Shown piece after piece: positions 1 to 64,000 of a stretch of 64,000 nt of DNA. Position numbers and translations under genes: made by a program. The first letter of the stretch is position 1. Each line of letters opens with the position of its first letter. This stretch comes from Promicromonospora iranensis. GTDB lineage: Bacteria > Actinomycetota > Actinomycetes > Actinomycetales > Cellulomonadaceae. The DNA lies in assembly GCF_028994805.1 (NCBI RefSeq), contig NZ_JAJQQP010000006.1, forward strand, positions 186,001 to 250,000. Reading direction: 5' to 3'. The notes below the pieces were generated by a model, which ran no database searches, was not told the origin of the DNA, and saw nothing but the letters and a program-made list of their open reading frames with translations.

Positions 1-168
1 GCCGGCATGCTGCGGGCCGAGGCGGACGCCGGCACCGCCGTCCTGTTCGCCACGCACGACGACCGGCTCCTCGCGGGCACGGGCGCGAGCGCGCTGTACC
101 TGTCCGACGACGGCGCCGTGCTGCTGCCGGCGGACGAGGCGCCGGGCGTGCTGGCGGGCTTCCGGTGA
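1..168 (+). CDS. ABC transporter ATP-binding protein, C-terminal fragment
   Basis: Only the last 55 codons are inside the window; the 5' part lies upstream. The fragment contains VLFATHDDRLL, with His19 of the fragment as the switch (H-loop) histidine that closes an ABC ATPase catalytic site, followed by a short C-terminal extension. Its TGA (166-168) overlaps the GTG of the next gene by four bases, so the two are translationally coupled. The next gene is a polytopic membrane protein, so this is probably the nucleotide-binding subunit of a two-component ABC exporter. The substrate cannot be inferred. The Walker A and signature motifs are outside the window, so assignment rests on the H-loop and the context. 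Confidence 0.75.
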   Translation, partial: AGMLRAEADAGTAVLFATHDDRLLAGTGASALYLSDDGAVLLPADEAPGVLAGFR

Positions 169-1706
169 CCGGCGGGCCCGCCGACACCGCCGTCGGTCCC
201 GTGCTCCCGCGGCTCGTCGGGGACGAGGAGGAGCGCCTCACCGGCGCCGAGCTGCGGCGGCTGACCGCGCGGGTGCGCGCCCACAACGTGCCCGCCCAGG
301 CAGGCCGGGTGGCGATGGACGTCGGTGAGGTGGTGATCTCGCTCGCGATCGTCGCGCTGTACGTGTGGGGGTTCGGTGCGCCCCTGCGGGAGCTGCTGGA
401 GTCCGACGCCACCCGGTTCGGGCTCGGCCCCGGACTGGTCCAGGCGCTGGTCCTCGGGCTGGCGACCCTCGCGGGAACCGTGGTCGCACTCCGGCTGGGC
501 CCAGCGGGTCTGCCGGCCGCCGGGGTGCGCTGGTGGGTACCCACCCCGGCCGACCGGACCGGCCTGGCCTCGCCGTCGGTGGTGCGGTCGGTGCTGATCG
601 GCGTCGGCGCGGGACTGGTCGTGGGCGGCGTCCCCGCTGCGTTCGTGGGCGTCAGCGTCCCCGGGATCCTCGCCGACGCCGCGCTCGGCGCCGCGCTCGG
701 CCTCCTCGTCGTCGCGGGCGCCGGCGTGCTGCAGGTGACCGGGGCGGCGTCGGGCCCGCTACCCGGGCGGGTGCTCAACGCCCTGCTCGCCGCCGTCCCG
801 GTGGCGGGGCTCGCCCTGGCCCTCTGGGCGCCCGAGTGGGCTGCCTGGGCCGCGCCGTGGCCCGTGCTGGCCGTGCTCGCGGGGCTGGGCGGCGTCGCAC
901 TCGTCTTCTGGGCCACCCGCCTGGAGCGGCTCCGGGCCGGCGAGCTGCGGGCGCGTGCGTCCGCGGCGATGCAGGCGTCGGTCGCCCTGCTCTCGCTCGA
1001 CAGCGGCGGCATGAGCCGGGCGCTCGGCGGGGGTCCGACGGCGTCGCGCGTGCTGCCGTGGCTGCCCGGCACGGCGCGCGGTCCCGCGGGCGCCCTGCTC
1101 GCCGCCGACGCCACGCTCCTCGCGCGCTCGCCCTCCGCGCTCGCCGGGCTGGTCGCCCTCGCCGCGACAGGGGCCTTCATCGTGCAGGTGCCCGCTATGG
1201 CCGGGGGGATCGGGCTCTGGGCGGTGCTCGTCGGAGCGGGGTACGCCGGGGCCATCTCGGGCGCCGTCGGCCCGCGCTCGGCGGGGGAGAACCCGCGCCT
1301 GGACTCCCTGGTCCCGCTGGGGGCCCGGACCACCCGTGCGGTGCGGACGGTGTGGCCGGTCCTGACCGCGGCGGTGGTGCTGCTGGCGATCGCCGTCGCG
1401 GTCGGTGGTGGGCAGTGGCTCGTCACCGGAGGGCTCGCCGTCGTCGTGCTCGGGGCCGCGGCCGTCCGGGCCGCCTACCGCGGGCCGGTGCCGTGGGACG
1501 TCCCGATGATCGCCACGCCGGCGGGCGGGCTGCCGACAGGGCTCGTCCTGCACCAGCTGAAGGGGGTCGACCTGGCGGTCCTCGGCACGCTACCGCTCGC
1601 CTGGGCGGTGGTCTCCGGGGCGGCGGGGCCGGCGGTGATCGGGCTGCAGGTGGTGTTCTCCCTCGGGGCGGTGCTCTGGGCGGCACACGTCAAGCGTTCT
1701 GCCTGA
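165..1706 (+). CDS. polytopic membrane protein, probable ABC exporter membrane subunit
   Basis: 513 aa. A soluble N-terminus of about 50 residues (charged, EEERLTGAELRRL) is followed by many hydrophobic Ala/Val/Leu/Gly-rich segments, the first near residues 54-70 and the last near the C-terminus, which ends AAHVKRSA. There is no ATPase motif. It resembles the roughly 500-aa actinobacterial permease-like proteins annotated as DUF6297, but I cannot verify that family. The GTG start overlaps the stop of the preceding ABC ATPase (GTGA), so it is most likely the membrane half of that exporter. Long GC-rich open frames on other strands here have basic, low-complexity translations and are shadows. 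Confidence 0.7.
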   Translation: MTGGPADTAVGPVLPRLVGDEEERLTGAELRRLTARVRAHNVPAQAGRVAMDVGEVVISLAIVALYVWGFGAPLRELLESDATRFGLGPGLVQALVLGLATLAGTVVALRLGPAGLPAAGVRWWVPTPADRTGLASPSVVRSVLIGVGAGLVVGGVPAAFVGVSVPGILADAALGAALGLLVVAGAGVLQVTGAASGPLPGRVLNALLAAVPVAGLALALWAPEWAAWAAPWPVLAVLAGLGGVALVFWATRLERLRAGELRARASAAMQASVALLSLDSGGMSRALGGGPTASRVLPWLPGTARGPAGALLAADATLLARSPSALAGLVALAATGAFIVQVPAMAGGIGLWAVLVGAGYAGAISGAVGPRSAGENPRLDSLVPLGARTTRAVRTVWPVLTAAVVLLAIAVAVGGGQWLVTGGLAVVVLGAAAVRAAYRGPVPWDVPMIATPAGGLPTGLVLHQLKGVDLAVLGTLPLAWAVVSGAAGPAVIGLQVVFSLGAVLWAAHVKRSA

Positions 1707-1768
1707 CCCGGATCACCTGTGATGCGGGTGCCCGGACACGCGCGCGGTGAACCGCTCGGGCTCGTAGG

Positions 1769-1800
1769 GTCAGTGGCGGTGCGTCGCCACCGCCACTGAC
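1769..1800. terminator. hairpin between convergent genes, embedded in the methyltransferase 3' end
   Basis: Perfect 13-base arms (GTCAGTGGCGGTG and its complement) with a 6-base loop. The hairpin covers the stop codon and last codons of the minus-strand methyltransferase and lies 60 bases after the plus-strand permease gene, so it probably terminates both. No T-run, as is usual for high-GC actinobacteria. Confidence 0.6.
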
Positions 1801-2570
1801 CGGTAGGGCATCACCACCGTGCCGCCGGCCTCGTCGACCACCTCGCCGAGGCCGGCGAGCAGCTCGGCCAGCACGGGCTCCGGGAACCGGCCGTGCCCGC
1901 CCGCCGTCCGCACGTGGTCCAGCCACTCGTGGCGGGTGTATGTGCGGGCCGAGTCGAACAGCCAGTGCTCGGGCTCGGCGAGCTCGCCGGACTCGCGCAT
2001 GCCGGCCGCCGCCTTGATGCACATCTCGTCGTAGGCGTCCGCCAGCTGAGGTGCCCAGGGCCGGAACGGCAGCTCCGGGAGCACCCGCTCGTAGACGGCG
2101 CCGAACGCCGCGGCCAGCTCGACCGGTGGGCTGGCAGCGTTCCAGAAGACCACCAGCAGGCCGCCAGGCCGTAGCGCCCGGACGGCGGCGGAAGCGCCGG
2201 CGACCGGGTCGATCCGGTGCCACGACTGACCGGCGACCACGGCGTCGAACTGTTGGCCCTCCGGGTCCCAGTCCTCGAACCGGCCGGCGTCGACGGCGAA
2301 GCCGGCCCCGCGTGCGACCTCGGCCACCCGGACGTCGGCCTCCACGCCGGTGACCGCGCACCCGGCGTCCCGCAGCTGACCTGCGGCGATCCCCGTGCCG
2401 ATCCCGGCGTCCAGGACGTCGCCGCCCGGCGAGCGCTGGACGATCGCCCGGATCAGGGAGTCGGGGTACGCCGGGCCCGCCCGGTCGGCGTGCTCGGCGT
2501 CGACGCCGAACAGCCCTGCGGGTGCGCGGAGCTCGTGGGAACGGTTGACGTCAGGATTCGTCTCGGCCAC
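1770..2570 (-). CDS. class I SAM-dependent methyltransferase
   Basis: 266 aa, Rossmann-type methyltransferase (Methyltransf_11/25-like). Motif I is VLDAGIGTGIAAG (about residues 52-64), the acidic residue that binds the SAM ribose is Glu77 in GVEAD, and motif II/post-I is FDAVVAGQSWHRID with RALRPGGLLVVFWN after it. The QSWHRID segment resembles ubiquinone/menaquinone-type and TAM-like methyltransferases, but the substrate is not known. It starts with GTG at 2568-2570; a TAGCGT hexamer sits six bases upstream, suggesting a leaderless transcript. It is monocistronic and convergent with the ABC exporter. Confidence 0.85.
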   Translation of the reverse strand: MAETNPDVNRSHELRAPAGLFGVDAEHADRAGPAYPDSLIRAIVQRSPGGDVLDAGIGTGIAAGQLRDAGCAVTGVEADVRVAEVARGAGFAVDAGRFEDWDPEGQQFDAVVAGQSWHRIDPVAGASAAVRALRPGGLLVVFWNAASPPVELAAAFGAVYERVLPELPFRPWAPQLADAYDEMCIKAAAGMRESGELAEPEHWLFDSARTYTRHEWLDHVRTAGGHGRFPEPVLAELLAGLGEVVDEAGGTVVMPYRSVAVATHRH

Positions 2571-2576
2571 ATGTTT

Positions 2577-2582
2577 ACGCTA
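2577..2582 (-). promoter_or_regulatory. -10 element of the methyltransferase gene (leaderless type)
   Basis: TAGCGT on the minus strand, six bases before the GTG start. This spacing puts the transcription start on the start codon itself. No Shine-Dalgarno sequence is visible. Confidence 0.5.
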
Positions 2583-2778
2583 GGCGCGGACAGCGACAGG
2601 GGAAGGGTGGTTCGCCAGGAGCGGACGCTGCGCCTGATCTCACAGGTGGGGCGGCCTCCGCCGTCGGGCAGCGAGGCCTGGCACTGGTAATGTTGGATCG
2701 CCGTCTGAACGGCCGCGGATCGAGAGCGCCCCGGTGAACAAGTCCCGGAGCACCGCGCAACGACACTGAAGGAGAGCC

Positions 2779-3048
2779 ATGCCGCTCGACACTGCCACGA
2801 AGCAGCAGATCATTTCCGAGTACGGAACCAAGCCGGGCGACTCGGGCTCGCCGGAGGTGCAGATCGCGCTCCTCACGCAGCGCATCAAGGACCTGACCGA
2901 GCACCTCAAGGAGCACAAGCACGACCACCACAGCCGTCGTGGTCTGCTGCTCCTCGTGGGCCAGCGCCGTCGTCTCCAGGGTTACCTCAAGGGGATCGAC
3001 ATCGAGCGCTACCGCGCCCTCGTCGACAAGCTCGGCCTGCGCCGCTGA
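2779..3048 (+). CDS. rpsO: 30S ribosomal protein S15
   Basis: 89 aa, the normal length for S15. Recognisable segments are the N-terminal [20 protein letters not shown], the helix around [20 protein letters not shown], the conserved [19 protein letters not shown] that binds 16S rRNA helix 22, and [13 protein letters not shown] near the end. The ATG is preceded by a good ribosome-binding site (AAGGAGAG). S15 is a primary binder in assembly of the 30S platform. It is followed by a strong hairpin and then pnp, the classical rpsO-pnp arrangement. Confidence 0.98.
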
Positions 3049-3058
3049 CATGACGCCC

Positions 3059-3093
3059 ACCAGCCCGGCCCCCGCTGCGGGGGCCGGGCTGGT
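3059..3093 (+). terminator. rpsO-pnp intergenic hairpin
   Basis: Perfect 15-base arms (ACCAGCCCGGCCCCC and its complement) with a 5-base loop, beginning 11 bases after the rpsO stop. It lacks a T-run. It is probably a terminator/attenuator or processing site that lets S15 and PNPase be expressed at different levels. In Streptomyces an rpsO-pnp intergenic hairpin is cut by RNase III, and this could be the equivalent. Confidence 0.7.
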
Positions 3094-3158
3094 CTGGTGA
3101 GATGCTGTAGTACGACAAGCGCCGCCCGTGACCTCGTCCGGTCCTCGGTAGTGGCTTC

Positions 3159-3192
3159 CCGAATCCCTCGCCCTCGGCGAGCGGTGGTTCGG
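3159..3192 (+). promoter_or_regulatory. second hairpin in the pnp leader
   Basis: Nested stem: CCGAA pairs with TTCGG outside, CTCGCC with GGCGAG inside, with a 3-base loop. It lies in the 167-base gap before pnp, about 70 bases upstream of the start. Candidate RNase III/PNPase autoregulatory structure; inference only. Confidence 0.4.
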
Positions 3193-3260
3193 TAGGCCTC
3201 GATCGATGACCGTCGGGCACGGGGGCGTTCCCAGAGAACACCAACAGAAGGAGGGCACCC

Positions 3261-5522
3261 GTGGAGGGTCCCGAGATCCAGTTCGCCGAGGCCGTTATCG
3301 ACAACGGTCGCTTCGGCACCCGTACCGTCCGGTTCGAGACCGGACGGCTGGCCAAGCAGGCCGCCGGCGCCGTCGCCGCCTACCTCGACGGCGAGACCAT
3401 GCTGCTGTCGACCACCGCGGCCGGCAAGCACCCCAAGGACCAGTTCGACTTCTTCCCCCTGACGGTGGACGTCGAGGAGCGGATGTACGCCGCCGGGCGC
3501 ATCCCCGGCTCGTTCTTCCGTCGTGAGGGTCGCCCGTCGACCGACGCGATCCTGACCTGCCGCCTGACCGACCGCCCGCTGCGCCCCCTGTTCGTCAAGG
3601 GCCTGCGCAACGAGGTCCAGATCGTCATCACGGTCATGGCGCTGCACCCGGACGACGCGTACGACACCCTGGCCATCAACGCCGCGTCGGCGTCGACCCA
3701 GATCTCCGGCCTGCCGTTCGACGGCCCGGTCGGTGCGGTCCGCATCGCGCTGGTCGACGGCCAGTGGGTCGCGTTCCCCAAGTACTCCGACAAGGAGCGC
3801 GCGGTCTTCGACATGGTCGTGGCCGGTCGGACCGTGCAGGGCGCCGACGGCTCGGCCGACGTGGCGATCGCCATGATCGAGGCCGAGGCCACCGACAACG
3901 CGTGGAACCTCATCAAGAACGAGGGCGTCGCGGCCCCGAACGAGACGGTCGTCGCCGAGGGCATCGAGGCGGCCAAGCCGTTCATCAAGGCCCTGTGCGA
4001 CGCGCAGGCGCAGCTCGCCGCGCAGTCGGCCAAGGAGACCAAGTCCTTCCCGCTGTTCCCGGACTACCAGGACGACGCGTTCGCCGCTGTCGAGTCCTCG
4101 GTGACCGAGCCGCTGCGTGAGGCCCTGGCCATCGCGGACAAGCAGGAGCGCGAGAACCGCCTCGACGAGCTCAAGGACCGCATGCTGGGCGACCTGCAGG
4201 CGGGCTTCGACGGCCGCGAGAAGGAGCTGTCGGCCGCGTACCGCTCGCTGCAGAAGCAGCTCGTCCGCCAGCGCGTGCTCACCGACGGTGTCCGCATCGA
4301 CGGCCGTGGGCTCGCGGACATCCGCACCCTCTCGGCCGAGGTCGAGGTGCTGCCGCGCGTGCACGGCTCGGCGATCTTCGAGCGTGGCGAGACCCAGATC
4401 CTGGGTGTCACCACGCTGAACATGCTCCGCATGGAGCAGCAGATCGACTCGCTCGGTCCGGAGACGCGCAAGCGCTACATGCACAACTACAACTTCCCGC
4501 CGTACTCGACCGGTGAGACGGGCCGCGTGGGCAGCCCGAAGCGCCGCGAGATCGGCCACGGTGCGCTCGCCGAGCGTGCCCTCGTGCCGGTCCTGCCGAG
4601 CCGCGAGGAGTTCCCGTACGCGATCCGCCAGGTGTCCGAGGCTCTCGGCTCCAACGGCTCGACGTCGATGGGCTCCGTCTGCGCCTCGACGCTGTCGCTG
4701 CTGAACGCGGGCGTGCCGCTGCGCGCGGCCGTCGCCGGCATCGCGATGGGCCTCGTGTCCGACACCGTGGACGGCGAGACCCGCTATGCCGCGATGACGG
4801 ACATCCTGGGCGCCGAGGACGCGTTCGGCGACATGGACTTCAAGGTCGCCGGTACCAAGGAGTTCGTCACGGCCATCCAGCTCGACACCAAGCTCGACGG
4901 CATCCCCGCCTCGGTGCTGAGTGCGGCGCTGGGCCAGGCCCGCGACGCGCGCCTGACCATCCTCGAGGTGCTCGACGAGGCGATCGACACGCCGGACGAG
5001 ATGTCCCCGAACGCCCCGCGCGTCATCACGGTGAAGGTCCCCGTCGACAAGATCGGCGAGGTCATCGGCCCGAAGGGCAAGATGATCAACCAGATCCAGG
5101 AGGAGACGGGCGCGGACATCTCCATCGAGGACGACGGCACCGTGTACATCGGTGCCACCGACGGCCCGTCGGCCGAGGCCGCCCGCGCGGCGATCAACGC
5201 GATCGCCAACCCGCACGTCCCCGAGGTGGGCGAGCGGTTCGTCGGCACGGTCGTCAAGACGACGTCGTTCGGCGCCTTCATCTCGCTGTCCCCGGGCAAG
5301 GACGGTCTGCTGCACATCAGCCAGATCCGCAAGCTCGTGGGTGGCAAGCGCGTCGAGAACGTCGACGACGTGCTGTCGATCGGCCAGAAGGTCCAGGTCG
5401 AGATCGGCGAGATCGACCCGCGCGGCAAGCTGTCGCTGGTCGCCGTGACCGACGAGGACGAGTCGGCCCCGGCCGACGCCGCCGAGCCGGCCACCGAGGC
5501 CACCGCATCCGCGGACGCCTGA
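3261..5522 (+). CDS. pnp: polyribonucleotide nucleotidyltransferase (PNPase)
   Basis: 753 aa. PNPase phosphorolytically degrades RNA 3' to 5' and makes heteropolymeric tails in actinobacteria. Two RNase PH-like halves are visible: the first about 15-240 ([33 protein letters not shown]), the second about 340-560 ([41 protein letters not shown]). A KH domain follows near 590-645 with [17 protein letters not shown], then an S1 domain near 655-725 ([26 protein letters not shown]), and an acidic Ala-rich tail. GTG start with a strong AGAAGGAGGG ribosome-binding site. The M16 peptidase begins two bases after the stop. Confidence 0.98.
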
Positions 5523-5523
5523 C

Positions 5524-6852
5524 ATGGCGTGGCACCTGCCGCTCGTCCCGACGGGCGAGCCCGGTGCCGAGCTGACCGCCGGGCAGGACGGGGCGACCAT
5601 TCGTCGCTCCGTCCTGCCCGGCGGTGTCCGTGTACTCACCGAGCACATGCCGGGCCAGCGCTCGGCGACGATGGGTGCATGGATCGGCGTCGGCTCGCGG
5701 GACGAGACCGACGGCCACTTCGGCTCGACGCACTTCCTGGAGCACCTGCTCTTCAAGGGGACCACCCGGCGGTCCGCGATGGACATCGCCGAGGCGTTCG
5801 ACGCCGTCGGCGGTGAGGCGAACGCGGCCACCGGCAAGGAGCACACCTGCTACTACGCGCGGGTGCTGGACTCCGACCTGCCGATGGCGGTCGACGTCAT
5901 CTCCGACATGGTCACCTCCGCGCGTCTGGACACCGACGAGCTCGAGACCGAGCGCGGCGTCATCCTGGAAGAGCTCGCGATGAACGACGATGACCCCACC
6001 GACGTCGTGCACGAGCAGTTCTCCGCCGTCGTCCTGGGCGACCACGCGCTGGGCCGCCCCATCGGCGGCACGCCCGAGACGATCAACGCCGTCCCACGGG
6101 ACGCCGTCTGGGACCACTACCGCTGGAACTACCGGCCGGAGACCCTCGTGGTCACGGCCGCGGGCGGGATCGACCACGACAAGCTGGTGCAGCAGGTCAC
6201 CCAGGCGCTGTCCGACGGCGGCTGGGACCTCGACGCAGCCACCGCGCCGTGCGACCGCAGGGTCGCCACCGAGGACCGCACGGGTGTGCCGGACGCGGGC
6301 GCGGAGCTGACCGTCACGCGGCAGGTCGAGCAGGCCAACATCATCGTGGGCTCCACGGGCATCGCGGCGACGGACGACCGGCGCTTCGCGCTGTCCGTGC
6401 TGAACGCGGTGCTGGGCGGCGGCATGTCGTCCAGGCTGTTCCAGGAGATCCGCGAGAAGCGGGGCCTGGCCTACTCGACGTACTCGTTCGCCTCCGCCCA
6501 CGGCGGCCTCGGCACCTTCGGCCTCTACGCGGGCTGCGCGGCCGCCAAGGCGGACCAGGTCACCGACCTGCTCGTCGAGGAGCTCGAGAAGCTGGCGAAC
6601 GACGGGATCACCGAGGCCGAGCTCAAGCGGTCCGTGGGCCAGCTCTCCGGCGGCACGGTGCTCGGGCTGGAGGACTCCGGGTCGCGGATGAGCCGCCTCG
6701 GCAAGGCCGAGCTCGTGTACGGCGACCTGCTGTCGTTGGCGGAGTCGCTCGAGCGCATCCAGGCGGTCACGGCGGCGGACGTCCAGGCCTTGGCCGAGGA
6801 CCTGGCGGCCCGCCCGCGCTCGATAGTCCGTGTAGGCCCTTTCAACAACTGA
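5524..6852 (+). CDS. M16 family zinc peptidase (processing-peptidase type)
   Basis: 442 aa. The inverted zinc motif HFLEH (His70, Glu73, His74) and a downstream glutamate near residue 150 (TERGVILEELAMNDDD) give a complete M16 metal site; the C-terminal domain has the typical SRLFQEIREKRGLAYSTYSF segment. The family includes mitochondrial processing peptidase beta and mycobacterial PepR (Rv2782c), which also follows pnp. The length is normal for a single-unit member. Its ATG is two bases past the pnp stop, so it is read as part of the pnp operon. The physiological substrate is unknown. A long inverted repeat follows the stop. Confidence 0.93.
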   Translation: MAWHLPLVPTGEPGAELTAGQDGATIRRSVLPGGVRVLTEHMPGQRSATMGAWIGVGSRDETDGHFGSTHFLEHLLFKGTTRRSAMDIAEAFDAVGGEANAATGKEHTCYYARVLDSDLPMAVDVISDMVTSARLDTDELETERGVILEELAMNDDDPTDVVHEQFSAVVLGDHALGRPIGGTPETINAVPRDAVWDHYRWNYRPETLVVTAAGGIDHDKLVQQVTQALSDGGWDLDAATAPCDRRVATEDRTGVPDAGAELTVTRQVEQANIIVGSTGIAATDDRRFALSVLNAVLGGGMSSRLFQEIREKRGLAYSTYSFASAHGGLGTFGLYAGCAAAKADQVTDLLVEELEKLANDGITEAELKRSVGQLSGGTVLGLEDSGSRMSRLGKAELVYGDLLSLAESLERIQAVTAADVQALAEDLAARPRSIVRVGPFNN

Positions 6853-6857
6853 ACCTC

Positions 6858-6920
6858 CGTTGAGTGCTGGGTATCTGTCGATTCGGGCCTTCTGATTCGA
6901 CAAATACCCAGCACTCAACG
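6858..6920. repeat. 24-base inverted repeat between M16 gene and dapB
   Basis: Arms 6858-6881 and 6897-6920 match at 23 of 24 positions and are separated by a 15-base loop. The arms begin CGTTGAGTGCTGGGTAT. It starts six bases after the peptidase stop and ends 22 bases before dapB. The arms are less GC-rich than the surroundings. It may be a terminator/attenuator of the pnp-M16 operon or a regulatory palindrome of dapB. Confidence 0.75.
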
Positions 6921-6942
6921 AAGAACCAGAGGGTGGTAGATC

Positions 6943-7716
6943 GTGAGTGACATCAAGGTGGCCGTGCTCGGCGCGGCCGGGCGCATGGGCGCCCAGACGT
7001 GTGCGGCGGTCGAGGCCGCGGACGGCCTCGAGCTGGTCGCCCGGCTGGACCACGGCGACACCATCTCCGGCGAGTCGCTCGCGGGGGCCGACGTCGCCGT
7101 CGACTTCACCGTCCCGACCGTCACCGAGGCCAACGTGCACGCGGTGCTCGACGCCGGCGCGCACGCCGTGGTCGGCACCACCGGCTGGGACGACGACTCG
7201 CGGGCGCGGGTGGCAGCCCACCTCGCCGAGCTCTCGCCCCGGGGGACCGGCGGCCCGGGATCCCTCGGCGTGCTCATCGCCCCGAACTTCGGGCTGTCCG
7301 CGGTGCTGGCGATGACCTTCGCGGCGAAGGCCGCGCGCTACTTCGAGTCCGCCGAGGTCATCGAGCTGCACCACCCGAACAAGGTGGACGCGCCGTCGGG
7401 CACCGCCCGGCACACCGCCGCGGCGATCGCCACGGCCCGTGCCGAGGCCGGCCTCGGGCCGTCGCCCGACGCGACCGAGGCGGGCTGGGAGGCACGCGGC
7501 GCCGACGTCGACGGGGTGCGCGTGCACGCCGTGCGGCTGCGTGGCCTCGTGGCGCACGAGGAGATCCTCTTCGGCAACGAGGGGGAGCAGCTGGTGATCC
7601 GCCAGGACTCCTTCGACCGGGCGTCGTTCATGCCGGGTGTGCTGCTCGCCATCCGCTCGGTGGTCTCCCGCCCGGGCCTGACCGTAGGCCTTGAGCACGT
7701 GCTGGACCTGTCGTGA
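6943..7716 (+). CDS. dapB: 4-hydroxy-tetrahydrodipicolinate reductase
   Basis: 257 aa. Reduces the DapA product to tetrahydrodipicolinate with NAD(P)H in the diaminopimelate/lysine pathway. The dinucleotide-binding loop GAAGRMG is at 10-16, DFTVPTVTEAN follows, and the signature ELHHPNKVDAPSGTA supplies the catalytic His143/His144 and Lys147. It starts with GTG after a GAGGG ribosome-binding site. The stop overlaps the next gene start (GTGA). dapA lies 14 kb downstream, with accessory genes between. Confidence 0.96.
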   Translation: MSDIKVAVLGAAGRMGAQTCAAVEAADGLELVARLDHGDTISGESLAGADVAVDFTVPTVTEANVHAVLDAGAHAVVGTTGWDDDSRARVAAHLAELSPRGTGGPGSLGVLIAPNFGLSAVLAMTFAAKAARYFESAEVIELHHPNKVDAPSGTARHTAAAIATARAEAGLGPSPDATEAGWEARGADVDGVRVHAVRLRGLVAHEEILFGNEGEQLVIRQDSFDRASFMPGVLLAIRSVVSRPGLTVGLEHVLDLS

Positions 7717-8261
7717 GCGAGCCGGGACCCAGCCACCACGCCGGCGGAGCGGACGAGCCGCCCGCCGACCGGTCGGCCGAGCGGCCGGCGTCGGGCCGAA
7801 GGCTGCCCAAGGGGCTGCCTGGCTCGCTGGCCGTGACCCTGCTGCTCGTGCTGTACGTCTGGCAGATCGCGGGGCGGGGCATCGCGATGGTACGCAGCGG
7901 CGAGCTGGTGCTGATCGCCATCGGGCTGTCGGTGCTGATCATCCCGCTGCTGGTCATCGGCTTGATCGCGCGTGAGTACCGGCTGGCGGCGACCGTGCAG
8001 ACCATGGCCGACACGCTGTTCGCCGAGGGCAACCTGCCCGTGGACGACCTGCCGCGCTCACCCGGCGGCCGCATCGACCGGTCGGCGGCGGACGAGGCCT
8101 TCGAGCCGCGCCGTGCGGCGGTCGAAGCCGCGCCCGACGACTGGCGCGCCTGGTACCACCTGGCTTTCGCCTACGACGCGGCGGGCGACCGCCGCCGGGC
8201 GCGGGAGTCGCTGCGGAAGGCGGCCGGCTTCTACCGGACCAGGACCGCCCCCGCGGCTTAG
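7713..8261 (+). CDS. membrane-anchored TPR-like protein
   Basis: 182 aa. A Pro/Ser-rich N-terminus (1-35) is followed by two transmembrane helices (about 38-55 and 65-86) and a soluble C-terminal part. Residues about 125-170 (AWYHLAFAYDAAGDRRRARESLRKAAGFY) form one tetratricopeptide-like repeat. The start overlaps the dapB stop by four bases, so the gene is coupled to dapB; no direct link to lysine synthesis can be argued. A similar small membrane protein follows dapB in related actinobacteria as far as I recall. Function unknown. Confidence 0.75.
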   Translation: MSEPGPSHHAGGADEPPADRSAERPASGRRLPKGLPGSLAVTLLLVLYVWQIAGRGIAMVRSGELVLIAIGLSVLIIPLLVIGLIAREYRLAATVQTMADTLFAEGNLPVDDLPRSPGGRIDRSAADEAFEPRRAAVEAAPDDWRAWYHLAFAYDAAGDRRRARESLRKAAGFYRTRTAPAA

Positions 8262-8262
8262 G

Positions 8263-8290
8263 GCCCGGCCTTCCGCCTGCACCGCCGGGC
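8263..8290. terminator. weak hairpin between convergent genes
   Basis: GCCCGGC (8263-8269) pairs with GCCGGGC (8284-8290) just after the TPR-like gene and before the 3' end of the oxidoreductase gene. Short stem, so only a plausible terminator. Confidence 0.35.
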
Positions 8291-8340
8291 GGCCCGTTCG
8301 CGTCCGATCGACAGGAACGCCGTGCTCGGCAGCGGGCGCC

Positions 8341-9303
8341 CTACAGCGCCCGGACGCGTTCCAGCAGCGGTCCGGCCGCCTCGGCGAGGAACCGCTCCTG
8401 GTTGTGGTCGCCGATCTGCACGAACGCGAGGTCGGTGAAGCCGGCGTCCAGGAACGGGCGGGCGCTCTCGGCGAGCTTGTCCAGGTCCGGCCCGCAGGCG
8501 ATCGACGACGCGACGTCCTCCGGCCGCACGAACTGCGTGGCGCCGGCGAAGCCGGCGGGCGTGGGCAGGTCCGCGTTCACGGACCAGCCGCCGCCGAACC
8601 AGCGAAACTCGGAGTGGGCCCGCTCGATCGCCTTCTGCTCGTCCGGGTCCCAGCAGATCGGCACCTGGCCGAACACCCGGGACCCGCCGGGGTGCTTGTC
8701 GTTCCAGCCCTGCACCACGTCGCCGTCTGGCATCGCCTGGACGAGGTGGTCCGCGAGCGGGGCGAACCGCTTGATGCCCTGCTCGCCGGAGAGGGCGACG
8801 CCGACCTCGACCCCGGCATCCGGCACGTCCCAGAGCCGCGCGGAGTCGACCCGGAAGTGCTGGCCCTCCCAGGTGATCAGCTCACCCGTGAGGAGCTCGC
8901 GGATGATGTGCATCGCCTCCTCGAGCATGTCGTGCCGCATGTCGATGCTCGGCCAGCCCTCACCGATCACGTGCTCGTTCAGGTTCTCCCCGGAGCCCAG
9001 CCCGAGGGTGAAGCGGCCGTCGGCCACGAGCTGGAGGGTCGCCGCCTGCTGTGCCACCACGGCCGGGTGGTAGCGCATCGTCGGACATGTCACGAAGGTC
9101 ATCAGCTCGACCCGGTTCGTCGCCTGGGCGACCGCCCCCAGGAGCACCCAGGCGTTGGGCGCGTGTCCCTGCTCCGTGAGCCAGGGGCTGTAGTGGTCGC
9201 TGGAGAGCTCGAAGTCGAACCCTGCCTCCTCGGCGCCGACGGCGTACCGCAGCAGCTCCCGCGGCCCGCTCTGCTCGGTCATGAGGGTGTACCCGAAACG
9301 CAT
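8341..9303 (-). CDS. LLM-class F420-dependent oxidoreductase
   Basis: 320 aa with the start MRFGYTLMTEQSGP at 9303, preceded by GGAAGGAG; an in-frame extension of 19 residues upstream lacks a site and was not used. It is a bacterial-luciferase-like TIM barrel: EEAGFDFELSSDHYSPW at the N-terminus, LGLGSGENLNEHVIGEGWP in the middle (the glycine-rich turn of the TIGR03557/F420-dependent G6PD-like subgroup) and DAGFTDLAFVQIGDHNQERF near the end. Cofactor F420 is inferred from the subfamily; the substrate is unknown. Monocistronic. Confidence 0.85.
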   Translation of the reverse strand: MRFGYTLMTEQSGPRELLRYAVGAEEAGFDFELSSDHYSPWLTEQGHAPNAWVLLGAVAQATNRVELMTFVTCPTMRYHPAVVAQQAATLQLVADGRFTLGLGSGENLNEHVIGEGWPSIDMRHDMLEEAMHIIRELLTGELITWEGQHFRVDSARLWDVPDAGVEVGVALSGEQGIKRFAPLADHLVQAMPDGDVVQGWNDKHPGGSRVFGQVPICWDPDEQKAIERAHSEFRWFGGGWSVNADLPTPAGFAGATQFVRPEDVASSIACGPDLDKLAESARPFLDAGFTDLAFVQIGDHNQERFLAEAAGPLLERVRAL

Positions 9304-9452
9304 GGGTCGCTCCTTCCGATGTCCTGGGACCTTCCGTGCCTCCCTGCCGACGATACGCACGGGTGGTCGTCGCTCGCCCCTCGGGTACTGCCCGGCCCTG
9401 CCGAAGTTTCACCCGGCGTGCGGGAGCCGCAGATCCGCGCGAGCATTCGAAC

Positions 9453-9980
9453 GTGACGAACCGTCCCGGCCGCTCGCCGATCTGCTCGCGCGCCGTCGCG
9501 CCGCTGGTCCTGGCGCTGATGGTCGTGCTGGCGGGATGCGCACCGGCGGCCACCCGGGCCGACGACGCGGTGGCTCTCAGCAGCGTGTCCGACCACCTCG
9601 ACGACGCGAGCTCGGCGGTCGCGACGGCGGAGCTCGCCGTGCGGTCGCGCGCGGCCGGCCGGCTGCCGGCGGTGACCGCCGACGTGGCGGCCGACGACGC
9701 CGTCGAGACGGCCACCGGGGCGGTGCACGGCATCGGAACCCTGGTGATCGCCACCGACGACGCCGACCGGGTGCGGGAGGAGGCGCTCGACGCGGCGTCG
9801 GCCGCCGTCGGACCGGTAGCCGCTGCCCGCACCTGGCTGGGGCGGCCGCCGTCCCCTGCCGGCGACGTGCTACGTGCTCTCGACGACGCCTCCAGCACGC
9901 TCGACGACGCCAGCGGGGCGGTCGAGCAGGCGGAGGCGGAGGCCCGGCCCGAGGCGCAGGTCGGGCGGGCGGTGCCATGA
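9453..9980 (+). CDS. small lipoprotein
   Basis: 175 aa from the GTG at 9453. The N-terminal signal is PLVLALMVVLAGC with the lipidated cysteine at residue 29 (lipobox LAGC). The mature part is short, Ala/Asp-rich and helical, with repeated DDASSAV/LDDAS segments and no recognised domain. The stop overlaps the ATG of the Nramp-like gene (ATGA), so it is the first gene of a tightly packed four-gene unit. A frame extending further upstream would hide the signal peptide and is unlikely. Possibly an accessory factor of the transporter; inference. Confidence 0.65.
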   Translation: MTNRPGRSPICSRAVAPLVLALMVVLAGCAPAATRADDAVALSSVSDHLDDASSAVATAELAVRSRAAGRLPAVTADVAADDAVETATGAVHGIGTLVIATDDADRVREEALDAASAAVGPVAAARTWLGRPPSPAGDVLRALDDASSTLDDASGAVEQAEAEARPEAQVGRAVP

Positions 9981-11206
9981 AGAGTCGCCTGCTGACCGTC
10001 GCCCTCGGCATCCTCACCGCGATCGGCGGCTTCCTCGACGCCGGGGACCTTGTCACCAACGCCGTCGTCGGCTCGCGGTTCGGGCTGTCCCTGGCCTGGG
10101 TGGTCCTCGTCGGTGTGGTGGGCATCTGCGTGTTCGCGCACATGTCCGGCAAGGTCGCGGCCGTGTCCGGGCGGGCGACGTTCGAGGTCATCCGCGAGCG
10201 CCTCGGGCCGACGACCGCAGGGCTGAACCTGGCGGCCAGCCTCGCGGTCACCGTGCTGACCCTCGTCGCGGAGGTCGGGGGCATTGCCCTCGCCCTGCAG
10301 CTCGCGAGCAGCGTGGACCACCGGCTCTGGGTGCCCGTGGCGGCGCTGGCGGTGTGGCTCGTCCTGTGGCGCGTGAAGTTCAACCTCATGGAGAACGTCA
10401 CGGGTCTGCTGGGGCTGACGCTCGTCGGGTTCGCGGTGGCGGTCTTCCTGCTCGGACCGGACTGGGGTGACCTCGCCGCGCAGCTCGTCCCGCAGGTGCC
10501 CGTGCAGGAGAGTGCCGCGGTGTACTGGTACTTCGCCGTGGCGCTGTTCGGCGCGGCGATGACGCCGTACGAGGTGTTCTTCTTCTCGTCGGGCGGTGTC
10601 GAGGACGGCTGGACGGTGAAGGATCTCGCCTCGTCCCGGCTGAACGTGATGGTCGGGTTCCCGCTCGGCGGCCTGCTGTCGGTCTCGATCGCCGCGTGCG
10701 CCGCCATCGTGCTGCTGCCCGCCGGGATCCAGGTCGACTCGATGTCCCAGCTCACCCTGCCGATCGCGGAAGCCGGCGGGACGCTGCTCGTCGCGGTGGT
10801 CATCGTCGGTCTGGTGGCGGCGACGTTCGGCGCGGCGCTGGAGACGGCGCTGTCCACGGGCTACACGCTCTCGCAGTACCTGGGCTGGTCGTGGGGCAAG
10901 TTCCGGCGCCCCGCGCGGGCACCGCGCTTCCACCTGGCGATGATCCTGGCGCTCGTCGTCGCGGTCGGCGTCCTGATGACCAACGTGGACCCGATCGCCG
11001 TCACCGAGTACTCGGTGGTCTTCTCCGCGGTGGCGCTGCCCCTGACCTACCTGCCCATCCTGGTGGTCGCGAACGATCCCGAGTACATGGGCGAGCACGT
11101 CAACGGGCGGTTCATGAACGTGCTGGGCACGGTGTACCTGTTCATCCTCGTCGTGGCGGCCCTGGCCGCCATCCCCTTGATGATCGTGACGGAGGCGGGC
11201 GGATGA
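9977..11206 (+). CDS. divergent Nramp-family transporter
   Basis: 409 aa and about 11 transmembrane segments. The order of features matches Nramp/MntH: TM1 with GGFLDAGDLVTNAVVGSRFG, TM6 with GAAMTPYEVFFFSSG. In canonical Nramp proteins TM1 carries DPGN and TM6 carries AMPH, which bind Mn2+/Fe2+; here these read DAGD and MTPY, so the Asn, Met and His ligands are not conserved. It probably moves a different ion or uses another coordination; this is inference. Its ATG overlaps the lipoprotein stop and its stop overlaps the PRC-barrel start, so the operon is translationally coupled throughout. Confidence 0.8.
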   Translation: MKSRLLTVALGILTAIGGFLDAGDLVTNAVVGSRFGLSLAWVVLVGVVGICVFAHMSGKVAAVSGRATFEVIRERLGPTTAGLNLAASLAVTVLTLVAEVGGIALALQLASSVDHRLWVPVAALAVWLVLWRVKFNLMENVTGLLGLTLVGFAVAVFLLGPDWGDLAAQLVPQVPVQESAAVYWYFAVALFGAAMTPYEVFFFSSGGVEDGWTVKDLASSRLNVMVGFPLGGLLSVSIAACAAIVLLPAGIQVDSMSQLTLPIAEAGGTLLVAVVIVGLVAATFGAALETALSTGYTLSQYLGWSWGKFRRPARAPRFHLAMILALVVAVGVLMTNVDPIAVTEYSVVFSAVALPLTYLPILVVANDPEYMGEHVNGRFMNVLGTVYLFILVVAALAAIPLMIVTEAGG

Positions 11207-11646
11207 GACGGACGAGAACGGGCCCCCGTGACGTCTCCCGGGAGCCGGAGCCGCGGCAGCCGGGCCGGGTCCTGGACGCCCGCCTGCACCTCCTGGACCG
11301 TCAGGTGCTCGACGTCGACGGCATGCCGGTGTGCACGCTCGACGACCTCGAGCTCGAGGCCGTCGACGGCAGGTCCGCGGTGGACGAGCGGATCGACGGC
11401 AGCGTCCCCGTGGTGATCACCGACCTGCTGACCGGCCCCGTGCTCGGCACCAGGGTGTTCGGCGGACGCCCGCCCGCCTCGCGCTGGCACCGCCTGCCGT
11501 GGGCGCACGTGGTGGACATCGGCACGGCGGTGCGCCTGAGCGTGCGCAGCGGTGACCTCGACGCGACCTGGCTCGAGCGGTGGACCCGCGACCACATCAT
11601 CGGCCGCATCCCGGGTGGCAACCACGATCCGGAGAGCTCGGGATGA
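11203..11646 (+). CDS. PRC-barrel domain protein
   Basis: 147 aa. After an Arg-rich leader, HLLDRQVLDVDGMPVCTLDD begins a PRC-barrel-like beta domain, and the protein ends TRDHIIGRIPGGNHD, close to the WLRDHVIGRIPGA ending of actinobacterial PRC-barrel proteins. PRC-barrels are small protein-interaction or regulatory modules and occur as the N-terminal domain of actinobacterial MgtE-type magnesium transporters. The ATG overlaps the Nramp-like stop by four bases. A regulatory or assembly role for the transporter is inferred from position. Confidence 0.72.
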   Translation: MRRTRTGPRDVSREPEPRQPGRVLDARLHLLDRQVLDVDGMPVCTLDDLELEAVDGRSAVDERIDGSVPVVITDLLTGPVLGTRVFGGRPPASRWHRLPWAHVVDIGTAVRLSVRSGDLDATWLERWTRDHIIGRIPGGNHDPESSG

Positions 11647-11656
11647 GGAGGCCACG

Positions 11657-12016
11657 ATGATCGCTTCGGACCTGCTCGACGTCCCCGTCCACGACGAGGC
11701 CGGGGCCCACCTCGGCTGGGTGGTCGACCTGCGCTTCGTGCTCGACGGGGCGCCCGACACGTTCCTCGCCCGCGCGCGGCTGCACGCCCTCGTCGTGTCC
11801 CCGCGCACCCGTACGTCGTTCATGGGGTTCGAGCGGTCGAGCGTGCGGCACCCGTGGCCGGTCGCCCCGATCCTGCGGTGGTGGCACCGGGGCACGTTCC
11901 TCGTGCACTGGCCCGACGTCGCGCGGGTACCGGACCCGGACGCCGGCGCCGGGCCGGAGGACACCGCGGCCATCGTGCTGCGCGCCGAGTTCACCGCCTA
12001 CGAGCCCGGACTCTGA
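11657..12016 (+). CDS. second PRC-barrel domain protein
   Basis: 119 aa from the ATG at 11657, which has GAGGAGGCC upstream. MIASDLLDVPVHDEAGAHLG and the following WVVDLRFVLDG form the start of a PRC-barrel, and ALVVSPRTRTSFMGFE with HPWPVAPILRWWHRG resembles the second strand set of actinobacterial homologues. It is not a close copy of the preceding PRC-barrel protein, so the pair is not a recent duplication. It lies ten bases after the previous stop, in the same operon as the Nramp-like transporter. Confidence 0.7.
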   Translation: MIASDLLDVPVHDEAGAHLGWVVDLRFVLDGAPDTFLARARLHALVVSPRTRTSFMGFERSSVRHPWPVAPILRWWHRGTFLVHWPDVARVPDPDAGAGPEDTAAIVLRAEFTAYEPGL

Positions 12017-12085
12017 CGTCGTGCGTGCCGGAGTGGGCGGCCCTCGCGCGCTGCGAGTCGACGCTACAGGTGCCAGCCTCTAGCC

Positions 12086-13432
12086 ATGACGACGAGCCAG
12101 GCCGACCCGGAGACCCGTCTTTCCCGCACCGTCAGCGGACGGCTGCTGTACCTGTTCATCCTCGGTGACGTGCTCGGAGCAGGCGTCTACGCCCTGGTGG
12201 GAGAGATGGCCGGAGAGGTGGGCGGGCCGGTGTGGCTGCCGCTGCTGGTAGCGCTCGGCCTTGCCCTGCTCACCGCCGGCTCCTACGCGGAGCTGGTCAC
12301 GAAGTACCCGCGGGCCGGGGGCGCCGCCGTCTTCGCCGAGCGCGCGTTCCGGCAGCCGGTGATCTCGTTCCTCGTCGGGTTCTCGATGCTCGCCGCCGGT
12401 GTCACCAGCGCGGCAGGGCTCTCCCTGGCGTTCGCCGGTGACTACTTCGGCACCTTCGTCGACGCGCCCGAGCGCCTGGTGGCCGTGCTGTTCCTGCTTG
12501 CCGTCGCCGCGCTCAACGCCCGAGGGATCCGCGAGTCGCTCGGCGCGAACGTCGCCATGACGGTCATCGAGGTGAGCGGTCTCGTGGTCATCGTCGTCCT
12601 CGCGCTCGTGGTGCTCGGCCGCGGCGACGGTGACCTCGCACGCGCCACCCGGTTCGCCGACGACACCACGCCCGCGCTCGCGGTGCTGTCGGGGGCGATC
12701 CTCGCGTACTACTCGTTCGTCGGCTTCGAGACGTCGGCGAACGTGGTCGAGGAGGTCCGCGACGTGCGGCGGGTCTACCCGCGGGCCCTGTTCGGTGCCC
12801 TGCTGACGGCCGGCGCCGTCTACGTCGCGGTGGGCGTCGCGGCTGTCGCGGTCGTGGAGCCCGACACGCTCGCCGGCTCCAGCGGCCCCCTGCTCGAGGT
12901 GGTCACCCGGACGGGTGCGGTACCCACGTGGCTGTTCTCCCTGGTCGCCCTCGTCGCCGTGGCGAACGGCGCGCTCCTGACCATGATCATGTCGAGCCGC
13001 CTGGCGTACGGCATGGCCGAGCAGCGGCTCCTGCCTGCCGCGCTCGGCCGCGTGCTGCCTCGCCGGCGCACGCCCGGCGTCGCCATCGTGGTCACCACGT
13101 TCGTCGCCGTGGGGCTGGTCTTCACGGGCGACCTCGCGTCGCTGGCGGAGACCGTGGTGCTCCTCCTCCTGCTGGTGTTCATCAGCACCAACGTGGCGGT
13201 GCTCGTGCTGCGCCGCGACCCGGTGGCGCAGCCACACTTCCGGGTGGCGACGGTGGTGCCGTGGCTCGGTGTCGGGAGCTGCGTGCTGCTGCTGACCCAG
13301 CAGTCGGGGGAGACCTGGCTGCGCGCGGGCACGCTGCTGCTGCTCGGCCTGCTGCTCTACGTCACGATGCGGGCCCTGCGGGGCCGGGACGGACGCACGG
13401 GTGCGACCGAGGACTCCTCGGCGGCCGGCTGA
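12086..13432 (+). CDS. APC-superfamily amino acid permease
   Basis: 448 aa, about 12 transmembrane segments. The N-terminus RLLYLFILGDVLGAGVYALVG carries the unwound TM1 glycine motif of APC carriers, and SYAELVTKYPRAGGAAVFAE (end of TM2 and following loop) is the typical family signature. ILAYYSFVGFETSANVVEEV in TM6 is the second substrate-contact segment. Substrate is likely an amino acid or polyamine but cannot be fixed. It stands alone; the gap to the PRC-barrel operon is 69 bases. Confidence 0.88.
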   Translation: MTTSQADPETRLSRTVSGRLLYLFILGDVLGAGVYALVGEMAGEVGGPVWLPLLVALGLALLTAGSYAELVTKYPRAGGAAVFAERAFRQPVISFLVGFSMLAAGVTSAAGLSLAFAGDYFGTFVDAPERLVAVLFLLAVAALNARGIRESLGANVAMTVIEVSGLVVIVVLALVVLGRGDGDLARATRFADDTTPALAVLSGAILAYYSFVGFETSANVVEEVRDVRRVYPRALFGALLTAGAVYVAVGVAAVAVVEPDTLAGSSGPLLEVVTRTGAVPTWLFSLVALVAVANGALLTMIMSSRLAYGMAEQRLLPAALGRVLPRRRTPGVAIVVTTFVAVGLVFTGDLASLAETVVLLLLLVFISTNVAVLVLRRDPVAQPHFRVATVVPWLGVGSCVLLLTQQSGETWLRAGTLLLLGLLLYVTMRALRGRDGRTGATEDSSAAG

Positions 13433-13599
13433 CGGCTGCCACGGCCCGTGCGGCCGCCGGCACCAGAGACCGCGGTCACCTGCGACCTTGGTCACGAAGG
13501 GCCACCGGAGGTAGAGCGCACCCCGAACCGGTTGTTTGAATTGTCGCCGCTGCGATCGGCGGCAGTCGCCGGCGGCGTCCCCCTCCACTGAAAGCTCCC

Positions 13600-15276
13600 G
13601 TGTTTCTCCCTGCCCTTTTCAGCGCGCCCCTGCGTGCTCTGCGCGCGAAGTCCGTGCCTTCCAGCTCTGCCCCTGACCGCTCCCCGTGGCGTGCCCTGCG
13701 CCATCCGGCGATGCGCTGGTGGACGGGTGCCAACCTCGTCTCGAGTGCCGGCACGTGGATGCAGATGACCGTCCAGAACCTCCTCGTCCTCCAGATCACC
13801 GGCTCCCCGGCCGCGACCGGGCTCTCGCTGGCCGTCCAGGCCGCTCCGGGCCTGCTCTTCGGCGTCGCCGGCGGCGCCGTCGTGGACCGCTGGCCCCGCA
13901 AGGTGGTGGTCGCCGTGAGCCAGGCGGTGCTCGGCGCGGTCGCGCTGGTGACCGCCCTGCTCGTCGGGCTCGACGTGCTCAACCTGCCGCTCCTGCTCGC
14001 CCTGTCGGCCGTCACCGGGCTGGTGGCCGCCGTGGACGGTCCCGCCACCTCGCTCCTCGGCAACGACCTCGTGCCGCCCGACGACGTGCCCTCCGCCATC
14101 GGGCTGGGCTCCGTGACCAACAGCGTGGGCCGGCTGGCCGGCGTCGGTATCGCCGGTGCCCTGCTGGCGCTCACGGGTCCCGCTGCCGCGTACCTCGGCA
14201 ACGGCATCTCGTTCCTCGCTGTGGCGGCCCTCGTGCCGTTCCTGCGGCTGTACACGCGGCGCCATCACGACGTGCTGACGGTGGAGCCCGTGCCGCCCGC
14301 CGAGCTCGTGGCGCAGGCCGCGCCCGTGCCGCCGGTCGAGCCGGCCGCTCCGGCCGAGCCGACGGCGCCGGCCGGAGCGCCGGAGCTCGGTCAGCCGGCC
14401 GCACCACGCCGACGGCGGTCGAGCTCGCTCGACGGCATCCGGTACTTCTGGAGCCGCCCGCGGCTGGTCGCCCTGCTGTCCGTCACCGCCGTCAGCGCGG
14501 TCTTCGGCCGCAACTACTCGCTCACGCTCGCGGTTCTCGTCACCGGCGCGCTCGCCGGCACCACGCAGGACTTCGCGACGGTCGCCTCGGTGCTGGCCGT
14601 CGGCGGGATCGTCGGAGCGTTCCTCGCCGGGCGCCTGCGCCGGCCCACGGTGCGGATCGTCGCGGCGCTCGCGGCGGGCGGCGCGCTGCTCCAGGTGCTC
14701 GCGGGACTGTCGCCCACGTTCGCGGTCCTGCTGGTGGTCGTGGCTCCCATGGCGGTGCTGGAGTCGCTCTCCGACACGGCCGGGGCCACGGTGCTGCAGA
14801 CGGACCCGCCCGCCGCCATGCGTGGCCGGGTCCTGGGCGTCTGGCGCAGTGCGAGCACCGCGTGGGGTCTGGCCGGTCCGCCGCTCCTGGGACTGCTCAT
14901 GGAGCTGGTCGGCGTGCGGGCCGCCCTCGTGGCCGGTGGGCTGTTCGTCCTCGCGACGATCGTGGCAGGCACGGTCCGCAACCGGGTCCGCAACCGGGCC
15001 CGCACGGCGCGCTCCGCGCGCCCCGGCTCGGAGCGTTCGTCCCGGCAGCGGACGACGGCGGAGCCGAGCCTCTCCTACGTCCCGACGGCGCCCGCGCGCC
15101 ACTCCCGGCGGGGGAGTGCCGTGGTACTGACCTCGCCCTCGCGCGCCTGGGTCAGCGCCGTGACGACCAGTGCCGAGGCGATGCCGTGGCCGCGCAGCCC
15201 TGCGACGGTCCAGAGCCTTGCGGTCGCCGACCGGCCCGCCGTGGGCGGGACCAGGGAGCTCGTCGGCACGTCGTGA
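13600..15276 (+). CDS. MFS transporter with an aberrant C-terminal tail
   Basis: 558 aa. Twelve transmembrane segments, starting RHPAMRWWTGANLVSSAGTWM, with a long Pro/Ala/Glu-rich central loop (about 225-270). This resembles the enterobactin-exporter-like MFS_3 group. The transmembrane part ends near residue 467; the last 90 or so residues are basic and featureless and are the antisense reading of a decayed GNAT gene on the other strand, so the original stop has probably been lost. The GTG at 13600 has only a weak site; another GTG at 13651 is possible. Substrate unknown. Confidence 0.75.
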   Translation: MFLPALFSAPLRALRAKSVPSSSAPDRSPWRALRHPAMRWWTGANLVSSAGTWMQMTVQNLLVLQITGSPAATGLSLAVQAAPGLLFGVAGGAVVDRWPRKVVVAVSQAVLGAVALVTALLVGLDVLNLPLLLALSAVTGLVAAVDGPATSLLGNDLVPPDDVPSAIGLGSVTNSVGRLAGVGIAGALLALTGPAAAYLGNGISFLAVAALVPFLRLYTRRHHDVLTVEPVPPAELVAQAAPVPPVEPAAPAEPTAPAGAPELGQPAAPRRRRSSSLDGIRYFWSRPRLVALLSVTAVSAVFGRNYSLTLAVLVTGALAGTTQDFATVASVLAVGGIVGAFLAGRLRRPTVRIVAALAAGGALLQVLAGLSPTFAVLLVVVAPMAVLESLSDTAGATVLQTDPPAAMRGRVLGVWRSASTAWGLAGPPLLGLLMELVGVRAALVAGGLFVLATIVAGTVRNRVRNRARTARSARPGSERSSRQRTTAEPSLSYVPTAPARHSRRGSAVVLTSPSRAWVSAVTTSAEAMPWPRSPATVQSLAVADRPAVGGTRELVGTS

Positions 15277-15290
15277 GCCACGGGCCACGG
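14998..15290 (-). pseudogene. decayed C-terminal half of a GNAT acetyltransferase
   Basis: Minus-strand translation gives LRGHGIASALVVTALTQARE, then GEVSTTAL and EWRAGAV, closely matching the intact GNAT at 16681-17220 (ARGRGIASMLVETALTAAHE, GDVSTVAL, SWRAGAI). A one-base shift and an in-frame TAG at about 15080 break the frame; after it ERLGSAVVRCRDER matches ETLGFAVVDSWDER. The N-terminal half is absent. It lies inside the 3' end of the MFS gene on the opposite strand. The MFS genes separate it from its relative, pointing to an old local duplication. Confidence 0.75.
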
Positions 15291-15301
15291 GCCGGCCGGG
15301 A

Positions 15302-16597
15302 TCAGGCGGGGTGGGACGCCACGGCCTCCGCGTCCGGGTGGGTCGGCACCCAGCGCACCAGCACCACCACCAGTCCGACGACGAGCAGCACGGACGTGAG
15401 CACGAACGGGTAGGTGCGGTCGATCCCGGACAGCCAGCCGGAGATCCAGCCGAACGGGGCCGCCGCGAGCATGATGCACGTGCGTTGGAGCGCCATCACC
15501 CGCGAGCGCTCGGCCTGGTCCACGTGCAGCGCGACGAGCGACTCCGAGAGCATGAACAGGAGGCCCGCACCGAAGCTGTCCAGCAGCAGGCACAGGCCGA
15601 GGAACGCGTACGTCGACCCCGTGGCGGCGCCGTCGGACGCGGGGATCGCGACCAGCACGAGCTGTCCGGCGAGGTGCACCCCGAACCCCCACACGGTGGC
15701 GCGCCTGAGGTCGACGGCGGTGGTCAGGAGCGGGATGAGCGTGAAGAAGAAGAGCACCGAAAGCACCGAGCGGACCATCGGGAAGAAGGGCAGCAGCGCG
15801 TCCGGTACGTTCAGGTGCTGGCTGGCCACCACCTGCCAGAACGTGCCGTTGACAAGCGTGACCGCGGCGGTGAGCGCGGCCACGGCCAGCGCGAGCAGCG
15901 AGCCGCGCGAGCGCAGCAGCAGCCCGAGCGCGCCGCGGTACCCGGCCAGCAGCCGCCACACGCTCTGCCCGCGGGTGGCAGCCATGCGGACCTCGCCCTG
16001 GCGGGTCTCCCGCGACCACCGGTAGAGCCAGACGATCTTGGCGGTCATCACCACCGCCGCGTTGACGTACAGGATGCGGACCGCGGGCTCGAGCCCGAGC
16101 TGGGAGACCAGGACGGCGGCCAGCGGCGCGAACAGGGCCGAGCAGTCGGACGCGACCTTGACCAGCGAGTAGATCCGGGTGATCTGGCCCCGCTCGGCGT
16201 CCTCGACCATGAGGCAGTCCCACGAGTTCTGCGTGACCTGCAGTGCGCCGTTCACGAGCGACGCGGCGAGGAAGAACCAGAAGTTTTCCGCGAACGCCCA
16301 CAGCACGCACGGGATCACCCAGGCGACCACGTCGAACCACGCCGTCGTGGCGCGCCGGCCGAGCCGGTCGGTGATGATCCCGCCGGCCAGCCCGAAGACG
16401 ACCTGGGAGAGCATGGCGACCGTCGCGAGGAAGCCGATCTGCTCGTCGTGCAGGCCCAGTGCCAGCATGAACACCGACGCGTACGGCAGCACGAGGGCCA
16501 TGGACAGCCCCCACAGCGGCTCGGTCCACACGCAGGCGCGAGGGTTGCCGCGGAGCTCGACAAAGGTCCGCCAGAGCGGGTTGCGGGTGCGGTTCAC
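15302..16597 (-). CDS. MFS transporter
   Basis: 431 aa, about 12 transmembrane segments. It has MFS loop 2-3 pattern GGIITDRLGRRATTAW, and the matching segment in the second half is DLRRATVWGFG. The protein has a striking SLVNGALQVTQNSWDCLMVEDAERGQ loop, suggestive of a drug- or sugar-efflux type, but the substrate is unknown. GTG start at 16595-16597, with AACCCCGGAGGTG-like GGAGG about 13 bases upstream. The direction is opposite to the other MFS gene; the two are convergent and not close paralogues. Confidence 0.82.
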   Translation of the reverse strand: MNRTRNPLWRTFVELRGNPRACVWTEPLWGLSMALVLPYASVFMLALGLHDEQIGFLATVAMLSQVVFGLAGGIITDRLGRRATTAWFDVVAWVIPCVLWAFAENFWFFLAASLVNGALQVTQNSWDCLMVEDAERGQITRIYSLVKVASDCSALFAPLAAVLVSQLGLEPAVRILYVNAAVVMTAKIVWLYRWSRETRQGEVRMAATRGQSVWRLLAGYRGALGLLLRSRGSLLALAVAALTAAVTLVNGTFWQVVASQHLNVPDALLPFFPMVRSVLSVLFFFTLIPLLTTAVDLRRATVWGFGVHLAGQLVLVAIPASDGAATGSTYAFLGLCLLLDSFGAGLLFMLSESLVALHVDQAERSRVMALQRTCIMLAAAPFGWISGWLSGIDRTYPFVLTSVLLVVGLVVVLVRWVPTHPDAEAVASHPA

Positions 16598-16639
16598 CGG
16601 AAGATTGAAGCACCTCCGGGGTTGCGGTCACGCCAGCAG

Positions 16640-16684
16640 TCCGTGCCTGCTCAGCGCATGACTGCTCAGCGCGTGCCTGCTCAG
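16640..16684. repeat. three tandem 15-base repeats after a GNAT gene
   Basis: Units TCCGTGCCTGCTCAG, CGCATGACTGCTCAG and CGCGTGCCTGCTCAG, followed by a partial fourth unit. The last full unit contains the stop codon of the minus-strand GNAT gene (16681-16683), so slippage here would alter the region just after the stop. Confidence 0.7.
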
Positions 16685-17220
16685 TGCGTGCCGGCCGGCA
16701 GGACGGCACGCTCCAGGCACACCAGGTCGTCCCGTTCGTCCCAGGAGTCGACGACGGCGAAGCCGAGCGTCTCGTACAGGCGGATCGCCCCGGCGCGCCA
16801 GCTCCAGACGGACAGCGCGACGGTGCTCACGTCGCCCTCGTGCGCCGCGGTCAGCGCCGTCTCGACCAGCATCGACGCGATGCCGCGGCCGCGGGCCTCC
16901 GGCTCGGTCCAGAGCCGCTTGATCTCCGAGCGGCCGGACACCGGTGCGGTCAGCACGAGGCAGCCCGCCGAGACGTCACCGCAGCGCGCGACGAGCACGA
17001 CGTCCTCGGCGAACGCGCGGCGCGGATCCGTCGTCTCCGCCCGGTAGCGGGCCGGCAGCGCGTCCGCGCCCGTGACGGGTGTGCCCTTCTCCGCCTCGGT
17101 CCGCAGGTGGTAGGCGGTCAGGAGCGCGCTCAGCCCGAGCCCGGCCGGGCAGTCCCGGCCGAGCCGGCGGACGACCGCCGGTTCGGCCCACGCGGCGGGG
17201 GGCACGGCAGCCGTGCTCAT
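16681..17220 (-). CDS. GNAT family N-acetyltransferase
   Basis: 179 aa. The acetyl-CoA pyrophosphate loop is EARGRGIASMLVETAL (motif A, Q/R-x-x-G-x-G/A reads RGRGIA), preceded by EIKRLWTEPE on strand beta 4 and followed by AIRLYETLGFAVVDSW (motif B). It is the intact relative of the pseudogene at 14998-15290. ATG start at 17218-17220. The acceptor substrate is unknown. The stop lies in a tandem 15-base repeat. Confidence 0.85.
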   Translation of the reverse strand: MSTAAVPPAAWAEPAVVRRLGRDCPAGLGLSALLTAYHLRTEAEKGTPVTGADALPARYRAETTDPRRAFAEDVVLVARCGDVSAGCLVLTAPVSGRSEIKRLWTEPEARGRGIASMLVETALTAAHEGDVSTVALSVWSWRAGAIRLYETLGFAVVDSWDERDDLVCLERAVLPAGTH

Positions 17221-17258
17221 TCGGTGAGGCTCCTTCGGGGGCTCACTCGGTGAGGCTC
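17215..17258. repeat. 18-base direct repeat around the GNAT start
   Basis: GCTCATTCGGTGAGGCTC (17215-17232) recurs at 17241-17258 with one mismatch. One copy spans the GNAT start, the other the 3' end of the next minus-strand gene. Likely a small slippage or duplication scar. Confidence 0.55.
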
Positions 17259-17710
17259 GTCCAGCAGTAGAGCCCGTGCCCCAGGTCCGCCGCCCGCGTG
17301 GCGAGCGCCGCGAGCGGCAGCAGCGCGGCGGCGAGCTGGCGCGGCGGGACGGCGTGCGGCGCGGTGGCGGACCACTCGCGGGCGGCCCGGGCCAGGCGGG
17401 TGGGGGCGGCGGAGGCGAGGTCGTCCGCCAGCGTCTGGGAGACGGTCACGATCCAGGGGCCCTCGTCACCTCCGCTGCAGACGAGGGTCCCGTGCCGCGG
17501 GTGTGCGGTGACCTCGCCGTACGGGCGGCCGGACAGCACACCTGCGAGCCCGCCGAGCATGATGAACGGGTCCATCGACGGCACCGCGACGGCGTCGAAG
17601 CGCGGCAGGTCGGTGCGTTGGTCCGGGTCGGCCGGCCCACCGGGTGTGCGGAGCGCCGTCGCCGCCACCTCGTCGGAAGGTGCGGCGAAGTACTCCGTGC
17701 GTATCCCCAT
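17243..17710 (-). CDS. hypothetical protein
   Basis: 155 aa, starting MGIRTEYFAAPSDEVAATAL. No signal peptide or membrane segment. It contains PRFDAVAVPSMDPFIMLGGL, VTAHPRHGTLVCSGGDEGPW and a helical C-terminal third ending YCWTSLTE. I do not recognise the family; the N-terminus resembles small proteins of the DUF1877 kind only loosely. It lies directly upstream of the GNAT gene (22-base gap) on the same strand and may be cotranscribed with it. Confidence 0.6.
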   Translation of the reverse strand: MGIRTEYFAAPSDEVAATALRTPGGPADPDQRTDLPRFDAVAVPSMDPFIMLGGLAGVLSGRPYGEVTAHPRHGTLVCSGGDEGPWIVTVSQTLADDLASAAPTRLARAAREWSATAPHAVPPRQLAAALLPLAALATRAADLGHGLYCWTSLTE

Positions 17711-17811
17711 GACACCGATGGTCGCAAGGTCGTGTCACGGGACTGTCACGTCGGCGTGAACCCTGGGGTTCTTGTCGCGAGCGCCCCGGTCGCCGCCGGT
17801 TGGTGCCGGCG

Positions 17812-18315
17812 TCAGATCGCGGCGGACCAGCGGTGCTCGACGATCTCGCGGACCCCGGTCGCCAGCGTGCGGCTGCGGCCGTCCTCGCCGAGCCCGCTGG
17901 CCGCGAGGAAGGCGGCGCGTGCCGTGTCGTCCACGAGCGACCACGTGGTCACGGTCTCCGAGCCGTCGGCGCGGAGCCGGTCGACGGCGGCCGTGAGCAG
18001 GCGGGACCCGTGCCCGGCCCGCTGCGCCTCGGGCAGGACCTCGAGCGACAGCACCTGGCCGGGGGAGACGGCGGCGAACCCCACGACGTCGGGCCCGTCG
18101 AGCGCGACGAACACCGCGAAGTCCGGGCCGGGCGGGGAGTTGATCGCCGACGACCAGCGCTCCCGCATGGCCGGGACGTCGAGCGCGTCGATGACGCCCT
18201 CGCCCAGCACTCCCGTGGCGCGCCACGCGGCAACCTGCACATCGGTCACGGCGGACTCGTCGCCGGCGATCGCTGGGCGGACGGACACATCGGCGGTCTC
18301 GCGAAACAGTGCCAC
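17812..18315 (-). CDS. GNAT family N-acetyltransferase
   Basis: 167 aa. GDESAVTDVQVAAWRATG at the N-terminus is the usual alpha1-alpha2 segment (DxxAI..V...AW), FAVFVALDGPDVVGFAAVSP is the beta strand 3-4 pair, and EVLPEAQRAGHGSRLLTAAV carries the acetyl-CoA loop RAGHGS. Target unknown. GTG start; TAGGGT lies six bases upstream, so the message is likely leaderless. It is not a close relative of the GNAT at 16681-17220. Confidence 0.83.
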   Translation of the reverse strand: MALFRETADVSVRPAIAGDESAVTDVQVAAWRATGVLGEGVIDALDVPAMRERWSSAINSPPGPDFAVFVALDGPDVVGFAAVSPGQVLSLEVLPEAQRAGHGSRLLTAAVDRLRADGSETVTTWSLVDDTARAAFLAASGLGEDGRSRTLATGVREIVEHRWSAAI

Positions 18316-18321
18316 CGCACC

Positions 18322-18327
18322 ACCCTA
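18322..18327 (-). promoter_or_regulatory. -10 element of GNAT gene (leaderless type)
   Basis: TAGGGT on the minus strand, six bases before the GTG at 18313-18315. Confidence 0.45.
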
Positions 18328-18375
18328 ACCGCCGCCGCCCGCCGAGGGATCCGCTCCCCGCCGGAGACGGCCGCC

Positions 18376-18696
18376 TCAGCCCCAGCCGAGCGCGCGGAGG
18401 CCGGCCGCCGTGGCCGCGGCGAGCACCACCACCAGGATGAAGGGCGCGCGCAGGGCGAGGGCCAGGGCGGCGACCGCGAGTGCGGGAACGCGCGCGTCCA
18501 CGGTCAGCGCGGACCCGTCGGCGAAGCCCTGGACCACGACGAGGGACACGAGCAGCGCCACGGTCACGAGGGTGGTGATGCGGGAGACCCGCTCGGCCGC
18601 GAGCCAGGACCGGGGGACCAGGTGGCCGCCGAGCTTGAGGGCATAGCAGGCCAGGGACGCCACCAGCACGGTGACCCAGAGCGTGGTGGTGGTCAT
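18376..18696 (-). CDS. azlD: AzlD family branched-chain amino acid exporter small subunit
   Basis: 106 aa with about four transmembrane segments. TTTTLWVTVLVASLACYALK starts the protein and RVPALAVAALALALRAPFIL lies near the end, the pattern of AzlD/BrnE small subunits. Its ATG overlaps the AzlC stop by four bases. With AzlC it forms a branched-chain amino acid or analogue exporter of the BrnFE/AzlCD type; the actual substrate is not proven by sequence. Confidence 0.85.
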   Translation of the reverse strand: MTTTTLWVTVLVASLACYALKLGGHLVPRSWLAAERVSRITTLVTVALLVSLVVVQGFADGSALTVDARVPALAVAALALALRAPFILVVVLAAATAAGLRALGWG

Positions 18697-19430
18697 CGGA
18701 CGGACTCCTTCTCGGCCGGGTCCACGGCGTCCGGGGCGTCCGGGGCGTTGGGCGCGTTCGGCGTGACCAGCCCGACGACCACGGCCACCGCCGCCGCGGC
18801 GAGCACGGGGATCCCCGGCGGCACGAACGGGATCAGGGCGGCGGTCGCCACGACGGCGAGCCCTGCGACGAGCTGGGCACGGCGGGGTGCGAGCCGGGGC
18901 CAGACCAGTGCGAGGAAGGCGGCGGCCGCCGCGGCGTCGAGCCCCCAGGCGCGTGGGTCGCCGAGTGCGTCGCCGGCGAGCGCCCCGAGCAGCACGAACG
19001 CGTTCCAGAGCACGAAGACGCCGACACCCGTGACCCAGAACCCGATGCGGGACGCCGCGGGCTCGGGCTGGGCGACGGCGACCGCCGTCGACTCGTCGAT
19101 GGTGACGTGCGCCGCGGCGAGGCGGCGCCAGCCGCGCACCTGGAGCAGCGGTGAGACCACCGCGCCGTAGAGGGTGTTCCGCAGGCCGAGCAGCGTCGCG
19201 GTGGCGATCGCCGCGACGGGTGTGCCCGCGGCGCCGATGACGCCGATCAGGGCGAACTGCGAGCCGCCGGAGAACATGAGCAGGCTGAGAGCCATGGTCG
19301 GGCCGAGACCGACACCGGCGGCGACCGACAGGGCACCGAACGAGATGCCGTACAGCCCGGTCGCCACCGAGACGCTCACGCCCTGGCGGACGGCGGCGCG
19401 GGCCGCCGGGTCACTGGGGAGGACGTTCAC
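18693..19430 (-). CDS. azlC: AzlC family branched-chain amino acid exporter large subunit
   Basis: 245 aa. GVSVSVATGLYGISFGALSV and LLMFSGGSQFALIGVIGAAG match the conserved first half of AzlC/BrnF, and LLGLRNTLYGAVVSPLL is the typical segment before TM4. The C-terminus has a short repeated NAPNAPDAPDA stretch, a linker before the coupled small subunit. GTG start with TAGCCT six bases upstream (19437-19442), suggesting a leaderless mRNA. First gene of a two-gene operon. Confidence 0.9.
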   Translation of the reverse strand: MNVLPSDPAARAAVRQGVSVSVATGLYGISFGALSVAAGVGLGPTMALSLLMFSGGSQFALIGVIGAAGTPVAAIATATLLGLRNTLYGAVVSPLLQVRGWRRLAAAHVTIDESTAVAVAQPEPAASRIGFWVTGVGVFVLWNAFVLLGALAGDALGDPRAWGLDAAAAAAFLALVWPRLAPRRAQLVAGLAVVATAALIPFVPPGIPVLAAAAVAVVVGLVTPNAPNAPDAPDAVDPAEKESVR

Positions 19431-19502
19431 GCACCGAGGCTACGTCGTCGCCGGGCGGTCCGGGACACCCCCCGTCCGCCGGACGAGGACCTGCCCCGAG
19501 AC

Positions 19503-20975
19503 CTACAGCGCCACGTACACGGTCTCCTGGTACTCCTCCATGCCCGCCTCGCCGCCCTCACGGCCCAGGCCGGAGGCCTTGACACCGCCGAACGGTGCGC
19601 TGGCGTCGGAGACCAGGCCGCGGTTGATGCCGATCATGCCCGCCTCGATCTCGTCCATGGCGCGCCGGGCCCGGGCCAGCGACGTCGTGTACGCGTAGGC
19701 CGCAAGACCGAACGGGGTGCCGTTGGCCAGCTCGAACGCCTCGTCGTCGGACCCGAAGGCGACGATCGGGGCGACGGGCCCGAAGATCTCCTCGGTCACG
19801 ATCCGCGCGTCGGCGTCGACCCCGGTGAGCACCGTCGGCTCGAAGAAGTGGCCGGGGCCGTCGAGCCGCGCGCCTCCGGTGAGCACCTGGGCGCCGTGCG
19901 CGACGGCGTCGTCGACCAGGCCGGACACCTTCTCCACCGCCGCCTCGTCGATGAGCGGGCCCACCTCGGCGCCGGGACGCGTGCCCGGCGCGGTCACCTT
20001 CGCGCCCACCGCCGCGGCGAACCGGTCGGCGAAGGTGCGCGCGACGGCGTCGTGCACGAGGAAGCGGTTGGCGGCCACGCAGGACTGTCCGGAGTTGCGC
20101 AGCTTCGCGACCAGCGCGCCCTCGACGGCGGCGTCGACGTCAGCGTCCTCGAACACGACGAAGGGCGCGTTGCCGCCCAGCTCCATCGAGCTGCGCAGCA
20201 CGTTCTTCGAGGCCTGGGCCAGCAACGCCTGGCCCACGCGGGTGGAGCCGGTGAACGAGACCTTGCGCAGCCGGGGATCCTCGAACAGCGGCTCGGTGAC
20301 CGGACCGGCCTGCGTGGTCGGGACCACGTTGACGATGCCCGCGGGCAGGCCGCGCGCCTCCGCCTCGGAGCGAATGATCTCCGCGACCAGGAGGGTGGTC
20401 ATCGGGGTCAGCGAGGCGGGCTTGACCACCACCGTGCACCCCGCGGCGAGCGCCGGGGCGATCTTCCGCGTCGCCATCGCGATCGGGAAGTTCCAGGGCG
20501 TGATGAGCAGGGACGGTCCCACGGGCCGGCGGCTCACGTACTGCGCGTTGCCCCCCGACGGCGCCATGCGCACCAGCCCGTCGGCGCGCACGGCCTGCTC
20601 GGCGAACCAGCGCAGGAACTCGGCACCGTAGAGCACCTCGGCGCGGGCCTCGGCCAGTGGCTTGCCGGCCTCCGCGGTGATCAGGGCGGCGATGTCGTCG
20701 GCGCGTGCGACGAGGCGGGCGAAGACGGCGCGCAGCAGCTCGGAGCGCTCCCGTGGCGGCACGGCACGCCAGGCGGGGGCGGCGGCGTGCGCGGCGTCAA
20801 GGGCGCGGACGGCGTCGGCGGGGATGGCGTCGGAGACGTCGAAGATGGGCTCGGCGGTCGCCGGGTCGGTGACCTCGAACGTCGCGCCGCCAGCGGCGGG
20901 GCCCCAGTGCCCGCCGACGAGGATGCCGGTGGGCAGGTGCGCCACGAAGGCGGGGGAGAGCATCGTCGCCGTCAT
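19503..20975 (-). CDS. gabD: NAD(P)-dependent succinate-semialdehyde dehydrogenase family enzyme
   Basis: 490 aa, full-length aldehyde dehydrogenase. The oxyanion/Rossmann stretch LITPWNFPIAMATRKIAPAL is followed by FTGSTRVGQALL, the general base Glu265 in ELGGNAPFVVF and the catalytic Cys299 in NSGQSCVAANR; EEIFGPVAPI is near the end. This subfamily oxidises succinic semialdehyde, but other semialdehydes are possible, and no GABA transaminase gene is nearby. The start chosen is ATG 20973-20975, with GATACT six bases upstream; a second in-frame ATG lies four codons downstream. A frame running on upstream lacks family similarity. Confidence 0.88.
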   Translation of the reverse strand: MTATMLSPAFVAHLPTGILVGGHWGPAAGGATFEVTDPATAEPIFDVSDAIPADAVRALDAAHAAAPAWRAVPPRERSELLRAVFARLVARADDIAALITAEAGKPLAEARAEVLYGAEFLRWFAEQAVRADGLVRMAPSGGNAQYVSRRPVGPSLLITPWNFPIAMATRKIAPALAAGCTVVVKPASLTPMTTLLVAEIIRSEAEARGLPAGIVNVVPTTQAGPVTEPLFEDPRLRKVSFTGSTRVGQALLAQASKNVLRSSMELGGNAPFVVFEDADVDAAVEGALVAKLRNSGQSCVAANRFLVHDAVARTFADRFAAAVGAKVTAPGTRPGAEVGPLIDEAAVEKVSGLVDDAVAHGAQVLTGGARLDGPGHFFEPTVLTGVDADARIVTEEIFGPVAPIVAFGSDDEAFELANGTPFGLAAYAYTTSLARARRAMDEIEAGMIGINRGLVSDASAPFGGVKASGLGREGGEAGMEEYQETVYVAL

Positions 20976-21062
20976 ATCTCGAGTATCCACCTCGGCGCGC
21001 TGCTCGCCCGGGCAGACCGCCGGGTATGGTCTCGCGCAACGCCACCGGACGAGAGGACCACC

Positions 21063-21527
21063 ATGACCGCGACGGCCGACCTGTACGACGAGCACGGCGA
21101 GGCGCTGGCCTCGCTCTCCGTCCAGCTGCGGGACTTCGGCGGCGTCCGTGCCTTCTCCGGGCCGGTGCGCACCGTGCGGTGCTACGAGGACAACGGCCTG
21201 GTCAAGGCGGTGACCCGGACGCCGGGCGAGGGCGCCGTCCTGGTCGTCGACGGCGGCGGCTCGCTGCGCAGCGCCCTGATGGGCGACCTCATCGCGGCCG
21301 CGGCGGTCGAGAACGGCTGGGCCGGCGCGATCATCCACGGCGCGGTCCGCGACTCGGTGGCGCTCGGCGGGTTGCGCCTGGGCGTCAAGGCGCTCGGCAC
21401 CAACCCGCGCAAGTCGTCGAAGACGGGCGCGGGCGTGCTGGACGAGGCGGTGGAGATCGGCGGCGTCGTGTTCCGGCCGGGCGCCACCGTGTACGCCGAC
21501 GAGGACGGCGTGCTGGTCGAGCGGTGA
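21063..21527 (+). CDS. rraA: RraA family protein (RNase E inhibitor-like / HMG aldolase-like)
   Basis: 154 aa, the length of RraA. It starts with ATG after GAGAGGACC. Recognisable parts are DLYDEHGEALASLSVQLRDFGG, GDLIAAAAVENGWAGAIIHG and GAVRDSVALGGLRLGVKALG. The GDLIA..A..NG motif with a downstream RD pair is shared by RraA and by 4-hydroxy-4-methyl-2-oxoglutarate aldolases, so it may inhibit RNase E-type endonuclease or act as an aldolase/oxaloacetate decarboxylase. Its stop overlaps the start of the next gene (GTGA). Confidence 0.88.
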   Translation: MTATADLYDEHGEALASLSVQLRDFGGVRAFSGPVRTVRCYEDNGLVKAVTRTPGEGAVLVVDGGGSLRSALMGDLIAAAAVENGWAGAIIHGAVRDSVALGGLRLGVKALGTNPRKSSKTGAGVLDEAVEIGGVVFRPGATVYADEDGVLVER

Positions 21528-22066
21528 CCCGTGACGAGGCGCGGCTGGTCCTGCTCAACGGTCTGCCCGGCGTGGGCAAGTCCGCCCTCGCGGCGGCCTG
21601 GTCGGCCCGGCACCCCGGCACGCTCGACCTCGACATCGACGTCGTCCGGTCGCTGATCAGCGGAGACGCCCGGGAGACCGCGGAGCCGGCCCGGGCCCTC
21701 GGCCTCGCCATGGCGGTCGAGCACCTGCGCGGCGGGCACGACGTCGTCGTGCCGCAGCTCGTGGCGCGGACCGACCAGGTGCCACGCTTCGCGGACGCCG
21801 CCGCTACCGCGGGCGCACGGTTCGTCCACGTGCTCGTGGAGGCGCCGGAGGACCTGGTGGTGCGACGGGTGGCCGCGGACGCCGCACCCCACCGGCGCGA
21901 GCTGGACGCGGCGGCGCTCGCCGCCTACAGGGCAGGGCTGCACGAGGTGGCCCTGCAGCGCGGCGTGCGGCGCCTGATGAACGACGACGTCGGCGCCGCC
22001 GTGGACCGGCTGGAGCAGTTGCTGAGACCGGCGGGAGGCCAGGCCAGGAGCCCGGCGGGCCGATGA
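21524..22066 (+). CDS. P-loop kinase / AAA_33-type ATPase
   Basis: 180 aa. Walker A NGLPGVGKS sits at residues 12-20, and DIDVVRSLISGD after it resembles zeta-toxin/chloramphenicol-phosphotransferase-like kinases, with HDVVVPQLVARTDQ as a later strand. It has VEAPEDLVVRRV as the region before the lid. The substrate is unknown and no antitoxin-like partner is adjacent, so a toxin role is not supported. GTG start overlaps the RraA stop by four bases. Confidence 0.72.
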   Translation: MTRDEARLVLLNGLPGVGKSALAAAWSARHPGTLDLDIDVVRSLISGDARETAEPARALGLAMAVEHLRGGHDVVVPQLVARTDQVPRFADAAATAGARFVHVLVEAPEDLVVRRVAADAAPHRRELDAAALAAYRAGLHEVALQRGVRRLMNDDVGAAVDRLEQLLRPAGGQARSPAGR

Positions 22067-22096
22067 GCGCGAGGCCCGTCACAGGGCGGTAAACGG

Positions 22097-22102
22097 TACG
22101 GT
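22097..22102 (+). promoter_or_regulatory. -10 element of dapA (leaderless type)
   Basis: TACGGT ends six bases before the ATG at 22109, which favours that ATG over the one at 22103 that overlaps the hexamer edge. Confidence 0.5.
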
Positions 22103-22108
22103 ATGCCT

Positions 22109-23098
22109 ATGGTTCTTCCCGCTGACTCTGCGCGCCCGTTCGGCGCGGTCCTGACCGCGATGGTCACCCCGATGACGCCCGACGGCGCCGTGGACCTGAA
22201 GGCAGCGGTCAAGCTGGCGAAGAAGCTGGTGGACGACGGCAACGACGGCCTCGTCCTCTCCGGCACCACCGGCGAGTCGCCGGTGACCCACACGCCCGAG
22301 AAGGTGGAGCTCGTCGCCGCCGTCGTGGAGGCGGTGGGCGACCGGGCCGCGATCCTGGCCGGTGCCGGTTCCAACGACACCGCGCACGCGATCCGCATGG
22401 CCACGCAGGCCGCGGACGCGGGCGCTGACGGCCTGCTGGTCGTGTCGCCGTACTACTCGCGGCCCACGCAGGAAGGGCTGTACCAGCACTTCGCTGCCGT
22501 GGCGGACTCCACCGAGCTGCCCGTGATGCTGTACGACATCCCCGGCCGCTCCGGGGTGCGTATCGCGCCCGAGACCTTCGCGCGCATCGCGGAGCATCCG
22601 CGTGTGGTGGCCAACAAGGACGCCACCGGTGACGTCTGGTCGGCCGAACAGCTCATCGAGACCACCGGCCTCGCCTGGTACTCCGGCGACGACGGACTGC
22701 TGCTGCCCTTCCTCAGCGTGGGCGGCGCCGGGATCGTGTCGGTGTCCGCGCACGTGGTGGGCCAGAGGTTCGCCGAGGTCGTGCGCCTGTGGGACGCCGG
22801 CGACCACACCGGTGCGCTGCGGGTCTACCGGACGACGGTGCCGGTGGTCAACGCGCTCAACGGAGCCGGCGCGCAGGCCGTGATGGCCAAGGCCGCTCTG
22901 CAGGCGCAGGGCGTCCTCGAGCACCGGACGCTACGACTGCCGAACGTTGCCGCGAGCGACCACGAGGTGGCCCACCTGCGTGCCGTCCTCGTCGCCGGCG
23001 GCGTGATCCCCGCGAGCGCGCACCCTATGTCACCGCCGGAACTGCCGGAGGACGCCTCCGCCGTCATCGGGCACCCGGCGATCGCGACGCCGCGCTAA
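22109..23098 (+). CDS. dapA: 4-hydroxy-tetrahydrodipicolinate synthase
   Basis: 329 aa from ATG 22109; ATG 22103 (two residues longer) is the alternative. Condenses pyruvate with aspartate semialdehyde, the first committed step of the diaminopimelate/lysine pathway. With this numbering GTTGES is at 52-57, LYDIPGRSG carries the catalytic Tyr142, and VVANKDATGD carries the Schiff-base Lys170. The C-terminus is about 35 residues longer than Escherichia coli DapA. It has -10 TACGGT exactly where a leaderless start would need it. RNase J follows within 40 bases, as in mycobacteria. Confidence 0.96.
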   Translation: MVLPADSARPFGAVLTAMVTPMTPDGAVDLKAAVKLAKKLVDDGNDGLVLSGTTGESPVTHTPEKVELVAAVVEAVGDRAAILAGAGSNDTAHAIRMATQAADAGADGLLVVSPYYSRPTQEGLYQHFAAVADSTELPVMLYDIPGRSGVRIAPETFARIAEHPRVVANKDATGDVWSAEQLIETTGLAWYSGDDGLLLPFLSVGGAGIVSVSAHVVGQRFAEVVRLWDAGDHTGALRVYRTTVPVVNALNGAGAQAVMAKAALQAQGVLEHRTLRLPNVAASDHEVAHLRAVLVAGGVIPASAHPMSPPELPEDASAVIGHPAIATPR

Positions 23099-23135
23099 GA
23101 ACTTTCTCTGTCAGTAACGAGGCCTTGGAGGCCAA

Positions 23136-24821
23136 GTGAGTCACCCTCACCCCGAACTGTCCCTGCCCCCTGCGCTGCCTGAAGGTGGCCTGCGTGTGGT
23201 CGCCCTCGGCGGCCTGGGCGAGGTGGGACGCAACATGGCGGTCCTGGAGCATGCCGGAAAGCTGCTCGTCATCGACTGCGGCGTGCTGTTCCCCGAGGAC
23301 AACCAGCCCGGCGTCGACCTGATCCTGCCGGACTTCGACTACATCAAGGACCGTCTCGACGACATCGAGGCGATCGTGCTGACGCACGGTCACGAGGACC
23401 ACATCGGTGCCGTGCCGTACCTGCTGCGGCTCCGCAAGGACATCCCGCTCGTCGGCTCGCGCCTGACGCTCGCGTTCATCGAGGCGAAGCTCAAGGAGCA
23501 CCGCATCAAGCCCTACACCCTCGAGGTGAAGGAAGGGCAGCGCGAGCAGCTCGGCATCTTCGACTGCGAGTTCGTCGCGGTCAACCACTCCATCCCGGAC
23601 GCGCTCGCCGTGGCGGTCACCACCGCCGCGGGCACCGTGCTGCACACCGGCGACTTCAAGATGGACCAGCTGCCCCTCGACGGCCGCATCACCGACCTGC
23701 GTGCCTTCGCCCGCCTCGGCGAGAAGGGCGTCGACCTCTTCATGGTGGACTCCACCAACGCCGAGGTGCCCGGCTTCGTGACGCCCGAGGCCGAGATCGG
23801 CCCGGTGCTCGACGACGTGTTCGCCCACGCGGACAAGCGGATCATCGTCGCGTCGTTCTCGTCGCACGTGCACCGCGTGCAGCAGGTCCTCAACGCCGCG
23901 CACGCCCACGGCCGGCGGGTCGCCCTCGTCGGCCGCTCCATGGTGCGCAACATGGGCATCGCCGCCGACCTCGGCTACCTCGACGTTCCGCCGGGCGTGC
24001 TCATCGACCTGAAGAAGGCCGACTCGCTGCCCGACGACCGGATCGTCTACATGTCCACCGGCTCGCAGGGCGAGCCGATGGCGGCGCTCTCGCGCATGGC
24101 CAACGGCGACCACAAGGTACAGGTCGAGTTCGGCGACACGGTGATCCTCGCGTCGTCGCTCATCCCGGGCAACGAGAACGCGGTGTTCCGCATCATCAAC
24201 GGCCTGACCCGCCTCGGCGCGCGCGTCGTGCACGGCGGCAACGCGAAGGTCCACGTCTCCGGGCACGCGTCCGCCGGCGAGCTCATGTACTGCTACAACA
24301 TCCTCAAGCCGAAGAACGTCATGCCGGTGCACGGCGAGGTGCGTCACCTCGTCGCCAACGGGGCGCTCGCGGTGAAGACCGGCGTGCCGGCCGACCGCGT
24401 GGTGCTCGCCGAGGACGGCGTCGTCGTGGACCTCGTGGACGGCAAGGCCTCCGTCGTGGGCGCCGTGCCGTGTGGTTATGTGTACGTCGACGGCTCATCG
24501 GTCGGCGAGATCACCGAGGCCGAGCTCAAGGACCGCGTGATCCTGGGCGAGGAGGGCTTCGTGTCCGTGTTCGCGGTCATCGACACCGCCACGGGCAAGG
24601 TGCTCGCACCGCCGCAGGTGCTGGCCCGGGGCATGGCCGAGGACGCCTCGGTGTTCGACAAGGTGATGCCGGAGGTCACCGCGGCGCTGGAGAACGCGAT
24701 CGCGGGTGGGGCCACGGACACCCACCAGCTGCAGCAGATCATGCGCCGCACCATCGGGCGCTACGTGGCGACGCGGCTGCGCCGCAAGCCGATGATCGTC
24801 CCGGTGGTCCTGGAGGCCTGA
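23136..24821 (+). CDS. rnj: ribonuclease J
   Basis: 561 aa metallo-beta-lactamase/beta-CASP ribonuclease with 5'-exo and endonuclease activity. GGLGEVGRNMAVLEHAG begins the fold, THGHEDHIG (His84, His86, Asp88, His89) binds two zinc ions, LHTGDFKMDQ and SSHVHRVQQV follow, and SGHASAGELMYC is in the beta-CASP part. It ends with an extended C-terminal domain (ITEAELKDRVILGEEGFVSV). Starts with GTG after TTGGAGG. Acts in mRNA decay and rRNA maturation together with PNPase, encoded 18 kb away. Confidence 0.96.
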   Translation: MSHPHPELSLPPALPEGGLRVVALGGLGEVGRNMAVLEHAGKLLVIDCGVLFPEDNQPGVDLILPDFDYIKDRLDDIEAIVLTHGHEDHIGAVPYLLRLRKDIPLVGSRLTLAFIEAKLKEHRIKPYTLEVKEGQREQLGIFDCEFVAVNHSIPDALAVAVTTAAGTVLHTGDFKMDQLPLDGRITDLRAFARLGEKGVDLFMVDSTNAEVPGFVTPEAEIGPVLDDVFAHADKRIIVASFSSHVHRVQQVLNAAHAHGRRVALVGRSMVRNMGIAADLGYLDVPPGVLIDLKKADSLPDDRIVYMSTGSQGEPMAALSRMANGDHKVQVEFGDTVILASSLIPGNENAVFRIINGLTRLGARVVHGGNAKVHVSGHASAGELMYCYNILKPKNVMPVHGEVRHLVANGALAVKTGVPADRVVLAEDGVVVDLVDGKASVVGAVPCGYVYVDGSSVGEITEAELKDRVILGEEGFVSVFAVIDTATGKVLAPPQVLARGMAEDASVFDKVMPEVTAALENAIAGGATDTHQLQQIMRRTIGRYVATRLRRKPMIVPVVLEA

Positions 24822-24944
24822 CCGAACTGGTCCGGTGGTTCGGTTCGGTGGCGAGCCCTACACACTGCACGTCATCGCCGGCGTGTCGCGTGCAGCGTGC
24901 AGGGCTCGACGGTTCGGGGAGATGTAGGCGTCTACGGTGCGGCG

Positions 24945-25310
24945 ATGGTGGCGAGCGCGATCTTCCCGCCGGACCCGATGCCCGGATTCCCGCCGGGGCA
25001 GGACGGAGCCACGACGATGAGCGTCTCCGGTGTCCTGCACTTCGCCTTCGGCGGTATCGGGTTCGTCGCGTTCGCGGTGGCGGCCTTCCTGTTCGGCGGG
25101 TGGCTCGCCCGGCACGGTGAGCGCGGTCGCGCGGCCTGGTCGCGGGTTGCCGGTGCCGTGATCCTGGTGGGCTTCGTCGGTGGGGCCGCGCTGGGCCCTG
25201 CCGGGATGGGTGGGCTGTGGCTGGCCGTGGTCGTCGGCTTCGCCTGGCTGCTGCTCGCGTCGCTCCGCCTGTACCGGGCCGTGCCGCACACGGTGGTGGC
25301 GCACCGCTGA
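24945..25310 (+). CDS. truncated DUF998-like membrane protein
   Basis: 121 aa from ATG 24945; a GTG at 24897 would add 16 unremarkable residues. It starts VASAIFPPDPMPGFPPGQDG, the loop that in DUF998 proteins lies after several N-terminal membrane helices, followed by SGVLHFAFGGIGFVAFAVAA and two more hydrophobic stretches. Intact relatives have about 200 residues or more, so the N-terminal helices are missing; the gene may be a remnant or a short variant. A second, complete DUF998 protein is encoded at 39834. Confidence 0.5.
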   Translation: MVASAIFPPDPMPGFPPGQDGATTMSVSGVLHFAFGGIGFVAFAVAAFLFGGWLARHGERGRAAWSRVAGAVILVGFVGGAALGPAGMGGLWLAVVVGFAWLLLASLRLYRAVPHTVVAHR

Positions 25311-25358
25311 CCTGAGGCGCACCGCCGGACCGGGTCCTGGCCGGGCGGCGCGCCGCGC

Positions 25359-27647
25359 TCAGGCGGTCACCCGCTCGCGGATCCAGCCGGCGTGGCCGCC
25401 GAAGCCGCTGAGCTCGTCGACGCCCTGGATCCTTGACTCCACCTCCGCGACGAGCTCCAGGCCTCGGACGGTTCCACCGGCCTCGACCGCCAGCTCCGCG
25501 GCCAGGAGGGCGCTGCGACACCAGCGTGCGACGTCGTCGGACTCCCGCAGGAGCGACTCGGCCCGGCTCGCCAGCTCGGCCGCCTCCTCCAGGGCGCCTT
25601 CGTAGAGGCCACCGAACCGGGAGGTGCCCTCGTCCTCGTCGGCGATCACGCGGGCATGCTGTTCGAGCGTCTCGGGGAGCTCTGCCCGCAGCACGGCCAG
25701 CTCGTCCGGATCGGTCGCGTCGGCGAGCGCCGCCTCGCACGCACGTGTCGCCCCGGTCATGATGCGGCTCGCCTCCGTGACGTCGCGGTTCCGCACGGCC
25801 CACGCCCACGCCCGGGTAGCACGGATCTGGCGCATGGCGTCGCCGAGCCCGGCCCACAGGTCCGCGGCGCGCTCGTACGCCAGCTCTGCGGACAGCTTCT
25901 CGCCGGCCCTGTCCAGGGCCTCCGCGGCGAGGTTCGCGAGCACCGCGTGGTCGTCCTGCTCCGGCCAGTGCTGTGCGACCTGGGCGGCGGCGAGCCAGTG
26001 CTGGGCCGCCTCCGCGTGCTCGTACCTTGCCGTCGCGCAGTCGCCGAGCCACCAGCGCACCTGCACCAGCGTTCCGTCGCCGTGCACCTCGGGGGAGGGG
26101 TCCAGGTCCGCCAGGGCCTGCTCCAGCACGGGCGCCGCCTCGTCGAAGCGGCCACCGGACATCAGGTACCCGCCCAGCCGTGCCCGGGCGACGACGGCGG
26201 TGGGCCGGTCGACCAGGTCCGCCCAGGCCACTGCCTCGAGCCCGTGGTGCACGGCGCCGGCCGGGTCGCCGTCGGCGGCGAGCACCTCGGCGAGCTGCAG
26301 GTGTGCCGCCAGGAGCCACTCGGGTGCGGCGGTGTCGCCGGCCCGGTCGATCGCGTCCGCCATGCCCGACCGCATGCCCGCCAGGTCCTGGGTCTCGCAG
26401 GCGGCGTTGTACCGGTCGACGGCCTCCCGGACACCGGCGGGCATGACCGTCGCGTCCGCCTCGGCATCCTGGCTGTGGTCGGCCGCGGTCCGGTGCGGTG
26501 CGGCGGGATCCGGAACCGGCGGTCCGGCCGTCGGCAGGACCGCGCGCAGCCCGAGCGGCAGCCGGTCGAGCAAGGGCTCGGCATCCAGGCGTGCCCGGAC
26601 CCGCTCGCCGACCGCCGTCGTGCCGTTGCGCTCGTCGAACCGGGCCGCCAGCGCGAGCGCCTCCGTCCTCGCGTGGTGCGCCAGCTCGGCGGCCGTCCAG
26701 GAGCGGTGGGCGGGACCAGGGACCTGGAGCCCTCCATGACCGAGCACCACCAGCCGGTCCATGAGCAGCGCAGTGACCGCGAGGTAGCCCATGCGAGGCT
26801 CCGGCTCGCGGTCGGCATCGAAGTAGGCGGGGGTGTCGGCCAGGAGCTCGAGCCCGCGTGCCTCGTTGCCGGTGAGCGCGCAGAACTCGATGTGCCTGGC
26901 CACCGACGGCATCAGGCTCTCGGAGCCCTTGACCATCGGATAACCGCGCAGGTGGTTCCTCCGGGCCTCGTCGAGCCGGCCCAGCCGAACCAGGGGGAGC
27001 AAGGAGTGCGCCAACGCCCGGTGGGGCTCCTCGGCGCACGTCTGCCGGCCGGCGAGGACGGGTTCCCAGTGCTCCACGGCCTTCGTGTCGGCACCGTTGT
27101 CGGCGAAGAACTCGCCCTGCCGCGCGGTCTCGCAGGCGTGGCAGTCGGCCATCTCGCCGCGCTCGGCCGCGAGCCAGCCCTCGAACGCCTGCTGGGCCCG
27201 CTCGGTGTCGCCCACGTGGTCGGCGACGTAGAACTCGGACATCCGCACGGCCCGCTCGGTGTGACCGGCCAGGCGGTAGCGGCGGTCCATCTCCGCGAGC
27301 CAGTTCTCGATGGCGTCCAGCGGCACCTGGGGCAGGTCGAGCATGCCGGTGGTCATCCACTTGAAGTCCCAGAACAGGGACCGTGTGCTGGCGTGGTCGA
27401 AGACGCTCGGGTCCTCGTCCCAGAGCCGCAGCGCCCGCACGAAGGGAACCAGGGCCTTCGGCCGGTCCGCGCTGAACTCGTACGCGTTGATCAGATGGAA
27501 GAGTGCTCTGACCTCGGCCTGCGGCCCGATCTGCGTCGCTCGGTCGAGGATCTTCTCGGCGGCTGCCGCCTGAGAGATCCCGTGCGGGCGCTGCCGGTTC
27601 TCCCAGATGGCTGCCTGCAGTGTCACCAGGTCGGTGATCTCGGTCAT
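25359..27647 (-). CDS. large tetratricopeptide-repeat protein coupled to an Hsp90-like ATPase
   Basis: 762 aa. The start MTEITDLVTLQAAIWENRQR at 27647 overlaps the Hsp90-like stop (ATGA); an upstream in-frame extension would enter that gene and is rejected. Almost entirely helical, with repeated TPR-like units (for example HARLF, AVLEQALADLD, RYEHAEAAQHWLAAAQVAQ, LAYERAADLWAGLGD). A conserved-looking DCHACETARQGEFFADNGAD stretch sits near residue 190. No membrane segment. TPR domains are the classical Hsp90 cochaperone module in eukaryotes, so a partner role for the coupled ATPase is an attractive inference. Confidence 0.75.
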   Translation of the reverse strand: MTEITDLVTLQAAIWENRQRPHGISQAAAAEKILDRATQIGPQAEVRALFHLINAYEFSADRPKALVPFVRALRLWDEDPSVFDHASTRSLFWDFKWMTTGMLDLPQVPLDAIENWLAEMDRRYRLAGHTERAVRMSEFYVADHVGDTERAQQAFEGWLAAERGEMADCHACETARQGEFFADNGADTKAVEHWEPVLAGRQTCAEEPHRALAHSLLPLVRLGRLDEARRNHLRGYPMVKGSESLMPSVARHIEFCALTGNEARGLELLADTPAYFDADREPEPRMGYLAVTALLMDRLVVLGHGGLQVPGPAHRSWTAAELAHHARTEALALAARFDERNGTTAVGERVRARLDAEPLLDRLPLGLRAVLPTAGPPVPDPAAPHRTAADHSQDAEADATVMPAGVREAVDRYNAACETQDLAGMRSGMADAIDRAGDTAAPEWLLAAHLQLAEVLAADGDPAGAVHHGLEAVAWADLVDRPTAVVARARLGGYLMSGGRFDEAAPVLEQALADLDPSPEVHGDGTLVQVRWWLGDCATARYEHAEAAQHWLAAAQVAQHWPEQDDHAVLANLAAEALDRAGEKLSAELAYERAADLWAGLGDAMRQIRATRAWAWAVRNRDVTEASRIMTGATRACEAALADATDPDELAVLRAELPETLEQHARVIADEDEGTSRFGGLYEGALEEAAELASRAESLLRESDDVARWCRSALLAAELAVEAGGTVRGLELVAEVESRIQGVDELSGFGGHAGWIRERVTA

Positions 27648-29494
27648 CGGTTCGTCTCCGGGGAATCGTCGGCCTGGTCGCCACGCGCCGTCAGCGGTGC
27701 CGGCGTCGCCCACTCGAGCAGCTCGCCGAACGCACGGTTCACGAGCGCCTGGTCGACGGGCCGCAAGGGGCGCCGGGCCTGGAGCAGCGACTGCCCGTAG
27801 AGCGCTTCGGTCGCCACGCCGGCGAGGTCGGCGTCAGGCAGTGCGGCGATACGCCGCACCAGCGGGTTGAGATGGTTGAGCACGAGCCGGGCACGCGGCG
27901 CCTCGTCGCGCAGGGAGCCGAGGATCCCGGCCCAGAGGTCGTCGGCCTGGCCCTCGGCGTCGGCCCGGGCACGCTCGTGGCGGGCGGACCGGTCGTCCAG
28001 GTGGACGGCGGCCAGGGCCGCGGGGTGGAACGCACGCACGACGACGTCGCAGTCCAGCGGGTCGAGCCGAGCGCGGGCGGTGGCGAGGAACGGCGCCAGC
28101 GCGAGCTCGGCCGCGGGGTCGAGGTGGTCCAGGTGCGCCGTCACCACCGACGCGTCCAGCTCCTCCACGGTGACTCCGGGCCGGACGTGTGGCAGCGCCT
28201 CGACCAGCGCCGCGTCGTACGTGTAGCCGCCGTTGACGACGGCCATGCCCTGCGCCGCCGCGATGGCGGACACCTGCCGGAACTCGTCCACCGTGCGGGT
28301 GAAGTGCACGGTCCGGTGCCGACGCGCGAGGTCGTCGAGCGTGAGCTCTCCCTCGGACGTCTCGAAGGGCAGCCACGGCAGCATGGTGCGGAGCACGTCG
28401 GCGTCGTGCAGCGCGAGAGCCTTGACACCCAGGTGGTGCACGGCCAGGAAGCGCCGCAGGCGCTCCGGCGACGTGGTCGCGAGCTGCGCGAGCCAGCCGC
28501 GGACCCGGTCCCCGAGCGCGTCCCGCACCGCGGCCAGCGTCTCGTCCTCGTAGAGCTGCTCACGGCTGGCCGTGGGACGCAGCGAGTCGGTGTCGAGCAC
28601 GCAGCGCACGAAGAACGCCCAGTCGGGCAGCAGGGTCTCCGCGCGGTCGGTGAGCAGCATCCCCTTGAGATGAACGCGGTGCCCGCCACGCTGCGCCGGG
28701 CTGACGACTCCGGGCAGCACGTAGGCGACGCCCCGGATACCGACCAGCGGCAGGTCGAGCTCGATGGAGTCCAGCGGCGCGAAGCCGAACGTGTCCTGGC
28801 AGTATGCCGACAGGGCCGCGGCCCGCGCCGTGGGGCCGGTGTGCTCGTACTCCCACGGTGGTCTCCGACCGGTGACGGGCTCGTCGCCCACCCGGACGTC
28901 GTAGGGCAGCAGCGCCCCGAAGTCCGCCGCGAGGCCGGCCACCGTGGCCGCCTCGAACCACTGCTCGCTCCCGTGGCGGGCCACCAGGTCCACCGTCGTA
29001 CCGGGTTCGGGGTGCTCGGACGCCGCCAGCGTGCGGACCGTGTACGAGCCGTCGCCGCGGGCGACCCACTCCACGGGCAGCGCGTCCGGGGTGCGCGCCG
29101 AGCGGCTCACCACCCGGATGTTCTCGGCCACGACGAAACAGGCCAGCAGGCCGATGCCGAACTGGCCGAGGAACTCCTTGCGCGCCTCCCGGAGGTTGTC
29201 CCGCTTGGAGCTGCGCCCGATCGTGGCCAGCAGCTCGTGCACCTCAGGCTCGCTGAGGCCGACGCCCGAGTCGGTGACCCGCAGCGCCGACCCGGTCGCC
29301 TCGATCCGCACCGTGCCCGGTGCGTCGGGGTCGAGGGCGCGTCGCGCCGTGATGGCGTCGACCCCGTTCTGCAGCAGCTCGCGCACGTACACCCGTGGGC
29401 TGGCGTACAGGTGCTGGGACAGCAGATCGACCAGCCCACGGAGGTCTACCTGAAAAGTGTGCGGTGATTCCGCAGAGGTCTCTTGCGTCGTCAT
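27644..29494 (-). CDS. HtpG/Hsp90-family ATPase
   Basis: 616 aa. GHKL ATPase N-domain: N-box ELLQNGVDAI (catalytic Glu39, Asn43), G1 DSGVGL (Asp75), ATIGRSSKRD lid, and GQFGIGLLACF (110-120). The middle domain has LRPTASREQLYED, with the arginine that contacts ATP in HtpG NVSRE. Length equals HtpG (about 620 aa), but sequence between motifs is divergent and the C-terminal third does not obviously match the HtpG dimerisation domain. ATG 29494; upstream in-frame sequence has no start support. The stop overlaps the TPR gene, so the two proteins are made together. Confidence 0.8.
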   Translation of the reverse strand: MTTQETSAESPHTFQVDLRGLVDLLSQHLYASPRVYVRELLQNGVDAITARRALDPDAPGTVRIEATGSALRVTDSGVGLSEPEVHELLATIGRSSKRDNLREARKEFLGQFGIGLLACFVVAENIRVVSRSARTPDALPVEWVARGDGSYTVRTLAASEHPEPGTTVDLVARHGSEQWFEAATVAGLAADFGALLPYDVRVGDEPVTGRRPPWEYEHTGPTARAAALSAYCQDTFGFAPLDSIELDLPLVGIRGVAYVLPGVVSPAQRGGHRVHLKGMLLTDRAETLLPDWAFFVRCVLDTDSLRPTASREQLYEDETLAAVRDALGDRVRGWLAQLATTSPERLRRFLAVHHLGVKALALHDADVLRTMLPWLPFETSEGELTLDDLARRHRTVHFTRTVDEFRQVSAIAAAQGMAVVNGGYTYDAALVEALPHVRPGVTVEELDASVVTAHLDHLDPAAELALAPFLATARARLDPLDCDVVVRAFHPAALAAVHLDDRSARHERARADAEGQADDLWAGILGSLRDEAPRARLVLNHLNPLVRRIAALPDADLAGVATEALYGQSLLQARRPLRPVDQALVNRAFGELLEWATPAPLTARGDQADDSPETNR

Positions 29495-29504
29495 GGTGTG
29501 CGAA

Positions 29505-29526
29505 ATGCTAGTGGCGCCCTCTGACA
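29505..29526 (-). promoter_or_regulatory. RecA-NDp/PafBC-type promoter of the Hsp90-TPR operon
   Basis: Minus strand reads CTGTCAGAGG, seven bases, TAGCAT, ending ten bases before the ATG. The mycobacterial RecA-independent damage promoter (recA P1) is TTGTCAGTGG, seven bases, TAGTGT. Eight of ten upstream positions match and spacing is identical. Direct reading of the sequence; function inferred. Confidence 0.5.
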
Positions 29527-29649
29527 GTCCCCAGGAAAGTCCCCGTCCGTGCACCCGGTCCCGATCAGTCGACGCGGGTTCACCCTCAACTGGTGGGTAC
29601 CGGACATAGCGGTGTGAGTACGGTGGCGGGAACACACCGGAGGCCATTG

Positions 29650-30483
29650 ATGTCCGATCCGCGAACTCCCCACCAGAACGGTGCCGCCCGCTGGGCAGAG
29701 CCCGGCTCGCCCCAGGGCCGCCAGCCCTACCCGGAGCAGCTGGGCAGCCCCGCGCACCCGCAGTCCCCGTACGCCGAGCCTCAGTACCCCGAGCACTACT
29801 CCGGCGCGCGCACCGGGCAGCACACCGCGCAGCACACGCCCGTCGCCGGGCAGCCGCGAGTACCCGTCGACCAGGCGTACCCGCCCGCACGCCGCCGGGC
29901 GCCCGGCAAGCCACTGCCCGAGCCACCCGCCGGCCTGGCGGTCGGGACGATCGTCGCCGCGTGCTGCATGCTCTTCGTCGAGCTGGCCGGCCTGGCGATC
30001 CTGCTCGTCACCGGCGACCGGGGCGAGTCCGCCGGTATCGACGTCGGCCTGGGCCTCCGGGTGGACCCCAACGGCGGCACCGTGACCGTCCTGTTCGGCC
30101 TGGCCGCGTACGTCGCCGCCTGCGTCTGGCTGCAGGCCAGCCGGACGTTCGCCGAGGCCGCGGACCCCGCTGCGCGGTTCGCCCACGGGCGGGCCTGGAC
30201 CTGGCTCGGCTGGCTGGTCCCCGTGGCGTTCCTCTGGGTCCCCTACCAGGTGGTCCGCGACATCCGCGGCGCAGTCGTGCCCGGCGGGCAGCGTCGGGTC
30301 GCCCTGGGCCTGTGGTGGACCCTCTGGCTGCTGTCCGGCCTGCACGTCCTCACCTCGATCTGGGTCGACGCCGAGGTCATCGCCCGCTCCGTCGCGGCGG
30401 TCGCGCTGACCATCGCGTTCATCTACTGGGTCCGGATCGTGCGTGAGACCACCAGGGCCCAGGAACAGCTCGCCGGGTTCTGA
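29650..30483 (+). CDS. DUF4328 membrane protein
   Basis: 277 aa from ATG 29650, with GGAGG ten bases upstream. The first 95 residues are Pro/Gln/His/Tyr-rich and repetitive (PQYPEHYSG, YPPARRRAPGKPLPEP), followed by about six hydrophobic segments. ASRTFAEAADPAARFAHGRAWTWLGWL and PVAFLWVPYQVVRDI match the DUF4328 pattern of a W-rich loop before PYQV. Function unknown; the disordered N-terminus is typical of this actinobacterial group. Confidence 0.75.
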   Translation: MSDPRTPHQNGAARWAEPGSPQGRQPYPEQLGSPAHPQSPYAEPQYPEHYSGARTGQHTAQHTPVAGQPRVPVDQAYPPARRRAPGKPLPEPPAGLAVGTIVAACCMLFVELAGLAILLVTGDRGESAGIDVGLGLRVDPNGGTVTVLFGLAAYVAACVWLQASRTFAEAADPAARFAHGRAWTWLGWLVPVAFLWVPYQVVRDIRGAVVPGGQRRVALGLWWTLWLLSGLHVLTSIWVDAEVIARSVAAVALTIAFIYWVRIVRETTRAQEQLAGF

Positions 30484-30502
30484 CAGGGGCGGCGACGGGA
30501 GC

Positions 30503-30508
30503 TAATCT
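30503..30508 (+). promoter_or_regulatory. -10 element of the deaminase gene (leaderless type)
   Basis: TAATCT ends seven bases before ATG 30516; no Shine-Dalgarno sequence is present. Confidence 0.5.
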
Positions 30509-30515
30509 CCCCGGC

Positions 30516-31529
30516 ATGACCACTCCCGCTCCGTCGACACGGCCACCTCGTGCCGAGCTGCACGTGCACGTCGAGGGCACGCTGGAACCGGACCTGGCGT
30601 TCGAGCTGGCGGCCCGCAACGGCGTCGGGCTGCCGTATCCCGACCCGGAGAGCCTGCGGGCCGCCTACGAGTTCGAGGACCTGCGGTCCTTCCTCGACCT
30701 GTACTCGGCGGCCATGTCGGTGCTCCGCAACGAGGCCGACTTCGCCGACCTGACCAGCGCCTACCTGACGCGCGCGGCCCGGGCCGGGGTGCGCCACGCG
30801 GAGATCAGCTTCGACCCGCAGGCGCACCTCGTGCGCGGCGTGCCGCTGGAGGCCGTCGTCGACGGCATCGCCGGCGCCCTGCGGCGCAGCGAGGTCGAGC
30901 ACGGCGTCACGACCCTGCTCATCGCCGCGTTCCACCGCGACCGCGACAGCGCCGAGGCGCTCGACATCCTGGAGCGGCTGCTCGCGATGGACGCGCCGAT
31001 CGTGGGCATCGGGCTGGACAACGCGGAGATCGGCTACCCACCCGGGCCGTTCCGGGACGTCTACGCGCGCGCGGAGGAGGCCGGGCTCCGGCGCACCGCC
31101 CACGCGGGGGAGGAGGGCCCGGCGCAGAACGTCCGGGACGCCCTCGACCTCCTGCACGCCGAGCGGATCGACCACGGCATCGCCGTCGTCCAGGACCCGG
31201 AGCTCGTCGCGCGCGTCGTGGCGGAGCAGGTCCCGTTCACCGTGTGCCCGGTCTCCAACGTGCGGCTGCGCGCCGTCCCTGCCCTGGCCGAGCACCCGCT
31301 GCCCGCGATGATCGAGGCGGGCATGCTCGTCAGCATCAACTCCGACGACCCGCCGTACTTCGGTGCCTACGTGGACGACGTCGACGACGCGGTCACCGCC
31401 GCGTTCGGCCTCACCCGGGACCAGCGGGCGGCGCTCGCCGCGGCGTCGTTCCGCGGGTCGTTCCTGCCCCCGGACCGGGTCGCGGCGCACCTGGCCGACG
31501 TCGAGGCCTGGCGTCTGGCGGACGGCTGA
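30516..31529 (+). CDS. adenosine/adenine deaminase
   Basis: 337 aa amidohydrolase of the ADA/AAH family. ELHVHVEGTLEP gives the metal ligands His16 and His18; HAGEEGPAQN holds metal/substrate residues around His196, IDHGIAVV the catalytic His, and SINSDDPPYFGAYVDD the metal Asp277/Asp278. The DDPPYFG ending (rather than DDP..F..S/T) is typical of the adenine deaminase (AAH1-type) branch, so deamination of adenine to hypoxanthine is more likely than that of adenosine. Purine salvage role. Convergent with the TetR gene. Confidence 0.85.
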   Translation: MTTPAPSTRPPRAELHVHVEGTLEPDLAFELAARNGVGLPYPDPESLRAAYEFEDLRSFLDLYSAAMSVLRNEADFADLTSAYLTRAARAGVRHAEISFDPQAHLVRGVPLEAVVDGIAGALRRSEVEHGVTTLLIAAFHRDRDSAEALDILERLLAMDAPIVGIGLDNAEIGYPPGPFRDVYARAEEAGLRRTAHAGEEGPAQNVRDALDLLHAERIDHGIAVVQDPELVARVVAEQVPFTVCPVSNVRLRAVPALAEHPLPAMIEAGMLVSINSDDPPYFGAYVDDVDDAVTAAFGLTRDQRAALAAASFRGSFLPPDRVAAHLADVEAWRLADG

Positions 31530-31557
31530 GCTACCGCTCGCCGGCCGTCGCCCGGTG

Positions 31558-32145
31558 TCAGGGTGCGAGCAGCGCACGCCCGACCGTTCCGGCGGCCTGG
31601 TCGAACGCCGCCGCGCGTGCCCTCTCGTCGCCCGGCAGCAGCCCGGCCAGCTCGAGCGACACCAGGCCGTGCACCAGCCCCCACAGGCCGACGGCGGCAC
31701 TCAGCACGCGCTCGGCCGGCGCGCCGGCGAGAACCCTGCCGACGGCGTCGTGCAGCACCCGGAAGGTGGGGCGGTCGACGGCGGGCGCCGGATCGCGGTC
31801 GGCCGGTGACACCGCGCGGTAGAACATGACGCGGTAGAAGTGCGGGTCCGCGAGGGCGAACGTGCGGTAGGCGCCGCCGAGGGCGCGCAGGTCCTCCGCC
31901 GGGTCCTGGCCCTGGCCGACGGCGGCCAGGTGCTCGGCGAAGCGTCGGAACCCCTCGTCGCCGACCGCCTCGACCAGTGCCTCGCGCGAGCCGAACAGCG
32001 CATAGACCGCGGAGGCGCTCGTGCCCGCCGCGGCGGCGACCCTGCGCACGGTGACGGCGCTCTCGCCGTCCGACGAGATCACCCGCGACGTGACCTCGAG
32101 GAGCCGGGTGCGCAGGGCGTCGTCGTGCAGTCGTGGTCGAGCCAT
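31558..32145 (-). CDS. TetR/AcrR family regulator
   Basis: 195 aa. The N-terminal helix-turn-helix is VTVRRVAAAAGTSASAVYAL within residues 10-55 and ends with FGSREALVEAV. The C-terminal ligand domain, with FYRVMFYRAVSPADR and GLWGLVHGLVSLELAGLLP, resembles the WHG-type TetR group. ATG start with TACACT six bases upstream. It is divergent from a small membrane-protein gene (32238), with a palindrome between them, the typical arrangement of a repressor and its target. Confidence 0.88.
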   Translation of the reverse strand: MARPRLHDDALRTRLLEVTSRVISSDGESAVTVRRVAAAAGTSASAVYALFGSREALVEAVGDEGFRRFAEHLAAVGQGQDPAEDLRALGGAYRTFALADPHFYRVMFYRAVSPADRDPAPAVDRPTFRVLHDAVGRVLAGAPAERVLSAAVGLWGLVHGLVSLELAGLLPGDERARAAAFDQAAGTVGRALLAP

Positions 32146-32151
32146 GCCGTG

Positions 32152-32157
32152 AGTGTA
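32152..32157 (-). promoter_or_regulatory. -10 element of the TetR gene (leaderless type)
   Basis: TACACT on the minus strand, six bases before the ATG at 32143-32145. Confidence 0.45.
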
Positions 32158-32185
32158 GAAGCCTTGACGCCAGTTTGCGAACGTT

Positions 32186-32208
32186 GTTTGATAACAGTGT
32201 TACGAAAC
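32186..32208. promoter_or_regulatory. candidate TetR operator
   Basis: 23-base imperfect palindrome: arms GTTTGATAAC and GTTACGAAAC match at eight of ten positions about a 3-base centre. It lies in the TetR/membrane-protein gap and overlaps the -10 region of a TTGACG-type promoter (-35 at 32164-32169, -10 TTGATA with an 18-base spacer) reading toward 32238. Repressor binding there would block that promoter. Confidence 0.45.
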
Positions 32209-32237
32209 CATCCACCATCTAGTCCCTGGAGGACGTC

Positions 32238-32648
32238 GTGCTCGAGCTCTCGGATCCGGCCCGCATCACAGCGGGCATCGTGCTGCTGACCGTCGTGGGG
32301 GTCGAGTCGGGCGGGTTCTTCCTGCTCAAGGTCTTCGGCGGCAGGCTGGTCACAACCGACCTGCAGAAGAGCTTCTACCGGGCGGGCCACGCCCACGCGG
32401 GCGTGCTGGTGATCCTCGGGCTGCTCTGCGTCCTCCTGGCGGAGGCGACGAACCTGACCGGGTTCGCGCACTGGCTGGCCGCCACCGGTGTCCTGTGGGC
32501 GGCGATCCTGATGCCGGCCGGGTTCTTCCTCTCCGCGATGGGAGAGGGGCGGACGACGCCCGGCCGCGCCGTGGTCCTGCTCCCGGTCGGGGCGACGGTC
32601 CTGGCCGCCGGTGTGGTGATGCTGGCGGTGGGGCTGCTCCTGGGCTGA
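32238..32648 (+). CDS. small four-helix membrane protein
   Basis: 136 aa, four hydrophobic segments: the first at about 10-32, a charged loop, and then FYRAGHAHAGVLVILGLLCVLLAEATN, HWLAATGVLWAAILMPAGFFL and VLLPVGATVLAAGVVMLAVG. GTG start with CTGGAGGAC upstream. No family recognised. It is divergent from the TetR gene and its promoter overlaps the candidate operator, so it is probably the regulated target; an efflux or stress role is possible but not shown. Confidence 0.65.
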   Translation: MLELSDPARITAGIVLLTVVGVESGGFFLLKVFGGRLVTTDLQKSFYRAGHAHAGVLVILGLLCVLLAEATNLTGFAHWLAATGVLWAAILMPAGFFLSAMGEGRTTPGRAVVLLPVGATVLAAGVVMLAVGLLLG

Positions 32649-32787
32649 GTCGCTGCGCCTGCCGGCCGAGCCTGCCGGCTGATCCGCCTAGCGGGCATAG
32701 CGCAACACACCGGACAACGGCCCGGTCCGGGACACACCGCGAGACGTCCTGGGCGGGGCCGTCGTCGCCGGTTACGGTGGCGACATC

Positions 32788-35595
32788 ATGGCGACCCGCA
32801 CGTCGGCCCGGCGAAGTTCCGGGAAGGGATCCGGGCAGGGCGCGAAGAGCGCCAGGCCCAAGGCCGCAGCGTCGAAGCGATCGACACAGCGCCGGGGGGC
32901 TACCCGCCCGGCGTCCAAGGCTGCGTCCGCGCCGTCCCGCCCACCATGGCCGGTCCGTGCGCTGCGCGGGATGTGGATGGGCATGGCGCACGCCGTGGGC
33001 GGCGCCACACGGGCCGCCGGGCCGCGGACGGCACAGGACACGTCGGACCGGGGCACGCAGAAGGCAGAGCAGCAGGGAGGGCAGGAACTGGAACCGGACC
33101 ACCGGCGCGACGGCGTCGGCTTCGCGCTGCTCGCGGTGGCGGTGATCGTCGCCGCGCGCGAGTGGTGGGGCATCGACGGCGCCTTCGGCGACGGCGTGCA
33201 CGCCGTGGTGGCGGGCACGTTCGGCATCGCCGGCGTGGCTCTGCCCGTGCTGCTCGTGTGGCTCGCGTTCCGCGTCATGCGCCATCCCGAGCGCGCCCAG
33301 CAGAACGGCCGGGTGGCGATCGGACTCAGCTTCCTGGTGGTCGCCACGTGCTCCCTCGTGCACATCAGCGCCGACCTGCCCTCGCCCGCCGAGGGCTTCA
33401 CGCCGGTGCAGGACGCCGGCGGCGTGATCGGTTTCCTCTTCGCGACACCGGTGGTCACCGGACTGACGCAGTGGTTCGCGATCCCGCTGTACATCCTGGC
33501 CGGGTTCTTCGGCGTCCTGATCGTGACGGCGACACCGGTGCACCGGATCCCGGCCCGCCTGCGCGGCCTGTACGACCGGCTGACGGGCAACCACGGCGAG
33601 CCGTCAGCCACCGACGAGGACGGGCTCGCGCTGGCCGAGGGCGTCTCGCCGCACGACGGTGCCGCCACGGGTACGAAGCGCCGCAAGCGCCGCACCAAGC
33701 AGGAGATCGCCGCCGAGAAGGAGCGCCTCGCCGGTTTCGTGGGTGACGAGGCCTTCGAGAAGGCCGCAGAGGTCGAGGCCGCCGAGCGGGCCGCCAAGGC
33801 GGGCAAGCTCATGACGCAGCGCATCCCGACCGGCGAGTCGGCGGGCAAGGTCACCGGCGCGCCCGCCATCGGCCCCGGCGTCCTGAGGTCGGACGCCGAG
33901 CCCGGCAAGGCGGCCGACGGGCCCCGGCCACCGCAGGGCGGCGAGCCGATGCCGCGCGGCGTGCAGCCCATGCTGGAGGGCGACACGGTCTACCTGCTGC
34001 CCGACGAGGACCTGCTGGTGCAGGGACCGCCGCACAAGGCGCGGTCGGCCGCCAACGACCGGGTGGTCGAGTCGCTCACGGGCGTGTTCGAGCAGTTCGG
34101 CGTCGACGCCAAGGTGAGCGGGTTCAGCCGCGGACCGACGGTCACCCGGTACGAGGTCGAGGTCGGTCCCAAGACCAAGGTCGAGCGCATCACGTCGCTG
34201 TCCAACAACATCGCGTACGCGGTGGCGAGCGCGGACGTGCGCATCCTGTCGCCCATCCCCGGCAAGTCCGCCATCGGTATCGAGATCCCGAACACCGACC
34301 GCGAGACCGTCGTGCTGGGTGACGTGCTCCGCTCGGGGGCCGCACGGCGCACCGAGCACTCCATGGTGATGGGCGTCGGCAAGGACGTCGAGGGCGGCTA
34401 CGTCGTCGCGAACCTCGCGAAGATGCCGCACATCCTCGTGGCGGGCGCCACCGGCGCCGGCAAGTCGAGCTTCATCAACTCGATGATCACCTCGATCCTG
34501 ATGCGCGCCACTCCCGAGCAGGTGCGCCTCATCCTGGTGGACCCCAAGCGCGTGGAGCTCACGATCTACGAGGGTATCCCGCACCTCATCACGCCGATCA
34601 TCACCAGCCCCAAAAAGGCCGCCGAGGCCCTCGACTGGGTGGTGCGCGAGATGGACTCGCGGTACGACGACCTCGCGACGTTCGGCTACAAGCACATCGA
34701 CGACTTCAACACCGCCGTCCGGGCGGGCAAGGTCAAGCCCCCGGCGGGCTCGGAGCGCAAGATCGCGCCCTACCCGTACCTGCTCGTGGTGGTCGACGAG
34801 CTCGCCGACCTCATGATGGTGGCCCCGCGCGACGTCGAGGCCTCGATCCAGCGCATCACACAGCTGGCCCGTGCCGCCGGCATCCACCTCGTGCTGGCGA
34901 CGCAGCGCCCGTCCGTCGACGTCGTCACGGGCCTCATCAAGGCGAACGTACCGTCGCGGCTCGCGTTCGCGACCTCGTCGGTCACGGACTCGCGCGTGGT
35001 GCTCGACCAGCCCGGTGCCGAGAAGCTCATCGGGCAGGGTGACGCGCTGTTCCTGCCCATGGGTGCCGCGAAGCCCATGCGCGTGCAGGGTGCGTGGGTG
35101 ACCGAGTCCGAGGTGCACCAGGTCGTCGAGCACGTCAAGAGCCAGCTCAAGCCCGTGTACCGCGAGGACGTCGCGGCGCCCGCCGCGGCGAAGAAGCAGG
35201 TCGACGAGGACATCGGTGACGACCTGGACCTGCTGCTGCAGGCCACGGAGCTCGTGGTCACCACGCAGTTCGGCTCGACGTCCATGCTGCAGCGGAAGCT
35301 CCGCGTGGGCTTCGCGAAGGCCGGGCGGCTCATGGACCTGCTGGAGTCCCGCGAGATCGTGGGCCCCTCGGAAGGGTCCAAGGCGCGCGACGTGCTCGTG
35401 TCCGCGGACGAGCTGCCTTCGGCACTTGCTCTCATCCGCGGCGAGCAGCCCCCGCAGGTCTTCGACCAGGCGGAGGCTGACCGGGGTGCGGACGGTGGGG
35501 CTCGTGCCTCCGGCGACCAGTACGCGGAGGGGACGGACGGCCACATGCCGCCCGTGGCCACCGACTACCACGACGACGCCGAGGCGCTGCGCTGA
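32788..35595 (+). CDS. ftsK: DNA translocase FtsK/SpoIIIE
   Basis: 935 aa. N-terminal basic Ser/Ala-rich stretch, four membrane segments (about 110-250), a linker, then the RecA-like motor: Walker A GATGAGKSS (553-561), LILVDPKRVELTIYEGIPH, PYLLVVVDELADLMMVAPRD (Walker B) and LATQRPSVDVVTGLIKANVP. The C-terminal gamma winged helix (ELVVTTQFGSTSMLQRKLRV) reads orienting DNA sites. It pumps chromosome DNA and activates dimer resolution at division. Tail-to-tail with the CapA-like gene, four bases apart. Confidence 0.96.
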   Translation: MATRTSARRSSGKGSGQGAKSARPKAAASKRSTQRRGATRPASKAASAPSRPPWPVRALRGMWMGMAHAVGGATRAAGPRTAQDTSDRGTQKAEQQGGQELEPDHRRDGVGFALLAVAVIVAAREWWGIDGAFGDGVHAVVAGTFGIAGVALPVLLVWLAFRVMRHPERAQQNGRVAIGLSFLVVATCSLVHISADLPSPAEGFTPVQDAGGVIGFLFATPVVTGLTQWFAIPLYILAGFFGVLIVTATPVHRIPARLRGLYDRLTGNHGEPSATDEDGLALAEGVSPHDGAATGTKRRKRRTKQEIAAEKERLAGFVGDEAFEKAAEVEAAERAAKAGKLMTQRIPTGESAGKVTGAPAIGPGVLRSDAEPGKAADGPRPPQGGEPMPRGVQPMLEGDTVYLLPDEDLLVQGPPHKARSAANDRVVESLTGVFEQFGVDAKVSGFSRGPTVTRYEVEVGPKTKVERITSLSNNIAYAVASADVRILSPIPGKSAIGIEIPNTDRETVVLGDVLRSGAARRTEHSMVMGVGKDVEGGYVVANLAKMPHILVAGATGAGKSSFINSMITSILMRATPEQVRLILVDPKRVELTIYEGIPHLITPIITSPKKAAEALDWVVREMDSRYDDLATFGYKHIDDFNTAVRAGKVKPPAGSERKIAPYPYLLVVVDELADLMMVAPRDVEASIQRITQLARAAGIHLVLATQRPSVDVVTGLIKANVPSRLAFATSSVTDSRVVLDQPGAEKLIGQGDALFLPMGAAKPMRVQGAWVTESEVHQVVEHVKSQLKPVYREDVAAPAAAKKQVDEDIGDDLDLLLQATELVVTTQFGSTSMLQRKLRVGFAKAGRLMDLLESREIVGPSEGSKARDVLVSADELPSALALIRGEQPPQVFDQAEADRGADGGARASGDQYAEGTDGHMPPVATDYHDDAEALR

Positions 35596-35599
35596 CAGG

Positions 35600-36877
35600 T
35601 CAGCGGGCGCGAGGGACCACCAGCGGCGGCTCGCCCGCCGGACGGGACGGGCGGCGCTGCTCGTCCGCGGTCGTCCCGGCGGCGTCCCGCGCGATCTCGA
35701 GGCGCTCCCGCAGGTCGGTCTCGGAGAGCCGGCCACGGCCCGGCCTCGCGAGTGCGTCGCGGGTGGCCCGCAGACGGTGTCCGGCGGCGAGGTCGACCGT
35801 GGTCGCCGCCCAGCGCACGTCGGTGACGCGGGCCCGCCCCTCCGGGGGCTGTACGACGTCCGCGACCAGCAGGAGCCCGACGGCGGACGCGGTTCCGCCG
35901 CAGCAGCCCGGCCCCTGGTTGGAGAGCAGGTTGCCGAGGCCGTAGCTGACCCACATCCCGTCACCCTCCGGGCCACCGCGCAGGCGGGTGATCGGCTGCG
36001 GTACGTGGGCGTGGTGGCCGATCACGAGGTCCACCTGACGGGAGCGAGCCAGCGCGCGAGTCACGTCCTGCTGGTGCGGGGTGGGCTCGGTGACGTACTC
36101 ATGGCCGTCGTGCAGGCTCACCACGACGAGGTCCGCACCGGCGGCCCGGGCCGCCCGCGCCTGCTTCGCGATCCGCCCGGTGTCGACGACGTCCACCGAC
36201 CAGTCGCCGCGGGGAGGCGTGAGGCCGTTCAGGCCGTACGTCGTGGCCAGGTGGGCGACGGTGACCGTCCGGTCGCCCCGGTGCAGCTCGTAGTACTGGG
36301 GCCTGCGTGCCTCCCGTCGGTCCCGCGCGGTCCCGACATGGCCCATCCCGGCCTGGTCGAGCGCACCGAGCGTCGCCGTAATGCCGTCGTACCCGGCGTC
36401 GGCCGAGTGGTTCGACGCCGTGGAACAGCCGTCCCAGCCCTGCTCGCCCAGGTCGCGGACCAGCTCCCGGGGCGCTGCGAACACGGGGTAGCCCGACGGC
36501 TCCACGCCAGGCGGGGCGACGGGTACCTCCAGGTGGCACAGTGCGAGGTCCGCCGAGCTGACCCACCGGTCGAGTCCCGACAGCAGCGGGGAGTAGTCGA
36601 TGCCGTCGGGCCTGGTGGCGGAGTCGTTCACGGGCCCGTGGGGCAGGATGTCGCCCCCGGCGAGCAGGGTGAGCTCGACGTCCGGCTGCGGGCGGGCGGG
36701 GGTGGCGGACGGCGTCGTCGGCTCGCTCTGCGCGGGGGTGGCGCTCGTGTCGCCGGCGCGGGTAGTGCTCGGCGCGGTGACCGGGCCGGGGGCCGGCGTG
36801 CAGCCTGCGGCCGTGGCGAGGAGGACCCAGGTCAGTGCAGAGGACGAGAGGAACCGCAGGACGCGGGCGGAGGTCAC
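35600..36877 (-). CDS. CapA/PgsA-like lipoprotein metallophosphatase
   Basis: 425 aa. Signal peptide with lipobox ATAAGC (Cys26), then a Thr/Pro/Ser-rich linker (30-65) and a CapA (poly-gamma-glutamate synthesis) fold: LLAGGDILPHGPV, NLEVP-like CHLEVPVAPPG, STASNHSADAG, and VIGHHAHVPQPI. These are calcineurin-like metal motifs. Function of actinobacterial homologues is unclear; a cell-envelope role is inferred. GTG start; a TAACAT hexamer (36885-36890) seven bases upstream suggests a leaderless message. No capsule genes nearby. Confidence 0.82.
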   Translation of the reverse strand: MTSARVLRFLSSSALTWVLLATAAGCTPAPGPVTAPSTTRAGDTSATPAQSEPTTPSATPARPQPDVELTLLAGGDILPHGPVNDSATRPDGIDYSPLLSGLDRWVSSADLALCHLEVPVAPPGVEPSGYPVFAAPRELVRDLGEQGWDGCSTASNHSADAGYDGITATLGALDQAGMGHVGTARDRREARRPQYYELHRGDRTVTVAHLATTYGLNGLTPPRGDWSVDVVDTGRIAKQARAARAAGADLVVVSLHDGHEYVTEPTPHQQDVTRALARSRQVDLVIGHHAHVPQPITRLRGGPEGDGMWVSYGLGNLLSNQGPGCCGGTASAVGLLLVADVVQPPEGRARVTDVRWAATTVDLAAGHRLRATRDALARPGRGRLSETDLRERLEIARDAAGTTADEQRRPSRPAGEPPLVVPRAR

Positions 36878-36956
36878 CCCCCGGATGTTATGGCAGGTCG
36901 GCCACGGTGGCGAGCATTCGGCGCGGGAGGCGGTCGGGCCGCAGGTGAACCGCAGT

Positions 36957-36962
36957 TAGGCT
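36957..36962 (+). promoter_or_regulatory. -10 element of pgsA (leaderless type)
   Basis: TAGGCT ends six bases before ATG 36969. This drives pgsA-cinA. Confidence 0.5.
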
Positions 36963-36968
36963 TGAGCA

Positions 36969-37559
36969 ATGGTCAACGACGCTCCGTCGCCCTGGAATAT
37001 TGCGAACTTCGTCACGATGATTCGCATCGCCATGGTCCCGTTCTTCGCCTGGGCACTTCTCGTCGAAGGTGGGGACGACACCACGTGGCGGCTCGTGGCG
37101 ACGGCGATCTTCGTGGTCGCGGCGGTGTCGGACAAGGTGGACGGCTACCTGGCCCGGTCGCGCGGTCTCATCACCGATCTGGGCAAGCTGCTCGACCCGA
37201 TAGCGGACAAGCTGCTCATCGGCGCCGCCCTGATCCTGCTCTGGATCCCGCTCGGCGAGGTGCCGTGGTGGATCCCGGTGGTGATCCTGGTGCGCGAGCT
37301 CGGCATCACGTTCATGCGCATGGGCATGCTCAAGTACGAGGTGATGCCGGCGTCGCGGGGCGGCAAGCTCAAGACCGTGCTGCAGTCCGTGGCGATCTCG
37401 ATGTTCCTGCTGCCGCGTGACGGCTTCGAGTGGTTCACGGTGCTCGCCTGGATCGTGCTGATGGCTGCGTTCGTGCTGACCGTCGTCACCGGCATCGAGT
37501 ACGTGTACCAGGGCTGGAAGATCCGTCGCGACGCCCGAGCCAGGATGCGGAGCGTATGA
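36969..37559 (+). CDS. pgsA: CDP-alcohol phosphatidyltransferase (phosphatidylglycerophosphate synthase type)
   Basis: 196 aa, about six membrane helices. The CDP-alcohol signature D-x2-D-G-x2-A-R-x8-G-x3-D-x3-D is complete: Asp55, Asp58, Gly59, Ala62, Arg63, Gly72, Asp76, Asp80. PWNIANFVTMIRI is the usual PgsA N-terminus. Makes phosphatidylglycerophosphate for anionic phospholipids. In mycobacteria the ORF preceding clgR is pgsA3, and the same order is seen here. It overlaps the cinA start (ATGA). Confidence 0.93.
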   Translation: MVNDAPSPWNIANFVTMIRIAMVPFFAWALLVEGGDDTTWRLVATAIFVVAAVSDKVDGYLARSRGLITDLGKLLDPIADKLLIGAALILLWIPLGEVPWWIPVVILVRELGITFMRMGMLKYEVMPASRGGKLKTVLQSVAISMFLLPRDGFEWFTVLAWIVLMAAFVLTVVTGIEYVYQGWKIRRDARARMRSV

Positions 37560-38077
37560 CCGCGCCTCGTCTGCTCGCGGAAGCGGCCGCACGGGGCTGG
37601 ACCATCGGCGTGGCCGAGTCGCTGACGGGCGGCCTCGTCACGGCGGCGCTCGTCTCGGTGCCGGGCGCGTCGCGGGTGCTGCGCGGCGGCGTCGTCGCCT
37701 ATGCGACGGACCTGAAGGCCGAGCTGCTCGGTGTGGACGCCGACCTGCTCGCCGAGCGCGGCGCCGTCGACGAGGCGGTCGCCGCTCAGATGGCGGCCGG
37801 GGCGCGTACCGCCACGGGTGCCGACGTGGGCCTCGCGACGACCGGGGTCGCAGGACCTGACCCGCAGGATGGTCAAGAGCCGGGTGTGGTTTTCGTCGCA
37901 GTGAGCACCCCGGTAGCGTCCGAGGTGCACCGGCTGGACCTCGACGGCGATCGGTCCCAGGTGATCGCCGACGCCGCGCGTGGGGCGCTCGAGCTGGCAT
38001 GGGCGCTCGTCAGCGAGTCGCCGGGTGAAAATCGCGACACACCCTCGAAGATATTTCCTGAAGTTACAGACAAGTGA
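37556..38077 (+). CDS. cinA: CinA C-terminal domain protein (NMN deamidase, PncC-like)
   Basis: 173 aa from the ATG that overlaps the pgsA stop. It contains only the CinA_C domain: GVAESLTGGLVTAALVSVPG, VVAYATDLKAELLGV, and TTGVAGPDPQDGQEPG with FVAVSTP after it. This domain hydrolyses nicotinamide mononucleotide to nicotinic acid mononucleotide (pyridine nucleotide salvage). The MoCF-like N-terminal half of longer CinA proteins is absent. Last gene of the pgsA-cinA pair, 247 bases before clgR. Confidence 0.9.
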   Translation: MTAPRLLAEAAARGWTIGVAESLTGGLVTAALVSVPGASRVLRGGVVAYATDLKAELLGVDADLLAERGAVDEAVAAQMAAGARTATGADVGLATTGVAGPDPQDGQEPGVVFVAVSTPVASEVHRLDLDGDRSQVIADAARGALELAWALVSESPGENRDTPSKIFPEVTDK

Positions 38078-38123
38078 AACTTCTTGGTTTAATCTTGCAC
38101 AGGACTTGACGCGGATGCCGTTC

Positions 38124-38150
38124 GGGAACAAGGCTCATATCCACGACGTT
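38124..38150 (+). promoter_or_regulatory. ECF sigma (SigR/SigH-type) promoter of clgR
   Basis: GGGAAC, an 18-base spacer, then GTT: an exact match to the Streptomyces SigR / mycobacterial SigH consensus GGGAAY-N18-GTT. It gives a leader of about 165 bases before clgR. In Corynebacterium glutamicum clgR is known to be transcribed by SigH, so the match has independent support. Confidence 0.65.
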
Positions 38151-38323
38151 GTCCCGGTGTGATCATGAACAGGCCGACCACCCGGAGCCGGCGCAAGAAC
38201 TCTTCGAGCGCGGGGTACGGTAGAACGAACTCCACGCACGGAGCACGCACCACACGCAAGACGCGTCCGGTCCAGGTAGGGCAGGGCGTGAGTTCAGGGA
38301 CAGGCACTGAAAGGGGGCGCGAG

Positions 38324-38677
38324 ATGGTCGTACTACGGCGAGAAATCGGAGACGTGCTGCGTGACACGCGGCAGCGTCAGGGGCGCACCCTGCGCGAGGT
38401 TTCGTCGGCGGCGCGCGTGTCGCTGGGTTACCTCAGTGAGGTGGAGCGAGGGCAGAAGGAGGCGTCGTCCGAGCTGCTGGGCTCCATCTGCGAGGCGCTC
38501 GACGTGCCGCTGTCCTTGGTCCTGCGTGAGGTGAGCGACCGCGTAGCGGTGGCCGAAGGTTTCCAGATCCCCGACACGATCCCGGCGGACTTCGTCGCGG
38601 GACTCCTCGCCAGGGGAGGCGACCGGACCGCAGCGCGGCGGGACGTCGCGCAGTCGGACCTCGCACCTGTCGGCTGA
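38324..38677 (+). CDS. clgR: ClgR-type XRE transcriptional regulator
   Basis: 117 aa from ATG 38324, preceded by [29 protein letters not shown] is nearly identical to known ClgR starts; the helix-turn-helix covers about 18-50 ([32 protein letters not shown]). ClgR activates clpP1P2/clpC and other proteostasis genes and is itself a Clp substrate in actinobacteria. An upstream in-frame extension has no family match. The promoter is the ECF-type site at 38124-38150, linking it to a redox/heat-sensing sigma factor. I found no clear ClgR box in its own leader. Confidence 0.95.
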
Positions 38678-38727
38678 CAGCCGGCGGGCAGCAAGGCAGC
38701 ACTTCTGGCAAGGCAGAACGACCACGG

Positions 38728-38765
38728 CTGGGGCGGGACATCACGTACCTGATGTCCCGCCCCAG
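38728..38765 (+). terminator. clgR terminator
   Basis: Perfect 16-base arms (CTGGGGCGGGACATCA and its complement) with a 6-base loop, about 50 bases after the clgR stop. It lies between convergent clgR and the Nei-like gene and can act in both directions. Confidence 0.7.
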
Positions 38766-38825
38766 TCCTGTCCCGCCGCGAGCCTGTCCCGCCGTCGTGC
38801 CGGCTGGCCTGTCGTGCCGGCTGGT

Positions 38826-39623
38826 CTAGCGTGCGGTCGGTGCCTGGCAGGTCGAGCACCAGAACACCGGACGTTCGTAAGGCTTCTCGTTCGCCGAGCC
38901 GACGCTGACCGGGGTGCCGCACCGGTGGCACGGCCGGCCGGCCCGGCCGTGAACATGCATCTCCACGGCGCCCAGACCGCGCGCCCGGCCCACAGCCACG
39001 CTGCGCTCCATGAGCCTGCGGGCGGTGCGGAGCAGGTCGTCCCGTTCATCCTCGGCGAGGGCCCCGGCCGGCGTCCACGGGAACAGGCGCCGCGCGAACA
39101 GTGACTCGGCCATCCAGATGGTGCCGATGCCCGCGACGGTGCGCTGATCCAGCAGGGCGACGCACAACGGCCGGTCGGGCTCCCGGCCGAGCCGCACCGC
39201 CGCCTCCGACAGTCCCGTGGTGGGAAAGTCGACGCCGAGCACGTCCGGCCCCAGCCCGTTGAGGATCCGCTGCTCGTCGTGCGTGCGCAGCAGGTCGAGC
39301 ATCCCGAGGTGCCACCCGGTAGCGGTCCAGGCGTCGGTGGCGAGCACCGCACGGATCGCGGGATTCCGCGCCGACGCGTCGCGCGAGCCGGTGCGGTGCA
39401 CCTTCCACGTCCCCTCCATGCGCAGGTGCGTGTGGAGCGTGCGCCCGTCGTCGAGCCGGGTCAGCAGGTGCTTGCCGTACGCGCTGGTCTCCAGTGCCGT
39501 GGCACCCGTCAGGTCCGCAGCGCCCGCGCTGGGCCAGCGCAGCTCGGCTCGCACGAGGGGAAGACCGCGGAGCGCCGCGGTGAGGCGCTCGGCGGTGAGG
39601 CGTAGCACATCGCCTTCTGGCAC
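38826..39623 (-). CDS. Fpg/Nei family DNA glycosylase (Nei2-like)
   Basis: 265 aa. The N-terminal catalytic MPEGD gives Pro1 (after Met removal) and Glu2; Lys51 in AYGKHLL is the beta-elimination lysine. A GIGTIWMAES helix precedes a zinc finger with Cys232, Cys235, Cys256 and Cys259. In Fpg/Nei the helix usually reads GIGN, so Thr at that site is unusual. Homologues include mycobacterial Nei2 (Rv3297), whose gene neighbours lhr; lhr is 1.7 kb away here. Removes oxidised bases from DNA. GTG start. Confidence 0.92.
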   Translation of the reverse strand: MPEGDVLRLTAERLTAALRGLPLVRAELRWPSAGAADLTGATALETSAYGKHLLTRLDDGRTLHTHLRMEGTWKVHRTGSRDASARNPAIRAVLATDAWTATGWHLGMLDLLRTHDEQRILNGLGPDVLGVDFPTTGLSEAAVRLGREPDRPLCVALLDQRTVAGIGTIWMAESLFARRLFPWTPAGALAEDERDDLLRTARRLMERSVAVGRARGLGAVEMHVHGRAGRPCHRCGTPVSVGSANEKPYERPVFWCSTCQAPTAR

Positions 39624-39833
39624 GTATGCTCCCCTCGTCGTCGGGCTTCAGCGTAGTGTGCGCCAGGGCCGAGGTACGCCGCACAAGCGGCATATCACCC
39701 ACCCGACACGGCCTGTCCGGCTTCCGTCCGGACGGTCGTCCATGCCGTATCAGGGATCGCCCGCGGAAAGATCAGGGCGCGATCAGGGGTAAAACTGATG
39801 GTTTCCGCGCGTCCGCTCCAGGACCCTAGTCTC

Positions 39834-40589
39834 ATGACCGTCGCTGCTGCTGACCTGGAGAGACACCTTGACGTGCCGCCTGTGCCCGGAGACCCGCGCA
39901 GCACGCGGACCGTCGGCTGGTTCGGCGCGACGGCCCTGCTGCCGATGGTCGCCGCGCACGTGGTGGGCGCGTCGGTCGTCGACCCGGTCCTCGACCCGAT
40001 CAGCTGGTACGCCTTCGTGCCCGGCGGCGGCGAGCTGATCCTGGCCGGCGGTCTGATCCTGGCGGCGCTCGGCCTGATCCTCACGGTCCGGATGTATCGC
40101 TCCGGCCTGGCGGTCGGTCCGGTCCCCGCCGTCGCGATGATCCTCTTCGCCGTGGCGATGGTCCTGGTCGGCGCGTTCCCGACCGACCCGCCCGGGACAC
40201 CGGCGACGTTCTCCGCCACGGTGCACCGCGTCAGCGCCGCGGCGGCGTTCTGTGTGCTGCCGATCGTCGGGCTGAGTCTTGAGCGGTCGATCCGGCAGCC
40301 CCGATCGGCGCTCCCGCGGGGTCTGCGGTCGGCGGCCACGGCCCTGGGCGTGGTGGTCGCGCTGTTCCTCGTGGTGCACCTCTCGCTGGTCTTCTTCGCC
40401 GATTCCGGGGTCATGGCGTTCGGGCTCATCGAACGCGTCGGGTTCGTGATCATGATCGGCTTCCTGTTCCTGCTCGCCGCCACGATCGACCGGGAGAGCC
40501 CGACTGCGGAGCCCGAGATCGCCGGGTACCCGGCGGACGAGCCGGCGTTCCTGATCAGCGAGTCGAGATCCGCAGGCCTCGTGGGGTGA
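39834..40589 (+). CDS. DUF998 membrane protein
   Basis: 251 aa, six or seven membrane segments. SWYAFVPGGGELILAGGLIL and VLVGAFPTDPPGTPATFSATVHRV are the typical DUF998 core (DP.GTP loop followed by H). The start MTVAAADLERHLDVPPVP at 39834 was chosen; ATG 39798 has a slightly better site (AGGGG) and would add 12 residues. Function unknown. Its last 35 bases overlap the 3' end of lhr on the opposite strand. Confidence 0.75.
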   Translation: MTVAAADLERHLDVPPVPGDPRSTRTVGWFGATALLPMVAAHVVGASVVDPVLDPISWYAFVPGGGELILAGGLILAALGLILTVRMYRSGLAVGPVPAVAMILFAVAMVLVGAFPTDPPGTPATFSATVHRVSAAAAFCVLPIVGLSLERSIRQPRSALPRGLRSAATALGVVVALFLVVHLSLVFFADSGVMAFGLIERVGFVIMIGFLFLLAATIDRESPTAEPEIAGYPADEPAFLISESRSAGLVG

Positions 40590-43500
40590 CCGCGAAGCCC
40601 GCCTCCACGAGCGCGCGTGCCACCGGCTGGTGCCGCGCGGCCTCCAGGGCGGGTATGCCGTCGACCCGCTGGACCACGAGACGGCCCAGGCGGCCTTCGC
40701 GCACCGTGCGGGCCAGTGCGGCGGCGGCGACCGCGAGCCGCGCGGGGCTCTGGGTGAACGACAGCACCGTGCGCCCACCTCGCTCGACGAACAGCGTGAG
40801 GTCGCCGTGGGTGAGTACGACGACGGCGCCGGCCTTGCGCCCGGGCCGGTGCGCCGTGACGTGCCTGTTCCCGGAGCTCCCGTCCGTGGCCGGGCCTCGC
40901 TCCGCGGCCTGGTCGACGACGAGCCCGGTGCCGGCGGACATGGTGCCCACCGAGCTCCCGGACCCGCCGGCGGCCGTCCCGGAGGGCGTGCCGTCCGATG
41001 CCGGCCCCGGCGGCCACGCGAGCGCCGCACCGTACGGGTTGGCGGGGTCCATCGCGGCCAGGACCACCGCGCCGCTCGTGCTGCTGGCGCCCGTGGCGGT
41101 CGCTACCGCCGCTGTCCGCTCGGCGACCTCCAGCTCGGCCTCGACGATCCGGGTGCGGTCCTGCGCGTCGACCCGCAGGCGGTCGACGGCGCCGGGCAGC
41201 GCGAACTGCGAGCCGCCCAGGTGCTCGACGAAGTATCCGCGGCGCACTGCCCCGCGTTCCTCCAGGCCGGACAGCACGCGATACACGTCGCGGTAGCCCG
41301 CGCCGACCCCCTCGGCCGCCGCACCGGAGCGCGTGAGGACGCCGTGTCGTTCGAGCAGCACCTGGGTCAGCGCGTGGGCCCGCACGGTCGGGTCGGCCTC
41401 CCTCGTCGGGAGGGCCGCCCAGCGGCCTCCGCCTCCCGGGACGGAGGCGCTGGCCCGCAGGGCCGAGGCGGGCCGCCCCGGCGACACGGCGAACCGTGAC
41501 CGCCGCACCGGCCGGGCGCGCGCGGCCGTCCGCGGTGCGCGATGGGCGCCGGCGCCGCTGACCCGTTCCCGGAGGGCACCCAGCCCGTCGTTGGTGACCT
41601 GCCCGGCCCAGACGAGGTCCCACAGCACCTCGAGCACGGCCTCCGGCTCGGCGCCGGTGAGCTCGGCGACCCGGGGGAGGAAGAAGCCGCCGGAGCCGGT
41701 CAGCAGGTCCAGCGCCGCCCGGTGCAGCTCGGAGTCGATCGGGCCCTCCTCCTCGACCGGTTCGAGCGAGGGCAGGGTGAGCGGGGCGCCGTCGGCCAGG
41801 TGGAGGGAGACCAGGCCGTCCCCGCCGCCGGAGCCGGGCAGGCGCGAGTGTCCGGCCCACAGCACCTCCCCGGCGACCGTCAGCTCGTCGAGCAGGGCGG
41901 GGGAGTAGTCGGTCACGCGTGCGGGCAGGACCAGTGTCTCCAGGGCCGACGCGGGGACGGCAGCACCCGCGAGCTGCTCGATCGCCTGGACGAGACCGTC
42001 CGCGCCGCGGAGCAGACCCGTGGAGACGTTCTGCCAGCGGGGCAGGAAGGCACCGAGGGCCTCCTGCTCGACGGGCTCCACCTCGGCCCGCAGCACCGCC
42101 AGCGACCGCCGTCGGAGCAGGCGAAGGACCCCGGGGTCACACCACTCGTCACCCGTGCCTCCGAGCGAGCCGGGGCGCAGGCTCCCGCGTGCGAGCACGC
42201 CGTCGGCCTCCAGCCGGGCCAGCCCGTGCGCGACGATCGCGACGCCCAGCCCGAACCGCTGGGCCACCGCGACGGCGCCGAACGGCCCGTGCGTGCGGGC
42301 GTGCCGGCGCAGGAGGTCGCCGAGCGGGTCCGGCACGGGTTCGGTGAACGTCTCCGGGATGCCCACCGGGAGCGCCACGCCGAGCGCGTCGCGCAGACGT
42401 CCCGCGTCCTCGGCGACGGCCCACTGCTCGACACCGGCGAACCGGACGCGGATCACGCGGCGGGTGGCCTCGAGCTCGTCGAGCCAGTGCTCCACGGCGT
42501 GCCGGGCCTCCTCGCGGGTGCGAGCCTCCAGCGCGTCGAGCGGGTGCGGTCCGGTCCGCCGGAGCAGGTCCCACAGGCCCTCCGCGTCACGGGCCTGGCG
42601 GTCCGGTGCCAGGCCCGCCAGCTCGGCCTCGGTGCGCTCCACGGCGCCGGGGTCCAGGAGGTCTGCCAGGTCGGCCGAGCCCTGCTCACCGAGCAGCTCG
42701 GCGAGGAGCTCCGGGTCGAGCGACAGGGCGGCGGCGCGGCGCTCGGCCAGCGGCGCGTCGCCGTCGTACAGGAACTGGGCCGTGTAGCCGAACAGGAGCG
42801 ACTGGGCGAACGGTGAAGGGGTCGGTGTCGTGACCTCCACGACCCGGACGCCGCCGGCAGCGATCGCACGCATGAGGTCGGCCAGCGCGGTGACGTCGAA
42901 GTCGTCCTGCAGGCACTCGCGGGCGGCCTCCAGCACGATCGGGAAGTCGGGGAACTGGCTGGCCACCTCCAGCAGCTGGGCCGACCGCTGACGCTGCTGC
43001 CACAAGGGCTGCCGCTTGTCGGGCCGGCGCCGGGGGAGCAGGAGCGCCCGAGCCGCCGCCTCGCGGAACCGGGCCGCGAACATCACCGACGAGCCCAGCT
43101 CGTCACGGACCGCACCGAGCACCTCGTCCGGGTCCAGCAACAGGTCCTCGAGCGTGACCCGGCCAGGGGTGTGCTCGGCCTGCTCGGGCTGCGCACCGGA
43201 GTCGCCGCCCTCGGGTCCGGCGGCGCCCATGCCCCACGGGTCGCCGTCCCAGCCGCCGCCGGAGTCGGGCAGCCGCAGCACTATGCCGTCGTCCGAGTGC
43301 ATGGCGGCGACATCGAGGCCGAACCGGGCTCTGAGCCGGGCGGAGATCACGAGGGCCCACGGCGCGTGCACCCGTGCGCCGAGCGGCGAGTGGATCACCA
43401 CGCGCCAGTCGCCGAGCTCGTCGCGGAACCGTTCCACGACGACTGTCCGGTCGTCGGGCACGCGCCCCGTACCCAGTCGCTGCTCGGTGAGGTAGGCGGC

Positions 43501-45672
43501 CAGGTTGTCCGCCGCCCAGGCGTCGAGCCCGGCCTCGCGCAGGTGCTTGCGTCCGGCCTCGGGGTCGGCGGCCAGGGCTGCGTCGGCCTCGCGGACGAAG
43601 GCGCCCACCGCCCGCCCGAGCTCGGCCGGCCGGCCCTGCGCGTCGCCCTTCCAGAACGGCAGGCGTCCGGGCAGACCGGGAGCCGGGGTGACCAGTACCC
43701 GGTCGGTGGTGATCTCCTGGATGCGCCAGGTGCTCGACCCGAGCGTGAACGTGTCACCCACCCGGGACTCGTAGACCATCTCCTCGTCGAGCTCCCCGAC
43801 CCGCTTGCCGCCGCGCATGCGGGCGGACCCACCGGTCACGGCATCGGTGAGGGCGTCGCCGGGTGCGCCGCCGTCGGGCGCGTCGGTGGCGAGGAAGACG
43901 CCGTAGGCGCCCTTGTCCGGGATGGTGCCGCCGCTCGTGGCGGCCAGGCGCAGCGCGCCGGGCCGCCCCCGCAGCATGCCCGTCGCACGGTCCCAGGTGA
44001 TGCGGGCCCGCAGCTCCGCGAAGTCCTCGCTGGGATAGCGGCCGGCGAGCATGTCGAGCACGGCTCGCCAGGTGGCATCGCCGAGGTGCGCGAACGGTGC
44101 GGCCCGGCGGACGAGGGCCAGCAGGTCGTCCTCGGCCCAGTCGTCGACCGCGAGGGCCGCCACGATCTGCTGCGCCAGGACGTCGAGGGGATTGGCGGGG
44201 ACGTGCATGTGCTCGATCTCGCCGGCGCGCATGCGCTGGGCGATGACGGTGGCCGGCACGAGGTCACCGCGGAACAGCGGGAAGACGATGCCCTTGGACA
44301 CCGCGCCCACCTGGTGCCCGGCACGGCCGATGCGCTGCAGCCCGCTCGCCACGGACGGCGGTGCCCCGACCTGGACCACGAGGTCCACCGCGCCCATGTC
44401 GATGCCGAGCTCCAGGGACGACGTGGCGACCACCGCGGGCAGCCTGCCCTCCTTGAGCTCCGTCTCGGTGCGGGTGCGCTCCGCGCGGCTCATCGAACCG
44501 TGGTGGGCGCGCGCCAGGACCGTCTCGCCCTGACCGGTGGCGTCCCGGCCGGGCACGGCCTCGGGCATGCCGCGCTGTCCGGGTGCTGGCCGGGGAAGGC
44601 CCGCGCTGGTGCCCGACTGGCCGGGCACCAGGGCGGCCCACGTGCTTGCCGGGTCGGCGATCTCCAGGCCTTGGCGCTGCGCCCACACCTCGTTCATGCG
44701 GGCCGTCAGGCGTTCGGCCCCTCGCCGGTTGTTGGTGAAGACGATGGTCGAGGTGTGGTCGGCCACGAGGTCGACCACCCGTTCCTCGACGTGCGGCCAG
44801 ACCGAGGCCCGGCGCAGCGGCCGCGTGGCCTCGCCCGAGAGGTCGACCTCGTCGTCACCCGGGGAGGGCGTGGCGTCGGACGGGCCGGTGGCAGGCGCGC
44901 TGTCGAGGTCCGCGAGGTCAGGGACCGGCACGACGACGTCGATCGCCCACTCCTTGTGCGACGGCGGCTGCACGACGGCCACCTCACGTGCCGAGCTGTC
45001 GGCCCGTCCGCCACCGAGGAACCGCGAGACGGCGTCCACCGGGCGCACCGTGGCGGACAGGCCGATCCGCTGCGCGGGCCGGTCGAGGAGCGCGTCGAGG
45101 CGTTCCAGGCTGAGCGCCAGGTGGGCGCCGCGCTTGGTGCCCGCGACGGCGTGGATCTCGTCGAGCACCACGGTCTCCACCCCGGCGAGACCGGCGCGGG
45201 CCGACGAGGTGAGGATGAGGAACAGCGACTCCGGGGTCGTGACGAGGATGTCCGGGGGACGGGTGGCGAACGAGCGCCGCTCGCTCGCGGGCGTGTCACC
45301 GGTGCGCATGCCGACCGTGACGTCCGGGACCTCCACGCCGTCCCGGGCCGCCGCCTGGCGGATGCCGGTGAGCGGGGAACGCAGGTTGCGCTGCACGTCG
45401 GCGGCGAGGGCCTTGAGCGGCGACACGTACAGCACGCGGCAGCGGTGGGCCCGGTCCTCGGGCGGGGGAGCGTGCATGATCCGGTCGATCGACCAGAGGA
45501 ACGCCGCGAGCGTCTTGCCGGACCCGGTCGGCGCGACCACCAGCGCATGCTGGTCGCGGGCGACGGCTTCCCACGCGCCGGCCTGGGCGGCGGTGGGCTG
45601 TGCGAACGCCCCGGTGAACCAGGCGCGGGTGGCAGGTCCGAACCGGGAGAGCGGGTCGTCGGGCGTGGGCAT
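40555..45672 (-). CDS. lhr: ATP-dependent helicase Lhr
   Basis: 1705 aa, superfamily 2 large helicase-related protein. Walker A APTGSGKT (47-54), Walker B with DEIH (171-174), RNRRGAERL-like FTNNRRGAERLTARM and LGIDMGAVDLV, QRIGRAGHQVG motif VI, then the Lhr core and the C-terminal domain. Longer than the usual about 1,500 aa because of Gly/Ser/Pro-rich insertions (near 270, 350 and 1580). Repairs DNA by 3'-5' translocation; in mycobacteria it is damage-inducible. ATG start; the mRNA looks leaderless. Ends inside the DUF998 gene on the other strand. Confidence 0.95.
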   Translation of the reverse strand: MPTPDDPLSRFGPATRAWFTGAFAQPTAAQAGAWEAVARDQHALVVAPTGSGKTLAAFLWSIDRIMHAPPPEDRAHRCRVLYVSPLKALAADVQRNLRSPLTGIRQAAARDGVEVPDVTVGMRTGDTPASERRSFATRPPDILVTTPESLFLILTSSARAGLAGVETVVLDEIHAVAGTKRGAHLALSLERLDALLDRPAQRIGLSATVRPVDAVSRFLGGGRADSSAREVAVVQPPSHKEWAIDVVVPVPDLADLDSAPATGPSDATPSPGDDEVDLSGEATRPLRRASVWPHVEERVVDLVADHTSTIVFTNNRRGAERLTARMNEVWAQRQGLEIADPASTWAALVPGQSGTSAGLPRPAPGQRGMPEAVPGRDATGQGETVLARAHHGSMSRAERTRTETELKEGRLPAVVATSSLELGIDMGAVDLVVQVGAPPSVASGLQRIGRAGHQVGAVSKGIVFPLFRGDLVPATVIAQRMRAGEIEHMHVPANPLDVLAQQIVAALAVDDWAEDDLLALVRRAAPFAHLGDATWRAVLDMLAGRYPSEDFAELRARITWDRATGMLRGRPGALRLAATSGGTIPDKGAYGVFLATDAPDGGAPGDALTDAVTGGSARMRGGKRVGELDEEMVYESRVGDTFTLGSSTWRIQEITTDRVLVTPAPGLPGRLPFWKGDAQGRPAELGRAVGAFVREADAALAADPEAGRKHLREAGLDAWAADNLAAYLTEQRLGTGRVPDDRTVVVERFRDELGDWRVVIHSPLGARVHAPWALVISARLRARFGLDVAAMHSDDGIVLRLPDSGGGWDGDPWGMGAAGPEGGDSGAQPEQAEHTPGRVTLEDLLLDPDEVLGAVRDELGSSVMFAARFREAAARALLLPRRRPDKRQPLWQQRQRSAQLLEVASQFPDFPIVLEAARECLQDDFDVTALADLMRAIAAGGVRVVEVTTPTPSPFAQSLLFGYTAQFLYDGDAPLAERRAAALSLDPELLAELLGEQGSADLADLLDPGAVERTEAELAGLAPDRQARDAEGLWDLLRRTGPHPLDALEARTREEARHAVEHWLDELEATRRVIRVRFAGVEQWAVAEDAGRLRDALGVALPVGIPETFTEPVPDPLGDLLRRHARTHGPFGAVAVAQRFGLGVAIVAHGLARLEADGVLARGSLRPGSLGGTGDEWCDPGVLRLLRRRSLAVLRAEVEPVEQEALGAFLPRWQNVSTGLLRGADGLVQAIEQLAGAAVPASALETLVLPARVTDYSPALLDELTVAGEVLWAGHSRLPGSGGGDGLVSLHLADGAPLTLPSLEPVEEEGPIDSELHRAALDLLTGSGGFFLPRVAELTGAEPEAVLEVLWDLVWAGQVTNDGLGALRERVSGAGAHRAPRTAARARPVRRSRFAVSPGRPASALRASASVPGGGGRWAALPTREADPTVRAHALTQVLLERHGVLTRSGAAAEGVGAGYRDVYRVLSGLEERGAVRRGYFVEHLGGSQFALPGAVDRLRVDAQDRTRIVEAELEVAERTAAVATATGASSTSGAVVLAAMDPANPYGAALAWPPGPASDGTPSGTAAGGSGSSVGTMSAGTGLVVDQAAERGPATDGSSGNRHVTAHRPGRKAGAVVVLTHGDLTLFVERGGRTVLSFTQSPARLAVAAAALARTVREGRLGRLVVQRVDGIPALEAARHQPVARALVEAGFAVTPRGLRISTR

Positions 45673-45678
45673 GGACCC

Positions 45679-45700
45679 ATTCTGTCCCTGACCACTGACA
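45679..45700 (-). promoter_or_regulatory. RecA-NDp/PafBC-type promoter of lhr
   Basis: Minus strand reads TGTCAGTGG, seven bases, CAGAAT. The upstream half is identical to the mycobacterial recA P1 element, spacing is the same, and the -10-like hexamer lies six bases before ATG, so the mRNA starts at the start codon. Confidence 0.6.
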
Positions 45701-45708
45701 TGGGCTGG

Positions 45709-45739
45709 TTGTCAGGGCGGGCCAGGGGCGACGTAGGGT
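45709..45739 (+). promoter_or_regulatory. promoter of the DUF3046 gene (leaderless)
   Basis: TTGTCA and TAGGGT with a 19-base spacer; the -10 ends six bases before GTG 45746. The TTGTCA half lies face to face with the lhr TGTCAG half, so the two divergent promoters share a 73-base gap. Confidence 0.5.
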
Positions 45740-45745
45740 TGACGG

Positions 45746-45982
45746 GTGCGCGAACGGGATTTCTGGCAGCTGATCGACGAGGTGTTCGGCTCTGCCTACG
45801 GGCGTGCCCTGGCGCGCGAACAGGTGCTGCCCGCGCTCGACGGCCGGACCCCGGCCGTCGCGCTGGACGAGGGCGACGAGCCGCGCGACGTGTGGCATGC
45901 GCTGTGCGACGCGCTGGACGTGCCGGACGCCGAGCGGTGGGGCGAGGACAAGCACCGGCAGGCACCGCCGCCCCGCCGCTGA
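45746..45982 (+). CDS. DUF3046 family protein
   Basis: 78 aa. MRERDFWQLIDEVFGSAYGR and LALPALDGRTPAVALDEGDEPRDVWHALCDALDVPDAERWG-like residues form the usual small DUF3046 domain, found immediately before recA in many actinobacteria. GTG start with TAGGGT six bases upstream. Function unknown; the fixed position next to recA suggests a link to DNA repair or to recA expression, but this is inference. Confidence 0.85.
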   Translation: MRERDFWQLIDEVFGSAYGRALAREQVLPALDGRTPAVALDEGDEPRDVWHALCDALDVPDAERWGEDKHRQAPPPRR

Positions 45983-46044
45983 ACCGGTGCGGCGGTGAAC
46001 GCGAGAGTCCCGGGCTGACAGTCGCCGGACCGGCGAGATGTCCT

Positions 46045-46064
46045 GCGACACACCGATGTGTCGC
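46045..46064. promoter_or_regulatory. palindrome upstream of recA
   Basis: GCGACACA and TGTGTCGC (8-base perfect arms, 4-base centre) lie ten bases before the SOS box and 63 bases after the DUF3046 stop. It may be a small terminator or a second regulatory site of recA. Confidence 0.4.
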
Positions 46065-46073
46065 GCCTTGCCT

Positions 46074-46095
46074 CGAACAGGCGTTCGGCTAGACT
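46074..46095 (+). promoter_or_regulatory. LexA (SOS) box and -10 element of recA
   Basis: CGAAC-AGGC-GTTCG (46074-46087) is a perfect actinobacterial/Bacillus-type LexA box (consensus CGAACNNNNGTTCG), immediately followed by TAGACT (46090-46095) as the -10. LexA bound there would cover the core promoter. The leader before recA is about 145 bases. Confidence 0.85.
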
Positions 46096-46242
46096 TTGAC
46101 CACAGACACGGATTTCGGAACGTCGTCCACAGGCGGCGGCCGGAGAAGGCGTTCGTGTCAGTGGCTCCGCGTACGGTCGGCAACGACGTACAGAGCCATC
46201 CATGCCGGCGCACAGAGCGCCCTGAAACCGAAGGTGTTGCAC

Positions 46243-47463
46243 ATGCCCGCACCAGCAGATCGCGACAAGGCCCTCGAAGCGGCCCTCGCCCAGATCGACC
46301 GCAGCTTTGGCAAGGGCTCGGTCATGCGCCTCGGCGACGAGATCCGCGCACCCATCGAGGTGATCCCGACCGGTTCGATCGCCCTCGACGTGGCGCTCGG
46401 CATCGGTGGCCTGCCCCGTGGCCGTGTCGTCGAGGTATATGGGCCCGAGTCCTCGGGTAAGACGACCATCGCGCTGCACGCGGTGGCGAGCGCGCAGCGC
46501 CAGGGCGGCATCGCGGCGTTCATCGACGCCGAGCACGCGCTGGACCCGGACTACGCCAAGAAGCTCGGTGTCGACACCGACGCCCTCCTGGTCTCGCAGC
46601 CGGACACCGGTGAGCAGGCGCTGGAGATCACCGACATGCTGATCCGCTCCGGCGCGCTCGACATCATCGTGATCGACTCCGTCGCCGCGCTGACGCCCAA
46701 GGCCGAGATCGAGGGCGAGATGGGCGACAGCCACGTGGGTCTGCAGGCCCGCCTCATGTCGCAGGCTCTCCGCAAGATCACGGGTGCCCTGAGCTCGTCC
46801 GGCACGACCGCCATCTTCATCAACCAGCTGCGCGAGAAGATCGGCGTGTTCTTCGGCTCGCCCGAGACCACCACCGGTGGCAAGGCGCTGAAGTTCTACG
46901 CGTCGATCCGTCTCGACATCCGCCGCATCGAGACCCTCAAGGAGGGTACGGACGCCGTCGGTAACCGCACCCGGGTGAAGGTCGTCAAGAACAAGATGGC
47001 GCCGCCGTTCAAGCAGGCGGAGTTCGACATCCTGTACGGCCACGGCATCTCCCGCGAGGGTGGCCTGATCGACATGGGCGTGGAGCACGGCTTCGTGCGC
47101 AAGTCGGGCTCGTGGTTCACCTACGAGGGCGACCAGCTCGGCCAGGGCAAGGAGAACGCGCGAGCGTTCCTCCGGGACAACCCCGACCTCGCCAACGACA
47201 TCGAGAAGCGCGTCAAGGAGAAGCTGGGCGTGGGCCCGAAGGTCGACGCACCGGCAGTCGAGGGTGCGGGCGCCGCCACGGCGACACCTGCCGCAGAGAC
47301 CGCACCGGCCGCAGGCGCCGTCGCGGCGGCGAGCTCGTCCTCGCGGACGACCGCCACGGCGAAGGCGACCAAGTCGACCAGCGCACGTTCGAAGGCCACC
47401 AAGCCGGCGGTGTCGAAGACCGCCGAGAAGGCGGAAGCGGCCGCCGAGAAGGCGCCGTTCTGA
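46243..47463 (+). CDS. recA: recombinase RecA
   Basis: 406 aa from ATG 46243. Typical start [20 protein letters not shown], Walker A GPESSGKT (67-74), DAEHALDP and Walker [10 protein letters not shown], the RecA signature [14 protein letters not shown], and loops L1 ([20 protein letters not shown]) and L2 ([15 protein letters not shown]). The core ends near residue 340; a 65-residue Ala/Lys/Ser/Thr-rich tail ([15 protein letters not shown]) follows, longer than usual. An upstream in-frame extension of 49 codons lacks similarity. RecX follows in one base; both are under the LexA box. Confidence 0.98.
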
Positions 47464-47464
47464 C

Positions 47465-48130
47465 GTGCAGTACGGTGATCCAGCGGATGGTCCCGGCGTG
47501 GGGAAGCGTCGGGGCCGTCCGGCCGCTCGGGACGGTGGCTGGACGAGCAGCCGCGGAGGGCGCAGCAGCGCCGACCGTGCACCACGCAAGTCCGTCGCGG
47601 AGCGCCTGGAGGCCGGCGAGATCAGCCGGGACGAGGCCGTCGAGAAGGCTCGTGAGGTAGTCCTGAAGACCCTGACGGCGGCACAGCGGTCCCGGCGCGA
47701 GCTGGAGCAGTCGCTGGCCCGCAAGGGCTACCCGGAGGACGTCGTCGAGCAGGTGCTCGACAGGTTCGACGAGGTGGGTCTGGTGGACGACGCGACCTAC
47801 GCGGAGACCATCGTCCGCACCCGCCATGCCGAGCGGGGTCTCGCGCGCCGTGGCATCGCCGCCGAGCTGCGCAGGCGGGGCATCGACGAGGACACGGCCA
47901 CGGAGGCCCTGGATCAGCTCGACCCCGACGACGAGCGCGTGGCGGGTGCCAAGCTGGCCACCAAGCTGATCACGCGCACGCGCAGCCTGGACCGCCAGGT
48001 GCGGGTCCGTCGCGCCGTCGGCTCGCTCGCGCGAAAGGGTTACGCGCCCGGGCTGGCGTTCGAGCTGGTGCGGGAGGCGCTCGCCGCGGAGGGCGAGGAC
48101 ACGGACGACCTCGACTACGCCGCGGACTGA
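47465..48130 (+). CDS. recX: regulatory protein RecX
   Basis: 221 aa from GTG 47465, one base after the recA stop. A Gly/Arg-rich N-terminus of about 50 residues is followed by the helical RecX repeats: TLTAAQRSRRELEQSLARKG, VDDATYAETIVRTRHAERGL and RAVGSLARKGYAPGLAFELV. RecX binds the RecA filament groove and limits its activity. Extending the frame upstream would enter recA. It is cotranscribed with recA, and a 72-base palindrome follows. Confidence 0.93.
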   Translation: MQYGDPADGPGVGKRRGRPAARDGGWTSSRGGRSSADRAPRKSVAERLEAGEISRDEAVEKAREVVLKTLTAAQRSRRELEQSLARKGYPEDVVEQVLDRFDEVGLVDDATYAETIVRTRHAERGLARRGIAAELRRRGIDEDTATEALDQLDPDDERVAGAKLATKLITRTRSLDRQVRVRRAVGSLARKGYAPGLAFELVREALAAEGEDTDDLDYAAD

Positions 48131-48167
48131 GGGAGTGCTGGCTTGACGCGGCGCCCGAGCGGTAGGT

Positions 48168-48239
48168 CGGTAGGTCGGTAGAACGTCAGGTGGTCGGTAG
48201 CTCGAGCTACCGACCACCTGACGTTCTACCGACCTACCG
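48168..48239. repeat. 72-base perfect palindrome between recX and gluD
   Basis: Arms 48168-48203 and 48204-48239 are perfectly complementary with no spacer (centre CTC/GAG at 48203/48204). The left side continues a GGTAGGTCGGTA tandem. It separates convergent recX and gluD, so a bidirectional terminator is the simplest function. A palindrome this long with no loop can extrude as a cruciform and is normally unstable. Confidence 0.85.
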
Positions 48240-48260
48240 TCATCGACTGGCGCGCGCCAG

Positions 48261-49136
48261 TCACACCCTGGACCCTCCGGCGACCGCTGTCGGGTTGCCG
48301 ATGCCGGTTCCTTCGAGCGGTGCCGCGGCGGTCCGGCTGGACAGCAGCTTGGACAGCCGGTGTGCCACCACCGTGAGGAGCACGTTCAGGAGGATGAAGA
48401 CCACGGCCACGGCCGTGAGCACCTGCAGCGGGTTGCCGTCACCGGAGTAGACGATCTGCCCGGCACGAAGCAGCTCCTGGTAGCCGATGATCTGGCCGAG
48501 CGCAGAGTCCTTCAGCACCACGACGATCTGCGACACCATGGCGGGCAGCATGGCTACGAGCGCCTGTGGAAGCTGGATCGACCGAAGCGCCTGGCCCTCC
48601 GTCAGACCGACCACCAGACCGGCCTCGCGCTGACCGCGGGGCAGGTTTCCCACGCCGGACCGCACCAGCTCGGCGATGACGGACCCGTTGTACAGGATGA
48701 GGGCGACGACGACGGCGAGGAACGCCTTGTCACTCACACCCGGCAGCAGCACACCGAACAGCCCGTAGAAGAACACCATCATGAGCAGGACGGGTACGGC
48801 ACGCAGGAACTCGACGAACACGCCGCACACCCAGCGCACGGGGGCGAGCTGGGACAGCCGGCCCATGCCGAACAGGAGCCCGAACACGAGAGAGCCGACG
48901 ATCGCGAAGGCTGCAGCGCGCAGTGTGTTCACCAGGCCGGGGAGCAGGTAGTACTGCCAGGTACGGGTGGAGAACACCGGTCCCCACAGGTCCCACGAGA
49001 GCTGGCCCTTGGCGTTGAGCTGGATCAGCACCCAGACGGCCACGCCGATCGCGACGACAGCGCCGAGCACGTTTCCTGCGAATGTCCAGGCGCGGGCCCG
49101 GGGTCCGGGGGCGTCGAAGAGGACTGATGCGCTCAT
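48261..49136 (-). CDS. gluD: glutamate-type ABC transporter permease GluD
   Basis: 291 aa from ATG 49136, which overlaps the gluC stop (ATGA). About six membrane segments after a 35-residue N-terminus. EFLRAVPVLLMMVFFYGLFG and the EAA-loop sequence GLTEGQALRSIQLPQALVAMLPAM mark a polar amino-acid permease of the HisM/ArtQ type. C-terminal PLEGTGIGNPTAVAGG tail. With GluA, B and C it imports glutamate or a related amino acid. An in-frame upstream stretch lies inside gluC and was excluded. Confidence 0.9.
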   Translation of the reverse strand: MSASVLFDAPGPRARAWTFAGNVLGAVVAIGVAVWVLIQLNAKGQLSWDLWGPVFSTRTWQYYLLPGLVNTLRAAAFAIVGSLVFGLLFGMGRLSQLAPVRWVCGVFVEFLRAVPVLLMMVFFYGLFGVLLPGVSDKAFLAVVVALILYNGSVIAELVRSGVGNLPRGQREAGLVVGLTEGQALRSIQLPQALVAMLPAMVSQIVVVLKDSALGQIIGYQELLRAGQIVYSGDGNPLQVLTAVAVVFILLNVLLTVVAHRLSKLLSSRTAAAPLEGTGIGNPTAVAGGSRV

Positions 49137-49822
49137 CGCTGCACCGCCAGTCGCTGGGACAGCCAGGTGGTCAGCACGCCGATCGGGATCACCAGGATCA
49201 CGTAGCCGAGGGCGAACATCGCGAAGATCCCCCAGAGGTAGTTGGGATTGAACTCGATCATCGTCTTCATCGTCGAGGCGGTCTCCCAGGAGACACTGGC
49301 CGCGGCGGCGACGGTGGAGTTCTTCAGCAGCGCGATCAGCGTGTTGCCGAGCGGCGCGATCGCGCCGCGAAACGCCTGAGGCAGGATGATGAGGCGCGCA
49401 GCAGGCAGGAACGACAGTCCGATCGCGCGTGCCGCCTCTGCCTGCCCGAGCGGAACGGTGTTCACGCCGGAGCGGATCGACTCGCACACGAACGCCGCGT
49501 GATAGACAGCCAGGCCGACGACCGCCAGGCGGAAGAAGTTGCTCTCGAACGTGTCGGCCAGCTGGAGCTGGAGTGCGGTCCACACACCCATCACCATGAA
49601 GGTCATGATGATCGTCAGCGGCGTGTTGCGGAGGATGTTCACGTACGTGGCACCGACCCACCGCAGCGACGCGATGGGGGAGATGCGCATCAGCGCGAGC
49701 ACGGTGCCGAGCACCAGGGCGATCAGCGCGCCCCAGAACGTCAGCTGGATGTTGGTCCAGAACGCCCCGAGCACGTCGTACCGCTCCACGAGCGAGCCGA
49801 GCCCGGACAGATAGTCGTTCAC
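49133..49822 (-). CDS. gluC: glutamate-type ABC transporter permease GluC
   Basis: 229 aa. LTFWGALIALVLGTVLALMR and YVNILRNTPLTIIMTFMVMG are the His/Glu/Gln/Arg/opine-family permease core, and the EAA loop reads EAARAIGLSFLPAARLIILP. About five membrane segments. ATG-type start at 49822 with an AAAGGTGACC-like site upstream. It is the second gene transcribed after gluB, but a strong hairpin lies between them; it overlaps gluD by four bases. Confidence 0.92.
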   Translation of the reverse strand: MNDYLSGLGSLVERYDVLGAFWTNIQLTFWGALIALVLGTVLALMRISPIASLRWVGATYVNILRNTPLTIIMTFMVMGVWTALQLQLADTFESNFFRLAVVGLAVYHAAFVCESIRSGVNTVPLGQAEAARAIGLSFLPAARLIILPQAFRGAIAPLGNTLIALLKNSTVAAAASVSWETASTMKTMIEFNPNYLWGIFAMFALGYVILVIPIGVLTTWLSQRLAVQR

Positions 49823-49908
49823 GGGTCACCTTTCGGGTGAGGTGCGCCCTTGGCAGGCGCACCCCGGTCGGTCAGGTCTCAGACGGCAGGAGTGCCGCCC
49901 CCTCAGCG

Positions 49909-49946
49909 AACGGGATCGCGCCTCGCACGGCAGGCGCGATCCCGTT
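49909..49946 (-). terminator. attenuating hairpin between gluB and gluC
   Basis: Perfect 15-base arms (AACGGGATCGCGCCT and complement) with an 8-base loop, in the 142-base gap between the binding-protein and permease genes. It likely lowers downstream expression so binding protein is made in excess over permease, a common arrangement for ABC importers. Confidence 0.6.
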
Positions 49947-49964
49947 TCACTACGAGTGGAGACG

Positions 49965-50813
49965 TCAGGCGCAAGCCTCCGGCGTCGGCGGGTTGAGGTC
50001 CGCGTTCGGCGTGTAGTCAGTACCTTCGGTGTTCGCGGCCACTGCGTCTTCCCACGCACCCTCGTCGATCATCTTGGTGATCGCTGCGTTGATGTCCTCG
50101 CACCGGTCGTCACCCTTGGGGAGGCCGACCCCGTAGTTCTCCTCCGAGAACGGGTTGCCGACGACCTTGAGGTTGCCGTCACCGTTGGCCGCCGCGAGAC
50201 CGGCGAGGATGATGTCGTCGGTCGTGACGGCGTCGACCTGGCCGGCGGAGAGGGCAGTCACGCACTCGGCGTAGCCCGGACGCTCCAGGAGCTGGACGCC
50301 CTCGGCGTAGTCGGTCTTGATCTTCTCTGCCGAGGTGGAGCCGGTGACCGAGCAGAGGTTCTTGCCCTCGAGGTCCTCCGGGCCGGTGATGTCGGTGTTG
50401 TCGGCGGCGACGAGGAGGTCCTGACCGGCGACGAAGTACGGGCCGGCGAAGTCGATGACCTCCTTGCGCTCGTCGGTGATCGAGTAGGTCGCGAAGATCA
50501 TGTCGACGTCACCGTTCTGGAGCATCGCCTCGCGGTTGGCCGAAGGCGTCTCCTTGAAGGTGATCTGGTCCTCGCTGTAGCCGAGCTCGTTCGCGACGTA
50601 CTTGGCGACGTCGACGTCAAAGCCCGTGTACTCGGCACCGTCCTGCAGGCCGAGGCCCGGCTGGTCGTACTTGATGCCGATGGTGATGCCTTCGCCGCCG
50701 GCCGCGGTCTCCTCGCCTTCCGACTCGCCCCCGACCTCGGCGCCGCCACAGGCAGAGAGTGTGAGAGTGGTCGCTGCCGCCATTGCCAGCAGCCCCATGG
50801 TGTGCTTACGCAT
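49965..50813 (-). CDS. gluB: glutamate-type ABC transporter substrate-binding lipoprotein
   Basis: 282 aa. Signal peptide with lipobox LSAC (Cys22), then a Gly/Glu-rich linker. GLGLQDGAEYTGFDVDVAKYVANELG is the SBP_bac_3 entry (G-x-x-G-F-D-V-D), and NREAMLQNGDVDMIFATYSITDERK plus VIDFAGPYFVAGQD is the binding-site stretch. Cys residues at about 155, 185 and 238 plus the C-terminal one could form disulphides. Binds glutamate or a related polar amino acid; ligand inferred from operon homology to C. glutamicum gluABCD. Confidence 0.92.
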   Translation of the reverse strand: MRKHTMGLLAMAAATTLTLSACGGAEVGGESEGEETAAGGEGITIGIKYDQPGLGLQDGAEYTGFDVDVAKYVANELGYSEDQITFKETPSANREAMLQNGDVDMIFATYSITDERKEVIDFAGPYFVAGQDLLVAADNTDITGPEDLEGKNLCSVTGSTSAEKIKTDYAEGVQLLERPGYAECVTALSAGQVDAVTTDDIILAGLAAANGDGNLKVVGNPFSEENYGVGLPKGDDRCEDINAAITKMIDEGAWEDAVAANTEGTDYTPNADLNPPTPEACA

Positions 50814-50872
50814 GATTCCCCTTCGGTAAGTGCGGGATCCGGTACGGAACCCTTGGCTCAGTCAGTGAAAGA

Positions 50873-51688
<816 letters not shown>

Positions 51689-51694
51689 CCCTTG

Positions 51695-51700
51695 AACCTA
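51695..51700 (-). promoter_or_regulatory. -10 element of gluABCD (leaderless type)
   Basis: TAGGTT on the minus strand, six bases before the gluA ATG. Confidence 0.5.
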
Positions 51701-51824
51701 ACGATCCGATGTTTCAAGGACCAAGTCGACGGGTCATCGGGGCACAACGTTTCGGTAACAGATGCCCGCTATGGCCCGCTCTGGTGGTGAAACTTCGTGG
51801 TTCGGCATGCCTCGACAGGGGTCG

Positions 51825-51830
51825 TAAAAT
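51825..51830 (+). promoter_or_regulatory. -10 element of miaB (leaderless type)
   Basis: TAAAAT ends seven bases before ATG 51838, supporting that start over the longer in-frame alternative, which would begin before the promoter. Confidence 0.55.
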
Positions 51831-51837
51831 CGTCGGG

Positions 51838-53496
51838 ATGTCCACGACCGCCCCCGCCCCAGCCCTGCCCGACGCCGCCGCGACCGACCGCTGGACCGAT
51901 CCAGCCGTCCACGACGAGGCTCCGGAGCAGCCGCAGCGTACCTATATGGTGCGCACGCTGGGCTGCCAGATGAACGTGCACGACTCCGAGCACATGGCCG
52001 GGATGCTCGAGGAGGCCGGCTACACCCGCGCGTCCAGCCAGGACGAGGCCGCGAACGCCGCCGACGTCGTGGTGATCAACACGTGCGCCGTGCGCGAGAA
52101 CGCCGCCAACAAGCTGTACGGGAACCTGGGCCAGCTCGCCAGCATCAAGGCGGCCCGGCCGGGTATGCAGATCGCCGTCGGCGGGTGCCTGGCCCAGAAG
52201 GACCGCGGCGACATCGTGGCGAAGGCGCCGTGGGTCGACGTCGTCTTCGGCACGCACAACCTCGACGCCCTGCCCGTGCTCCTGGAGCGCGCGCGGCACA
52301 ACGAGGCGGCGCAGGTCGAGATCGCGGAGTCCCTGCAGGTCTTCCCGTCCACGCTGCCGACCAAGCGCGAGTCCGTCTACGCCGGCTGGGTCAGCATCTC
52401 GGTGGGCTGCAACAACACGTGCACCTTCTGCATCGTGCCGCACCTGCGCGGCAAGGAGCGCGACCGTCGGCCGGGAGAGGTCCTCGCGGAGGTCGAGGCG
52501 CTCGTCGCCGCCGGCGCCATCGAGGTGACCCTGCTCGGCCAGAACGTGAACAGCTACGGCGTCGAGTTCGGCGACCGGGGGGCGTTCGCCAAGCTGCTGC
52601 GGGCCTGCGGCCGGATCGAGGGCCTGGAGCGGGTGCGGTTCACGTCCCCGCACCCCGCCGCGTTCACCGACGACGTCATCGCCGCCATGGCCGAGACCCC
52701 CAACGTGATGCCGCAACTGCACATGCCGCTGCAGTCCGGATCCGACCGGATCCTGCGCGCGATGCGCCGCTCGTACCGCTCGGAGAAGTTCCTGGGGATC
52801 CTCGACCGCGTGCGCGACGCGATGCCCGACGCCTCGATCACCACCGACATCATCGTCGGCTTCCCGGGTGAGACCGAGGAGGACTTCGCCGAGACGCTGC
52901 GCGTCGTCGAGGCGTCCCGGTTCAGCTCGGCCTTCAGCTTCCAGTACTCACCACGCCCGGGCACGCCCGCCGCGACGATGGCGGACCAGTTGCCCAAGGC
53001 GGTGGTGCAGGAGCGGTTCGAGCGCCTGCTGGCCCTGCAGGAGCGCATCGGCGCCGAGGAGGCCGACAAGCAGATCGGGCGCACGCTCGAGGTGCTCGTG
53101 TCCGAGGGCTCCGGCAAGAAGGACGGCGCCATGCACCGCCTCTCCGGGCGAGCGGAGGACAACCGGCTGGTGCACGTCGGCCTGCCTGCCCCGACGCTCG
53201 AGCTCACCGGCGCCCCGGCGAGCCTCGACGACCTGCGCCTGGCCGCCGTCGTTCCCGAAGGGCTGCCGCGACCCGGCGACATGGTGACCGTCACCGTGAC
53301 GAAGGCCGCCCCGCACCACCTGATCGCCGACCCCGTGTCCGCGGGGCCCCTCGTGGTGCGGCGCACCCGCTCCGGTGACGCGTGGGCGCAGCGTGAGAAG
53401 GTGCGCCTCGGCGGCGGGGAGGACACCCACTCCCACGGCACGCCGGCGCCGTCGGGCCCGGTCTCGCTGGGCCTGCCGGCCCTCCGCGGGAAGTAG
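51838..53496 (+). CDS. miaB: tRNA-2-methylthio-N6-dimethylallyladenosine synthase
   Basis: 552 aa. The N-terminal UPF0004 domain holds Cys43 (TLGCQMN), Cys83 (NTCAVRE) and Cys117 (GGCLAQK), ligands of the auxiliary iron-sulphur cluster. The radical SAM motif CNNTCTFC gives Cys191, Cys195 and Cys198. The C-terminal TRAM domain ([20 protein letters not shown]) is followed by a 70-residue extension. Methylthiolates i6A37 made by MiaA. ATG 51838 was chosen because a TAAAAT -10 sits just upstream. Stop lies in a shared inverted repeat. Confidence 0.96.
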
Positions 53497-53537
53497 GACC
53501 GCGGGAGCGGGACCAGGGTCCTACTTCGGTCCTACTT
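53491..53537. terminator. shared bidirectional terminator containing both stop codons
   Basis: AAGTAGGACC (53491-53500) is complementary to GGTCCTACTT at 53517-53526 and again at 53528-53537. The left arm holds the miaB TAG and the last right arm the stop codon of the minus-strand YbjN gene, so each gene ends with AAGTAG and the two 3' ends fold together. Confidence 0.6.
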
Positions 53538-54116
53538 CGCGGTGTCGCCCGGCTCCGCGTCCGGACCCGGTTCGGTGTCCGACGGCGGGGCGAGCGAGGC
53601 GACCGTCGAGAAGAACTGGCTGGCCGTGACCAGGCCGCACGAGACCGTCTGGGCGAGCTGGTCGTCCGTGGCGCCGTGCTCGAAGTCCACCGACACCTCG
53701 GCGTACAGGGCGAGCCCTGCCGCCTCCTCGCGCGTGTAGACCTTGGGCCAGATGCGCTCGCGGTTCCAGTCGTTGGCGGCCTGCAGCACAGCGAGGCGCG
53801 CCCCGCCGGGCAGCGTGCCCGCCCAGCGGCCGCGCACCTGCAGGATCTCGTCGTGCTCGCCGAGCAGCAGGAACCAGAACCGGTTGCCGTCCCAGGTGCC
53901 GGTGACGTCGCCGTCGTCGTCGATGCGGAACCGGTAGCCGCGCCGCGAGAGGTCGTCGCCGACACGCTGCGTGCTCAGCGGCCGGGGCTTCTCGACCTGG
54001 ACGTTGGCGATGGTCCGGGTCTGCATGCCCGGGGAACGCCGGGCCGCCGCCGGGCGCGGGTTCAGCAGTCGTGCGAGCCAGCGGCTGGCGCCGCCCCCGC
54101 CGGGTGCGCGGCTCAT
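53532..54116 (-). CDS. YbjN domain-containing protein
   Basis: 194 aa from ATG 54116, which overlaps the stop of the upstream paralogue (ATGA). The N-terminal 45 residues are Pro/Arg/Gly-rich; then DDLSRRGYRFRIDDDGDVTG and WFLLLGEHDEILQVRGRWAG are the YbjN domain, with VLQAANDWNRERIWPKVYTR and the acidic C-terminus PPSDTEPGPDAEPGD. YbjN folds resemble type III chaperones; molecular function is not established. Tandem paralogue of the next gene, both between miaB and miaA. Confidence 0.82.
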   Translation of the reverse strand: MSRAPGGGGASRWLARLLNPRPAAARRSPGMQTRTIANVQVEKPRPLSTQRVGDDLSRRGYRFRIDDDGDVTGTWDGNRFWFLLLGEHDEILQVRGRWAGTLPGGARLAVLQAANDWNRERIWPKVYTREEAAGLALYAEVSVDFEHGATDDQLAQTVSCGLVTASQFFSTVASLAPPSDTEPGPDAEPGDTAK

Positions 54117-54712
54117 GGCGCAGACCTCAGCGGGTCGGGGAACGTCTCGTCGAGGTGCTCGAAGAACATGGAGCCGGTCGTCAGCCCGCACTGCAGGAGC
54201 TGGTCCAGCTGGTCCTCGGTGACACCGTGCTCCAGGTCGACGGTGACCTCGGTGTAGACGAGCACCGCTCCGTTGTCGCGGACCCGGACGTACGTCTTGG
54301 GCCAGATGCGCTCGGCGTTCCACTCGTTGCAGAGCTCGAGGATCTCCTCGAGCCGCTCGATGGTGAGGTCGCGGTGCCACTGCCCGCGTACCTGCAGCAC
54401 CTCGGAGCTCTCGCCGACCATCAGGAAGTAGAACAGCCAGCCGTGCCACAGCCCGCCGACGTCGCCCTCCGAGTCCACGAAATAGCTGAACCCGTTCTCA
54501 CCCAGCCACTCGACCACGCGGTCGCGCGTCAACGGCTCAGGGATGGAGGAGGGATCGTCGAGACCGCCCGTCAGCTCTCGAAGCAGAACGCCTTCGACCT
54601 GTGCCCGCAGCTCGTCATCGTCGAGTTCCCTGGGCTCGGGCTGTTGCGGGCCGGTGGCCGCACGGTCGCCGTCGCCCGCCGTGTTCCGGCGTCGTGACCC
54701 GAAGAACCTCAC
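54113..54712 (-). CDS. YbjN domain-containing protein
   Basis: 199 aa. DRVVEWLGENGFSYFVDSEGDVGGLW, YFLMVGESSEVLQVRGQWHR and CNEWNAERIWPKTYVRVRD parallel the downstream paralogue (RIWPK and LQVRG shared), at about 35-40% identity by eye. GTG start at 54710-54712, with TACTGT six bases upstream, so leaderless. Role unknown; the two proteins may work as a heteromer. Confidence 0.82.
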   Translation of the reverse strand: MRFFGSRRRNTAGDGDRAATGPQQPEPRELDDDELRAQVEGVLLRELTGGLDDPSSIPEPLTRDRVVEWLGENGFSYFVDSEGDVGGLWHGWLFYFLMVGESSEVLQVRGQWHRDLTIERLEEILELCNEWNAERIWPKTYVRVRDNGAVLVYTEVTVDLEHGVTEDQLDQLLQCGLTTGSMFFEHLDETFPDPLRSAP

Positions 54713-54718
54713 CTGCCC

Positions 54719-54724
54719 ACAGTA
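54719..54724 (-). promoter_or_regulatory. -10 element of the YbjN pair (leaderless type)
   Basis: TACTGT on the minus strand, six bases before the GTG at 54710-54712. Confidence 0.5.
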
Positions 54725-54823
54725 CCCGCCAGACCCCTGACCTCGCTGCGTCGATCGCGTGAGAAAGGGGTGGAATCTCCCGGGAACGGCTTGAGGCCGG
54801 GCCTCCTGCTAGTTTCATGGATC

Positions 54824-55435
54824 GTGCGCGCCGTCATCCTGCCTGCGACCCCCCTGCTTCTCGACGGGGTGGCCCCTGGCCTGCGGCGGGACCCGTTGGC
54901 GCCGGTTCGTGCCGCGGTCCGCGCCGCCCTGGCCGAGCTCACGGCCGAGCTCACCTCCGGCGGCGGGCTGCCGTCGGTCCTCGCCCACGGCCCGGCGCTC
55001 CGGCAGGGCCGGCTGCGGCCCTCGCTGGCGGGGTCCGGCATCAGTGACCGCTGGTTGCCGGATGCCTCGACGGGACGGCTCACCCCGGCGCCCGACGACG
55101 GCCTGCCGCCTGCCGGGACCGGTGCGTCGGTGGCCCTGCTCGCGCTCGCGGAGGTGCTGGGTGCGCGGACCGCCGACGTCGAGACGCTGGAGGTACCGCC
55201 GCACGGCGCGGTGCTGGACGAGCGCGCGGCCGGCCTGCTCCGCCGCACCGACGGCCTGGTCGTCGCGGGCGGGGGAGCGCCCGGTGGGCCGGACAGCAGC
55301 CCCGGCGCGCTCACGGACGGGCTGCGGGCGGCACTGCGGGCGGCGGGGGCGGACGGGTGGACCGCGGACGTCCAAGTCTTCGAGGTGTCCCACGACCACC
55401 TGCCCCCGGAGTACCGGGTGACGATCCTGTCGTGA
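54824..55435 (+). CDS. class III extradiol dioxygenase-like protein
   Basis: 203 aa from GTG 54824 (VRAVILPATPLLLDGVAPG), which has TAGTTT eight bases upstream; a frame start at 54770 would add 18 unlikely residues. Ala/Gly/Asp-rich; the fold of LigB-like subunit-B proteins is suggested by VVAGGGAPGGPDSSPGAL and EVSHDHLPPEYRVTIL, but metal His/Glu are not evident. Homologous to mycobacterial Rv2728c, which lies at the same place between miaB and miaA. Function unknown. Confidence 0.7.
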   Translation: MRAVILPATPLLLDGVAPGLRRDPLAPVRAAVRAALAELTAELTSGGGLPSVLAHGPALRQGRLRPSLAGSGISDRWLPDASTGRLTPAPDDGLPPAGTGASVALLALAEVLGARTADVETLEVPPHGAVLDERAAGLLRRTDGLVVAGGGAPGGPDSSPGALTDGLRAALRAAGADGWTADVQVFEVSHDHLPPEYRVTILS

Positions 55436-55491
55436 TGCCGACAGGCGCCGACGTCCCGCCCGACCGCAAGGAGGTCGCGGGAGGCGACCCG

Positions 55492-55497
55492 TAAGGT
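55492..55497 (+). promoter_or_regulatory. -10 element of miaA (leaderless type)
   Basis: TAAGGT ends six bases before GTG 55504. Confidence 0.5.
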
Positions 55498-55503
55498 GGC
55501 CGC

Positions 55504-56523
55504 GTGATAGTCGTCGCCGTCGTGGGTCCCACCGCCACCGGGAAGTCGGACCTCGCGCTCGACCTCGCCGAGGCGCTGGGTACCCCAGAGTCCGGTACCG
55601 CAGGGTCCGGCACCGCAGAGACCCGTCCCGCGGAGATCGTCAACGCCGACGCCTTCCAGCTCTACCGCGGCATGGACGTCGGTACGGCCAAGGTGCCGCC
55701 GGCCGAGCGGCGGGGGATCACGCACCACCAGCTCGACGTGCTGGACCCGTCCCAGGACGCCTCGGTGGCCCGTTATCAGGAGTCGGGGCGCGCCGACCTG
55801 GACGCGATCGCCGGGCGGGGGGCGCGCGCCGTCGTCGTGGGCGGCTCCGGGCTCTACGTGCGGGCGCTGCTCGACGCCATGGACTTCCCGGGCACCGACC
55901 CGGAGATCCGGGCCCGGCTCGAGGCGCGCGCCGAGGCCGAGGGCCGCCGCGCCCTGCACGCCGAGCTCTCCGGCCTGGACCCGCAGGCCGCGACAAGCAT
56001 CGGGCCGCACAACACCCGCCGCATCGTGCGAGCGCTGGAGGTCATCGAGATCACCGGCCGCCCCTACACGGCCAACCTGCCCCGGCAGGAGTACGTGCGG
56101 CCCGCCGTACAGATCGGCCTCGACTGCTCCCGAGAGGTGCTGGACGCGCGCGTCGCGTCGCGCGTGGACCGCATGTGGGAGGCCGGTCTGGTCGACGAGG
56201 TGCGGTCCCTGGCGAGCCCTGAGCAGGGCGGGACGGGGGCCGGCCTGGGCGTCACCGCCGTCCGCGCCGTCGGCTACGCGGAGGTGCTCGCCTGGTGGCG
56301 TGGCGAGACCACCGAGGCGGAGGCGCGGGAGGCCATCACCGCGAACACCCGGCGGCTGGCGCGCAAGCAGATGGGCTGGTTCGGGCGCGACCCGCGCGTG
56401 CACTGGCTGGACGCGGCCGCCCCCGACCTGCTCGACGCGGCCCTCGCGATCGTCGCCGACGCCGACGCCGACGCCTTGCCGCTTGCGGGGACCGAGCCCG
56501 TGCGCCGTAGCCTGGGGTCATGA
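55504..56523 (+). CDS. miaA: tRNA dimethylallyltransferase
   Basis: 339 aa. P-loop GPTATGKS (8-15), NADAFQLYRGMDVGTAK (usually NADSMQVYRGMDIGTAK; the Phe-Gln-Leu variant is unusual), HHQLDVLDPSQDASVARYQ and GGSGLYVRALLD, then R-x-x-R-A-L-E of NTRRIVRALEVIE, and RVDRMWEAGLVDEV. Isopentenylates A37 of tRNAs before MiaB. Between the P-loop and NADAF an insertion of three repeated pentapeptides (GTPES-GTAGS-GTAET) occurs. Overlaps dapF by four bases. Confidence 0.96.
   Translation: MIVVAVVGPTATGKSDLALDLAEALGTPESGTAGSGTAETRPAEIVNADAFQLYRGMDVGTAKVPPAERRGITHHQLDVLDPSQDASVARYQESGRADLDAIAGRGARAVVVGGSGLYVRALLDAMDFPGTDPEIRARLEARAEAEGRRALHAELSGLDPQAATSIGPHNTRRIVRALEVIEITGRPYTANLPRQEYVRPAVQIGLDCSREVLDARVASRVDRMWEAGLVDEVRSLASPEQGGTGAGLGVTAVRAVGYAEVLAWWRGETTEAEAREAITANTRRLARKQMGWFGRDPRVHWLDAAAPDLLDAALAIVADADADALPLAGTEPVRRSLGS
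55579..55623 (+). repeat. three 15-base tandem repeats inside miaA
   Basis: In-frame units encoding GTPES, GTAGS and GTAET; bases differ at a few positions. They lengthen the loop between the P-loop helix and the NAD-like motif without breaking the frame. Confidence 0.7.
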
Positions 56524-57485
56524 CGCAGCCCGCGACCAGCTCTGTGCCCTCCGCCCCGACGCCCGACACCCTCGCCTTCACCAAGGGACACGGCACGCAG
56601 AACGACTTCGTGCTGATCGCGGACCCCGAGGGAGTGCTCGAGCTCGGACCGCAGGAGGTGCGCAGGCTGGCCGACCGGCGCAGCGGCGTCGGCGGCGACG
56701 GCGTGATCCGGCTCGCCCCGACCGCGGCGCTCGCCCGCGCCGGCGAGCAGGCCGCCCAGGACGCCCTCGCCGAGGACCCGACGGCCGAGTGGTTCATGGA
56801 CTACCGCAACTCCGACGGCTCCGTGGCCGAGATGTGCGGCAACGGCGTCCGGGTCTTCGCGGCCTTCGCCGAGCAGCAAGGGCTCGCCGACCTGTCCGCC
56901 GGCCCGCTCAGCCTCGGCACGCGTGCCGGCGTCAAGCGGGTCACCAAGGAGCCCGGCGGCTGGTACGCCGTCGACATGGGGCCCTGGTTCCTGCCCGGCG
57001 GCGAGTCCGCCGCGGCCGACGGGTACGATGCCGCGGTCGCGGTCCACGGATGGACCGCGCCCCGCCCCGCCCTGAGCGTGGACCTCGGCAACCCGCACAC
57101 GGTCGTCGCCCTTGCGAGCCTCGACGAGCTGGAGTCCCTCGAGCTCTTCCACGCCCCCGAGGTCGCGCCCCTGCCCCCGCGGGGCACCAACGTCGAGCTC
57201 GTGGTGCCGCTCGGCGAGGAGGAGGGCCCGGACGGCGTCGTCGGCCGCCTCCGCATGCGGGTGCACGAGCGCGGTGTGGGCGAGACGCCGTCGTGCGGCA
57301 CGGGCGCCTGCGCCGCGGCGCTCGCGGTCCGGACCTGGCAGGCAGGGTCGTCCGGCGCCGGCGCGCCCGACACGTGGATCGTCGAGGTGCCCGGCGGCGA
57401 GGTGCGGGTGCGGCTCCTGCCCAGCGGCAACGTCGAGCTGGCGGGCCCTGCGGCGCTGGTCTACTCCGGGCAGGTCGCTCGCTAG
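56520..57485 (+). CDS. dapF: diaminopimelate epimerase
   Basis: 321 aa. Both halves are present: FTKGHGTQNDFVLI, MDYRNSDGSVAEMCGNGVRV with the active-site Cys106, DLGNPHTVV, and GVGETPSCGTGACAAAL with Cys259. Interconverts LL- and meso-diaminopimelate for peptidoglycan and lysine. A roughly 20-residue N-terminal extension and ProAla insertions make it slightly long. ATG overlaps the miaA stop (ATGA). Convergent with the RsmC-like gene. Confidence 0.96.
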   Translation: MTQPATSSVPSAPTPDTLAFTKGHGTQNDFVLIADPEGVLELGPQEVRRLADRRSGVGGDGVIRLAPTAALARAGEQAAQDALAEDPTAEWFMDYRNSDGSVAEMCGNGVRVFAAFAEQQGLADLSAGPLSLGTRAGVKRVTKEPGGWYAVDMGPWFLPGGESAAADGYDAAVAVHGWTAPRPALSVDLGNPHTVVALASLDELESLELFHAPEVAPLPPRGTNVELVVPLGEEEGPDGVVGRLRMRVHERGVGETPSCGTGACAAALAVRTWQAGSSGAGAPDTWIVEVPGGEVRVRLLPSGNVELAGPAALVYSGQVAR

Positions 57486-57499
57486 GGTGCCTGCGGCGC

Positions 57500-57518
57500 G
57501 CAGCTCCGAGCGAGCTGC
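57500..57518. terminator. short hairpin after dapF
   Basis: GCAGCTC and GAGCTGC (7-base arms, 5-base loop) in the gap between convergent dapF and the methyltransferase gene. Weak. Confidence 0.35.
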
Positions 57519-57552
57519 CCGGTCGGGGGAGAGGCGCGGCGGGCGTGCGGCG

Positions 57553-58152
57553 TCAGCCCGCCACGCGCAGGATGCGGAACCCCTTGGACGACGCCTCCCG
57601 GGCGACCTGCAGCCCGAGCGTGTCGGTGATCCAGCGCGCCAGCGAGTCGGATCCCAGGTTCTTCTGCACGACGAGCCAGGCCTCGGCGCCGTCCGCGAGC
57701 CGGGGGAGCCAGCGCGTGAGGAGGTCGTGGAGTGCCTGCTTGCCGACCCGGATCGGCGGGTTGGACCAGCACGCGTCGAACTCGAGGTCCGCAGGCACCT
57801 CGTCCGGCAGGGCCGCCCGGACGTTGCCCAGGCCGAGCCGCTCGGCGTTGCGACGCACCAGGTCGAGGGCGCGTTCGTTGACGTCGACGGCCCACACGGT
57901 GGCGTGCGGTGCCTCCAGCGCGAGGGAGATCGTGATGGGCCCCCAGCCGCACCCCAGGTCGAGCAGGTTGCCCGACGGCGGGGGCGTGGGCACGCCGTTC
58001 AGCAGCACCGCGGTGCCCTTGTCGACCCCGCTGGGCGAGAAGACTCCCGGTGCCACCTCGACCTCCAGCTCCCGACCGGCGAGGTGGACGGTGCGGGTGC
58101 GGCGCTCGTCGTCCGAGGCGGGCTGCGCGGTGAAGTAGTGGTCGGTGGACAC
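57553..58152 (-). CDS. RsmC-like class I methyltransferase
   Basis: 199 aa. Motif I LLDLGCGWGPITISLA, acidic AVDVNERAL and the catalytic motif SNPPI (for N-methylation of a base), with KQALHDLLTRWLPRLADGAE before a VVQKNLG strand. The N-terminus (HYFTAQPASDDERRTRTV) and total length match single-domain RsmC/RlmG-related proteins, so a guanine-N2 rRNA modification is plausible. GTG start with TAGGAT six bases upstream. Often found next to hflX in actinobacteria. Confidence 0.87.
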   Translation of the reverse strand: MSTDHYFTAQPASDDERRTRTVHLAGRELEVEVAPGVFSPSGVDKGTAVLLNGVPTPPPSGNLLDLGCGWGPITISLALEAPHATVWAVDVNERALDLVRRNAERLGLGNVRAALPDEVPADLEFDACWSNPPIRVGKQALHDLLTRWLPRLADGAEAWLVVQKNLGSDSLARWITDTLGLQVAREASSKGFRILRVAG

Positions 58153-58158
58153 CGCACG

Positions 58159-58164
58159 ATCCTA
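58159..58164 (-). promoter_or_regulatory. -10 element of the RsmC-like gene (leaderless type)
   Basis: TAGGAT on the minus strand, six bases before the GTG. The 239-base gap upstream (58153-58391) shows nothing else convincing. Confidence 0.45.
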
Positions 58165-58391
58165 GGCGCTTGCCGGGCAGGACGACCGGTGCGAGCCTTC
58201 CGCCACGGAGATCGTGCCGGTGTCACTCCCACGGGCCGGACCCAGGCGTACCGGCCGGTGCCGAGACCCACTCCTTTCGACCAGCGGTGGAGCCACTCGT
58301 CGAGGTCCCGCAGCACGGCGGGCTCGCGGAGCCCGGTGAGGTACCTCTCGTGGGACCTGACGACCTCCGGGGCCAGACCGCGCTGCCTGAC

Positions 58392-58808
58392 CTAGCCGAC
58401 GAGGCGTCCGCGGAGCTCGGCCGTCACAGCGCGGTCGTCCAGCAGCACACTGTGCGTGATGCCGACGAGGTCGTCGTCCACCAGTCCCGTGACGCCCGTC
58501 CGGACGATGTCCGGCGGACGGACCACCGGTCGCGGGGCCGGCGTCAGGAGCATGTTCGCCCGCCAGTCGTAGCCCGGGTCGCGCAGGTGGTCGCGCAGGG
58601 CGGACACGATCATGTCCGAAGGGCACGAGCGATGCTCCAGCGGCAGCATCCGGCGCAGCCGGTTCAGCACCGAGGCCACGCCTCGCCGGACCTGGGCCGC
58701 GATGGCGTCGGCATCGGCACCGCCGCGCGCCAGGGCCACCATCTCCGTGGTCTCCTCGTCGGTCCACGGGTGGCCCGACCGGGTTCGTTCCTGGTCCTTC
58801 TCGAGCAT
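58392..58808 (-). CDS. hypothetical protein with Myb/SANT-like N-terminus
   Basis: 138 aa from ATG 58808, which has GGGGGCG upstream. HPWTDEETTEMVALARGGAD then AIAAQVRRGVASVLNRLRRM looks like a Myb/SANT- or Trihelix-like helix-turn-helix (W-T-x-E-E). The remainder (SCPSDMIVSALRDHLRDPGYDWR and PRPVVRPPDIVRTGVTGL) is uncharacterised. No family recognised with confidence. A small DNA-binding protein is likely. Divergent from hflX, with a 188-base gap. Confidence 0.6.
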   Translation of the reverse strand: MLEKDQERTRSGHPWTDEETTEMVALARGGADADAIAAQVRRGVASVLNRLRRMLPLEHRSCPSDMIVSALRDHLRDPGYDWRANMLLTPAPRPVVRPPDIVRTGVTGLVDDDLVGITHSVLLDDRAVTAELRGRLVG

Positions 58809-58996
58809 GGCTCTACCGCCCCCTGCGTGTGGTGATCGTTGCTCGTCCAGTCTGGCAGCGCAGGCTGTCGGCACCGGGTAGTTATCCACAGGCAGGCGGT
58901 CCGCGGTCCTCGGTGCGGGAAAGACATAGCCGTGGGACTTTCGGGCGTGGGATCCTTGTTGTGCAGAGGGAAGAACCATCGAGAGTTAGGTAATAC

Positions 58997-60538
58997 ATGA
59001 CCCACACCCCGACAGAGCCCGAGCTCCCCGCAGAGGAGACGCCCGAACTCCGCGCAGTCCAGGCAGATGCCCAGGCGATCGCGAACGATGTCGTGGCACG
59101 GGTTCTCGCTCGGGCGGGGACCGCACGTGCCGACGGCCGCACTGTGCACACCGCGGCGGACGGCGACCAGATCGATCTCGAGGAGCGCACGGCGCTCCGC
59201 CGCGTCGCCGGTCTGTCGACCGAGCTCGAGGACGTCACCGAGGTCGAGTACCGGCAGCTGCGCCTGGAGAAGGTGGTGCTCGTCGGCCTGTTCACCGGTG
59301 GTGAGCGTGCCGCCCGTGACGCGGAGATCTCGCTGCGCGAGCTCGCCGCGCTGGCCGAGACGGCCGGCTCCCAGGTGCTGGACGGCATGCTGCAGCGCCG
59401 GCAGAAGCCTGACCCGGGCACGTACCTGGGGTCCGGCAAGGCCCTGGAGCTCGCCGAGGTGGTCCTGGCGACGGGAGCCGACACCGTGATCGTCGACAGC
59501 GAGCTGGCGCCCTCCCAGCGCCGTGCGCTCGAGGACGTGGTCAAGGTCAAGGTCGTCGACCGGACGGCCCTCATCCTGGACATCTTCGCGCAGCACGCCA
59601 AGTCGCGTGAGGGCAAGGCCCAGGTCGAGCTCGCACAGCTCGAGTACCTCCTCCCGCGCCTGCGCGGCTGGGGCGAGTCGATGTCCCGCCAGGCCGGTGG
59701 CCAGGTGGGCGGCGCGGGCGCCGGTATGGGTTCGCGCGGTCCCGGTGAGACCAAGATCGAGCTGGACCGGCGGCGCATCCGTGACCGGATGGCCAAGCTG
59801 CGGCGGGAGATCGCCGCGATGAAGCCGGCCCGCGAGACCAAGCGGCTCAGCCGCAAGCGCAACGCGATCCCAGCGGTCGCGATCGCGGGCTACACGAACG
59901 CGGGCAAGTCCTCGCTGCTCAACGCGCTCACCGGCGCGGGTGTGCTGGTCCAGAACGCGCTCTTCGCCACGCTGGACCCGACCGTCCGCCGCACCAAGAC
60001 CGAGGACGGCCGCGTCTACACCTTCACGGACACGGTCGGGTTCGTGCGGCACCTGCCGCACCAGCTCGTCGAGGCGTTCCGGTCCACGCTGGAGGAGGTC
60101 GGCGAGGCCGACATCCTGCTGCACGTGGTCGACGCGTCCCACCCGGACCCGGAGGGACAGATCGCCGCAGTCCGCGAGGTGCTGTCCGAGATCCCGGCCT
60201 TCGAGAACGTCCACGAGATCGTGGTGCTGAACAAGGCCGACATCGCCGACCCGACGGTCGTCGGTCGCATACAGCGACGGGAGCGGCACACCGCCGTCGT
60301 CTCGGCGCACTCCGGCGAGGGCATCGCCGAGCTGCGTGCCCGGATCGCCGCCGAGCTGCCGCGGCCGGGCATCCAGATCGACCTCGTCGTCCCGTACGAG
60401 CGGGGCGACCTGGTGCACCGGGTGCACGAGCACGGTGACATCGAGCTCACCGAGCACGTCGCGGCGGGCACGCACCTGCGTGGCCGCGTCGACGAGCAGC
60501 TCGCCACCGAGCTGCAGCGGGTCGCCGTCGCGTCCTGA
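58997..60538 (+). CDS. hflX: GTPase HflX
   Basis: 513 aa. HflX N-terminal domain (VVLVGLFTGGERAARDAEIS, PDPGTYLGSGKALELAEVV, VIVDSELAPSQRRALEDVV), coiled region with the Gly-rich loop GGQVGGAGAGMGSRGPGETK, then the G domain: G1 GYTNAGKSS (298-306), DTVGFVRHLPH (G3), NKADIAD (G4). Splits stalled ribosomes under stress. ATG start; no good Shine-Dalgarno and a TTAGGT five bases upstream suggest near-leaderless expression. The end lies 32 bases before the LacI operator region. Confidence 0.96.
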   Translation: MTHTPTEPELPAEETPELRAVQADAQAIANDVVARVLARAGTARADGRTVHTAADGDQIDLEERTALRRVAGLSTELEDVTEVEYRQLRLEKVVLVGLFTGGERAARDAEISLRELAALAETAGSQVLDGMLQRRQKPDPGTYLGSGKALELAEVVLATGADTVIVDSELAPSQRRALEDVVKVKVVDRTALILDIFAQHAKSREGKAQVELAQLEYLLPRLRGWGESMSRQAGGQVGGAGAGMGSRGPGETKIELDRRRIRDRMAKLRREIAAMKPARETKRLSRKRNAIPAVAIAGYTNAGKSSLLNALTGAGVLVQNALFATLDPTVRRTKTEDGRVYTFTDTVGFVRHLPHQLVEAFRSTLEEVGEADILLHVVDASHPDPEGQIAAVREVLSEIPAFENVHEIVVLNKADIADPTVVGRIQRRERHTAVVSAHSGEGIAELRARIAAELPRPGIQIDLVVPYERGDLVHRVHEHGDIELTEHVAAGTHLRGRVDEQLATELQRVAVAS

Positions 60539-60570
60539 CCCGGACGCACCCGGCACCGAACGGCAGAGAT

Positions 60571-60617
60571 ACGCAAACCGCTTGCAGGAGCATGAAATCC
60601 CTGCAAGCGGTTTGCGT
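60571..60617. promoter_or_regulatory. duplicated inverted LacI-type operator
   Basis: Arms 60571-60588 and 60600-60617 are perfect 18-base complements separated by 11 bases. Each arm contains GCAAACCGCTTGC, itself nearly palindromic with a central CG-type core, as in LacI-family operators. It lies 24 bases before the LacI-type regulator and after hflX, so it likely serves autoregulation, and the whole can also fold as an hflX terminator. Confidence 0.6.
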
Positions 60618-60627
60618 TGTTCGTGAC

Positions 60628-60633
60628 TAGGAT
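60628..60633 (+). promoter_or_regulatory. -10 element of the LacI-type regulator
   Basis: TAGGAT ends seven bases before ATG 60641; the operator arm ends 11 bases upstream of it, so bound repressor would overlap the -35 region. Confidence 0.5.
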
Positions 60634-60640
60634 CGACGTC

Positions 60641-61660
60641 ATGTCGAGACGGTTAGCGGATGTGGCGAAGAAGGTAGGGGTCAGCGAGGCGACGGTCAGC
60701 CGTGTCCTCAACGGCAAGCCCGGGGTGTCCCAGGGCACGCGGGACGCGGTGCTCACGGCCCTCGACGTGCTGGGCTACGAGCGGCCCACCAAGCTGCGGG
60801 GCAGTCGCGGCAAGCTCGTCGGGCTGGTCCTGCCGGAGCTCGTGAACCCGATCTTTCCCGCGTTCGCGGAGGTGATCGGCGGCGCGCTCGCCCAGCAGGG
60901 GTACACGCCGGTGCTCTGCACGCGCACGGCCGGCGGCGTCACCGAGGCCGAGTACATCGATCTCCTGCTGCAGCAGCAGGTCTCCGGCGTGATCTTCGCG
61001 GGCGGCTTCTACGCGGAGCGAGAGGCCGACCACTCCCACTACCGGCGGCTGGAGGACCTCGGGCTGCCGGTGGTGCTCATGAACGCGTCGATCGAGGACC
61101 TGGGCTTCCCGCGCGTCGCCACCGACGACCTCGTGGCGATCGAGCAGGCGATGGGCCACGTCGCGTCGCTGGGCCATCAGCGGATCGGTCTGCTGCTGGG
61201 CCCGGCCGACCACGTTCCCTCGGAGCGCAAGCTCGCCGCCGCCCGCCGGTTCGCGGAGCGGCACGACCTCGCGCTCGACGCCGACCTGGTGGTGCACTCG
61301 CAGTACTCCCTGGAGAGCGGCCAGGCCGCGGCCAACCGCCTGATCGAGCGGGGTGCCACCGCGATCGTCTGCGCCAGCGACCCGCTCGCCCTCGGCGCGA
61401 TCCGGGCGGTGCGGCGCGTCGGGCTCTCGTGCCCGGCGGACGTGTCGGTGGTCGGCTTCGACGACTCGGCGTTGATGAACTCCACCGATCCGGCCCTGAC
61501 GACGGTGCGCCAGCCGATCGAGCCGATGGGCCGTGCCGCCGTCGACCTGCTCGCCGCACTCATCGACGGCAGCGACGTGCCGCGCGACGAGCTGCTCTTC
61601 GAACCGGAGCTCGTGGTCCGTGCCTCCACCGCTGCGGCGAAGGTTGTCACGAATCGATAA
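60641..61660 (+). CDS. LacI family transcriptional regulator
   Basis: 339 aa from ATG 60641. MSRRLADVAKKVGVSEATVS begins the LacI helix-turn-helix, with RVLNGKPGVSQ the hinge start. The periplasmic-binding-like core has LVLPELVNPIFPAFAEVIGG, QVSGVIFAGG and DVSVVGFDDSALMNSTDPALT, with PIEPMGRAAVDLL near the end. Effector probably a sugar. The duplicated operator upstream suggests autorepression, and the following glucosidase and binding-protein genes are the natural targets. Confidence 0.93.
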   Translation: MSRRLADVAKKVGVSEATVSRVLNGKPGVSQGTRDAVLTALDVLGYERPTKLRGSRGKLVGLVLPELVNPIFPAFAEVIGGALAQQGYTPVLCTRTAGGVTEAEYIDLLLQQQVSGVIFAGGFYAEREADHSHYRRLEDLGLPVVLMNASIEDLGFPRVATDDLVAIEQAMGHVASLGHQRIGLLLGPADHVPSERKLAAARRFAERHDLALDADLVVHSQYSLESGQAAANRLIERGATAIVCASDPLALGAIRAVRRVGLSCPADVSVVGFDDSALMNSTDPALTTVRQPIEPMGRAAVDLLAALIDGSDVPRDELLFEPELVVRASTAAAKVVTNR

Positions 61661-61700
61661 GGTTACTGTCGAGTTCTTGCGCTCCCGTTGTCATGTGACT

Positions 61701-61706
61701 TACGGT
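61701..61706 (+). promoter_or_regulatory. -10 element of the GH13 gene (leaderless type)
   Basis: TACGGT ends seven bases before ATG 61714. The gap to the LacI gene holds no copy of the LacI operator that I can see. Confidence 0.45.
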
Positions 61707-61713
61707 TCACCGC

Positions 61714-63390
61714 ATGACGACGACGTCCGAGCCTGCAGCAGAACTGCCCACCGCCGGGCCCGAGTGGTGGCGCAGTGCGGTGATCTACCAGATCTACCCG
61801 CGCAGCTTCGCGGACGGGAACGGCGACGGCACCGGTGATCTCGCCGGTGTCCGTTCGCGGCTCGGCTACCTGCGCGACCTGGGTGTGGACGCCATCTGGT
61901 ACACGCCCTGGTACGCGTCGCCGCTCGCGGACGGCGGCTACGACGTGCGGGACTACCGCCGGATCGACCCGGCGTTCGGCACCCTGGACGACGCCGAGGC
62001 GCTGATCGCCGAGGCCCGCGAGCTGGGCATCCGGACCATCGTCGACGTGGTCCCCAACCACGTCTCGGCGGAGCACGAGTGGTTCCGCGCCGCGCTGGCG
62101 GCCGGCCCCGGCTCGCCGGAGCGCGAGCGGTTCTGGTTCCACGACGGCGGGGGACCCGACGGGGCGCGGATCCCGACGGGCTGGGTGTCGAGCTTCCAGG
62201 GGCAGACCTGGACCCGCACGACGAACCCGGACGGCACACCCGGCCAGTGGTACCTGCACCTGTTCACCCCCGAGCAGCCGGACCTGAACTGGAACCACCC
62301 CGACGTCCGGCAGGAGCACGAGGACGTCCTGCGGTTCTGGTTCGACCGGGGCGCGGCAGGCATCCGGATCGACTCGGCGGCCCTGATCGTCAAGGACCCC
62401 GCGCTGCCGGAGGTGCCGGAGACGGTGGGCCCGGGGGAGCACCCGCACCTGGACCGCGACGAGATCCACGACATCTACCGCGGCTGGCGGCGCGTCGCCG
62501 AGTCCTACGCCGAGCCGCGTGTGCTCGTCGGCGAGGTGTGGCTCGCGGACCACGAGCGGTTCGCCCAGTACCTGCGCCCCGACGAGATGCACACGGCGTT
62601 CAACTTCGACTTCATGGCCCGGCCCTGGGACGCCAAGGAGCTGCGCGAGTCGATCCGGATGACCCTCGAGGCGCACGCCCCCGTGGGCGCTCCCGCCACG
62701 TGGGTGCTGTCGAACCACGACGTCACGCGGCCCGTGTCCAGGTACGGGCGAGAGGACTCGTCCTTCGACTTCGCGACCAAGCGGTTCGGCACGCCGTCCG
62801 ACCTGGAGCTCGGCGCCCGCCGGGCGCGGGCCGCCGCACTGCTGGTCGCGGCGCTGCCGGGTGCCCTGTACGTCTACCAGGGCGACGAGCTCGGCCTGCC
62901 CGAGGCGGACGTCCCGCGCGAGCTCATCCAGGACCCCATGCACTTCCGGTCGGAAGGCGTCGATCCCGGCCGGGACGGCTGCCGCGTGCCGCTCCCGTGG
63001 ACCCGCACCGGCACGAGCCTCGGCTTCGGGCCCGACGGCGGCAGCACGCCCTGGCTGCCCCAGCCCACCGACTGGGCGGACTACTCGGTGGAGGCCCAGG
63101 ACAGCGACCCGGACTCGATGCTGAGCCTCTACCGTCGCGGGCTGCACCTGCGGCGCGGCCTCCCCGCGCTGCACACCGAGGAGCTCGCGTGGCTCGACCT
63201 CGGTCTGGACCTGGACGACGAGGGCGACCACGTCCTCGCGTTCACCCGCGGCGCGCGCTTCGCGTGCGTCGTCAACCTCGGGGCGGCTCCCGTCCCGCTG
63301 CCCGCCGGAGCCGCGGTGCTCCTGGCGAGCGCTCCCGTCGACGGCGCCGTCGGACCGGACACGGCCGTCTGGCTCGACCTGCCGTCCTGA
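61714..63390 (+). CDS. GH13 alpha-glucosidase (oligo-1,6-/maltase type)
   Basis: 558 aa. YQIYPRSFADGNGDGTGDLAG is the GH13 entry; nucleophile Asp220 is in GIRIDSAALI, acid/base Glu274 in VGEVW, and transition-state stabiliser Asp336 in SNHDVTR. DVVPNHVSAEH is conserved region I. No signal peptide, so cytoplasmic: it probably hydrolyses imported maltodextrin, isomalto-oligosaccharide or sucrose-like sugars. It follows the LacI regulator and precedes a sugar-binding lipoprotein, supporting a transport-and-hydrolysis unit. Confidence 0.93.
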   Translation: MTTTSEPAAELPTAGPEWWRSAVIYQIYPRSFADGNGDGTGDLAGVRSRLGYLRDLGVDAIWYTPWYASPLADGGYDVRDYRRIDPAFGTLDDAEALIAEARELGIRTIVDVVPNHVSAEHEWFRAALAAGPGSPERERFWFHDGGGPDGARIPTGWVSSFQGQTWTRTTNPDGTPGQWYLHLFTPEQPDLNWNHPDVRQEHEDVLRFWFDRGAAGIRIDSAALIVKDPALPEVPETVGPGEHPHLDRDEIHDIYRGWRRVAESYAEPRVLVGEVWLADHERFAQYLRPDEMHTAFNFDFMARPWDAKELRESIRMTLEAHAPVGAPATWVLSNHDVTRPVSRYGREDSSFDFATKRFGTPSDLELGARRARAAALLVAALPGALYVYQGDELGLPEADVPRELIQDPMHFRSEGVDPGRDGCRVPLPWTRTGTSLGFGPDGGSTPWLPQPTDWADYSVEAQDSDPDSMLSLYRRGLHLRRGLPALHTEELAWLDLGLDLDDEGDHVLAFTRGARFACVVNLGAAPVPLPAGAAVLLASAPVDGAVGPDTAVWLDLPS

Positions 63391-63477
63391 CCCCGGTCTT
63401 CCCCTGCCCAACGGTCTTTCCCCAGCAGTGCCTGCCCCAGAGGTGCCGCCCCCGCGGCACACGACCAAGGAGTGACA

Positions 63478-64000
63478 ATGAAGTCAGCACAGAAGCGCGC
63501 AGCGATCGCCCTGGTGGGCGTCCTGTCCGTCGCAGGAACCCTCACGGCCTGCGGCTCGTCCGAAGAGCCTGCCGCCGAGCCCACCGGGCCGGTGACCATC
63601 GAGGTCGCCATCGACGCCGGTCTGGAGCCGGAGGCGATCGCCGCGTTCGAGGAGCGGGTCCTGCAGTTCGAGAAGATGAACCCGGACATCCAGGTGGCGA
63701 CCAAGGAGTTCACCTGGTCCGGCACGACCTTCGCCGCCGAGCTCGCCGGCGGCACGCTGCCCGACGTCTTCCCGATCCCGTTCACCGACGGCCGCGCCCT
63801 CATCGAGCGCGAGCAGATCGCCGACATCAGCGACCTCGTCGCGGAGCTGCCCTACGCGGACCAGTTCAACCCCACCATCGCCGAGGCCGGCCAGGACGCC
63901 GACGGCGGCATCTGGGCCGTCCCGATCTCCGCCTACAACCAGGGACTGCACTACAACCGCACGCTCTTCGAGGAGGCCGGGCTCGACCCGGACAACCCGC
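63478..64000 (+). CDS. sugar ABC transporter substrate-binding lipoprotein, 5' part
   Basis: At least 174 aa; the gene runs off the window. ATG 63478 has AAGGAGTG just upstream. Signal peptide with lipobox LTAC (Cys25). FEERVLQFEKMNPDIQV and TLPDVFPIPFTDGRALIERE are the family-1 (SBP_bac_1/MalE-like) entry. Also DGGIWAVPISAYNQGLHYNR followed by TLFEEAGLDPDNP, a standard hinge. The permease genes presumably follow outside. Likely imports the oligosaccharide cut by the GH13 enzyme. Confidence 0.9.
   Translation, partial: MKSAQKRAAIALVGVLSVAGTLTACGSSEEPAAEPTGPVTIEVAIDAGLEPEAIAAFEERVLQFEKMNPDIQVATKEFTWSGTTFAAELAGGTLPDVFPIPFTDGRALIEREQIADISDLVAELPYADQFNPTIAEAGQDADGGIWAVPISAYNQGLHYNRTLFEEAGLDPDNP

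Follow-up and report, generated by a model that had tools for sequence, protein, structure and literature searches.

Two overlapping genes of Promicromonospora iranensis, translationally coupled and found together in almost every genome that has either, encode an Hsp90-family ATPase and a predicted alpha-solenoid protein. We think it reasonably probable that they are a dedicated Hsp90-type chaperone and its alpha-solenoid co-chaperone, probably damage-inducible in Promicromonospora. The genes lie in a stretch of 64,000 nucleotides that was analysed as a whole and is termed the window in what follows; its relevant coding features are these:

27644-29494, minus strand: Hsp90-family ATPase (NF010683/PRK14083), 616 aa, ATG start at 29494; from NCBIfam and Foldseek (TRAP1/HtpG).
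25359-27647, minus strand: predicted alpha-solenoid (TPR-like) partner, 762 aa, ATG start; from the ORF, Pfam, AlphaFold2 and Foldseek.
27644-27647, minus strand: ATGA stop/start overlap of the two ORFs (translational coupling).
27132-27143, minus strand: codons of partner C169 and C172 (CxxC), invariant.
27036-27038, minus strand: codon of partner C204, invariant.
26952-26954, minus strand: codon of partner H232, invariant in 31 actinobacterial alignment rows, not in the Bacillota rows.

The ATPase and its predicted solenoid partner

The initial annotation had read the upstream gene as a full-length GHKL/Hsp90-type ATPase, and family membership bears this out: residues 9-599 score 836.9 bits against NF010683 (PRK14083, 'HSP90 family protein'), for which the cut-off is 455. 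The protein is not HtpG, scoring 155.8 bits with the HtpG equivalog NF003555, below the curated cut-off of 371. It has the GHKL motifs (E39, N43, D75-G77-G79, G110-G115) and the middle-domain R311, and in all 31 aligned homologues E39, N43, D46, D75, G77, G79, G110, G113, G115, R311 and E312 are invariant. Its closest solved relatives, by sequence and by fold (Foldseek), are TRAP1 and HtpG. The predicted model is of moderate quality (mean pLDDT 73.2); the C-terminal domain has diverged, which the initial annotation took as a hint of clients other than those of HtpG, yet the predicted fold resembles full-length TRAP1/HtpG. A protein search of the P. iranensis genome at E 0.001 finds this single copy.

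The downstream gene had been called a giant TPR protein. Its length of 762 aa stands but is ordinary within the family: at the 58 loci described below, partners are of 637-1046 aa in 55 and of 443-565 aa in three. As for TPRs, the best Pfam match, TPR_12, is sub-threshold (26.7 versus a cut-off of 30.1), so the solenoid nature of the protein depends on the predicted structure. The AlphaFold2 model (mean pLDDT 86.9) is mostly a helical solenoid in two halves, namely an N-module (residues ∼1-366) and a second helical half (404-762), joined by a low-confidence linker (368-400). Foldseek matches the model to TPR solenoids such as the LGN TPR domain, with TMt up to 0.67. On this prediction the partner would be an alpha-solenoid of helical pairs. 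A homologue, at locus L060, does pass the Pfam TPR_8 cut-off (37.7 versus 25.7). Sequence searches found no NCBIfam match for the 762-aa protein, no PDB match for it and no Pfam match for its N-module, and among the other partners scanned with NCBIfam one gave weak sub-cut-off matches.

Three cysteines of the N-module, C169, C172 and C204, are invariant in 31/31 actinobacterial rows and in all 15 rows of an alignment that includes Bacillota, where R340, M1 and A228 are invariant too. The model places C169/C172 and C204 at the starts of two helices, and these residues may form a metal or redox site. The second helical half was seen in actinobacterial loci only. Since the Paenibacillus homologue consists of the N-module alone, and the cysteines are kept in the Bacillota rows, the N-module with its three cysteines seems to be the core of the partner.

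Pairing, distribution and movement as a unit

Loci were collected from a genome scan (12 loci) and then from a 296-genome sample of the phylum and a 121-genome sample of the window's family. After six duplicate genomes were dropped and loci L064, L065 and L066 were set aside, 58 non-redundant loci remained, and the partner lies downstream of the ATPase in every one. The four-base overlap that the initial annotation reported, present in the window as ATGA, recurs in 39 of them. The remaining gaps range between -43 and 204 nt, with the exception of L008 (-295), where the ATPase frame runs on. A 59th locus, L064 in genome G270 (ATPase 479.8 bits), has a coupled 297-aa protein in the partner's place; it has no tblastn similarity to the partner, and Pfam TPR_2 and TPR_8 are over cut-off in it.

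ATPase matches of any strength occur in 64/296 genomes of the phylum sample and in 99/121 of the family, and those over cut-off in 12 and 45, respectively. Within the window's genus 8 of 11 genomes have an ATPase over cut-off, as do 2 of 14 named control genomes. At eight loci with sub-cut-off ATPases (L026-L033, at 179-197 bits), and likewise at L065 and L066, no such partner was found in the stretch examined.

The reverse search used a profile of the partner N-module, prepared from sequences gathered beside ATPases and run genome-wide irrespective of position. It matches 15 of the 296 phylum genomes at E 0.001, and in 13 of these the match is strong. With the two weak matches to the partner (at E 6e-6 and 7e-4) and the sub-cut-off ATPases scored as absent, 11 genomes have both genes, one the ATPase only, two the partner only and 282 neither (Fisher p 2.9e-17). 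The one ATPase genome of the 12 that lacks the usual partner is G270. In the family the partner occurs in 45/121 genomes, the identical 45 that have the ATPase (Fisher p 2.8e-34); the two lists were compared from hand-copied versions, and adjacency in four of these genomes (G360, G344, G318 and G321) was taken from match coordinates. The pairing is thus near-obligate. Conservation of the pair across genomes had been proposed as a check on its being a dedicated Hsp90/TPR-type unit, and the claim comes through that check, with both genes in the same 45 genomes, adjacency at 58/58 loci and two Bacillota records besides.

The two orphan partners differ in setting. That in G162 (L153) adjoins what appears by eye to be an IS110-type transposase; in G192 (L154) a single protein carries the N-module together with a YbjN domain at its C-terminus, and its gene is coupled to a YbjN gene lying upstream.

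As a separate observation, a YbjN-like gene lies upstream of the ATPase in 16/16 Cellulomonas-type loci that were translated, with a 4-bp overlap in six; a Pfam YbjN domain was confirmed in the one upstream ORF tested (L072).

A search of a plasmid collection gave six records: three from Streptomyces, two from Listeria and one from Paenibacillus. NF010683 scores are over cut-off for the Paenibacillus ATPase (714.7 bits) and for one Listeria ATPase (799.4 bits). In Paenibacillus the ORF after the ATPase is ATGA-coupled and encodes the 353-aa N-module homologue; in Listeria the ATPase is followed by two tandem partner homologues, annotated 'hypothetical protein'. The order of ATPase then partner is common to these and the Actinomycetota loci.

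The pair is an accessory cassette that moves as a unit. Where the stretch reaches far enough, it is flanked by RNase J and FtsK genes at the Promicromonospora loci and at L067, from another genus. None of the window's neighbour genes was found beside the pair at other loci, where the individual neighbours scanned include recG (L058) and genes of the miaA type (L096) and nusG type (L063). In three congeners (G343, G406 and G359) the neighbourhood is kept and the pair is absent from the site. Gene trees, made quickly with SH-aLRT support only and with warnings on the long rows L155, L156, L064 and L082, group both members of the window pair with Streptomyces, in clades of 11 rows (support 99 and 96). 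The Cellulomonas-type loci of the window's family form a separate 11-row clade (support 100 in both trees), and other members of the family lie elsewhere in both trees.

That the two are unrelated genes sharing an operon is very hard to credit: against the two orphan partners and the one ATPase with a different neighbour in 296 genomes stand the identical sets (45/45), the joint placement in trees, the joint absences and the occurrence in two phyla. A better alternative, which we nevertheless consider unlikely, makes the partner a dedicated client or effector, folded and opened by the Hsp90 and then itself doing the work as a scaffold, sensor or regulator. The partner does vary more than the ATPase (mean column identity 28% versus 48%), with its cysteines still invariant; it is duplicated in Listeria, and in G192 it occurs as a fusion with YbjN that has no over-cut-off ATPase near it. 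The near-fixed operon fits the client and the co-chaperone readings alike and does not clearly separate them.

Patchy accessory distribution, together with the damage-type promoter found in Promicromonospora, could also point to a stress-signalling or anti-phage module, with the GHKL ATPase and the repeat protein as a sensor/effector pair. PADLOC gives a weak similarity to the ATPase region of TmtA (1.3e-7), and among 10 proteins scanned, nine of them neighbours, a RecG-like helicase matches PbeA, Cas3g and DpdF (best 9.6e-12) and one other protein matches PDC-M37B (1.9e-7). The TmtA match spans only 106/1302 profile positions, a common ATPase fold, and the other matches likewise look like common helicase/ATPase folds. 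Few neighbours were scanned, and their Pfam content is a housekeeping and metabolic mix (recG, miaA, nusG-like, amidase, ROK, aquaporin and others). In the Pfam and NCBIfam scans the ATPase and the partner showed no domain of a nuclease, a protease or a membrane effector, and the ATPase fold is that of a full-length Hsp90. We regard such a module as improbable, and an anti-phage system was rejected as first choice on the partial TmtA match and the mostly housekeeping or metabolic neighbours.

The promoter of the operon

Two promoters of the same class lie in the window:

29505-29527, minus strand: PafBC/RecA-NDp-type promoter of the operon, CTGTCAGAGG-N7-TAGCAT, with a near-leaderless start; from the motif pattern and a 10-locus footprint.
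46156-46177, plus strand: promoter before recA, TGTCAGTGGCTCCGCGTACGGT, a positive control within the window.

In the operon promoter CTGTCAGAGG occupies 29527-29518, the N7 spacer 29517-29511 and TAGCAT 29510-29505, and the ATG at 29494 is 10 nt past the -10 box. The initial annotation had the motif and the TAGCAT box right and missed the leading C, ending the element at 29526. The site is an exact match to TGTCRGWG-N8-TANNNT. The recA gene has its ATG at 46243 and was identified by Pfam (RecA). For comparison, the letters of the M. tuberculosis recA promoter are taken from the initial annotation.

Genome-wide, the pattern TGTCRGWGN{7,9}TANNNT has 61 sites in P. iranensis against one for the reversed pattern, and spacing is 8 nt in 60/61, the same as at the ATPase promoter. 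Twenty ORFs, picked by eye, were scanned after 30 of the 61 sites. Their domains include UvrB_inter (as in Mfd), MgsA/RarA, O6-methylguanine methyltransferase, SprT-like, phage-integrase-family recombinase, thymidylate kinase and DEAD helicase. No repair role is evident for a melibiase, an epoxide hydrolase and an adenosine deaminase, and four ORFs gave no family match. The genome encodes PafB and PafC, as an ORF with HTH_PafC, WYL and WCX domains and an adjacent WYL/WCX ORF; they lie beside tatA/tatC, near the helicase motif site, in an order that matches mycobacterial pafBC.

In the mycobacterial promoters of this class a -26 element replaces the -35 element and is read by the activator PafBC, which ssDNA switches on (PMC11804915). 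Promoters of the RecA-NDp/PafBC class precede recA as well as other damage genes, and PafB is the reader of their -26 element (PMC11804915, PMC5087735). The promoter here is of the same class, and the excerpts consulted of those two papers do not name an Hsp90 operon as a target.

In ten of ten Promicromonospora-type loci the motif is present and its distance from the ATG is identical; among these genomes 21/33 columns are invariant at -33 to -1 versus 3/77 further upstream. Outside Promicromonospora the strict motif is absent from all 49 loci. A looser form, TGTCRG-N10-TANNNT, occurs within 300 nt upstream in four (L067, L060, L077 and L080; 0.19 expected), which leaves 45/49 with neither form within 300 nt upstream of the ATPase. 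Streptomyces homologues L009 and L010 are among the loci that lack the motif. The promoter wiring is therefore lineage-specific, and damage control is a local add-on rather than a defining trait of the system. The initial annotation's damage-type promoter accordingly survives as to class and not as a general feature, and we rejected it as a family-wide trait. For Streptomyces, excerpts of a 2016 paper report a RecA-NDp promoter upstream of a UV-inducible S. coelicolor gene (PMC5087735), and those of a 2022 paper describe an initial search suggesting that S. venezuelae lacks a conserved form of the M. smegmatis motif (PMC9380542).

The absence of the motif from L009 and L010 would suit a fortuitous likeness, with an ordinary sigma-70-type promoter running the operon, as would the distance to the start, 10 nt at the ATPase versus 6-7 nt to the start codon at 13/30 other sites. 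Chance resemblance is nonetheless quite improbable given the excess of sites genome-wide (61 versus 1), the exact class and spacing, the element before recA in the same window and the footprint conserved in 10 genomes. LexA, CIRCE and HAIR boxes were also sought upstream of the ATPase and discarded; the only matches are LexA sites with one mismatch at four loci (L106, L099, L075 and L078, at -126 to -156), and in L099 and L078, the two translated, these fall within the ybjN coding sequence.

Relation to known Hsp90 systems and proposed function

Hsp90s are ATP-driven clamps whose co-chaperones deliver clients or set the cycle, and eukaryotic Hsp90 works with TPR co-chaperones such as Hop, FKBP51 and PP5. 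The present pair resembles those in combining an Hsp90 with a TPR-type solenoid, and differs in having a cysteine-site solenoid, a single coupled operon and no MEEVD tail. None of the 31 aligned ATPase C-termini ends in EEVD, so docking of the eukaryotic type, which the analogy drawn in the initial annotation would suggest, does not apply, and any contact between ATPase and partner would differ in kind. With HtpG and mitochondrial TRAP1 the ATPase has in common its domain order, fold, GHKL motifs and middle-domain arginine; it departs from HtpG in its low equivalog score (155.8 bits, cut-off 371) and in having a dedicated partner gene. According to a 2021 paper, no cochaperone with a part in protein remodelling had been identified for bacterial Hsp90 (PMC7926864, in excerpt).

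The ATPase is a full member of NF010683/PRK14083, a family whose name carries no function, and the partner has no NCBIfam name. We had presumed SCO7516 to be the Streptomyces member of the ATPase family. This was abandoned, as Chen et al. (2006), who recognised HTPG groups, list for S. coelicolor two HTPGs of different groups, of 638 and 615 aa (PMC1525184, in excerpt). By its length the 615-aa protein would be the NF010683-type one, a tentative group assignment, and because two are listed SCO7516 may be the other copy. The same excerpts make no mention of a partner gene. Already known, then, are the ATPase family name and the HTPG groups; a name for the pair itself was not found in the literature searched.

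We propose that the two genes supply two parts of one machine. The NF010683 ATPase would be an ATP-driven clamp, and the partner a dedicated alpha-solenoid co-chaperone, probably delivering clients to the clamp or setting its ATPase cycle. The three conserved cysteines of the partner's N-module would be a metal or redox site. A co-chaperone role fits best because the partner is coupled, near-obligate and co-transferred. In Promicromonospora PafBC, which answers ssDNA after damage, would drive the operon; lying behind a promoter of that class, the pair is probably made during DNA damage and would handle damaged or newly made proteins. At most other loci the operon would have to use other promoters. 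The fuller statement, that this is a bacterial Hsp90 with its own obligate cysteine-site solenoid co-chaperone in Actinomycetota and Bacillota, wired to PafBC in Promicromonospora, we put forward tentatively.

The pair offers a concrete case for testing whether bacterial Hsp90 truly lacks cochaperones, and it bears on whether Hsp90/solenoid partnerships have a single origin or several. The N-module, which has no family name, gains a likely context from the pairing with Hsp90, and a proteostasis operon is added to a DNA-damage-type regulon. If the proposal is true, protein remodelling would be linked to DNA damage through the ssDNA-sensing PafBC response in Promicromonospora.

Gene order around the ATPase and its partner

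In the Cellulomonas-type loci the YbjN-like gene, the Hsp90-family ATPase and its alpha-solenoid partner form a three-gene operon. All 16 loci of this type that were translated (L068, L096, L072, L079, L078, L076 and ten similar ones) have a YbjN-like gene directly 5′ of the ATPase gene, its product mostly 156–166 aa in size, and in 6 of these 16 the two genes overlap by 4 bp. In L008/L087 the ATPase frame continues beyond its usual stop, to 703 aa, such that the 3′ end of the gene overlaps the partner gene by 295 bases.

Orphan, tandem and divergent arrangements

Partner homologues also occur in other settings, including orphans, whose genomes lack an over-cut-off ATPase, and a further ATPase is coupled to a TPR protein:

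L154 (genome G192), 5532-7609: orphan fusion of the partner's N-module to a YbjN domain, coupled to a second YbjN gene
L153 (genome G162), 4802-9441: orphan partner of 1070 aa, adjoining an IS110-like transposase (by eye)
L155 (Listeria), 6803-8771: two tandem partner homologues 3′ of an HSP90 family gene
G321, C347; G296, C16 and C255: multi-copy partner positions, genus g194
L064 (genome G270), 5989-8654: divergent member of the ATPase family (479.8 bits), its gene coupled to that of a TPR protein

Genes resembling those for FtsK and RNase J, judged by eye, lie near the L154 fusion. The L153 orphan may be what remains at a locus that has lost its ATPase. Both Listeria homologues are annotated as hypothetical, and the partner profile search found two or three copies per genome in the two g194 genomes. 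For the L064 TPR protein, tblastn found no similarity to the usual partner; this ATPase and TPR protein are possibly a second, independent pairing.

The PafBC-type regulon

The PafBC-type regulon of the Promicromonospora iranensis genome is large, with 61 sites genome-wide matching the promoter motif TGTCRGWGN{7,9}TANNNT. Of 30 sites examined, 13 are of the leaderless kind, with a start codon just 6–7 nt 3′ of the −10 box. The regulon also extends to genes that have no obvious part in repair, among them those for melibiase and adenosine deaminase.

Geldanamycin and ATPase residue 88

Aligned by eye, L88 of the ATPase (27644-29494, minus strand) corresponds to N92 of yeast Hsp90, where the geldanamycin-insensitive HtpG of S. 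hygroscopicus likewise has L (PMC3603443). Because position 88 is L in 27 of 31 aligned ATPases and F in the other four, with L in the insensitive HtpG, geldanamycin insensitivity may, judging from these residues, be a trait of the ATPase family.
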